Below are positions 1 to 64,000 of a stretch of 64,000 bases of DNA, in pieces. The notes under the pieces are model-generated. The model worked only from the letters and a program-made list of their open reading frames with translations, was not told the origin of the DNA and did no database searches. The translations under genes were made by a program, and so were the position numbers. Origin of the DNA: Pagrus major. Its lineage: Eukaryota; Chordata; Actinopteri; Spariformes; Sparidae. The DNA is taken from the NCBI RefSeq assembly GCF_040436345.1, contig NC_133221.1, forward strand, positions 32,276,589-32,340,588. The letters are read 5' to 3'. How positions within the stretch are numbered: the stretch's first letter is position 1; every line of letters begins with the position of its first letter.

Positions 1-1697
1 GCCTGAAATTCAGGCAACTGACCAGGAGCAGAAAACTACATCACCAAGCCACCCAGTGTTGCTTGAAAGTCTTCTGCAGAAGAGAAAACATCTCGAGGCC
101 TTGCAAATAGAACCTGTCCATCTCAGATCGCCCGATGGCCTAGCAGCAGAGAACACTAGGCTTGGCTCGATACTACAAGGGCCTGTCAAGTCTCTCCGAT
201 AGTTCAGCCGCCAACATTATATCTTGGCAACTAGACACCCTACCATACAATAGTGAAAAGCTGGTGATGAGGTCATGGACAGATGACAACAGTGGTAGAG
301 TGAATACACAGATATCCCGTTTCTGCATGTCAGTAACATGCGTAAGCTCACTGCTCAGCCTGAAGCAGAACTTCCCAGCCTGCGTGGTACAAAGAAGAAT
401 CTGAGCAGAGATCCAGTAAAGGCAGAGGCTTACCAAGATTATGAAGCTGGACAAAGCTGTGTTGCATACACTGGTATTAGCAATTAATAATTACTAGTAG
501 TAATTATAAAAAATTCTTATTATTATTTTTAATATAAATTAATAATTACGGGGCACCACCCTGGAATCAGGGACATATTGTTAAGGTGGGGTTTTTGTTG
601 GACCCAGAATGCTGAGGCCGGAGGCAGTAGAACAGTTAGGTCTTATACAAAGGTATCTATTTACAACAATAGCTGGGCCGTTGAGAGAGAGGAGGGCTGG
701 CAGGCAGGTTGAGTGGTCTGGAAGCGAGGAGGTGAAATACACAGGTGAGCAGGTGGAGCTGCAGGCTGAGCGGAGAGACGCTGAGGGTACTACACACGAA
801 GGAGGGAAAAAACACGAAGACCGTAGCAACACTAGAAATACACAGATAGCAAAAAACTTGAGAGTAGAGCACCAGTATAGTCACCATACAGGATGGAACA
901 ATCTGGCACTGGAGTAGTGAAGAGACTGGGTTGATATAGCTGGTGTTAATGAGATGATGACACAATCAGGAGGGGGAAAACAGACGGGGAGAAAACAATA
1001 ACAAAAACCCTGACTGCCACGGCTGAACCGTGACACCAATAACCAAACGGAAGACAGTATCAGATGAAGGACGTTCACTTTAAATGAAAATATTTATAAA
1101 ATATTTAAATAAAACTTGAACAAAATAATGGCAGAATGGCACCTACCAACCTAACACGTGCCTTTAGTCATGGTGGTGTTTTGGACAAAGCTGAACTCTG
1201 CGGGTCCAAATTAGGTGTATGCGCTACCGCAACATGCACGTCTGAGTGAGCAATGGCTTGGAAGCAAAGCTGACATGGAGAGACATCATACTCGCCTTCC
1301 TATCACTCGGTGGCCGGTGAGCGAACTCAGACTTGATCACCTTCCTCTGGTCAATGCTCGAGATAGAAATGCTAATTATCATAATTTATTAGGGTATTTA
1401 TTGGGTTAATTTTACATTAAGCCAACTGTGAGATGCACCATTATGTGTAGAATAATGCCTTCACATTTAATTTGTAAATCTGGCTTATATTCACCACCTC
1501 ACCATGGGTGTCGCCAATTCCCCTTGCCTTCAAAATGTATATATGCATGGGTCAAAGTTAACAGAAAAAGTATTTTTTCTATAAATCCCAATTCATGCTT
1601 CGAAAGCTTTTTAAATGATGCCCCTAAGCGTCTACATCTAAAATGTTCTACATTTTGCATACAGTTTTTGTGGGTTATCATTTAAGTTTATAGCTAA
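1..1697. other. ap4b1 downstream intron sequence with unclassified repeat-like material
   Basis: No host exon recognised. Positions 2-193 are open on the plus strand in frame 2 (66 codons to TAG, starting PEIQATDQEQ, ending GPVKSLR) without a recognisable family. 470-545 is AT-rich. 550-1040 (GGGTTTTTGTTGGACCCAGA ... AACCGTGACA) resembles terminal parts of dispersed fish repeats, but I cannot classify it. Confidence 0.3.
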
Positions 1698-1705
1698 CTC
1701 CTAGG

Positions 1706-2258
1706 TAGGGTTGCGTACCAGACTCGGTACTTATAAGGGCTCCTACCGACCTAGGAGCAAATCTTTACCTTTAACATGGAGGTTAGCACCGCAACTGCGA
1801 TAAAATTATATTTACAGACGATCCATTTTAATTCACATAGAATGACTAGTGCTCGTATTTATGGGCATATAAAGTATTTAATAAGCTCCGGAAACAGACT
1901 TTAAACTACTGACTTTAAATTGTTAACTCAATCTGTTTCTCTGCAGCTTCAACACTGAACCGCTACCAGTGTTATATGCAGTATGGCAATGATGCTGCTG
2001 AAATAAAACTCAGAAAGACTGACTGACACGATGTGCATTGTTATTGGAAAAATGACTCAACATATATTTCTGTTGTTGTTGTTATTCAGTGTATGATTTA
2101 ACTTTTTCCTGTGGTTCCCATGGTAAGAACTACAATTACACTTTTGTTTTACAGAAAGAGTTAAGCACCAAAAAGGTTACCATTGGGTGCCGGTATTGAA
2201 TTCCAGGTAGTGGTATCTGAACCAGTATCGGTTCAATTGTGAACAGAACCCAACCCTA
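1706..2258. mobile_element. Probable hAT-type MITE
   Basis: Ends TAGGGTTG (1706) and CAACCCTA (2258) are inverted copies. The flanks CTCCTAGG (1698-1705) and CTCCTAGT (2259-2266) match at 7 of 8 bases, as expected for an old hAT 8-bp target duplication. There is no transposase inside. CGGTACTTATAAGG and related words near both ends suggest sub-terminal repeats. Confidence 0.55.
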
Positions 2259-3360
2259 CTCCTAGTAACAAGTAGGATTGCAACTAGGATTCTTTTAGTT
2301 CGTGTTAGTTTATCTTACTCTAAAGCAAGGAATCTATGTTTGTCTGTCTGTGCTTTGGTTTGTATATCTCGAGAACTGTTCAACCGATCTACTTCAAATG
2401 CAGGTTTGTTGCTGAAGGCCCAAGGAAGTTCAGTGCAATTTGAACAAACACCTCTCAATATTAACAAAGTTTAAATAAACAGGAAACACCACTCCGCAGC
2501 AGCAAGGTGCTTAGGGGTCACTCAGTACAGTTACGTGATGTTAGAAAAAGTCAGACTATTGCATTAGTCTGACTTAAACCAGACTTTTAAATGTAAACAT
2601 GTTAGTCCAACTGAAATTGTACTAAATCGAATTTCTCAAAGTAGGACAAACACACCCAGATAATGGAACCTGGAAGTCGTCCATGGCCTTAATGTGTAGC
2701 AGGAAGCCGGGAAAAATGAAAGAAGACGACGACGAAGGTATTAACACAATATATATTATGTAATGTACAGTGCCAAAAAGTCACCCATGTTTTTACCATT
2801 CGCTGTGCAGCCTGTTTGCCGATTCTTAACTTGTTTGGTATGTGACATAATAGGTCAACCAGATGAAGGTCCAGTAGCAACTAGCTGAAACGGTGCATAT
2901 CACCACCTGCCGTGGTGGAGTCGGACATACTTCCGTCAATAATTCGATTCTCCCCTGGTGCTTGTATACTGGGACAATGGCAGTAGTCCAATTAAATAGC
3001 CTAATCAAGCTACTACCATAGCTCAACCTAAGTGTGCATGGATAAATACTGACTGAGAAACGCACACAAAACACACACTCGCACACGAACACACAAAGCA
3101 GCAGACAACTGTAGATAGGCAGTTTGACTCTGCACTTCAGCCCAGCACAGCAGGGATTTTCATTTCAATGACAACGGGGCTAACCGCTTTAGGGTCTTTA
3201 AAGCGATAGTTGGGGTCTTTTGATGTGGGGTTGTATGAGGTATGTTTGGAGAAACAGTACATAGCAGCAGCAGCGAAGCAGGGTATAGTACTGCTAAAAG
3301 AGGCACACCTAATAGAAATATATATCCATTTAAGTGTACGCTTTTATGAACATTTTTGGT
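2259..3360. other. Intronic sequence, no gene seen
   Basis: 2320-2470 (TCTGTCTGTGCTTTGGTTTG ... GAAGGCCCAAGG) has the look of a dispersed fish repeat arm. The rest shows no exon, RNA gene or clear element on either strand. Confidence 0.3.
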
Positions 3361-3429
3361 GCTTTACATTGTTGTCAGACAGCCACGTAATACAGTGTGG
3401 TGCAGGCACAGCTGCACCTGTGCGTAAGA

Positions 3430-3723
3430 ATACAGAATATGGATTGTGCCTACCACTATGTCAGCGTTTGTCATATTTGCCCAGATTCTGATCATATCCG
3501 TTATATGGATGAGACGTCTAACATTTAAATGAATAAACCCAAGGCCTCTTCTACCTTTGAAATCTGAGGAAGTAAATAAACAATGCACAGGCTTAGAAGG
3601 CCAGGGGTGGGGCTGAACACTTCCAGACATCAAGGAAAGTGTAACTGATTCAAGAATTGTCGTTGGAGAAGTTGAGAGTTGTCTTTCGTATAACAAGGTG
3701 AATTCTCTCCCTGTTGTTCCCAT
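3430..3723 (-). mobile_element. LINE endonuclease-domain fragment
   Basis: The minus frame holds GRRGLGFIHLNVRRLI ... DMIRIWANMTNADIVV, the N-terminal start of an apurinic-type endonuclease domain of a non-LTR retrotransposon (GL.F.HLNVRSL...T.AD pattern). No RT follows; the fragment is 5'-only and lies on the opposite strand to the LINE at 30.7-32.7 kb, which may belong to the same family. Confidence 0.6.
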
Positions 3724-4896
3724 TTAGTTCATTCAATCCAGGGTTACAGTGAATAAGCATCAGAAATATAAATAAATACATTAGGCCAACTTAAATGCTG
3801 TCTTGTTGAGTATAGAGTTGTATGGGACCTCAAGCTGAACAATGGAGGTAGTTAGGTTGGCAGACCAGAGAAACATAGCCACTTCAACTCACCCAAGGTC
3901 CACAGCTCTTCAGCGTGCTACCTGGCCATAGAATCCAAAACGCAACAGGAAAAATGAGTCCTTAATACAAGTTTGAGCTAAAGCAGCTAACCCACATTGA
4001 GTGCAGGTCTGCATAGAAATAACAGAATAGTGACAAAATCTGGCAGCCACTGTACCACTTAAATGATTTGTTGAGTGCTACTTTGTCCCACTGAGATGCG
4101 TAGGTACGGAGTACAGCAGGTGGATTCCAAGTAGGTCTAGGCATTAACCAGCCATGGGGGATTCCAGGTAGGCCTCAAATAGTCCAGAATGCAGCAACGA
4201 TCTTAAAACATCTAATCACAAAGTGTAATCCAAAGATCCCAGATCAGAGATCAGCTTCTGAAACACAAACAATGGGCTGACTTGGCTGCCTTCTTGGAAT
4301 CTTGTGATCATTTTTCACTCAAACTGCAGAGCGGTCATTTTTACCCCTAGTAGAAACCATTCTTCAATGTCATGCTCAACATTTATGCCACGTCCAGTTG
4401 CCTAGCAACGGCCATTGTTTAGTCAAGACATCTTTTTGACTGCATGCCTATGCTTACAGAGGGCTATATCAATGTTACTAAAAGATAGCAAAAACAAGAA
4501 ATGGACCATAACAAATGAAACACTGATGCCCTGGCAATGTTTCAGAACATGCAGGAGCGAAAAACAGATGGAGGAGAGATCACTATGGTGATTGACCAGT
4601 CATTTTCACCTGATGAATTGTCTTCAGCTGCAGAGTAAAAGCCTCCACCCCCTCATATACAAAGACCTAGACTTCTGGCGACAGTTACGTTCCTGTTTTT
4701 CATGATAACTCTGATTTAAAATGAAATGCTACAAGTAGTAGTACTCCTCTAGTTCCCATTATTTTATATCCCATAACATTATCTTTCAGTATTTATCAAA
4801 AATTCAGTCCAGTGCGACCCCAACACAACAGACTTCTTTGTTTTGACAGTTTTCATTTGGTGACATGGTTTTCTGATAATCTAACTCTGAGCCAAC
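3724..4896. other. Intron sequence downstream of ap4b1 exon 4, nothing further recognised
   Basis: Low-complexity-poor, AT-rich sequence. No exon continuing the adaptin fold after HHLLNR was found on the minus strand. Confidence 0.3.
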
Positions 4897-7800
4897 CTGT
4901 TAAGGAGGTGATGGGTGATAGGTTTGTTAATAGCGACTCCTCCCTCCTCCTTAAGGATCTCCTCCAGAGCTCGGAGGCAGTTTACCATCACCACAGGGTC
5001 TGGGTCCCTCAGCAGGCTGTACAGCTCGTTCACTACTGCAGCATCTGGAACAAACATTAACAAGATGTTTGTGGACCTGATGTGGATGTACATACAAAGA
5101 GCATGAAAACGTTAACCATTAAGAGGTAGAGGTGGGGTGAAAACAATTTTATCCTTCTCAGAGTGTGAACACAGATTAGAAAACACAGTGGCTGGCAAAT
5201 CAGTTCTGTACTTGCCCCTTTTACAGCAGAACCTTCTTTTGCATGATTGTTTAATAATAGTATTATATACTAAAAAAAGATGCATCATGCATCTGTTTTA
5301 GTGATTTAGTGCCTGTCTGTCCATCGTTTGAGCAGTCATAAAGGAAATACAAATTGTGGATGTGGAGCTACATTTAACAGAATAATGCACTAAATCCTCA
5401 AGGTCCACAGCAATCAGCAACTCAGCTCAAATTTGCTATGCTATTTCATATTTCCAGGTTTCTCAAAATAGACTGGAGAGTTTCTCTAAGTTTGTTTTGA
5501 TTTAAATTAGAGATATATTCTGGTTATATTGATGAAATGTTTCTCGTTTAAAGTTTGGTATTTTAGACATGAGGTGAGAAATGTAGCTCTGTCTCTGTCC
5601 TCTGTCACATTGGGAGCACAGTCTCTGCTCCTCTGGCAGCTAGCTCTATTTATGCTGACCCTTCTCTATAGCTACGCTGTGCTTCCTTAGTCTGTACATA
5701 GTCAAAGCTTTGCTCAATTTAGGAGCTTTTACTGTGATCAGATAATTTGCTCGTGTGAAGTCTGGTTTTTGAGTCAGATAACATTCTAATTTATGTCATG
5801 TTTTAGTTTATTCCTTCCAATTCGTGACATAGTTTTTGTAAGTTGATAACTTGGTTTGGTCTTTTCTGGCTTCAGAACCTTAGCTGACTGCTATTGAGCA
5901 CTGAGGACAGTAGAAATGTCCTCTGCTGCTCTGAGTGAATATGATTTAAATAAAAAATTTTAAACGTTCTAGCTTAATTAATCTGACCATTTAGCAATCA
6001 CAATATCAAATCCTCTATATCCACCGATATCAGAGTATGCTCATGCTATGACCACCCATGACACTACGCTGCTACATTCCACGATCAACCTCATTACAAC
6101 TATCCACCAACTTATTACAACTATCCACCAACTCATTACAACTATCCACCAACTCATTACAACTATCCACCACCTCATTACAACTATCCACCAACTCATT
6201 ACAACTATCCACCAACTCATTACAACTATCCACCAACTCATTACAACTATCCACCAACTTATTACAACTATCCACCAACTCATTACAACTATCCACCAAC
6301 TCATTACAACTATCCACCAACTCATTACAACTATCCACCACCTCATTACAACTATCCACCAACTTATTACAACTATCCACCAACTCATTACAACTATCCA
6401 CCAACTTATTACAACTATCCACCAACTCATTACAACTATCCACCAACTCATTACAACTATCCACCACCTCATTACAACTATCCACCAACTCATTACAACT
6501 ATCCACCAACTCATTACAACTATCCACCAACTTATTACAACTATCCACCAACTCATTACAACTATCCACCAACTCATTACAACTATCCACCAACTCATTA
6601 CAACTATCCACCACCTCATTACAACTATCCACCAACTTATTACAACTATCCACCAACTCATTACAACTATCCACCAACTTATTACAACTATCCACCAACT
6701 CATTACAACTATCCACCAACTTATTACAACTATCCACCAACTCATTACAACTATCCACCAACTCATTACAACTATCCACCAACTCATTACAACTATCCAC
6801 CACCTCATTACAACTATCCACCAACTTATTACAACTATCCACCAACTCATTACAACTATCCACCAACTTATTACAACTATCCACCAACTTATTACAACTA
6901 TCCACCAACTCATTACAACTATCCACCAACTCATTACAACTATCCACCACCTCATTACAACTATCCACCAACTCATTACAACTATCCACCAACTCATTAC
7001 AACTATCCACCAACTTATTACAACTATCCACCAACTCATTACAACTATCCACCAACTCATTACAACTATCCACCAACTCATTACAACTATCCACCACCTC
7101 ATTACAACTATCCACCAACTTATTACAACTATCCACCAACTCATTACAACTATCCACCAACTTATTACAACTATCCACCAACTCATTACAACTATCCACC
7201 AACTCATTACAACTATCCACCACCTCATTACAACTATCCACCAACTCATTACAACTATCCACCACCTCATTACAACTATCCACCAACTTATTACAACTAT
7301 CCACCAACTCATTACAACTATCCACCAACTCATTACAACTATCCACCAACTTATTACAACTATCCACCACCTCATTACAACTATCCACCAACTTATTACA
7401 ACTATCCACCAACTCATTACAACTATCCACCAACTTATTACAACTATCCACCAACTCATTACAACTATCCACCACCTCATTACAACTATCCACCAACTTA
7501 TTACAACTATCCACCAACTTATTACAACTATCCACCACCTCATTACAACTATCCACCAACTTATTACAACTATCCACCAACTCATTACAACTATCCACCA
7601 ACTTATTACAACTATCCACCACCTCATTACAACTATCCACCAACTTATTACAACTATCCACCAACTTATTACAACTATCCACCACCTCATTACAACTATC
7701 CACCAACTTATTACAACTATCCACCAACTTATTACAACTATCCACCAACTTATTACAACTATCCACCACCTCATTACAACTATCCACCAACTTATTACAA

Positions 7801-10800
7801 CTATCCACCAACTTATTACAACTATCCACCACCTCATTACAACTATCCACCAACTTATTACAACTATCCACCAACTTATTACAACTATCCACCACCTCAT
7901 TACAACTATCCACCAACTTATTACAACTATCCATCAACTTATTACAACTATCCACCAACTTATTACAACTACTAAGTTGGTGGATAGTTGTAATAAGTTG
8001 GTGAATAAGGTAATGAGGTGGTGGATAGTTGTAATGAGGTGGTCCAGATGTAAGTGGACAGCAGAGTCTTGACCTGAGGAGTTGGCCCTCCTGTGTTGTG
8101 CCATTCGTTTATGGAGGAGTTGTTCCATCAACTACAACTTTGTTGAGTGGTCCGAACAGAATCACCTGAGGCTGAATGTCAACAAGACCAGAGAGATGGT
8201 GATTGACTTCAGGAGGAAGAAGATGCCTTCACAGCCACTACGGATCAGGGGGGAGGTGGTGGAAGAGGTGGACGACTACAAGTACCTGGGAGTGGTGATA
8301 GACAACAGATTGGACTGGAAAACTAATACCGAGGCTGTGTACAAGAAGGGGATGAGCAGACTCTATTTCCTGAGGAAGCTGAGAGCCTTCAACGTGTGCA
8401 GCAAGATGTTGGAGATCTTCTACCAGTCTGTTGTTGCCGGCGCAATTTTCTTTGCTGCTGTGTGTTGGGGCAGCAGCATCAGAGCCAGCGACACTAACAG
8501 ACTTGATAAAATCATCAAGAAGGCTGGCTCTGTACTTGGTCTCAGGCTGGACTCTTTTGAGACCGTGGTGGTGAGGAGAACGCTGAAGAAACTTTTATCC
8601 ATCATGGACAATGATCAGCACCCTCTCGCTGCTTCAGCTCCGCTGTCGAAGGGGCAGATACAGGAAATCTTTCCTGCCACATGCCATCACACTGTACAAT
8701 AACAGCTAAAGCTCTGGTCATAACATACAGTCTCTACGCACTTTATATGTTTTTACACTGTTCTGCTCCTCATCTGTTCACTGCACCTTATATTTTATTT
8801 TGCACTACAATTAATACTGCTTATGTTTACATCAACACTGCTCATTTATACATTTTTATACATATTTTTTATATATATACATTTGTTATATTACATTTTA
8901 TATTGCTATGTTAATATGTCTAGGTTGTTCTTTTTATTTCACTGTGTTGTCATTCGTCTCTGTGTGTAATGCTGCTGCTACACCTTAATTTCCCAGCTTG
9001 GGATCAATAAAGTATATCTATTCTATTCTATTCTATTCTATTCTATTCTATTCTATTCTATTCTATTCTAGACTACTACTGTTAGTAGTAGTATATGCTT
9101 GGACATTGGGGAGACAAAACAACCTCTCCATAAACGATTGGCACAACACAGGAGAGCCAACTCCTCAGGTCAAGACTCGGTTTTCCACTTACATCTGGAC
9201 CACCTCATTACAACTATCCACCACCTCATTACAACTATCCACCACCTCATTACAACTATTCACCACCTCATTACAACATTTAAATATGTCATGGCAAAAT
9301 TTTGCTCAGAACTACAAACACTGCTAGAGCTTTGATACTTCAAGTCTGTCTTGTTTTTCTATGCATCTTACAAGCAGGCGAAGTTGTGTCAGAACCCATA
9401 ACATTTGTTACTGAATTACAGTGATAGACAGAAAGTATGACAGTGGTAAAGAAAAACAGAAACAAGAAAGCTATCCATCCACACTACCAATCTCAGAGTT
9501 GGGTTGGAGATTGTGTAGCTTGGCCCAACCAAGTACAGCCACTCGTCGTACACATGCTGCTCTGTCCCTCAGTCCTGCTGTCAGAGGCTGCTCCACATAC
9601 TCGACCAGACTGGGTAACCTAGGACACACAGTCAAAAATTTAACTATTCCTGCAGTCACAGGCTGATGTTACAGTTTGTACTAAGGGCGATGTGTATAGC
9701 ATCTCACCTGAGATTGGTCATGTTCCTCAGGGCAAGGCTGCGGACCATGGGGTTTGGATCCTGACAATCTTTCCTCAGGGTATTGATGACTAGCAGAGAC
9801 AGCTCTGGGTTTAAAGTTGCATAGGAACACAGGAAGACATAGACCAGTTTCTTCTGGACTACATCTACTGTGGCACATGCTTTAACCATCTCACTGAACA
9901 GGCCTGAAACATCCACACCCTGGGACATTGCCCTGAGACAGAAAGATAGGGGAGTGGAGGTAAAAAGAATGCGTTTAGGAGGGAGAAATGCAATGGAAAT
10001 CAGGAGAAAAAAGATAAACGGTGAAAGAGTAAGGTCTCATTCAGACCAAATCAGGCATTATGGTGAAAAAGCAAGCAATCCCATTCATTTTGAGTGTGGG
10101 TAGTGCATTTAGGCTGGAAGTCAAGAACTCTTCAGCTACTTGACTTTAAGGGACTATTTTATAAAAGAGGAGATGCCAGGCCTTCAGATGATATGAATGG
10201 TACTAGTGGTACAATACAGAAATTTCTTTGGGTAATTTATAATTGTTAAACACTCAGTGAATTAACTGTGTCAGTGCTCTGATGTCATTTTAGATGATAA
10301 AGTTTATGTTTACTGTAAAACATCCTGCCTCTTTTATGTACATCTTTTTCACAAGGGTTTATGTGTATATTCTGTGTGGATAAGAATATCTGCCGATATA
10401 TGGATGTATGAATTTCTGTGCTGCCCAATATCTAGTATCTATCTAGTAAAGGCATCAGCCCAAAAGATCAATGTAACTTTATAACATTAACATTGAATAG
10501 CTGCGAGAAATGAGAACATGAGTCACCAGCTCAATGGCTAACCCCCTATAACCAGGACAGACCAAGCATGCAGAGGAAGATCAACACTATATTAACAAGA
10601 CTAAGATTAATTCAGGTACGATATCTTACTGGTTACTTTAACCTGCCGGTTGTCTATCTAAAGTAATCAAATTATTTATTGTATAACATACCTGAAAATA
10701 TTAGTCCATGTGTTGTAATGTCTTGTTTTGTTCAATCAGCAGTCCAAAACCCAAATACATGAGGTCAGTCTACTATGATTAATTGACAATTCTTATTAAT

Positions 10801-12065
10801 TGACTAATTTTTTCAGCTCTACAAGTAATGACATTGCCACATTCTGGCAGTGTAAACAGGACTTCATGGGAACTTGGAGGTGACAGGGTACATGCACAAT
10901 GCACATACACTTAGTCGCCACTTTAAGAGGAACACCTGTACAATCTATTTCAATTTAACACAACAGCCCTGAATTGCCATGAATTCTACCTTAAGAAGTT
11001 CATATGTTTTCGTTTTTGTTGACATTGTCAGAGTGAGGGAGTGAGGACTTGGTCTTCTTTGGTCTTCAGTAGTTGTGTCAAAGCTTTGAGGTGTGTTCAG
11101 GCTCATTATCCTGCTGCAGTATGAATCCTTCTCCAAAAAGATCAAACCAGAGGGTGGAGCATGTCTCTGAAGAATGGAGTGGTGCTTCTCCTGGGTCAGG
11201 GTGGAGTCAGTTCTGAGGTATCATTCTCTCTCCTGTTCGTCTCCTTACATATACCCTTCTGTTACTGACACTAATCTATCACTGTGATTCATCAATAAAT
11301 GGACTTTTTCCATCATCCACTGTGAAATTCTGGCATTTCTTAGCCCACCTCAAGTGTTTGTCCTTGTTTCCATCCTGAGAAGTGGTTCAGAAACTGCTGC
11401 TCATCCTCTGAGACACTACAAGACAGCCTTCTTCTGACAGGGCTGACTGGAGTCTTTGTTGTTTATTTAGTAAATTCTGTATCTGTGATGAAGTTGCTTC
11501 TATATCTCTCAGTGAACTAAGCTTGATGTATTGATGTCCTGAAGGTGTGCTCACTTTGGCTCTGCCTGATCGTGCTTTGGATACATCTGATCCAGTTTCT
11601 GTAAAGTGTTTTAAAGTTACATTCACTGCCCCATCAGAAACCTTTAGCCTAGCCATGATTTGACACTGACAAAGCCACTGTTTGCTTACAATGACAATTT
11701 GACTTCTGACACTTTCATTTACTTTCTGAATCCTCAAACTGTCTGATTATTTTTTGGATAAATGTGACAATATTAGAGATTTTCAAAGTGTTACAACTGA
11801 ATTAATGCCTCTTTGACAGTGTATCAAATGGAAAATAATAGGATTCATAAAAAACGACTTTCTGGCTCAGCAGTTGTATTGAATGGCATTAGACTGTATA
11901 GGTGTATCTACTGAAGCAGTCTGGTGTCTGTGTGCGTGCGTGTGTAACCTACCTGATGACTTTGAGGATGGTGTTTCTGTAGCGCAGCTGGTCAGATTGG
12001 ACGTTGGGGTTGGACAGAGCTCTCCTCAGCTCCCTCACCGTATCCTCACTGCCCAGATAAGGCAT
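4897..12065 (-). CDS. ap4b1: AP-4 complex subunit beta-1, 5' part (coding exons 1-4; gene continues off the left edge)
   Basis: Beta subunit of the AP-4 adaptor complex, which sorts cargo such as ATG9A at the trans-Golgi network (family knowledge). Coding exons on the minus strand are 12065-11953, 9932-9708, 9618-9488 and 5044-4897; all internal borders are GT-AG and phases join (AG|G, AG|G, G|AT), giving 205 codons of a family of about 740. The protein starts MPYLGSED, as in vertebrate AP4B1, and runs through adaptin HEAT-like helices with hallmark stretches [30 protein letters not shown] and [13 protein letters not shown]. Exon 4 ends inside the codon after HHLLN (donor CAG|GTTGGC). No later exon is recognisable between 1 and 4896, so the large downstream exon(s) should lie left of the window. 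The 4.4-kb intron between exons 3 and 4 is bloated by a minisatellite and a LINE. Confidence 0.93.
5045..6090. other. ap4b1 intron sequence between exon 4 and the minisatellite, no feature seen
   Basis: No coding similarity on either strand; only short AT-rich runs. Confidence 0.3.
6091..7972 (+). repeat. 21-bp minisatellite array, about 90 units, with higher-order structure
   Basis: Unit TCATTACAACTATCCACCAAC repeats with almost no indels for about 1.88 kb. Because 21 is a multiple of 3 and no phase contains a stop, frames on both strands stay open for 600+ codons; these are not genes. Only three unit types occur, differing at the CAACTC / CACCTC / CAACTT positions. They are ordered: the left two thirds has repeated blocks of about a dozen units, while the right end settles into a 63-bp trimer CACCTC-CAACTT-CAACTT. 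The array lies in the ap4b1 intron between coding exons 3 and 4. Confidence 0.97.
7973..8045 (-). repeat. Inverted minisatellite units (about 3.5) abutting the main array
   Basis: TTGGTGGATAGTTGTAATAA and related copies are the reverse complement of the 21-bp unit. Units change orientation at about 7972, making a palindromic junction (array / inverted array). The last unit reads straight into a Penelope-like GIY-YIG frame. Confidence 0.9.
8046..8122 (-). mobile_element. Penelope-like element fragment (GIY-YIG domain), minus strand
   Basis: The minus frame reads [20 protein letters not shown] then HLHL, matching the GIY-YIG endonuclease region of fish Penelope-like elements. At HLHL the normal continuation (KEKNHSFED, as seen at 13.8 kb) is replaced by [10 protein letters not shown], i.e. 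the minisatellite. The upstream end is cut by the L2 LINE. Confidence 0.8.
8123..9069 (+). mobile_element. L2-like LINE, 5'-truncated, with RT C-terminus and 3' pentamer tail
   Basis: The plus frame (to the TAA at 8700-8702) encodes the end of a reverse transcriptase [58 protein letters not shown] and CWGSSI, typical of fish L2/Maui-type elements. The 3' UTR ends CCCAGCTTGGGATCAATAAA followed by (TTCTA)n at about 9017-9069, the usual target-primed tail of this clade. Missing its N-terminal EN/RT portion; not autonomous. Confidence 0.88.
9017..9069 (+). repeat. (TTCTA)n pentamer, LINE 3' tail
   Basis: About ten pentamer copies directly after the LINE AATAAA; they mark the 3' end of the L2-like insertion. 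Confidence 0.9.
9093..9198 (+). mobile_element. Penelope-like element fragment (GIY-YIG domain), plus strand
   Basis: The plus frame reads [20 protein letters not shown] then SSGQDS.FHLHL, the second half of a GIY-YIG domain. It is the inverted counterpart of 8046-8122 on the other side of the LINE and switches to minisatellite at the same HLHL codon. Confidence 0.82.
9199..9277 (+). repeat. Four units of the 21-bp minisatellite
   Basis: Four near-identical CACCTC-type units (GACCACCTCATTACAACTAT start), contiguous with the Penelope fragment on its 3' side. Confidence 0.92.
9933..10907. other. ap4b1 intron between coding exons 1 and 2 (left part), no feature seen
   Basis: AT-rich sequence without coding similarity or recognisable element. 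Confidence 0.3.
10908..11821 (-). mobile_element. Degenerate Tc1/mariner transposon
   Basis: Flanked by TA (10906-10907 and 11822-11823), with terminal CACTTAGTCGCC on the left and a matching GACAGTG on the right. The minus strand carries transposase relics: [20 protein letters not shown] and [20 protein letters not shown] (paired-like DNA-binding domain, to a stop near 11387), then in other frames [12 protein letters not shown] and [10 protein letters not shown] (DDE region). Broken by frameshifts and stops. Confidence 0.8.
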
Positions 12066-12542
12066 GACGGCTGCAGCCAACCCGCACTGACACAGCAGAA
12101 AAAACACAACATGGGTTCTCAGATTAAAGCACTTACACATGATATTAAACATTAGCTTGTTCACAGAAAGCTACTAAAGGGTCTAAGGGACGTTCGACAG
12201 ATCTTAACACATTCAACCGGTGTAGTACAAAATGATCACAGACCAGAAGAGAATAAACCTTTATTCACCGACACATCTACTTCTCAACCAATTAATCTAA
12301 AACATCACTTGCTACATTCTCAACACACTTCTGTTAATATTAAAACATTACCGGTTGCACTTCAAAAGGGGAACAATATTTTGTTGACTCGATTGTTTAC
12401 ACCGTGCACACTTCCGCATTTCTTCTTCTGCTTTTAGTTCCTCTACTTGGTCGTGTGCTGCCACCTGCTTGTTGGGGTGGGGATAACCATACACATATAT
12501 ATTAGTTGGCCCGTTGCTGCGAAACATCAACGCCTCCGCCAT
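12066..12542 (-). promoter_or_regulatory. ap4b1: ap4b1 5' leader: candidate spliced upstream exon with an in-frame ATG
   Basis: Immediately upstream of the MPYLGSED start there is a good acceptor (TGTGTCAG at 12094-12087), so the first coding exon extends to 12086 as 5' UTR. About 380 bp further up, ATGGCGGAGGCG begins at 12542 and is open for 26 codons to a donor CAG|GTGGCA at 12465. Splicing 12465 to 12086 would be in frame with the main ORF, adding 26 + 7 residues ahead of the usual methionine. The canonical family start is MPYLGSED, so the upstream exon is more likely a leader or uORF than a true N-terminus. No transcript evidence is available here. Confidence 0.45.
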
Positions 12543-12906
12543 ATTGGATGTTGCAGGTCTGCCCTGTATACAAATACTAGTAGAAGTGAAAATTGTGGGT
12601 TTTCTGATTAAAAACACTAACGTTTACATTGAACTGATTTTGATTAATCGTTTTTATATTCAGTGATTTATATTAATTTAAGTACTAATAATGACAATCA
12701 ATGAGACAAAAAATGAACAAAGTCTGCAAATCAAAATAAGACACTGCAACTGGCAGTGAGTCTGCTTTCTTTTCTTTTAACAGTCAAGTGATATACTCCA
12801 TTACAGAAACTATAGACACTTGTTTTATTGTATACAATAACATTTTTTTATACCATTTTTTAGTAAAGTTGCAGTAGGCTACTATTACAAATATGCACCA
12901 TATATT

Positions 12907-12999
<93 letters not shown>

Positions 13000-13379
13000 T
13001 CAGTTGTCCATATTTAAAGCTAAATTAAATGAAACAAGCTGACAGTAGACAGTGACCTGTAGTAACACTGGTATGGTCCTTTAAACATGCTGACACATAT
13101 GTCTGTTACTGCACCAAGTGTATGTATTTTTTATGTGGCAGCCTTTATGTTCACTAAATTTCCCTCTGGACAAAGAAGTAAGTAATCTTGAATTTTAGCA
13201 CTTAGTCCTCATATGATATTGATCAAACAAAATGTAGACAACTGACTTGCATAATAGATGCATATTTATTTTTCTTTACCATAAAATGTTATTGTATACA
13301 ATAAAAAAGTATAATTTTCTGTCATGGAGTATATGACAGAAAATAGTTATAGTTTGGAAGGTTTATTCCACCCAAATAC
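12543..13379. other. Intergenic sequence upstream of ap4b1, with an (AT)n run
   Basis: Contains a (TA)n microsatellite at 12909-12990 (about 40 units); open frames through it are artefacts. No exon recognised. Confidence 0.5.
12909..12990. repeat. (TA)n microsatellite
   Basis: About 41 pure TA units ending in ACACACAC. Confidence 0.95.
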
Positions 13380-13892
13380 TACTTCATTATTTATAGTTAA
13401 GGGTTGATTCCACCTAAATACCTCTCATCCAAGAGGCTTCTTCAGTTCTAACTTACTGGAGGGGAGTTGCAGGCTTTTAAACTCTGTGTGGGAGTGTCCT
13501 TACAGAGTCGTTAAGGACACGTGTGAGCTCTGAGTTTCAGAGTCATTAGGGCCACTTGTGGGTCGTTGACTTAACCGGCCTTCATGTGGGTTGCTAGGGC
13601 TAGGTGAGCTCAGGTGTGAATGGTTGTTAAGCTGTCTGGGGAGGGAACTCAGTACTGCATTGTAGGTGGGTGATAAGTAATGTCGTAGTCCACCTCCTCT
13701 GTTCAAAGAAGGTCGTTCCAGTTTGACATAGATGGATTCCTTAACTCCTCTTTCAAACCATCTGTCTTCTCTGGCCAAGATGTTTACATTGTTGTCCTCA
13801 AAGGAATGATTTTTCTCCTTCAGATGTAAGTGACAGCAGAGTCTTGACCTGGAGTTGGCCCTCCTGTGTTGTGCCATTCGTTTATGGAGAGG
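13380..13892 (-). mobile_element. Penelope-like element 3' part (GIY-YIG C-terminus and 3' UTR)
   Basis: The minus frame reads [76 protein letters not shown] and VLSSLPRQLNN: the GIY-YIG domain end and conserved C-terminus of Poseidon/Neptune-type Penelope-like elements. The 3' UTR continues to about 13380 (CCAAGAGGCTTCTTCAGTTC). It joins an L1 at about 13893. A separate 3' tail of the same family is at 52.9 kb. Confidence 0.85.
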
Positions 13893-14650
13893 TGTGCGTA
13901 ACCAAGATGGCACAGACAGCGACAACCAGAGTGAATCTGATTTCGCCAATGAACTTGACCCAGCCCTCACCAAAGCCCTTAATTCAATGACTGCTGACAT
14001 CATAAAAGTAACTGAAGAAAAACTCAGTCCTCCTGAGAACATTCACAAAGCATTCTGTTGATCTCCAGACTGCTAGCAAGTGGCTGGATGAAGCAGAGGC
14101 TAGGATATTAGCCGCACAACACAAGAACCAAGAATTTTCGAGGGAAAGCAAGTTATAGTGCTTTAACAGAGAGTCTGGATATGGCGGAGAACTACAGCAG
14201 GCGTTTGAATATTCGGGTTGTGGGTCTGGCAGAAAACACAGAGAGGGCCAGTGGACTTCTTTGAATCATGGCTGCCACACATCCTCAAGATGTTCACCAA
14301 AGCTGACCACTAAAACTGGAAAGAGCGCATTGAATAAAAGTCCCACGTAATTGCTGCTGCGATTCCACGCATTCTTTTCTTTTTACAACGACTTCTCAAC
14401 AGTGATGAAGAAATGTAAGGCATATGATGCAGTGAAACTGGCTGCGGGAATGTGAGATTCCATCTGCCATGCTCTTCTCAGCTACTCCCAGGTGTCTCAT
14501 GGAGGTTCCAAAGGAGGGTTGTCACACCGGAGCAGGTACACAATTACCTTGACTCCCTGTCTGGACCATGATTTTCCAGAGCACGGACCAAACATGCAGG
14601 TTGTCTCGTCTTTAACATTTCTTTCTAGATACCATTTTGATCATTATGAT
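13893..14650 (+). mobile_element. L1-like LINE, ORF1 relic
   Basis: Begins with an ATGGCACAGACAGC-type context and a coiled-coil-like acidic frame (DFANELDPALTKALNSM, SPPENIHK). Further on, in shifted frames, LDMAENYSRRLNIRVVGLAE matches the ORF1 RNA-binding module (NNLR.VGL.E) of fish L1. Multiple frameshifts. ORF2 pieces follow after nested insertions. Confidence 0.7.
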
Positions 14651-14999
14651 CATTTTGTGTCGTAATGAGTGCATTACTTTTCAACTGTCACTCCCACGGG
14701 AAGGACCTCTTTCGCTGTTTGCAATATTTTACTTTTTGCACAGCTAGCTTGCTCTTATGTTGTGAATCTGAAATCTGTTGTTGGTTTGGTGAACAGTCCC
14801 TGTTATTGTGGGGAAAAACCCTCAAATTATCTTCATTTAAAAACTTTTTTTTTTTTACAGTTCTTGTTATGCTGGTGTAGCCGGTAGTGAAATGTCCGTC
14901 CAAGCTAGCATAGGGCCAGATAGGCCGTAGCACCTCCTACTTCCGTGTTTACGAATGGTCTGATTGACTGTACTGAAGAGACAGTGCTTCCCTCTCTGA

Positions 15000-16241
15000 C
15001 TCCAGGTGTGACCTGTTGTGGCGGTGACGTGCAGTGTCCTGGTAGGCGTTCATTTTTGTGAAAGTTGAGGCATAGCTGCGGTGTGTTTTACCCTCTGCAT
15101 TTATTGTTTTTCCCCCAAGAAGTTAAGCTGTCGTGGCCTCACAGCCCTATATTGCATCAACACGTTTCTTTTGTCTCTGTGCATGTGCTATAGGACAGGC
15201 GGCGTGTGGCCGTCCCAGGAGGTGGGGGGTTGGTGATAGAGTTCCTCACCTGATCACACCCTCTTAATCTTGTGTTTGGTGGTGTTTTTTTTTCATTCTC
15301 ATCAACTATATGTATTGTTTGGTCACCTTTGTGCTTTGTTTTGCAGAGTGTGGTGGGGGCTCTGTCCCAAATAACATAAGGGCAGCCTCCCAGACCAACC
15401 CACCAGGGCCATCGGAGCTGGGGACTAACCCTGTATCACAAAGGATGGAGCTACCTGCTGCCAGATGATTTCATCGACTCAATGTGGTACATGGCTCCAG
15501 TTAGCGTGTCGATCTTCATGACTTCTAATTGTTTCGTTTTGTTCTCTTGGAAAACTAATTACTCTCATGTTCTCTCTGCGATCAGTGTTCCCCAGCACTC
15601 CGGTTTCCTGTGTTTCCAGCTCCAGCCATTCAGCCCTCCGCACCTCTGCAGCCAGCAGCCTCACTCCATGCTCACCGGCGTACCACTAGCGTCACCGTGA
15701 GCTACCGTACCTCCACCTCCACGCTACCAGACAGGGACTCAGCCTGGAGCGCTCAATTCCTTCACTTGCAGAACTGTTATGAAATCAATAAATCACTCCT
15801 TAACCTACCTCCAGCCTCAGTGTCCGCATTTGGGTCCACACTCTACCAAACCGAGTGTAACAGAATCATCTGGCCAAGATATGGACCCAGCGGATCCAAA
15901 TTCCATCCATCAGGCCCTGAACACTCAAGGTACCCTCGTGGGAAGACACAAACAAATGCTTCAGGGACTAATGAAATCACTTCAGACTCTAACTAGCAGC
16001 ATTTCCCAGATTGGCCATCAAGTCAACCTGCTCATCTCCCAACCTCCTGCCTCCTCCTTGACTACACCTGCTGCTGTGAGTAACCCCCCCAGTACGAGTC
16101 CTCTTCTCCCCCGGCCAAAGAACCCTTTGTTCCCCCACCAGAACATTACTCCGGAGATTTAGGGTCATGGAGTAGGTTTTTACTTCAATGCTCTCATGTA
16201 CTCAATTTGCAACCTACCAGCTACGCCTCTGATAAAGTAAA
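15000..16241 (+). mobile_element. Ty3/Gypsy element remnant: LTR plus start of gag, nested in the L1
   Basis: 15430-15862 resembles the solo LTR at 17063-17661 (shared CTACCTGCTGCCAGATGATT, CGCACCTCTGCAGC..., TTGGGTCCAC, and the end GAGTGTAACA at about 15862). About 20 nt later a gag ORF starts ATGGACCCAGCGGATCC: QALNTQGTLVGRHKQMLQG, then SSISQIGHQVNLLIS, proline-rich, and after a frameshift EHYSGDLGSWSRFLLQCS, the capsid start of fish Sushi-type gag. It stops abruptly at about 16241 where L1 ORF2 resumes. No 3' LTR follows, so it is a deleted copy. The 5' LTR border is uncertain. Confidence 0.75.
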
Positions 16242-17062
16242 AAGTAATCCAATTGTGATCTCTGACCATGCCCCTGTAGGTATAAATATAACACTTCTGA
16301 CCCAGAGAACTAAACGTATGTGGCGGCTTGATCCACTCCTGCTCGCTAACTCTGACTTTGTGCAGTTTATTTCAGAACAAACTGAAATCTTTCTAGATAT
16401 AAGTGTGACAGATGTCATCTTGGCTTCAACTCTTTGTAATTATTTCTGGATTATTGCTCACAATGCGTATACTAGAAAAATCACTTATGGAAGTACTGAT
16501 GCGCTATCTTCAAAAATTAAGTCATTGAATAGACTCATATCTGCCTCTCCGACCCCTGACTTGATCAAAAAGAGAGTAGGTTTACAAACTGAAGTTGATC
16601 TCATAACCACCACCCAAGCAGAGAGACTAATCTTTAAGTCATGAAGTAGGTTTTATGAAGAAGGAGATAAACATCTCACAGATTAGATTATCTGATGGCT
16701 CCTCAAGCCATTAATAATCAATTTAAAGAGTTCTACTCCAAACTATATTATTCAGATTCAACACCAGATCATTACCAATTTGACACTTTTTCTCTAATTT
16801 GAATAATCCTACAATCAGCTGTGACTCTAAGGAGAAATGAGAGTTGAATCTTACACTGCAGGAAATTGTCACTGCAATAATGTCTCTTCAGAGTGGGAAT
16901 GCTCCAGGTCCAGATGGGTTCCCAACACAACCCATCTATTATACTGTTCTTAAAGAAAAATAAGGACCCTCCGGATTGCACATCCTATAGACCAATCAGT
17001 TTAACAAACTGTGATGGTAAAGTGTTTTCAAAAGTCACTGGACTCCATCTTGACACGCTTCT
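16242..17062 (+). mobile_element. L1-like LINE ORF2, endonuclease end to RT start
   Basis: The frame opens with VISDHAPVGINI, the SDHAPV motif that closes the APE-type endonuclease, then WRLDPLLLANSDFVQFI. Further on are FPTQPI and PPDCTSYRPISLTNCDGKV, the RT N-terminal signature of L1. Frameshifted. Interrupted at 17063 by a solo LTR. Confidence 0.85.
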
Positions 17063-17661
17063 TGTCACGATCTCTCACTCTGTGGAGGATTTTGTGTTTT
17101 TCGTGCTTGGAGTGTTTTTTTCTGTTTTGCCTGCAGAGGTGGACGGAGAGGCTGGCCGGAGGTTTCCCCCCATTGGAGCTGCTGATGTACACACACCTGC
17201 AGCAGCTTGGCAATCAGCACCTGCTGATAAGCCCCGCTCTCCACGCTACCTGCTGCCAGATGATTTCGTCAGTCAGATGTGGTATATGGCTCAACCTAGT
17301 TCGCCTTCTAGTGCTCCACTAGTGTTTCATGTGTTTTTCCTTCAAGACATAATTGTGCTTTGTTCTGTCTCCAGTTACCACCTGCGATCCCGCTCCACCT
17401 GTGACTCCATTCCCAGCAACCCTGCTCTCAGCGCCTCTGCAGCAAACACCTCTGCCCTGCGCTCACCGGAGTACCTACACGCCACACAGCCCACCAGCAC
17501 CAGCTACCTCTCCTCCTCCCACCTCTCGGACTGGGACTCACGCCTGTCCAGCTCACTACCCTCACCTGCAATAACTGTGTTCAGTCAAATAAATAACTTA
17601 GCTCTCCTTATCCTGCCTTGTGTCCGCTTTTGGGTCCAACAACCTACCACTGAGTGTAACA
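17063..17661 (+). mobile_element. Solo LTR of a Ty3/Gypsy (Sushi-like) retrotransposon with perfect TSD
   Basis: 599 bp, from TGTCACGATCTC to GAGTGTAACA (TG...CA-type ends). Flanked by the 5-bp direct repeat CTTCT at 17058-17062 and 17662-17666. It contains an AATAAA-like word near its 3' end (AAATAAATAA, about 17590). The L1 ORF2 reading resumes on the far side, so this is an insertion into the LINE followed by LTR-LTR recombination. Confidence 0.92.
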
Positions 17662-19160
17662 CTTCTACCTCATATCATCTCAGATGACCAAACTAGGTGT
17701 GTTCATGGCAGACAGTCCTATTTCAATTTGAGACGGCTGTTTAACGTTATCTATGCTAAGTCTAATACCATGTCCCCAGAATCAGTGATATGGCTTGATG
17801 CTGAAAAGGCATTTGACAGAGTCGACTGGGACCATCTCCTACATACACTCAATAAGTTTGGATTTGGCCCTAATTGGCCCCCTCCACTACTTTTTGTTCT
17901 TGCTATAGAGCCACTTTTCATAGCTCTTAGAGGCAATAATAGTATACAAGGTATTGTACGCGGTGGCCCAACTCATACATCTCACTTTATACAGATGATT
18001 AATATGTTACTAACCCCGTTAGAACCACACCTGAGGCCCTTAGAGTTTTTGACATTTTTTGAAAAATATCAGGGTACAAACTTCATTTTAACAAAAGTGA
18101 ATACTTCCCTATTAGCAAAAATGCTGAAGAATATCACAATCTACCGTTTAAACCTTCAGTTGACTTCTTTACATACTTTGGGGTAAAAGTGACCAGTTTA
18201 TTTAAAAGCAACTGAGAAGCAATTTCACCCGTCTTCTAGAACAGTGCAAAAATTACATTAAATGATTATGTGATAATGATCTTTTGCACCATTATCTCTT
18301 ATTTGAAGAAAAACACTGTAAAGATGAGTACTGTACCCAAAATCTTATATTTGTTCCAAACGATACCTACTTTTTTACCACAGTCATTTTTTAGGCATTT
18401 TAACCAGATGATCTCTTCCATTATTTGGAATGGTAAATCAGCCTGCATAAGGAAGGAATTCATGGAAAGGCCAAAAGACCTAGGTCTTCCTTCCAGACCT
18501 GCGCTCATATAACTGGGCTGCAATGTTATTAATATGTTATTTCCCTCTGGCTAAAGGATTGGAATGGTATGGACCCCGCGTGGCTGCAGATTGAAATGAC
18601 CATAAGCAGTCCACACTTGCTCCCTGCTATGCTCTTGTGCGTCTTTACCGTCACTAGTAAATAATATTAATGGGAATATAATTGTGACCCAATCACAACG
18701 TATTGTGAACAGTTAAAAAAATCCCTCGGTATTCAGAACATTTCTATTCACTTACCTATAGTAATCAATCGCCTTTTCCAACCATCTTTATTAGACAAAG
18801 GCTTCCAAACTTGGTATGACAAGGGTATACGTAGCATCGGGGATCTATATATTGATAACACTTTTGCTAGCTTTGAACAACTATCCAGAAAGTTTGGACT
18901 GACTAGTAGTAATTTCTTCCATTATTTATAAATCAGGGATTTCGTAAATAAAAAGTTTGCTAGTTTTCATACTGTCCCCCCATCATCTTGCCTAGATTCT
19001 TTGTTTGGGGTCAATACGCTAAATAAAGGTAGGGTCTCAATGATTTATCCTGAAATCATGGACAGATATAATCCCTCTATATCTCATATTCGAGAACAAT
19101 GAGACAATGTACTAGGGGTCCCACTGTCAGCACGATGGAAAAATATGTAAAGTCAGCTGC
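17662..19160 (+). mobile_element. L1-like LINE ORF2, RT and C-terminal part
   Basis: VIWLDAEKAFDRVDWDHLLH is RT motif A of L1 (LD.EKAFD), followed by LNKFGFG, FVLAIEPLFIALR and, in place of an intact YADD box, degenerate sequence. Further downstream GIRSIGDLY-like and C-terminal L1 words continue to about 19150 with stops and frameshifts. Non-functional. Confidence 0.82.
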
Positions 19161-20399
19161 CTTTTTTCACAATTTAGCAGCCAATTCTTCATAAATTACT
19201 TCCACATGGCGCGTGACTGTGTGACGAGACGGACTGATGTTTTCAAACTGACGTCTGGGCACAGTATGCAGACTGTCTCCATCATGCAGTCTTTCAAAAA
19301 TTCACCATCAGTGAAAGGCTTGCTCTGTTTTGCTAGCTTGTATAACAGCACATAGCTTACTTTCATTGCTTATTCATGAACGGTCAACTGTTTTGTAAAA
19401 ATATTCTGTCCGGCAATTAAGCTTGAACGCAGTTTCAGGGTTTTTTCTTCTCTGTCCCACGATGACAAGTTTGCGGCAAAATTAGGATACTTGGTGGAAA
19501 AATGTCTCTTAATATTGTTTTCCTTGAACACTGCTCTCCTGGCATATGAAATGTACTGCCTTTGAACCAACACTTGTGATTAAATATTTAGATGTCAACT
19601 CTTGGTTAAAAACTTAACATTCAGAATCAACGTTTCTCTTTTTTGAAGCATTCATGCCTAATCAATCATGTCTCCATCTTGACAGCCACAACTGTAAGTT
19701 GTCATTTGAGGTGAGTGAACAAGAGTCAACTTGAGGCCTATTGTCCAATCAAAATGTGGACAGCACCTTTTGTTGGAATCAAGCAAGATATAAATGAAGA
19801 CTCACTGTAGTCGTTCTCTTCGAGATTCATTAACGTGCTGCCTCTTATTGATTTTTTGGAGATGGTTTTATTTTTTTGAGGACGTAGCAGGCCGAACTGA
19901 GATGGTCAGAACTGGTCCCCGGGTCATATGTTGCCCATATGTGATCTAGCTGCTATCTATTGTGGTTGACATAGACCATTAATCTGTTGCTAAACATAAT
20001 ACTACCTCACGAACATTTGTTAAGTTTAAATAAAGGACGATAAATATGATTTGAAAAAATAATAGTAAAATAAACCTAATCTTGCTAAATCATAGAGAAT
20101 AAATCAATCTAATTTGTTAAAATTACTAATTACTTTATGGTACATGTATCATCCATTCATTCAATTATTCAATTCAACCTGGCACATGAAAAATGAAGTC
20201 AACATTATGCTAGTACAGTCTGGGGTCAACTTCGTCAGTCAGCAGAGTAATTCAGAAGAGACTGGTTGGGCACACGGGTGGTGCACTGCAGTGTAGTGTC
20301 AACAGCACAGGTGAGCTGGTGCAGCCTTGAGGTGCTCCAATGTTAGTTATAATTGTATCACTGTATAACCAGCTGTATTCTGCCAGGGAGAAAGAAGCT
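19161..20399. other. Intergenic sequence, no gene seen
   Basis: No coding similarity or clear repeat recognised on either strand. Confidence 0.3.
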
Positions 20400-20760
20400 G
20401 TACCAGTGGTGGAGGTTTGGATTGATCTCTAGCTGAATCATTTATGACAGGAGTAAATCAGGCGGAATGGTGTTAAATACAGATGAAAAGTCCAGGAAAA
20501 GAGCTCCGGCACGTTTTAGGTTTGTTCAGGTGTTTGGAGTTGAGATGCACAAGTGTGACAATTGCATCTTCTGGACTGCGACCTTGCTTATAGGCAGACA
20601 TAAAGATATGTTGTGTGTTACTTATTGCCTTGCAGGGATGCTGGACCCGAATTGTTTCCAATTATTTTATTATAACAGATGTAAGTGCTATTGGCCTGAA
20701 ATCATTAAGATTTTTATTTTTTGGATAGCTCTGGTTGATGGTTTTGTTGCCTGGGTGCTG
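20400..20760 (-). mobile_element. LINE reverse-transcriptase fragment (Rex1/L2-like)
   Basis: The minus frame contains AYKQGRSPEDAIVTLVHLNS, then HLNKPKT, the RT segment FAY...R...DA...L.HL.S.L..P of fish L2/Rex1-type LINEs. Stops and frame breaks follow. Confidence 0.65.
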
Positions 20761-21092
20761 TCAATCAGGTCTGATCAAAACATGCAGATTAGCTGTAAAC
20801 TTTTAAACTCTTAACAAATACCTAGGGAGGTGTAACAGTCTGTAAGGTATGTCATTCCACTTGCCATTATAACCACATTTTGATAAGGTGAGTAAGTACT
20901 TGTATAGGGATGTTGGCTCCATGGCACCCTCTCTCAGAGGTGGCACTAGCAGGAAACGTTGCCAGTTATGAGAGACTTGCCCGAGGTGCGTTGTTGAGTG
21001 CAGCACAATGTACAAATAATGTGTATTAATGACCATATGCCCTTCTTTATGAACATGTATGAACTATGGGTTATGGAAATGTTTATGATAAG

Positions 21093-21399
21093 TGTTACGA
21101 GTGGGTTGCTGTACTTTTAAGTGTGGAAATGTTCATTTAAGGGCGTAACGTACTATCTGAGTTAGCTAGTTAGCTTCTGTGCTGAAATAACTTGCTATTC
21201 TTTTTGTAGTGTGCTGTGTGTGAGCTGCCTTACCGAGCCGACTGTATGACTGACCAGTACATAATCTGTTCCTGTCCAGATAATAAACTGCAGCATAAAC
21301 AACACACAAGCCTCCTGTTTGTCATTCTTCACACAGCGCAGAGTCGAAGGGTTGTTTGGACCAGCCAGCTACAGTGAAGTGTAGCTGAGCATGGTTACA
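21093..21399 (+). mobile_element. Possible solo LTR, unclassified
   Basis: Starts TGTTACGAGTGGG and ends GGTTACA, with AATAAA at about 21281 and a CCTCCTGTTTGTC region beyond it, an LTR-like order. No target duplication is visible, so the call is weak. Confidence 0.3.
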
Positions 21400-21489
21400 C
21401 CGACAAAAGCCTAATTGGATCATAAGTTAGTTGTCAATCATATAAGGTGATGGTCCTGGCACCAGGGATGCTGTCCAGATCTTGTTTTT

Positions 21490-21850
21490 AAGTACAATAC
21501 CTTCGCCCAGGAGGCTACGCTTTCACCCAAGTCCATTTGTTGGTTGGTTTGTCAGCGGGATTACACAAAAACGACTTGATTGATTTCCATGAAACTTGGA
21601 TGAAGGATGGTTCTCAGCCTAAAATAGACCCCATTAACTTTTGGCGTGGATCTGGATAAAGGAATTGATTCAGGATTTTTTTCTCACCTTCTTTAATATT
21701 GTGAGATAGGGTCCTTAAGTTACAATTCTCAGGGAATTATGCATAGACCTCGATGAAAAGAATCAGACTTATTCAGGTGGTTGGCATCTATGAGTGTGTA
21801 CAAAAGGAGACTGTTGGGCCATGGCAAAGGTATGCACTCTGAGTGCCATT
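21490..21850. repeat. Dispersed fish repeat (TTTGTCAGCGGGATTACAC family), minus orientation copy
   Basis: Shares TTGGTTTGTCAGC.GGATTACACAAAAAC with the ends of the repeats at 54.3-54.7 and 61.1-61.5 kb, in the opposite orientation. Confidence 0.6.
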
Positions 21851-22279
21851 CTAGTTTACACTGTGTTTAAATTGCATGTGGGAAGGTAAAAACCTTACTT
21901 ACTAGACCCTTTTCATGACATATTGACATTTCATAGCAGAACAAAGCACAGGTGTAATCAACAACATACCAGGCAATGCTGGAACATTTACAGAACTGTT
22001 GATTAATGTCCTAAATAAATAAATGGAATGAAACACTAATGACTGCTCCATTCTCTTACCGTGTCTCAGCTCTAGGGCCCTGAATATCGTGCACGCGTCC
22101 TTACTGGCCTGTCTTACTGGAAGCCATAGAGGCTTTAATGCCATTTTTTCCACACATGCTTTTAATGCTGAGAAGTCATAATGTTGCAAATAAAAAAGGT
22201 TTGCCTGGTGATACATTTGAAGTTTGTTCACACTAATCTTACATAACACCCAAACAGTTTGTCAGTGTGAGTTGATGGT

Positions 22280-22285
22280 TTTATT
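22280..22285 (-). terminator. sephs2: Candidate poly(A) signal AATAAA of sephs2
   Basis: AATAAA on the minus strand about 55 nt beyond the base of the SECIS hairpin. It is the first canonical signal after the SECIS and would give a 3' UTR near 950 nt. Confidence 0.5.
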
Positions 22286-22338
22286 GATTGTGAAAAGCAG
22301 GAGATATACAAACGCTGACAGCTTATGACCTCCAGTCT

Positions 22339-22440
22339 CAAGTCCGACACCAATCCAAAGGCAAACATCCACTCTGCCTGGCCCTGTTGGCTGGGGTTTA
22401 AAAGGCAGAGCTTCATAAAAGGAAAAGTGGGAGGGACTTG
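22339..22440 (-). promoter_or_regulatory. sephs2: SECIS element (type II) in the sephs2 3' UTR
   Basis: On the minus strand the core is ATGA (22416-22413), paired across to GGAT (22370-22367), giving the non-Watson-Crick quartet TGAA/GGAT. Above it is an uninterrupted helix GCTCTGCC with GGCAGAGT (including one G-U), extended by T-A. An AAA apical motif follows about 13 nt after the quartet, then a mini-stem CCC/GGG, the type-II SECIS layout. Below, CAAGTCC (22440-22434) pairs perfectly with GGACTTG (22345-22339) at the base. It lies on the coding strand, about 800 nt downstream of the TAG and 80 nt before a poly(A) signal. It should recruit SBP2/EFsec to recode the TGA in exon 1. Confidence 0.88.
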
Positions 22441-23077
22441 GGGCTGGACAGCCAATCAGCTGACATAGAAGGACATCCTAAACACCACCCAGCCTGTCTA
22501 AAGGAAGCTGCTCAAGCCTTCCTCAGAGCTGTGTGGGCAGAGCCAGGTGCCAGTATGAACCATTTCTTTTTCACATGACACATTCACCAACATGAAACAT
22601 TAGAATCATCCACGTCCAAAACAAAAAGTCAACGAAAACCTCTGTTCCACCTCCCCACAGCAAAGCACCCCAGTTAAATTAGAAAACACTCAAACATACA
22701 TACATTTACACACAATCTTTTTTTTTGCTGCCAAGAATGATTTGGAATGTTTTTCTCCTTAGAATTTAAAGTATTTTTTTCAAGAAACCTTTTTTGCATT
22801 CAGATGAATTATACATAGTCACTTGTCAGGTGGATTAAGAAAGGGCATGCTACACTGAATTTAAATTTGATTACAAAAAAGTGAAAGGTAGGCCTCATTT
22901 CAGCAGCTTTCCCATCTGCTATTTCCAAAAATGGATAAAGATGCTGTCCATTCCCTCATTCACTGGAAAAGATGATGGTGGTTTTAATCTGAGTGCTCTT
23001 AGCATTTTAACTAAAAAGGGCGATGAGATGGACAGCAACATCAACCCACAGAAACACATGCACACACTCACAGTTGT

Positions 23078-23110
23078 GCGCGCGCACACACACACACACA
23101 CACACTCACA

Positions 23111-23191
<81 letters not shown>
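23078..23191. repeat. (CA)n microsatellite inside the sephs2 3' UTR
   Basis: About 114 bp of almost pure CA on the plus strand, interrupted by CTCACACTCA near the left end; on the mRNA strand it is a (GU)n run. It starts about 24 nt after the sephs2 stop codon and lies between the stop and the SECIS, so it should be transcribed in the mature message. Confidence 0.9.
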
Positions 23192-23192
<1 letters not shown>

Positions 23193-23214
23193 AGTGTCAG
23201 AGGGGCGGCAGTGT

Positions 23215-26200
23215 CTATGACAAATTGGGGCTAGGAGCAGGGCTGTTGGAGCTGTTGTCCTGATTTGCGGCCTGGCTTCCTCGTGGCGGAACCTCTATAA
23301 TACGAGGTTTGTCAATGATGCGAGCATGGCGGTCGCCTTTCTCTACAATTCCGATTATCCATGCTCCGCCCGCTGCCCCCTGACCTCCAGCTCCAGAGCT
23401 CTGGCTCTTCATCTCTGAGCAAAACTTGGCTGCCTGCTCTCTGGGCAGACACACCAGTAGCCCACCTGAAGGAAAGGAGAGGACGAAGGGTTTAGGGTCA
23501 ACACTGATTATAATATTATACGCTTTCAAACAATCAAATCATGGCTAAATACCAGAGCTGCACAATTAATTAATATTTTGATGAAACTGCAATATGGCCG
23601 AGGACAATATCCAAATCACAGAAGTTGCAATTTTTTTTACTGTGCTGCAGAGATGACCTTGTCTACAAATCTGGTTCTACAGATGTGTTTGTTTGTTACA
23701 GAGCACAATGAACATATCCTGATCTTGAACCCATTTAAGTCATGTTTTTGGGGCTTGGAGCCATTATTTGATAGGGCAGCCAGGAGTCAGACAAGAACAG
23801 GAGGCAGAGAGAGGAAGTCATGCAGCAAAGGCTTTATCTGCAGAGCGCTGTGTTAATTCACTGCTGATGCAAACCCAACATTTCCTAGTGCTGCAGCTTT
23901 ACATTCAAAACATTTAACACATGGCCCTATCCAATACATATTACTATGGTCATTCAAAGATATACAGACAACACTTCTGTGTGTTAATCTGTTTTCATAC
24001 CAGAAGTCTCTGCTGACGTGCCCTGAATCAAGTTGAACAGGTTTCCACAGGCTTTACTGATGGCAGCCATCTTGGCTAGGATTGGTAGGTTGTGGATGAC
24101 GAATGCCACCTCATTTCGTTGCTGTGCTGCCAGGTTGTTGGCGTGACCTAGCAACCCGAAACCTGTCACATCTGTTGCAGCGTGGGCCTGGAACTTGTGC
24201 ATTAGCCCTGCCGCTGGGGACAAAAACATCAATATGGATGAGTCCTGACAGACAAACTTTGTATCATAACTATAAAATGTGACGGAAAGCTAAAATGTGG
24301 AGCCAAGCTAAATGGGCGTTCAGTCAATCATTTATTATTATTCTTAATGAGGTGAAAGCCTGCAAGACTGAGTAAATTCAAGTCACTGGTGTGGAGGCAC
24401 ACAGAACAAGCTCTTATACAATCTCTCAGCTATAAATTAAACAGTAAATGCATTTCCTTGATCAGTGATGACTGCAGAATTTCAGGACGTAATGAACAAA
24501 GTGTATAGTACCTGTCCGGTTTAGCGTTGCCATGGAGAACATGGCTTCCTGATAGGCCTCTTTAACTTCCTCTTTGGTGACGACTAGCTTGATCTTGTTC
24601 CACCTTTCAGGCTGGTAGGATATAAAAACAGAGACACATAATGGCAGAGGGGTGAGGAGTGGGAGCACAGAAACATGTCAATGTAATAACAACACTACAA
24701 ATACTGTTCATATGAGCACAGTTGTCGTGTCTCGACTTCTTATTCTTTGTTTGTTCAAAAAGGTTTTTCAGAGTTTCCAAACTCACCAATAGAAATAAAA
24801 AAGAGTCCTCAAAGCTGAGTGCGATAATGCTTTATTGCCTTCAATAAGAACATGAGATCAAACGAGACACAAACCTGTAAAAAAGTGTATCTGGCTTCGT
24901 ATACTGAATGCTTTCCTTGTATCTACTAAGACGGGACAGTGAGCCCCACGACTCATCCAATCACTCTACTTTGTTCCACTCCTCATTGGATTTCACTGAC
25001 ACAGCTGTTTTCCATTATGACTATCTCTTCTTACCGGGACATGCTTTGAACTCTTGTTGGCGCGACATAGTGGATGATCGCTATGCTTTAAACCCTCTTT
25101 GGAGGAATCTGGCTGACGCTCGCTAATGAGGTGTCTGCCCCTTGAGTGAATTCAGCTGCGTTCAAAGCTACAAAAGCCTGCTGCAGGACCTGAGATAGTC
25201 CAAGATGGCGTCGACCCCAAAATTCATTAGGCTCTAGAGAAGCGCTTTGCAGAATATGGCCTTGAGCTTTATCTGAACTCCCTCCAACTGTACATCCCCT
25301 CCTCTGAGCCTCTACTGACATTTCACACTCATGGTTTCACATTTCAGTGCTTCAACTGTTAGGTGCTTATTCAATCAGCTGATGTGGAATAACACATTTC
25401 TATCCATCTATCGTGATTTCTTCACACATGATTATTACTTAACACACTCACAGCCGTTATTATGGATTGATTATATTATTCTACAGAGTGGCTCACCTGA
25501 TCGAGCCACTGGTGAGCATTCACAGCCACCTGCGTTCCCAGAGGTTTAGTCAGAACCAACACATCGCCTGGTACAGCACCGTCCGGCCTGGAATAAAAAA
25601 AACCCCACACACTTATTGCTGCTTTTGTTTTTATCTAATTAGTTTTAGAACCTCTCCACAAATGCCAGGCACCGCTAACTTAACTAGCAGGCTGTGTCGC
25701 TTAATCTCAAAATAACATTAAAGAAAGAGGAAGGAAGTACTTGTATATTTTATCTAATGCCAAATGAATATGTGCAGTTATAAAAGATGCAGGACCACAG
25801 CAACAGTTTTGACTCACATGATGAACTCATTAGGCTGACAGACGACTGATGCTACTCCTCCTACGATGATCCAGGGGTTGATCACTGTCTGGCCTCCCGT
25901 TACAGAAGTCCCTCCCTCCTCTGCAGCATCACGAAAACCCTGAATCATCAGCGGCATCACCCGCTCACGATCCTGTGTTGTACATGCACATACAGATGAT
26001 ACTGAATCATGAAAGAAGACTCTAGAGAAATGGACAAATACTACATATGTAAACTCCCCCAGTCAAAGATCTGTTAAAAATATATACTTCACTCATACTT
26101 ACTCACAAAAGTGGCGTCAAAAAATAAAAGCAAAGTCAAGACCTTGGTATCTACCTACAAACACACCTTGTCATTCATCTTCTGGCTGACACTCAGCAGC

Positions 26201-28215
26201 ATCAGCATGTTGTCACACTCTGTGATGCCCATGGCGTAGAGGTCACTGAGGACATTAGCACATGCTATCCTGCCCTGAGAGAAAGACAGAGAGCAAAAAC
26301 TAGTCAAAACAGGCAAACGCCTTTAAGAATTGTTATCACATCTTTAAAATGATTATGTTTGACATGGGTGAATCAAGTTGGAACTAGGCCTGGGCTATAT
26401 GGTCAAAAAGTCTATCATGATGGTGAAGTTTCATATCGGCAGATATCATTAATTGTTGAGCTAAATAAAAATACTGTCATACTTATATATACATGAAGTG
26501 GCCCTCAAATGATGAGGATTGACTCAGAGTATCCTCCATGCAAAATGGTGACGTACTCCCCTGCGTGGCAATTATCAGTGCCAAGTTCAGCCGAGAACAA
26601 TAGTTTGTAAAAAGGTCCTATCAGTCGAGCTCTAGCCCAGAATTGGTTTCCATGTCCTATTTAAAACATTAACTTTGGACTGTAGGAGACGGGTCAAAAA
26701 GTCCAAGGGTATATATTCCATTATTGTCTTATGCCATCAATTGAAGGAGCTTTATCCAAAATCCAGCGAAGGAGAATATTTTTCCTGGCACTAAGTATCA
26801 AAACATTATAGAGTTTTTTCTTATACATATTAGTTATACGGCCATTGGGAAGACTCAAGAGCAGAGAAACTGGGTCAAGTTTGAACTCCATTTTAAAATT
26901 TTTTTGAATTTCAAATAAGACATCATTCCAGTACAAGACCAGAGACAGTCAGTGAGATTGCCAATCTCTATTTAATATTTGAGACATAACGGAGAAACAT
27001 CTTTTCTATATTTAGAGATATGGTTTGGAGCCACATGTGCTCTGTGTAGTATCTTGAGCTGTAACACTCTTGTCCGTTATTTTCCTTGCATTGTCCTAGA
27101 TATTTTCCCACAGGTCCTCTGTTATCACTACACCCAGTTCCCTCTCCCAGGTCTCGCCCAGTGCCAGAGATCTAACATTCGAGCAGTCCTTCAAACTGTA
27201 AAAGAAAGCACTAATGGAAGCATCCCCTTCAGCAAGAAGCATTTGTTTCTCAATTTGTGTGACATTCATATTACGTGTCTTTTGTAATGAAGTCGCTAAT
27301 CTGCAAATAAGGAAAAGATCCCTTCTTGATATGTCACATTTCTGTCATGAAGAAACATAATTTTTAACCCAATCAGCTATGTCTCTTAAATGTGCACTCA
27401 GTTGGTATCTTTTAATATCTGGGAGGTCCAGTCCTCCCATGTCACTTGGTAATTACAACACAGACATCCCAGTCTTCCAACAACAGCCAGATATTTGATG
27501 TTACTATCTGGATAGTAGGTCAAGAGCATCATTGTTGTTAGCTGTTAGCGGCTGTTGCTCCTCTTCCACTGTAGAGAAGCTAGGCAGCCAAAGTAGCACA
27601 TTTTTAAATTAGTTTATTTTATTGGCAATCTGACAGAAATATCACCGATACTGATAATAGCAAAAATGTGAATATTGGCCCCGATAATCAGCCAGGGCCA
27701 ATAATCAGTCCATCCCTAGTCAGTTCAATCAATCAACAGTAAGTTGTTCATATGAAGAGACCTGTCTTATTTCTCTGTTGTATGATTACTACTACTTTTT
27801 AACATAACTTCTAACTTTTTACTCACTTGTTGGGTAGACTTCCTGGTGACTAAAGTCATTGTTAGCGGTGGCCCTAGTCTTTGTTTGTGTGTTTGAACAG
27901 CTTACTTCCTGGATAGTTCATGTTGAGCATTGGCAGGGTGCACGTGCATGTTGTGCTTCATAGAGGGAAACACCTGCCAGTAACTCACCATCATGTATGG
28001 ATCCTCTACCAGAGGGTAGAAGAAGTCTGTGGTCTGGACCAGGGAGAGTCCTCCATGCCTCAGAGGAATAACACAGCAGTCCATCCCGACACCTGGAAAC
28101 ACACCACAGCCAGGGGGCAAAGTTGCAATGTTTCTCAATGCAACACAATAGCCTTACAATAAATATGAGTTGTTTAAAGTGTTCAGTTTTTTTATAGTGA
28201 GAATACTACTTTCGT

Positions 28216-28273
<58 letters not shown>

Positions 28274-29164
28274 TGTGGCGACAGTGAGGCTCACAGAACT
28301 GTTACATAGGATTGCATTACAATGTATGAACAGTACAGGCTTTTCTATGTCCGTGGTCACTCTGTAACTACACGTGCTGTAGGTGGCTCTACATATAAAG
28401 GCAGTAAACTAAGGAAGTTAGGAATTTTAAGTACTATTGCAGCACTTTAACTCGGGATTGCCAAACTCCTTTACTGGAAGAAATGTGACTAAGAGCATGA
28501 ACTTTGCACTTAAAGCATCACAGTCATTTGCGCTGAGTCATCTACCGTCTGGGAATTTGACAACTCACGGAACTGGTGTGCTCTTCTTGAACACTACTAG
28601 CTACTATCTATAACGCACTTACTATGTGACTTGGCGATAATGGTAACTTACAACTAGCTATAGCCAAGTCGGTTATGTAACAAATCCAATGGTTGATGAT
28701 TACTAAAGACAAACTGTTTTGATTCGCACATAGCTGTCCATCTGTCAAACGAGCTGCCAAATGACTTATCAAAAGCTAGCATCGTTAGCAAGAGTTACGC
28801 TAGCTAACTAACGTTAATGATTAAGGTTTCTGGCAAGATGTATGGGACATAATGGCTAACTATGCTAATTCAGAATTCGTTCCTTACCGAGTCGGGGTCC
28901 GGGCAACGGTTGGCCGAAGTCCGATACTTGGTCTCCGGCCTTTCCTGACCCGTCGGCCCGGTCCGCCTCCAGTCCCGCCAGGAGTTTGAGCAGAGCCTCC
29001 TGCGGGACCTTGCAGCCTCATCCCTTCAGGTCCGAAAAGGCTGTGAGACGGAACCCGCGCTCCAGGCCGTGCTCCTCGGGTTTGAAAGGCTTGTATCCGG
29101 GGGGAAAACACCCCTCGGTTCCTACCGCCTCTGCCGAGGGAGGAGGAGAAGTTGAGCCCGACAT
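23215..29164 (-). CDS. sephs2: Selenophosphate synthetase 2, selenoprotein (8 coding exons, in-frame TGA = Sec at codon 49)
   Basis: Makes monoselenophosphate from selenide and ATP, the selenium donor for selenocysteine tRNA (family knowledge); cytosolic. Minus-strand exons: 29164-28888, 28092-27989, 26274-26167, 25972-25818, 25587-25497, 24611-24512, 24213-24001, 23465-23215; every border is GT-AG and the phases join to 432 codons plus TAG at 23217-23215 (human SEPHS2 is about 448). Codon 49 is TGA (29020-29018) in the context [17 protein letters not shown], exactly where SPS2 carries catalytic Sec. Exon 2 has [20 protein letters not shown] and LVEDPYMM, exon 4 [12 protein letters not shown], exon 5 [11 protein letters not shown], exon 7 [15 protein letters not shown]; the last exon contains [23 protein letters not shown] and the TGA distinguish it from SEPHS1, which has a non-Sec residue there. 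A SECIS element lies about 800 nt after the stop. Confidence 0.97.
26380..26640. mobile_element. Possible hAT-type MITE in the sephs2 intron between exons 2 and 3
   Basis: TAGGCCTGGGCTATATGGTC at the left and CTCTAGCCCAG at the right resemble the GGGCTAGA/GGGCGATATGG ends of common fish hAT MITEs. No clean TSD seen. Confidence 0.35.
26690..27460 (-). mobile_element. L1-like LINE ORF2 C-terminal fragment
   Basis: The minus frame near 27440-27360 reads [20 protein letters not shown], then RDIADWVKN. Further on (26936-26721) it has [20 protein letters not shown] and [20 protein letters not shown]. These are the conserved L1 ORF2 carboxy-terminal segments. Located in the intron between sephs2 exons 2 and 3; 5'-truncated and mutated. 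Confidence 0.8.
28217..28271. repeat. (TG)n microsatellite in sephs2 intron 1
   Basis: About 27 TG units. Confidence 0.95.
29018..29020 (-). other. sephs2: UGA selenocysteine codon (recoded stop) of sephs2
   Basis: TGA in exon 1, codon 49, in frame from the ATG at 29164 with 43 further open codons to the exon-1 donor at 28888|28887. The flanking residues G-U-G-C-K-V-P are the conserved active-site loop of Sec-containing selenophosphate synthetases. Standard ORF calling stops here, so exon 1 appears as two unrelated pieces. Confidence 0.95.
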
Positions 29165-30059
29165 ACCTGGCTAAGGACGTCTGCAGCTACACAAAGCCAG
29201 TCGCGTACTCCAGTAAATAGAGACGCGAAGATGAATGGAGCGTGCGTCCGGCGAGCGCTTCTTGGAGTAAGAGCCTAGCGTACAGTTAGCCATAATAAAA
29301 CTGATACGACTTCCTGTCGGAACCTTCGGTGTAAAACATGTCCATGCATGATTAGGAGTATAAAATACATACATATACCAGATAACTTGGACATAGGACT
29401 TGGATGACTACAATATTAGAAAAAGGTAGTTTAAACCCATAGCGCAGTCAGTGATATAGGAGAAAGCGTCTTATTTTGAAGGCGGATTTGATGATTTTCA
29501 GTCTCTGTCTGGGCTTCCGCTCGACGCAGCACAGGAAGTTTGGAAAGCGTTACCACATGCCCTCGCTGTCAGGTGTGTCATTGTATTGTCAAGTATTTTT
29601 AGTCGATCCATTTATCTGTTATAGGCGTATTACTTTGAAAACATGAAACACGTTGTAACACCCACCCTGTCACGTAGTAAATATTGCCGTTGTTATGAAG
29701 TTTGAGAGAATAAAAAGGACAACAATTATGATTTTTCCCGAATCGTACTAAATGGTTTCTTCCTAGTTGAAGCGAGAAAGAAAGCTCACTAAAAAGAGGG
29801 TTAATCTATCAACCTACACAAAGTCAGATCAGTATAACACTCCTAAAAGTGAGTCACCCAATCTTAACAATGCAATTACATAAAAATCTATTGGAAATTG
29901 GAATAAACACCTTGTACATAAAATGATCGATGAAAACTGTTATTCTTTCATGCTGGAACTTGAAACAACTGTATAAGTGACAAAGTGACTTCCTCTCTCT
30001 GAGACCACTTTCCTATGGTGAGATCCTAGCGACCATGAGAACTGTGTTGCATGGTTCTG
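29165..30059. promoter_or_regulatory. sephs2 5' flank, probable promoter region
   Basis: GC-rich around 28880-29240, falling off after about 29330. About 400 bp upstream of sephs2, on the plus strand, ATGCCCTCGCTGTCAG is followed by GTGTGTCA (29550-29575), which could be a first exon/donor of a divergent transcript, but no downstream exon was found. No TATA box is evident. Confidence 0.35.
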
Positions 30060-30350
30060 CACGTGATTGGTGGGAGACAGTAAGAGAGAGAATCCAAACA
30101 TGGGGAGACTTTCAGGGTGCTTTCCTGGCATCTTTTCTTCCTGAGGACTATGTTGACGTTCTCGAAGAAAAGATGCCATGAAAGCACTCTGAAAGTCTTC
30201 CCATGTTCAGATTCTCTCTCTTACTGTCTCCCACCAATCATTCTGATTCTGTCTCTCTCTCATTCTGAATCTGTCCCTGACCCAATGAGTACCTCATCTC
30301 ATGAGACTGCCAGTCAGAAACCCTGGTCTGTTTAGGCCCTATCGTGTTTT
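29990..30350 (+). mobile_element. Retrotransposon gag-like fragment forming an inverted repeat
   Basis: Plus-strand words DWWETVRERIQTWGDFQGAF resemble an LTR-retrotransposon gag capsid (WW...R...TW..F...F). Positions 30065-30140 and 30164-30239 are near-perfect reverse complements (76 bp arms, 23-bp spacer), so the fragment folds on itself. Confidence 0.6.
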
Positions 30351-30689
30351 CTTGGCTGCCCCACATCATTCTAGTGAGGAATCTGTGTTTATTCTTGAAC
30401 CCTTTGAAACCCAAGCCCCTATACACCTTCACTTTTAACATTTTATTTCACTTGTGCTTGTAGGAGCACATTTCAGTTTGATTATCCCCTGAAGAGGCAT
30501 TTGTTTATTGATTTATTGTCCAAGTAGCTGACATTGGGCATCCCCTCTAGATTGACATGTTTTTTGTTTGTATTTTTATGTCGGTTGGGCTGGCTTGTAA
30601 GCATTTTACTGCCAGTACCACCACCTAGATTTATGAGAAAAATTTAATTCAAACGGCGAAGAAACCATATACCTTGGATAAATAAAGAA

Positions 30690-32715
30690 TAAAGTGGTTC
30701 ATGAGAGCCGCTTATTTACCACACTGAGGAATAAGGTTGTAACAGAGCTCAGACAGGCACAAGCAACATTTTTCATTGATGCTATTCTTGAAGCAAAGGG
30801 TAGTAACAACGGAATCTGGCAGAATTTAAAACAACAAAACAACAACAAAAAAACAGGGAAATCTAATGAAATCAATAAAACAATAGAACTAAATATGGAG
30901 GGAATTGTGAACCATGGTCCCAGTAAAGTGGCAACAGCATTTAATTCTTATTTTATTGATTCTACAAACACTCTATCTCAAAATTTTTCTGAATCTAAGT
31001 ACTCTCTCACCCCTCTAAATACTGATGCTCCCATTCTGACTTTTAGAGAAGTGACCAACTCCAAAATAACTATGATTATTTCTCCCATCAATGGTTCAAG
31101 GGCAAAGGGTGTTTATGGGATGGACACAGTATTTATTAAAGGGTTATATATAAGGAGGCACTCATCCCTCCTATATATATATACATATATATATATATAG
31201 ACAGACCCATCAGTATTCTTCCAGTAGTATCAAAAATAGCAGAAAAATGGATCTCTGAACAGATAACTCATTTGAATGCTGGGTCCTTCTCATTGCATCC
31301 TATGCAATTTGGGTTTTGTAAATATCATTCCACGGAAACTGCTTATTGTTTTCTTTTGGAAAATATTAATACTAAGTTGGATAAGGGAGGAGTGGTAGGG
31401 GCCATTTTTCTTGGTTTAATGAAAGTCTTTGATTTGGTTAGTCATGATTAATTACCAAGTTATCAAAGTATAATTTAACCTGATGTTATTAAATGGATAA
31501 AATCATATCTAACAGATAGAAAACAATGTGTTCATGTGGATCATAAAATTTCACAAATGTTGGACAGTCATGTGGGTGTACCACAAGGTTAAATTTTGGG
31601 TCCTCTGTTATTTAGTTTCTATATTAATGACATACCTGAAGTCTGCCCATCCATTGTTACCTGTCAGATGTATGCTGATGACACGGTCATATGTCTACAT
31701 GCAAAAACAAGAGGCAAGCCGCAGAAGAGCTATCAGCTTCAATGGTCAATATCTCAACTGGTTCACAAACCAGCAACTCAATATTAATAAAACTGTATGT
31801 ATGTTTTTCTCCAAGTCTGCAAATAGAGATCCAGACACAGATGTTAAAGTAGAAGGGAGAAGACTCTCAGTGGTGCACGAGTTTAAATATTTGGGAATAA
31901 TTCACATTCCAAACACAAGTTAAAAAAGTTGTGAACAAATTCAAATCTGGCAAATTTCAGACACATCAGGAATAATTTAACTACAGATACAGCTCTGACT
32001 TTAACGTTGTACATCAATGCCATGATTCCTTCACACATGAACTATTGTCTTACCAGCTGGACACAGACAGGTAGTACCACATTACAATCAGTAGAGACAG
32101 TTTACAAACAAACCCTGAAAACATTGGATAAAAAGTCAAATTCATATCACCGTTGTAAAATTTAAATTAAATATGACTTTTCAAACTGGGAAAACATTTT
32201 CAAATTTGCAGGTATTTTACTTGTGTATAAAAGTTTTCACGGTATGAAAATTAGAAAATCAAATATGCTGTCATAACCTGGGATAAAGTGATTATGTCTG
32301 TCTTTACTAACTTCTTATGTCCACGTGCTTTTGTCTGCACTTATGCTATTTTGTCTGTGCTTATGTGCTTGGTACTTTTGTCCGTCTTCAAATGCTTATG
32401 TGTTTTGATGTGCTTATGTGCTGATGTGCTTTTATCTGTGCCTATATGCCACGTGATAAATTGTTCTTGACTGTGTTGTGTTTTTCATATGCCATCAACC
32501 TGCCAGGGACAGCTTTCATGGTCGTGAAATTTGTGTAATTTTACTTGTTTGTGCTTATGTGCTGTGTTTTTATTTGTTTTCTTAATGCCATCAACCTGCC
32601 AGGGACTGCAGTTGAAAATTAGCCTGTATGGCTAAATCTGGCACATTTACATCATAGACTCTGGTGCTCATGTTTATTAATGTACATTGTCCCTTCTTTA
32701 AATAAAATAAACAAA
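30690..32715 (+). mobile_element. Degenerate non-LTR retrotransposon (Expander/RTE-X-like) with 3' UTR
   Basis: In broken frames: ESRLFTTLRNKVVTELRQAQ at the start, then RT segments HVGVPQG.ILGPLLFSFYIN with ADDTVI, and NINKTVCMFFSK with YLGI. Later come YINAMIPSHMNYCLTSWTQT and YKQTLKTLDKKSN. The tail has CCATCAACCTGCCAGGGACT twice and ends near CTTCTTTAAATAAAATAAAC. This order and wording fit an Expander-type fish LINE. Frameshifts and stops throughout. Confidence 0.78.
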
Positions 32716-33921
<1,206 letters not shown>

Positions 33922-33944
33922 TGGTGTGCTGAGCTATGCTCATG

Positions 33945-50092
<16,148 letters not shown>

Positions 50093-51645
50093 CCCTATAG
50101 AAAAACGTGAAGATAATTACATATACATACACACATCAACATATCAATACACAATACCACTGCACAAAACAATGTAGTGATGAAGTCTGTTTCCCTGTGC
50201 GATTCCCTTGACCTTAACTTGAACGTTTTCAGAGATGCTTAACCTGACCGCAATCTTATTTCTGCTACACCTAACATCACCTAGACGCGCATTCATCATA
50301 TACTGACACATGGCATACCACGCCTCATCCCCGTTAGGCGGCCTGGGGCAGCGACTTTCACTTTCAGTTCAATCTCCTGTCAAAATCCTTTTCCATTCCA
50401 TGTCATCCATCTGGCCTGCTGATAGCTTTTCTGTGTGAAGTGTAAATGGGGAAGTGTCCGTCCCTCTTACCTACAGCACATTCAGGTGTCGGTGAACAGG
50501 GTGAAAACATTACGTCATCCGAATTACCATGAGGCAAAGAGATCGACTGAGACACATATAGCTTGTTTTGTATATTTATTTACAGCATAAGGAGAAGTAA
50601 AACCACTATTCATCATTTCCAAACGCTGACACAATCAAAAGCGACTGATCAATTCATATTTACTACAGTTAACTTTACAACGATGTTGTTTCCTTCCTCA
50701 CACTAAAACAGGATCAAATCAGTATTAAGTACACCACCAACGTACAAAACTTCTCTTACCCTTTTATTCTTTTTCAGTTTGGTTGTCCGGAATTAAAGGC
50801 AGCCGAGCTGTCACCTACACACAACCTGTTAGTAGCGTTGCTATTTAGCCAACGTTAGAAAGCTGGCTAATGCTAAACAGCTAACGATTTAGCTTAGTTT
50901 CTAAGCTAACTAGGATAATTTAGCCAACAAGTAGCTAGGTAATCTGAGGCATTTGTTGACTGATATAAACAACGACCTAAATCAACAAACTGTATATCTT
51001 CCGAAAGGCATTTTCCCCAGTTTAACAGAGTTCTGGTAATTCGCTGTGCGTGTTTCAGATGGGTTGAGGTTATCTGTCAAAGCCGAGGCGAGTGTTGTTA
51101 ACGTTAGCTCAGGAAACGCGAGACTTCGTTCGGCCCTAAATTCAGTCTTTCAGTCAGCACTTCCTGTCAGTTTACCAAGGACCTGGAATCCAGCCTGAGG
51201 ATACACCAAACATTACATAGACTGTTTGCTGTATGTTGCTTAAAATTCTTCTAAAAAATATTTTTGATTACATAAGCTTACATTGAGCGAACTCCACCGC
51301 TGATGTCGATCACCAGTGAGTTATTCATTTGAACCAAACCTCAGTGCAAGAATGAACTTTCACTCTAAATATATCAGTCATTGCTACCAGACAGATAAAA
51401 TTCATGTGATGGTATGTTGAATTTCTTTTTTTTAAAACCTTCAACGCAAACAACACTCTGGGTTGGTATGGGCGGCTTCCAATATATTCACGGTATCCAG
51501 CCTGGAAGCGAGTTATGCCTGGGAGGCTAAACTCAGGGCATTTCAGTCCCGCTGCCTCAGGAAACCCCCTTCCTTCCTTCTTCCGCAGTAGCTGACTGCT
51601 GCACCAAAGCTTCTTTGGCTGTGTGCGCAAAGTGCAAGAAGGGAC
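50093..51645. promoter_or_regulatory. Shared 5' region between divergent ikbkg (-) and tmed4 (+)
   Basis: The two start codons are 1.55 kb apart in head-to-head orientation. ikbkg needs a non-coding first exon in this interval, because an acceptor sits right at its ATG, so the true inter-transcript gap is shorter. Sequence around 50800-51200 lacks repeats apart from several GTTAGC/GCTAGC-type words and contains GC-richer blocks. No TATA box is obvious. A short bidirectional promoter is the simplest reading but is inferred from layout only. Confidence 0.5.
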
Positions 51646-54600
51646 ATGATGCTCTCTACCCCTGCTGCTGGTGTTATTTTAGTATTAGCTTGGATTCATC
51701 CAAGTTACGCATTGTATTTCCACATAGGAGAGACGGAGAAAAAATGCTTCATTGAAGAAATCCCGGACGAGACCATGGTTATTGGTAAGCTGAAATGTTG
51801 TGGGGTTGTTAGCTTGACGTAGCTAACTAGCAATACACGCAAACAGCTGCAAATATACAGTTATTACCACTGGCAGTAATAACGACAAACAGACACGGCA
51901 GTTTGAAGAAACGACTCGAGTAACTTAGTTTCAAGTATTAACACACGTTTTCTGTAGGCTTCTGTGGCTGCTGTTTCACGCTAGCCTCTTTATATTTCAC
52001 ACAGATTCCCACAGTGAGCGATAGCATCATGTTTTATTTTCAGAATGATGACTGTAATAAACGCCACAAAGCATCAATTTAAGCAGTTGAGTTAGCTCAT
52101 TATATATCTAAGGAATGGAAATCCAGGATTGAATGGAAAACGTTGTATTGTTTGCTGTCCTTTCCGTCATGACAGCTGTTGGCGATTGAAGGTCTCAATA
52201 ATTGGTAAACTGAGGTTCAACACTTACAGTAAATAAGCAGTATTCAATATTGTACTGTACTACTCAATTACTCAAATCATGGCAGCAGCAGCAGCTTGCA
52301 GTGGCACTTCATGCTGCTTTATGTTTCAGTTTTTTAGGATATATTGTTTTCAATTTTCAAGATTCAAGATTCAAAGATTTATTCGTCACATGCAATTGTA
52401 CAAGTACAGCAGCAGTGAAATGAAATTGCAACCACTCCGTTTACTGTGCAAAAAATAGTGCAACCAGAAAATAAAATGTAAATATATATATATACATATA
52501 TTTACAGAAAGGACCGTGTGCAGTTAAGTTGCCAACAACTAGGCTGCAAGTTGGGTTTAGGAAAGCGTGATGTTTGGGGGTAAAATAGATCCTTTACTAC
52601 ATTAACCACATGTTTGAAAGTCTTTCTGGCTGAAAGCCCTGAAGGCTATCTTCTTTGTGACCACAGCTTGCTGCAGTTTGTAAGATGGTGAGATGTCCAG
52701 GTTTATTAATGAATGTTTGTAGTGGCCATTTGTCAAAAAATCTAAATTAAACTTTAAGATGTTGATCCAGGTCATGGATTGTAGGTGTTCACCTACAATG
52801 CTGTATTGAGTTCTGGTTGGGTCAACTACTTACAAGTGGCCCTTATGAATCTGAAAGTCAGAGTTCACACATGACCTTAACGACTCTGTGAGGACACTCC
52901 CACACATAGTTTAAAAGCCTGCAACTCCCCTCCAGTTAGTTAGAACTGAAGAAGCCTCTTGGATGTGGATGAAATGTCTTCAAGAAACTGAAACGAGTCC
53001 AGTTGCCTACGATACAGCACTTACAACAAACTTTAAAATGCAAATCAAAGAGCCACTGCTGCACCATTGTATGCAGGCAAAAGTAGTTTGATGTCCATTC
53101 AGTTACTTTGATATTGTTATTATTTTTAGATCCTGATCAGTAGAACAGCACCATTGAAGAGTCACTACAGTAACTATGACACAGAAGCTGTATTTGTGTG
53201 TTACAGAAGCAACACACTAGTTCCATTCGCAGTTAACTGCATCTACTGTAAATTAGAAATAAATTGGTTGTCATCAGTGAATGCAATTGTACCCTCCAGT
53301 TTGCAGTTTTATTTACTTTAATAAGGTATAGACCCAAGTGGATTCCTTGTGGTAGGATTACGTTGGTATTTTCATAGGCATCTCAGTTAAACAACCTTTT
53401 AATGTTTTGACTGAAAAAGACTGGGTTTGAAATGTTTGATACATATTGGAATCTTTTAATAAGGGGTCTAATGAAGAAAAAATGAGTTAACAACAGCAAT
53501 AACTGAGTAATGTTTAAAAAAAATAGTACATGATTTTAAATTAGAATCTTGTAATTTACTGACAAATATAGTGATGACTTAGTAAGCTAGATAATACACA
53601 TTTAGGGTTTGGGGTCTATATCTGTGATAAGTCATCTGTTTAGTTTACAACAGCTGGTCTGCTGACAATGAAGAATTATGATGAGGTTCTTCTCACTATA
53701 TAGAGCCAGGAAGCCTGTCAAACATGTGGTTAATGTTCTGAAGGGTCTATAATGTGGTCTGTTTTAACCCAAAACATCATATTTTCCTCAACCTAAACTG
53801 CAACAGAGAACTGGAATTAATTGATTAATAATAACAAGTTAACTTAGTCTAAATCTAAATAGCCTAATAATCTTTACACAGGACATGACTGTGTTACTGT
53901 CCTGTGCATAACCCATTCATTACCACAGTTACTCTTAATACTACACCTCACTACCTGAGGTCTAATTCCTACAGAGCTTTCTTTAGTTTTAAACTTAGAC
54001 AGTACCCCTCAAACAGCCGCAGGTCAGTGGCACCTGCCCCAAACAGCAGCAACTGCCGTAGCAGGTCTCTGGCAGCGGCAACTGAACCCGCCACAGGAAA
54101 TTACACTGCTAGCTGCTGCTGCCATGATTTGAACCTCTCTTGCTGGAAAATACCACCTAGTCACCTAGAGGTCACCTAGAATTCCTCATTTGATGGGGCT
54201 ACCAGTTTTAAAAAACAAGTGGATCACTGCCATTCTTTGTACGTTGTAAAGAGCTAGAAATCTAAGAGGAACTGAAAGGCACTCAGTAGAGTTCATACCT
54301 CAGCCAAGGCCAAATAGCCCCCTTTAATTCAGCCAAGCCTATGACTCTAAATTTTAAATCAGTCATAACTGCTTATCCATAATTTAAATCAAATTGTACT
54401 CGCTCATGGATACCAGCCACCAGAAAATGCCTGATTGTTTTCATAAAGAACCACACATTAATCATGGGGAAAATGACGAAAATGATGAAAAATGCTCAAA
54501 CTTGCAATGTTAAAGAGAGTGAGAAATGAATTCCTGGATTCGTCTCTTTATTTGGAGCCGGACCAAAAGTTAATAGGGTCTATTCTGGGCTGCGACCCTT

Positions 54601-57600
54601 CCTCCATCCAAGTTTGGTTGTAATCTGTTTGGCATTTTTTTGTGTAATCCTGCTGACAAACCAACAAACAAACAAACTTGAGTGATGGAGGTAATTATCT
54701 GACTCCAGAGTATTATATGATACATTATAAACAACGATGAGAGTTCATATTGGGAGGAATTCAACAATCTTGCAGGGTGGTGCACAGAGAACAATTTACT
54801 GCTCAACGTCAGCAAAACCAAGGAGCTGATTGTTGATTTTAGAAAGAAGGAGGCAAAGACACACACCCCTGTCTACATCAGTGGAGCTGAGGTGGAGCAG
54901 GTGAACAGTTTTAGGTTCCTTGGAATTACCATCACTGAGAACCTGTGTGACTCCTCAATTCATCATCAACACTCCATTTTCTAAAATAGATGTAGCAGGA
55001 CTCAGGGACTCCAACCTTATTCTGTTTCTTTAACCCTTGTTTAAAAAATGCAAAATAAATTTACCTAGTACCTTCTACAGTGTGTTGCTGCCATCAGAAT
55101 TACAAAAGTAGGTCTTAGGGCAATTTTTTTCGATATACACCGTCATCGTGATATAAACATATATACCATCTAAGATTTTGGATATCGTTGTGTCGTGAAA
55201 TGGCATAAATGTTTTCTTTTCCCGGTTTTAAAGACTGCATTACAGTTAAGTGATGTCATTTTCTGAACTTACCAGACTGTTCTACTTGTTCTAATACTTG
55301 TCTTTACCCACTTAGTCATATTATCCACATAACTGATGATTATTGATCAAAAATCTCATTGTGTTTATATTTTGTGAAAGTACCAATAGTCATCCCTACA
55401 ATATTGTTGCAGTATCAATATTGATCAATAACGTGATATCTGATTTTGCTGCACAAAACTAGCATTTATGAAGTTCTTTGGAGGACATTTCAAAATATCG
55501 AGATCTATATTGTGTATCACGGAGTGGCCTAAAAATATAGTGATATGACTTTAAGGCCTACCGCCCAGCCCTAGTAAATCTACAGTCTGATATTGATATT
55601 TCACAGTTGATGGAACGTAAGAAAAAACGTAACGTAAACGCATAACATAATTAAACATTTTGAAAATATCCCTTAAATTAATTTTTAAAATGCTACCATA
55701 AAGAATGTTTTGATATTAACAATAGAATAACAAGGTACGAGATAAGTGCGTGTATTTTGATAGGTAAGGTGTCAATTTTACTGAGCGCTCTAGCATCCCT
55801 CAACTAATTTGGTTTTATGTCCTTCAACTTTTTGTCCACCATCACCGCTCTCATTGGCTGCAGCAGCCAGCTGTTTTCAGTAAAATAAAAGCTTGGATAA
55901 ACCCATTGCCGTTAGCGACTAGCTGATGAACATAGTGGAGCATTTAGTAGCTAAAGAGTCAGCTATTTTTCTTGGGAGTTAGTGGAGACCAAGACAGCGC
56001 TAATAGGAGAGTGAACATGGCACTTGCATTCATCAGCTGGCCAGAAACATGACTCCAAATTAATGCAAATGTGACCCTGTGTCTGATGGATGTGAAAATA
56101 ATAATCCAACTGTTTGCTAAAATGTTTTTCAAGTTAACTGTATGAAGTGACAACCTGTCCACTAGCTTGTTTATGTCATGGAAGACATGTAATTGGTGGG
56201 TTGTTATAAAATAAGTAAACCTTTCAGTGCTCACTGTTGGATGTAATCTGCCATATGTTTATGCTGCTTTGTCTGTCTGAAAGGAAAGTACAGGACTCAG
56301 CTGTGGGACAAGCAGACCAGTTCCTTCCTTCCAGCCACCCCTGGCCTTGGGATGCATGTGGAGATCAAGGATCCAGATACAAAGGTAAGGACAGAGAAAG
56401 CAGTAATATAAAACACAGCCACATACATATGAATAGAATATAAAGATTTTACTCTGTCATCTCCCCCAGGTCATCCTTTCTCGTCAGTATGGGTCAGATG
56501 GACGGTTCACCTTCACCTCCCACACTCCTGGGGAACATCAGATCTGTTTGCACTCCAACTCCACCAAGATGGCTCTCTTTGCAGGAGGGAAACTGGTATG
56601 GACACTGCTTTGATTTTTAACAGACTGAACAATTTTTTCCTTAGAAATCTTTCACACAAATGATAATTATTCATGATAATACTGTCATGTTCAATGGATT
56701 CACACTGGGACCCAAGACAATTTGTCCTGAATGTTGTACAAAATGAGACCTGTTTCATAAAGCAGGATTACCTGTAACCAGGCTAACGCTAAATCAGGTT
56801 CATAAAGTGAGTCTTAGATAAGTCTGATGTCTGAAGTTACCATGGAAACATAACCCTTCAGACTGCCGAGTTCAACATATCCAGGACATGTTTCCACCAT
56901 CTGGCTTCACTAACCCTATCAATCGTAATCACGCTAAGCGGTCACACAAAGCTAGTTATCAGCTCAACAAGTCAATCCCTGTTTTCAACATCTAGCATGA
57001 GCATGTTCACGTGAAAAGGGAGGTTTTTGCAGCATTTGATCATCACAAAGATGGAAAGGTCTAATGGCTGCACTGCAGAATGTGTTGTAAAGCAGAACAA
57101 ACTAATATTAACCAAAAAGTAAGGAAAGGGTTAAACACATAATCCAGGCTAATAGCAACACAGTTGCAGCTGCCAAATGCAGGAAGGCCAGCTAATGAAA
57201 AAAAAAATCACTGTCTGACGATGTCTGTGAATGTGTAAATTAATAGACTTATAGTATCACTGCCCCATTATTAGGGCAAGAGTAGATCATACTCTAATTA
57301 CCTTTGTGCATTCCATTAAATAAATGTGTTGCTCGGAAGCATTTTTATGGTGTATATGACAGTCTTATGCTTACAGCTGCAACCCCTGTAATGTCAAACA
57401 CACTTGAGAACAAATAATTAATAAATATAAAAACATAATATCTTAGCAAGTACAGGGTTCCAGTGCTTCATCTGTCTCTGTTGTAAGATATAGGTATTAA
57501 ATAGCACAGTGAAATGGTTTTGACATTGCCGATTGCAGCAAACAGGAAAATAATGAACTGAATAAGACAGGAGGAGGCACACCTATCACAAACGGCACAC

Positions 57601-60259
57601 TGAGCTCCACGGGATCCTCTATGAACGATGATGCCATTTTCCAGATGATTGATTGGTCAGGAGGTTTTGATTTATATGTGTTGATCTGTTATCTCCAATA
57701 TAGTTTGCTCTGGAGCCGGTTAAAGGTGCTATTTGTAAGAAAAGATGACTTTTGAGTCTCGTTCCCAACTCGTCAGAAACAGATGCTTTAGGATGGTAGC
57801 CGATCCGTCCAACAATCCTAAAGTGTCGGTTTTTGATGAGTTGGGAATGAGACTCAAAAATCAACTTATCTTACAAATGGCACCTTTTAAGTGTGCAGCA
57901 TAAGTTATCATGGTGATGCACCCCGGTAACAAGTGACCCACCATGGTAGACCTGACAACCCAGAGTTAATCCTGAAGTTAACTCGCTAACCATAAATCCT
58001 ACTTCGTAGGCCTCTGGTCAGGCTAGTTCACAGGCTTAGGTCCATCTCAGGCTCAAGCAAGCAAATCTGCACATTATTCCAAGACAAGCGTGCTATAAAT
58101 AATTTAAACCCAGAACTGTAGCATTTTTACCTTCTGTCTTCTCTTTAATGGTCCTGCACAGTTGTTCTAGCTGGTTAGATGTCTGCACAGGCTTCAGGTA
58201 GGCAGCGTTTTCTCTGAAATTACATTAGATTATCAGGCTTAAAATACCAAAAACAACATGAAGGTGTGCCAGGTGCAACAAATTCAACAGGAGAGTGAGG
58301 GAGAAGCACAGCCGGAAAACACCCACAAAGCCATGACAAGAGGTCTAATCAGGAAAAATAAGTCACAACGCCTGTGTAGATGCTGTGTTATTTAAAATGG
58401 ACCTATTACGCTTATTTCCAGCTCTATATTTTTATTCTGGGACTCCACTAGAGTACCTTTACATGATTCACAGTTAAAAAAAGTCCTTATATATCTCATA
58501 CTGGCTCTTCACTCTGTCTGAAATGAGCAGGTTCAGCTGCTGTCTCTTTCAGCCCCCCTCCCTAAAAGCCCACTTAGTTCTGATTTGACAAACTTCCTGC
58601 CTTGATGAGGGCAGACCTCACTAATTACTGTACAAAAACACAACCTTCTAACTTTATTCACTGATTTTGGTGAAAATGTTTCATATTTAATGGAGAAAAC
58701 AACATTCCATTTGTACATAACGCATCTATTATTGATCCAGATGGAAGGTTAATAATCATTAATGCATCTATTAACCAGACAACACTTACTCTTGCCAACA
58801 TTTACAGCCCCAACAATGATGATCCATCCTTTCTCTGCCACTTTTTTACCTTACTATGTGACTCAACAAATCTCATAATAGCTGGAGACTTCAGTAATGT
58901 TATCAACTCCACAAGTAATGGCTCATGTAGCTCTGGTAGCTCAAGAAACTGGCCCTCCACTGAAAAAATAAAACATACATGGATGATTTTGGTTATCATG
59001 AAAGTTGAAGAATGGGAAACCCGTCACTGATAGCATCTTATTTTTCCTCCCTCCATCAGTCTTCATCCAGAATGGATTTTTTCTTGTAAGCAACTCACTT
59101 ATCCAACATATCCTAGAAAACACAAGTCATTCAATCATGATCAATGGTCATGCTCCTGTTTCCCCATCAAAAACATATTAAGCCTCCTACAAGATGGCGC
59201 TTCAATACATCTTTAGAAGATCCTGATAATCAACTCCCTGATCAAGAGAAAGTGGACATCCTTGAAAAATGAAAAAATGTAATGAACCAACTTAAAACCC
59301 TACATAAAAGTATCATACATACAGAAGAGGATAAGGGCTCGTGTCAAAAATGTATTTGATTTCGGACTTCTTTCTCAGAATTCTGAGGTCAAAGTCAGAA
59401 TTCACATTACGTTCACAGAACTTGAACCCATGATGACTTGCAGAGCTCTGTAACGAACGGAGCTAAGAAGAGTTCACTGTAGGTGTGCAACCCTTCTCCT
59501 TCGTGTACGGCACTGCTTTGTTCATTTTTGCCTCAATGTTTTCTTTGTTACATGGTTTGTAATAGTCTCCTCAGTGGCAGTGAATCAAAACATCCCACAG
59601 CTTTGTCTTTATATGTCGGTGTTCTTTTATTGTGAATCGCTGTCATCCGATCTTAAACCAGGCTTGACTTAGTCTGATCATGTTTACTTTGTGTTTGCTT
59701 TTTGAAACTGTTTCCAGGTTTTTCACAATAAGTCCTGATTTTCTGAGCCTTTTTTTGAAACACCTCTATCAAACTTTCTTTCTTTTAATTCCCACATAAT
59801 ACAAGCATGTCATTTTCCAAAACTCTATTTTTCCAATGTTGCAGAGAGTTCATCTGGATATTCAGGTTGGAGAACATACCAACAACTATCCTGAAATTGC
59901 AGCTAAGGACAAACTCACTGAGCTGCAGCTGCGAGTCCGACAGCTACTGGACCAAGTCGAACAGATCCAGAAGGAGCAAAACTACCAGAGGGTCAGTAGA
60001 AATTTCCAGTCATCCAAGTGTGTGAGGGACCGGTACTTCATTAGGTACAGTTGCTGTCTATCCCATTACACTGATCTAAAGTCTACTTTGTGTATCCTGT
60101 TCGCTACAGTATCGTGAAGAGCGGTTTCGCATGACGAGCGAAAGCACCAACCAGCGTGTTCTTTGGTGGTCCATCGCTCAGACACTCATCCTCATCGTCA
60201 CCGGCATTTGGCAGATGAAGCACCTCAAAAGCTTCTTTGAGGCCAAGAAACTGGTGTAA
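51646..60259 (+). CDS. tmed4: Transmembrane emp24 domain-containing protein 4 (p24 alpha family)
   Basis: Type I membrane cargo receptor cycling between ER and Golgi in COPI/COPII vesicles (family knowledge). Exons on the plus strand: 51646-51784, 56284-56384, 56470-56595, 59845-59991, 60110-60259 (TAA at 60257-60259); all GT-AG, phases join to 220 codons (human TMED4 is 227). Residues 1-22 form a signal peptide ending PSYA; then [20 protein letters not shown] opens the GOLD domain, which continues with TPGLGMHVE and [19 protein letters not shown]. Exon 4 is the coiled coil ([17 protein letters not shown]). Exon 5 encodes [10 protein letters not shown], the membrane span and a cytosolic tail ending FFEAKKLV, with the FF and dilysine-type sorting signals. 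MALFAGGKL and [12 protein letters not shown] point to TMED4 rather than TMED9. A second ATG follows the first directly (51649). The 4.5-kb first intron carries repeats. Confidence 0.95.
51785..52339. other. tmed4 intron 1, proximal part, no feature seen
   Basis: AT-rich, without coding similarity. Confidence 0.3.
52350..52500. repeat. Fish LINE/SINE 3'-end-like fragment
   Basis: CAAGATTCAAGATTCAAAGA, then TTTATTCGTCACATGCAATT and GTACAGCAGCAGTGAAATGA match the generic 3' end of a common teleost retroposon in reverse orientation. Confidence 0.45.
52860..53030 (+). mobile_element. Penelope-like element 3' tail
   Basis: ACTCCCACACATAGTTTAAA, GCCTGCAACTCCCCTCCAGT and GAAGAAGCCTCTTGGATG are the reverse-strand counterparts of 13400-13520, extended by GAAATGTCTTCAAGAAACTG. 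A short 5'-truncated copy of the same family. Confidence 0.8.
53031..54289. other. tmed4 intron 1, middle, no feature seen
   Basis: No exon or recognisable repeat. Confidence 0.3.
54290..54680. repeat. Dispersed repeat, copy A
   Basis: Aligns by eye with 61095-61480 (TACCTCAGCCAAGGCC / TACCTCCACCAAGGCC, CAAATTGTACTCGCTC in both, TTTTTGTGTAATCCTGCTGA in both). A family repeated on both sides of the tmed4 3' exons. Confidence 0.7.
54745..55000 (+). mobile_element. LINE reverse-transcriptase fragment
   Basis: The plus frame has [20 protein letters not shown], then [12 protein letters not shown], the conserved RT block (L.LN..KTKE.I.DFR) of L2-like fish LINEs. Truncated on both sides. Confidence 0.78.
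55093..55575. mobile_element. Possible hAT-type MITE
   Basis: TTAGGGCAATTTTTTTCGAT at the left and GGCCTACCGCCCAGCCCTA at the right are the kind of ends found on GGGCTGGGCGATAT elements. Repeated ATATCG/GATATA words lie inside. TSD not clear. Confidence 0.4.
57715..57895. mobile_element. Foldback MITE (about 80-bp inverted arms)
   Basis: The left arm starts GTTAAAGGTGCTATTTGTAA and the right arm ends TTACAAATGGCACCTTTTAA. The inner parts GAGTCTCGTTCCCAACTCGT and GATGAGTTGGGAATGAGACT also pair. The spacer at the centre is about 15 bp. In the tmed4 intron between exons 3 and 4. Confidence 0.85.
58650..59340 (+). mobile_element. L1-like LINE endonuclease fragment
   Basis: The plus frame has [20 protein letters not shown], then [23 protein letters not shown] being the APE-type endonuclease motif, followed by [15 protein letters not shown]-type sequence in shifted frame. 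The fragment begins and ends within the EN domain. In the tmed4 intron between exons 3 and 4. Confidence 0.75.
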
Positions 60260-61042
60260 TATATTTATGACAATGGTCCCATTAGGCCTCTTTGAGGCCA
60301 GGAGCAGGAAACATAAGCATGAGTAGACAGACTTGACTGACCGAAATGGGGAGACGCCTAACCACAGTGCCGAAACATCCAGGAGGAGACGTGTGGTTTT
60401 AATGTTAACCATAAATGGTGCGAACAGATTCCCACAGGCAGTTGACAATACTGGGCAACATCCTTGTAAATGTTTTAGGCTATTGTGTTTTTTCAGTTAG
60501 CAACAAGACAGTGCACAACATTCCAATTGCCTTCTTGCTGTGTTGTGTTGTGTCTTGACAATACTGGACATGTCAACTTTCTGTGCAGAAACAACATTAG
60601 TGAACTGAGGTTATTTTATGGTCAAACAGGCCAAGTGAATTACTACTGCAGTAGATAAGAATGAGAATGATTGAGCTGTTACAAGTAATAAGAGTAGTTT
60701 ACTAACACATGATTTTATGAAGACCATTTTCTGTCATTGCTAGTGTTGCACATAGTTTAATTTCCAAGTTTTGTAACCTCTAACCTTATGCTTTCAGCTG
60801 TTTGTCAAGTGGTCAAACTTTTATTTTTCCTTCACAAATATTTTCCTGGCCTTGATTCCTTACATGTTTATTTGATAACGTTTACTTCAAGCATTGTATT
60901 TGGCATTTATATGAGGTATAGAAGCCCTTTTATAAATGCTTTGTAACACACTAATATAGTGGTAAGCAGCAATGAGGACATTTTAAGTGGTTATTAATAT
61001 CTTTGTGAACAATTAGAACCTCCCATGAAGCATTCATCACTG
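60260..61042 (+). other. tmed4: tmed4 3' UTR (probable)
   Basis: Runs from the stop codon to the first AATAAA; no repeat recognised in it. Confidence 0.5.
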
Positions 61043-61048
61043 AATAAA
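61043..61048 (+). terminator. tmed4: Candidate poly(A) signal AATAAA of tmed4
   Basis: First clear canonical AATAAA after the tmed4 stop codon, implying a 3' UTR of about 0.8 kb (60260 to about 61065). The intervening sequence has no recognisable repeat. Confidence 0.5.
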
Positions 61049-61094
61049 CAGTCATTAATAACACAGTATAACGAGAATGGCAGTCAGCAGAGCG

Positions 61095-61480
61095 TATACC
61101 TCCACCAAGGCCCACCAGTCCCCTTTAACTAAATCAAGCCTAATCCAATATCAAACTTGACAGCCCTGTATTACTGTAAATTTTAAACCAGCTGTAACTG
61201 CTCAACATTATGTCATCAGATCCAGGATCCACATCAAATTGTACTCGCTCCTCAATAGCAGCCAACTAAATACACCTGATTTTTATCAAGATCCATGCAC
61301 TATTTTAACCAAAAGGTTGAAAAATGCCCTATCACACAATTGAAGAAAGTGAGAAAAAATTCCTAGATCTGCACCTAAAGTTTTGTCAGACACCAAAGCT
61401 GTTTCAGTAGTTTTTGTGTAATCCTGCTGACAAACCAACCAACGGACACGGATGACAACATAACCACCTTGAAGGAGGTA
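61095..61480. repeat. Dispersed repeat, copy B
   Basis: Second copy of the element described at 54290-54680, diverged but colinear; also ends in TTTTTGTGTAATCCTGCTGA. Confidence 0.7.
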
Positions 61481-61863
61481 ATCCAGCTGTGATGATCTGT
61501 GAACACTCAGATATAGTGTGTTATAAAGCATTTATTATCTACACCAGAACAGATCATTCACAGGGAGGTTTAAAACTGTTCATAATAAATGTGTTCAAAT
61601 CTCATGAAGACATGCTGAGCTTCGAGGTTCATCTGGATTTCAGATGTAGTAGCTGTCTGAATTCTCAACTCAAGGTCTAGTTTTCTTCCAGAGCTTTCAG
61701 CCTCCATCAGCTAATGAATTAGGCTCAGGTGTGATGGATGGTGATGGATATATTTATTTGTAAATAAATTCAAAAACAAACACAAATACATAGTTGATCA
61801 AATTAATACCATTATTTGATAATCTTATAATGTCCACCATTCATTATCTGTTCATACAGCAGT

Positions 61864-62915
61864 TACAGATATTGTAAGGATTTAATAACCACTTCAAAAT
61901 GCCCCCTTGGATGTTTTCTCTCTTGTATTGCTTTTATAAATGGAATTATGGTCAATATAATTTGGCTTTTCTAAACAAGAATTTACAAAAAAAATTATTT
62001 GATGTCAAAACGAAAACAGCTTTCTACAAAGTAATGTTAATTAATTGAAAATATACAATGTAAAATAAGGGATTTCATAAGTATTCGCCCCCTTCAAGTC
62101 AGTATTTAGTCAATGAACCTTTGGCCTCAATCACAGCACTGAGTCTGTGTGAATAGGTCTCAATCAGGCCTGCACATCTGGACACTGCAATTTTACTGCA
62201 TTCTTCTTTGTAAAACTGCTCAGGCTCTGTCAGGTTGCACGGTGATCGGGTGTAAACAGCCCTTTCCAAGTCCAGCCACAAATTCTCTATTGGATTGAGG
62301 TCTGGGTTTTGACTCGACCACTCCAGAACATCCACCTTGTTGTCTTTAAACCACCTCTGTGTAGCTTTAGCTGTATGCTTCAGGTCATTGTCTTGCTGGA
62401 AAATAAATCTTCCAAGTTGTAGTTCTCTTGCAGACTGAATCAGGTTGTCCTCCTTCAGAGTAGTCATAGGTGTCTTGGTGGCCTCCCTCACAAGTGTCCT
62501 TCTTGCATGTCTCTCAGTTTGTGAGGACGGCCTGCTCGAGGAAGATTTACACATTTCCATGATGGATGTAACTAAACCCCGGGGAAAGTGCAGACACAGA
62601 TGTCTTTATACTACAATCACTGCACCCAGGTGATCTCCATTTCAATAATTGTGACTCCTAGCACCAGTTGGCTGTTGAATTAGGTCAGTCACATAAAAAA
62701 AGGTGAATATTTATTGCAATCACTTATTTTACATTATATACACATTTTTTTACATTGACATTACTTTGTAGAATTCTGTTTCCATTTTGACATTAAAGTT
62801 GGGTTTTTTTGTAAATTCTTGTCAAAAAAGCCAAATTACATTGACCATGATACCATTTATAAAAGCAATAAAAGGGGAAAACATCCAAGGGGGTGTATAC
62901 TTTTTATAGGCTGTA
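61864..62915 (-). mobile_element. Tc1/mariner transposon with long terminal inverted repeats and C-terminal transposase frame
   Basis: The right end (AAGGGGGTGTATACTTTTTA, then TAGGCTGTA) and the left end (TACAG ... CCCCCTTGGATGTTTTCTC) are inverted, and the next ~80 bp also match (TATTGCTTTTATAAATGG / CCATTTATAAAAGCAATA). The minus frame 62560-62099 (153 codons) encodes the DDE part: FIFQQDNDLKHTAKATQRWF, WSSQNPDLNPIENLWLDLE. The N-terminal DNA-binding domain is missing and the element is about 1.05 kb, shorter than the 1.6 kb of intact Tc1. Confidence 0.88.
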
Positions 62916-64000
62916 TTATCTTCTTAGAACCACATATTAAAGAGTTTATGTACTGCTCATTAATGTAAAATGGAGGGCCAAAGTAACCGACTGTATATAG
63001 TTTGTAAGTTAAGTTTCCGGTACATTAAACCAGAGGTAGCTGCGTAGATACAGTTTGTGATTCTGTATTGAGAACAGGATTACACTCTATGTTGTAAATA
63101 ACAGGTATTGACTTCCCTGTTCATTTTCTAATGTCTTTTACACTGAGTGAATGATGTACAAGTTTTTCAATTGTCACCAGGTATTTTGTTTCATCAGCAT
63201 TGTAGACCTTATTTATTGAGCAGTTGTAGCCTGTGTTTTATTGCTGATCTTAAGCCAAATTTGCTGTTTGGGTTCCATTAATCAACAGCAGTTTCTTTTA
63301 GCTAATTCTGTTAATTGTGATTCATAATTGAGGTGAATCATTTGAAGGGAATACAATGAATCAGTGGGTTATCATTCTTTTAATTATTAAGTTTAGATTT
63401 GAGTCCAATTCTTGATATAGTGTTTACTATTAAAGTTAACTATAACCTACTGTAACTATCAATATGTTTTCCTGTGCTCCAGATGACACTTCCATATGCC
63501 TAATAAAGAAACTTAAGCCAGACTCCTGACGGGTTTAACAAAAGTTACCTGTGCCACTTTGCCCAAACTGGAAGAAATACACAGCAAATGGCAGATATTT
63601 TCAACAAGAAAATTTATTGCTTGGCTTTGGCTTGCCTCAGAGCCACATTCCAAACCAAACAATGCTGAAATGTCTCGTAAATACAGCAACCACATGTCTA
63701 ACTACCAGCTGATCAATCTTTTTCCATCACTGACAATAAAAGCACTTTCCATGGAGACACAAGAACACACTGACCTTGTGACTTATTTGACGAAACCACG
63801 GTGACACCTTGATAGCTGCAGTGTAGCGATCTACTCGGAAACAACATCACCACTTTGCATAGATTCACTCCCTTTCATCTCCAACTGTGCACCACACCAT
63901 AGCATGGACACAGGACTGTTGCACAAAGACAAAACACTTTCCTCAGGATAACTCTGGGATCTGTTAATATCAAGAATAGAGATTTGACACATTTGACACA
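62916..64000. other. Right-hand end of the window, no feature seen
   Basis: AT-rich sequence without recognisable coding exon, RNA gene or repeat on either strand. Confidence 0.3.

Follow-up and report, generated by a model that had tools for sequence, protein, structure and literature searches.

The minus strand of the Pagrus major sequence analysed here, a stretch of 64 kb referred to below as the window, carries an eight-exon sephs2 (SPS2a) gene running from 29164 to 23215. We identify this locus as the fish orthologue of SPS2a/SEPHS2 (selenide water dikinase 2) of vertebrates, and we infer that the in-frame UGA at its codon 49 is decoded as selenocysteine (Sec) by way of a SECIS element; to this reading as a whole we give a probability of about 0.96. 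Most likely, an enzyme that helps to make selenocysteine itself carries one. The initial annotation had already read the locus as a selenocysteine gene, and that reading is supported by membership of the SelD family, a SECIS candidate in the 3'UTR, an SRE-like stem after the UGA, a separate sephs1 and SepSecS-like exons in the same genome. The SECIS candidate, which is the decisive part, had gone unnamed.

The sephs2 copy is an ordinary vertebrate SPS2a, a gene already known. In one survey, SPS2 is a selenoprotein in all vertebrates studied, and the non-mammalian ones are described as having the multi-exon SPS2a alone (PMC3316567). Because of this the result adds little beyond the Pagrus major genome, and the surprise first attached to it was overstated. 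The locus does provide a clean worked example of a gene whose annotation needs knowledge of Sec recoding, since under the standard code a pipeline would give a truncated or shifted N-terminus to an enzyme with a central role in selenium use.

The coding part of the gene is made up of the following features:

28888..29164, minus strand: sephs2 exon 1, coding part (codons 1-92 plus 1 base), from exon joining and homology
29018..29020, minus strand: in-frame TGA, codon 49, at the catalytic Sec/Cys site, from comparison with Thr (3fd5) and Cys (5l16, 3u0o)
27989..28092, minus strand: sephs2 exon 2, from exon joining
26167..26274, minus strand: sephs2 exon 3, from exon joining
25818..25972, minus strand: sephs2 exon 4, from exon joining
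25497..25587, minus strand: sephs2 exon 5, from exon joining
24512..24611, minus strand: sephs2 exon 6, from exon joining
24001..24213, minus strand: sephs2 exon 7, from exon joining
23215..23465, minus strand: sephs2 exon 8, coding part, with the terminal TAG, from exon joining

The eight coding exons have AG/GT borders and join to 1299 nt, or 433 codons. The spliced frame has stops only at codon 49 (the TGA) and at codon 433 (the normal stop); across seven introns it stays in phase, and all 431 other codons are open. Each element first reported for exon 1 is present in the sequence, namely the ATG at 29164, an exon of 277 nt reaching 28888 and the TGA as codon 49 (29020-29018), and the claim that all seven later exons join in phase was borne out. 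The frame of exon 1 had also been described as open to a consensus donor. A donor, GTAAGG, does stand at 28887, but as a consensus site it is weaker than this wording implied: TCG/GTAAGG agrees with the consensus at only 6 of 9 letters, the same score as for the donors of exons 6 and 7, and the remaining four donors each have 8 of 9. The open frame of exon 1 is weak evidence alone, because the exon has a GC content of 65% and two of the five other frames over 28888-29164 are likewise free of stops. Frame openness as stand-alone evidence for recoding was dropped, and homology carries the argument instead. With its eight coding exons, the gene falls with the multi-exon SPS2a rather than with SPS2b.

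The read-through protein matches the SelD family (TIGR00476) at 270.5 bits, against a cut-off of 125, and its matches to the AIRS and AIRS_C domains are both above cut-off. The closest solved structure is 3fd5, selenide water dikinase 1 (E 3e-189), which is human SEPHS1 (PMC6834634). The sephs2 product is identical to SEPHS1 at 280 of 375 aligned residues, and the alignment is ungapped around codon 49, with identity at 12 of 23 residues before the TGA (residues 26-48) and at 11 of 20 after it. Codon 49 itself aligns with Thr in 3fd5 and with Cys in both 5l16 and 3u0o, two SelD-family structures that come from Leishmania and E. coli, respectively. At the catalytic site the TGA places the gene in the Sec/Cys class and not with the Thr, Arg, Gly or Leu of the SPS1 type. 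The proposal that the TGA lies in the active-site loop of SPS2 is confirmed to the exact position; the flanks given for that loop, GKG and GCK, need correction on the upstream side, where the sequence reads LKG. LKG-U-GCKVPQ flanks are known from other vertebrate SPS2 as well. Between human SEPHS2 and SEPHS1, 75% identity is reported over residues 41-427, and the active site of SEPHS2 is described as including Sec60 and Lys63, three residues apart (PMC6834634). U49 and K52 of the Pagrus major product have this same three-residue spacing.

An in-frame TGA, taken on its own, would also be expected of a decaying pseudogene, or of a sequencing error for TGC or TGT in a gene that encodes a Cys enzyme. 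We regard the chance of either as virtually negligible, given that the 431 remaining codons stay open and in phase through seven introns, that similarity to SEPHS1 is found on both sides of codon 49, and that the gene has a SECIS candidate for which a Cys enzyme would have no need.

The position of the start codon bears on whether the UGA is translated at all. An in-frame TAG lies three codons 5' of ATG 29164, and this ATG is the first in-frame Met after that TAG; the next in-frame Met 3' of the TGA is codon 96. Over the start codon itself we identified one further feature:

29161..29169, minus strand: donor-like CAG/GTATGT over the start codon, a possible cryptic splice site, with 8 of 9 consensus letters

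With 8 of 9, this string outscores the donor of exon 1 (6 of 9), and the six other donors range from 6 to 8. Such a string would be in keeping with translation of the main product from a downstream start, at Met96, or from a different 5' exon, which would leave the UGA untranslated. Alternative 5' exons have a precedent in Ciona, where SPS is described as using them and one gives a Gly isoform (PMC4561486). Nevertheless, we consider a start of this kind extremely unlikely for sephs2, as residues 26-48, upstream of the TGA, match SEPHS1 at the level given above, and a product starting at Met96 would be without the catalytic loop. A second GCK-type loop, as in a Ciona-like alternative exon, was sought across the window in all six frames with three motif patterns, and only the known loop was found. 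Furthermore, tblastn within the window returned the eight sephs2 exons, one weak match (E 0.40) and nothing else. The same donor-like string might instead act as a splice switch, by which exon 1 is either kept, giving the Sec enzyme, or spliced out, giving an mRNA that lacks both the UGA and the catalytic loop. We hold this to be very unlikely; were it true, the level of SEPHS2 would be set by splicing as well as by Sec supply. The string is the one small lead beyond the textbook SPS2a.

Decoding of codon 49 as Sec, our preferred reading, calls for a SECIS element in the 3'UTR, and there we located the following:

22362..22421, minus strand: SECIS candidate (ATGA, 9-bp helix, apical AAA, small apical helix, GGAT), from Rfam RF00031 and a core scan
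22280..22285, minus strand: poly(A) signal AATAAA, downstream of the SECIS candidate, from the sequence

The AATAAA lies 3' of the candidate, and therefore a normally ended sephs2 mRNA retains it. At the gathering threshold, Rfam listed nothing in the whole 64-kb window. When the 3'UTR was searched permissively, Rfam placed RF00031 (SECIS_1) at 22421-22362 with 20.0 bits (E 0.65; gathering cut-off 35), as one of 16 matches up to E 10, most of them chance-like, among which the SECIS ranks no better than chance families. In that list a mir-297 match outscores the candidate (22.4 bits), and mir-219 and several others have lower E-values. The core scan, which looked on both strands of the 64 kb for ATGA, a helix 8-13 pairs long, an apical loop with AA close to its start, and NGAN, returned 17 candidates. 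The site at 22421-22362 was the best of these, at 11.5 versus 5.5 for the runner-up, a gap that is descriptive only because the scan was written after the site had been spotted: the site was picked by eye beforehand and the rules were drawn up with it known. None of 2000 dinucleotide-shuffled UTRs reached the core score of the candidate. The placement by Rfam on the same bases is independent of the core scan.

It is by conjunction that the SECIS candidate persuades, as it is the one strong core of the window, it lies on the correct strand, and it sits in the 3'UTR of a gene with a UGA at a known Sec site. In the spliced mRNA the distances are 798 nt (~800) from the stop to the candidate and 1950 nt from the UGA to the candidate, compared with 555 and 1542 as reported for the multi-exon SPS2a of opossum (PMC3316567). 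The longer gap between stop and SECIS is due in part to a TG repeat of 107 nt in the 3'UTR (23191-23085).

Additionally, the bases directly after the UGA are predicted to form a stem:

28960..29017, minus strand: stem-loop, candidate Sec redefinition element (SRE), from folding and synonymous-codon controls

The 63 nt starting at the UGA fold at -32.2 kcal/mol in this prediction, which ranks second for stability among 412 such windows of the coding sequence. With the amino acids kept, equally stable folds arose in 3 of 2000 synonymous permutations and in 1 of 2000 codon resamplings. Dinucleotide shuffles gave a modest z that depended on the stretch chosen (-1.1 to -2.4 across four stretches); the synonymous-codon controls are the better test of this stem, which is predicted from a single sequence. 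The corresponding stretch of the genome's sephs1 folds weakly, at -7.6 kcal/mol. The predicted fold has the stable stem 3' of the UGA that defines an SRE, and in strength and position, directly after the UGA, it fits the known Sec redefinition element. In one study, SRE stem-loops are reported at this place in all UGA-containing eukaryotic SPS genes (PMC4561486).

A stable stem 3' of the UGA would be equally at home in a gene whose UGA is read through without Sec, an ordinary amino acid being inserted, as has been proposed for the insect SPS1-UGA genes that supply the precedent (PMC4561486). For sephs2 we find this explanation barely credible. The insect SPS1-UGA genes are described as lacking a SECIS (PMC4561486), whereas sephs2 has a candidate. 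In insect SPS1-UGA and in some metazoan SPS2 genes the UGA is reported to be followed by the hexanucleotide GGG-UG[C/U] (PMC4561486), which is absent from sephs2, where the corresponding bases are GGC-UGC. Moreover, the same genome holds a separate Thr-type sephs1 together with SepSecS-like exons.

These genes were found in a search of 786 Mb in 25 contigs, in which exons were scored separately and the scores are lower bounds. The SelD search gave eight matches at two loci, four at the sephs2 locus and four on contig 8, with none above the whole-protein cut-off when scored in this way; as a control, the family had a match in 13 of 14 genomes. The contig 8 gene reads LKG-T-GCKV and is a Thr-type sephs1. 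A sephs1 alongside sephs2 is what is expected in jawed vertebrates (PMC4561486). Directly after TGCK, this sephs1 has a 124-base intron (2449-2572 of locus L009) that is absent from sephs2, and its place in sephs2 is occupied by the post-UGA stem. Contig 10 gave eight stretches in the SepSecS search, the best at E 1.1e-22; taken singly, all were below the cut-off, and one contains a TAA. The control for this family matched in one genome out of 14. Within the 64-kb window, ARAGORN detected no tRNA.

In the mechanism that we propose for sephs2 as a Sec gene, the eight-exon mRNA would combine the in-frame UGA of codon 49 with a SECIS lying about 800 nt past the normal stop. By analogy with the established eukaryotic mechanism, SBP2 and eEFSec on the SECIS would deliver Sec-tRNA to the UGA, and the stem-loop after the UGA probably tips the balance toward decoding over termination. 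In human HAP1 cells, SEPHS2 read-through is reported to need SECISBP2 (PMC9599142). In the resulting product, Sec49 would lie in the catalytic loop, three residues before Lys52. From selenide and ATP this Sec enzyme would make selenophosphate, the compound that SepSecS could then use to produce more Sec.

Several other features lie in the window:

33945-34232, minus strand: IKBKG/NEMO zinc finger, domain match
45334-45624, minus strand: coiled-coil frame assigned to IKBKG/NEMO by eye, sub-cut-off DUF match only
47961-48326, minus strand: NEMO N-terminal domain, domain match
9704-10036, minus strand: adaptin exon, Adaptin_N, E 1.1e-19
59800-60117, plus strand: p24/EMP24 GOLD-family exon, E 9.3e-11

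The IKBKG/NEMO gene pieces (33945-48326, minus strand) are located 5' of sephs2 and share its strand. Human IKBKG is located on the X chromosome. Opossum SPS2a is reported on X as well (PMC3316567), and the two locations together would fit shared synteny. A satellite-like array at 6090-7971 consists of 89.6 copies of a 21-bp unit with 95% matches. Since the unit length of 21 is divisible by 3, five frames across this array run for 630-696 codons with no stop, and a short array with a near-identical unit lies at 9199-9277. The adaptin exon looks to belong to a beta subunit, such as that of AP-4. Frames resembling remnants of mobile elements are found at 8073-8702 and 62099-62605. The former is a 209-aa frame that adjoins the 21-bp array, has an ALKBH8_N match and looks reverse-transcriptase-like by eye, and the latter has a weak match to the DDE_3 transposase, below cut-off.

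The features of sephs2 are those of vertebrate SPS2a/SEPHS2, which is described as multi-exon with one Sec-UGA near the N-terminus and a SECIS in the 3'UTR (PMC3316567), the SECIS of Pagrus major being a candidate; a stem-loop near the UGA is likewise common to both (PMC4561486). Human SEPHS1 (3fd5) and the contig 8 sephs1 belong to the same protein family, but they have Thr at the site where sephs2 has UGA. The insect SPS1-UGA genes resemble sephs2 in having a UGA at the homologous codon with a stem-loop nearby (PMC4561486), yet neither the absence of a SECIS nor the GGG-UG[C/U] sequence that marks those genes is seen in sephs2. Mammalian SPS2b is also a Sec enzyme with a SECIS, which in sephs2 is a candidate only. 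In contrast to sephs2, which has seven introns between its coding exons, SPS2b is described as an intronless retrocopy (PMC3316567).
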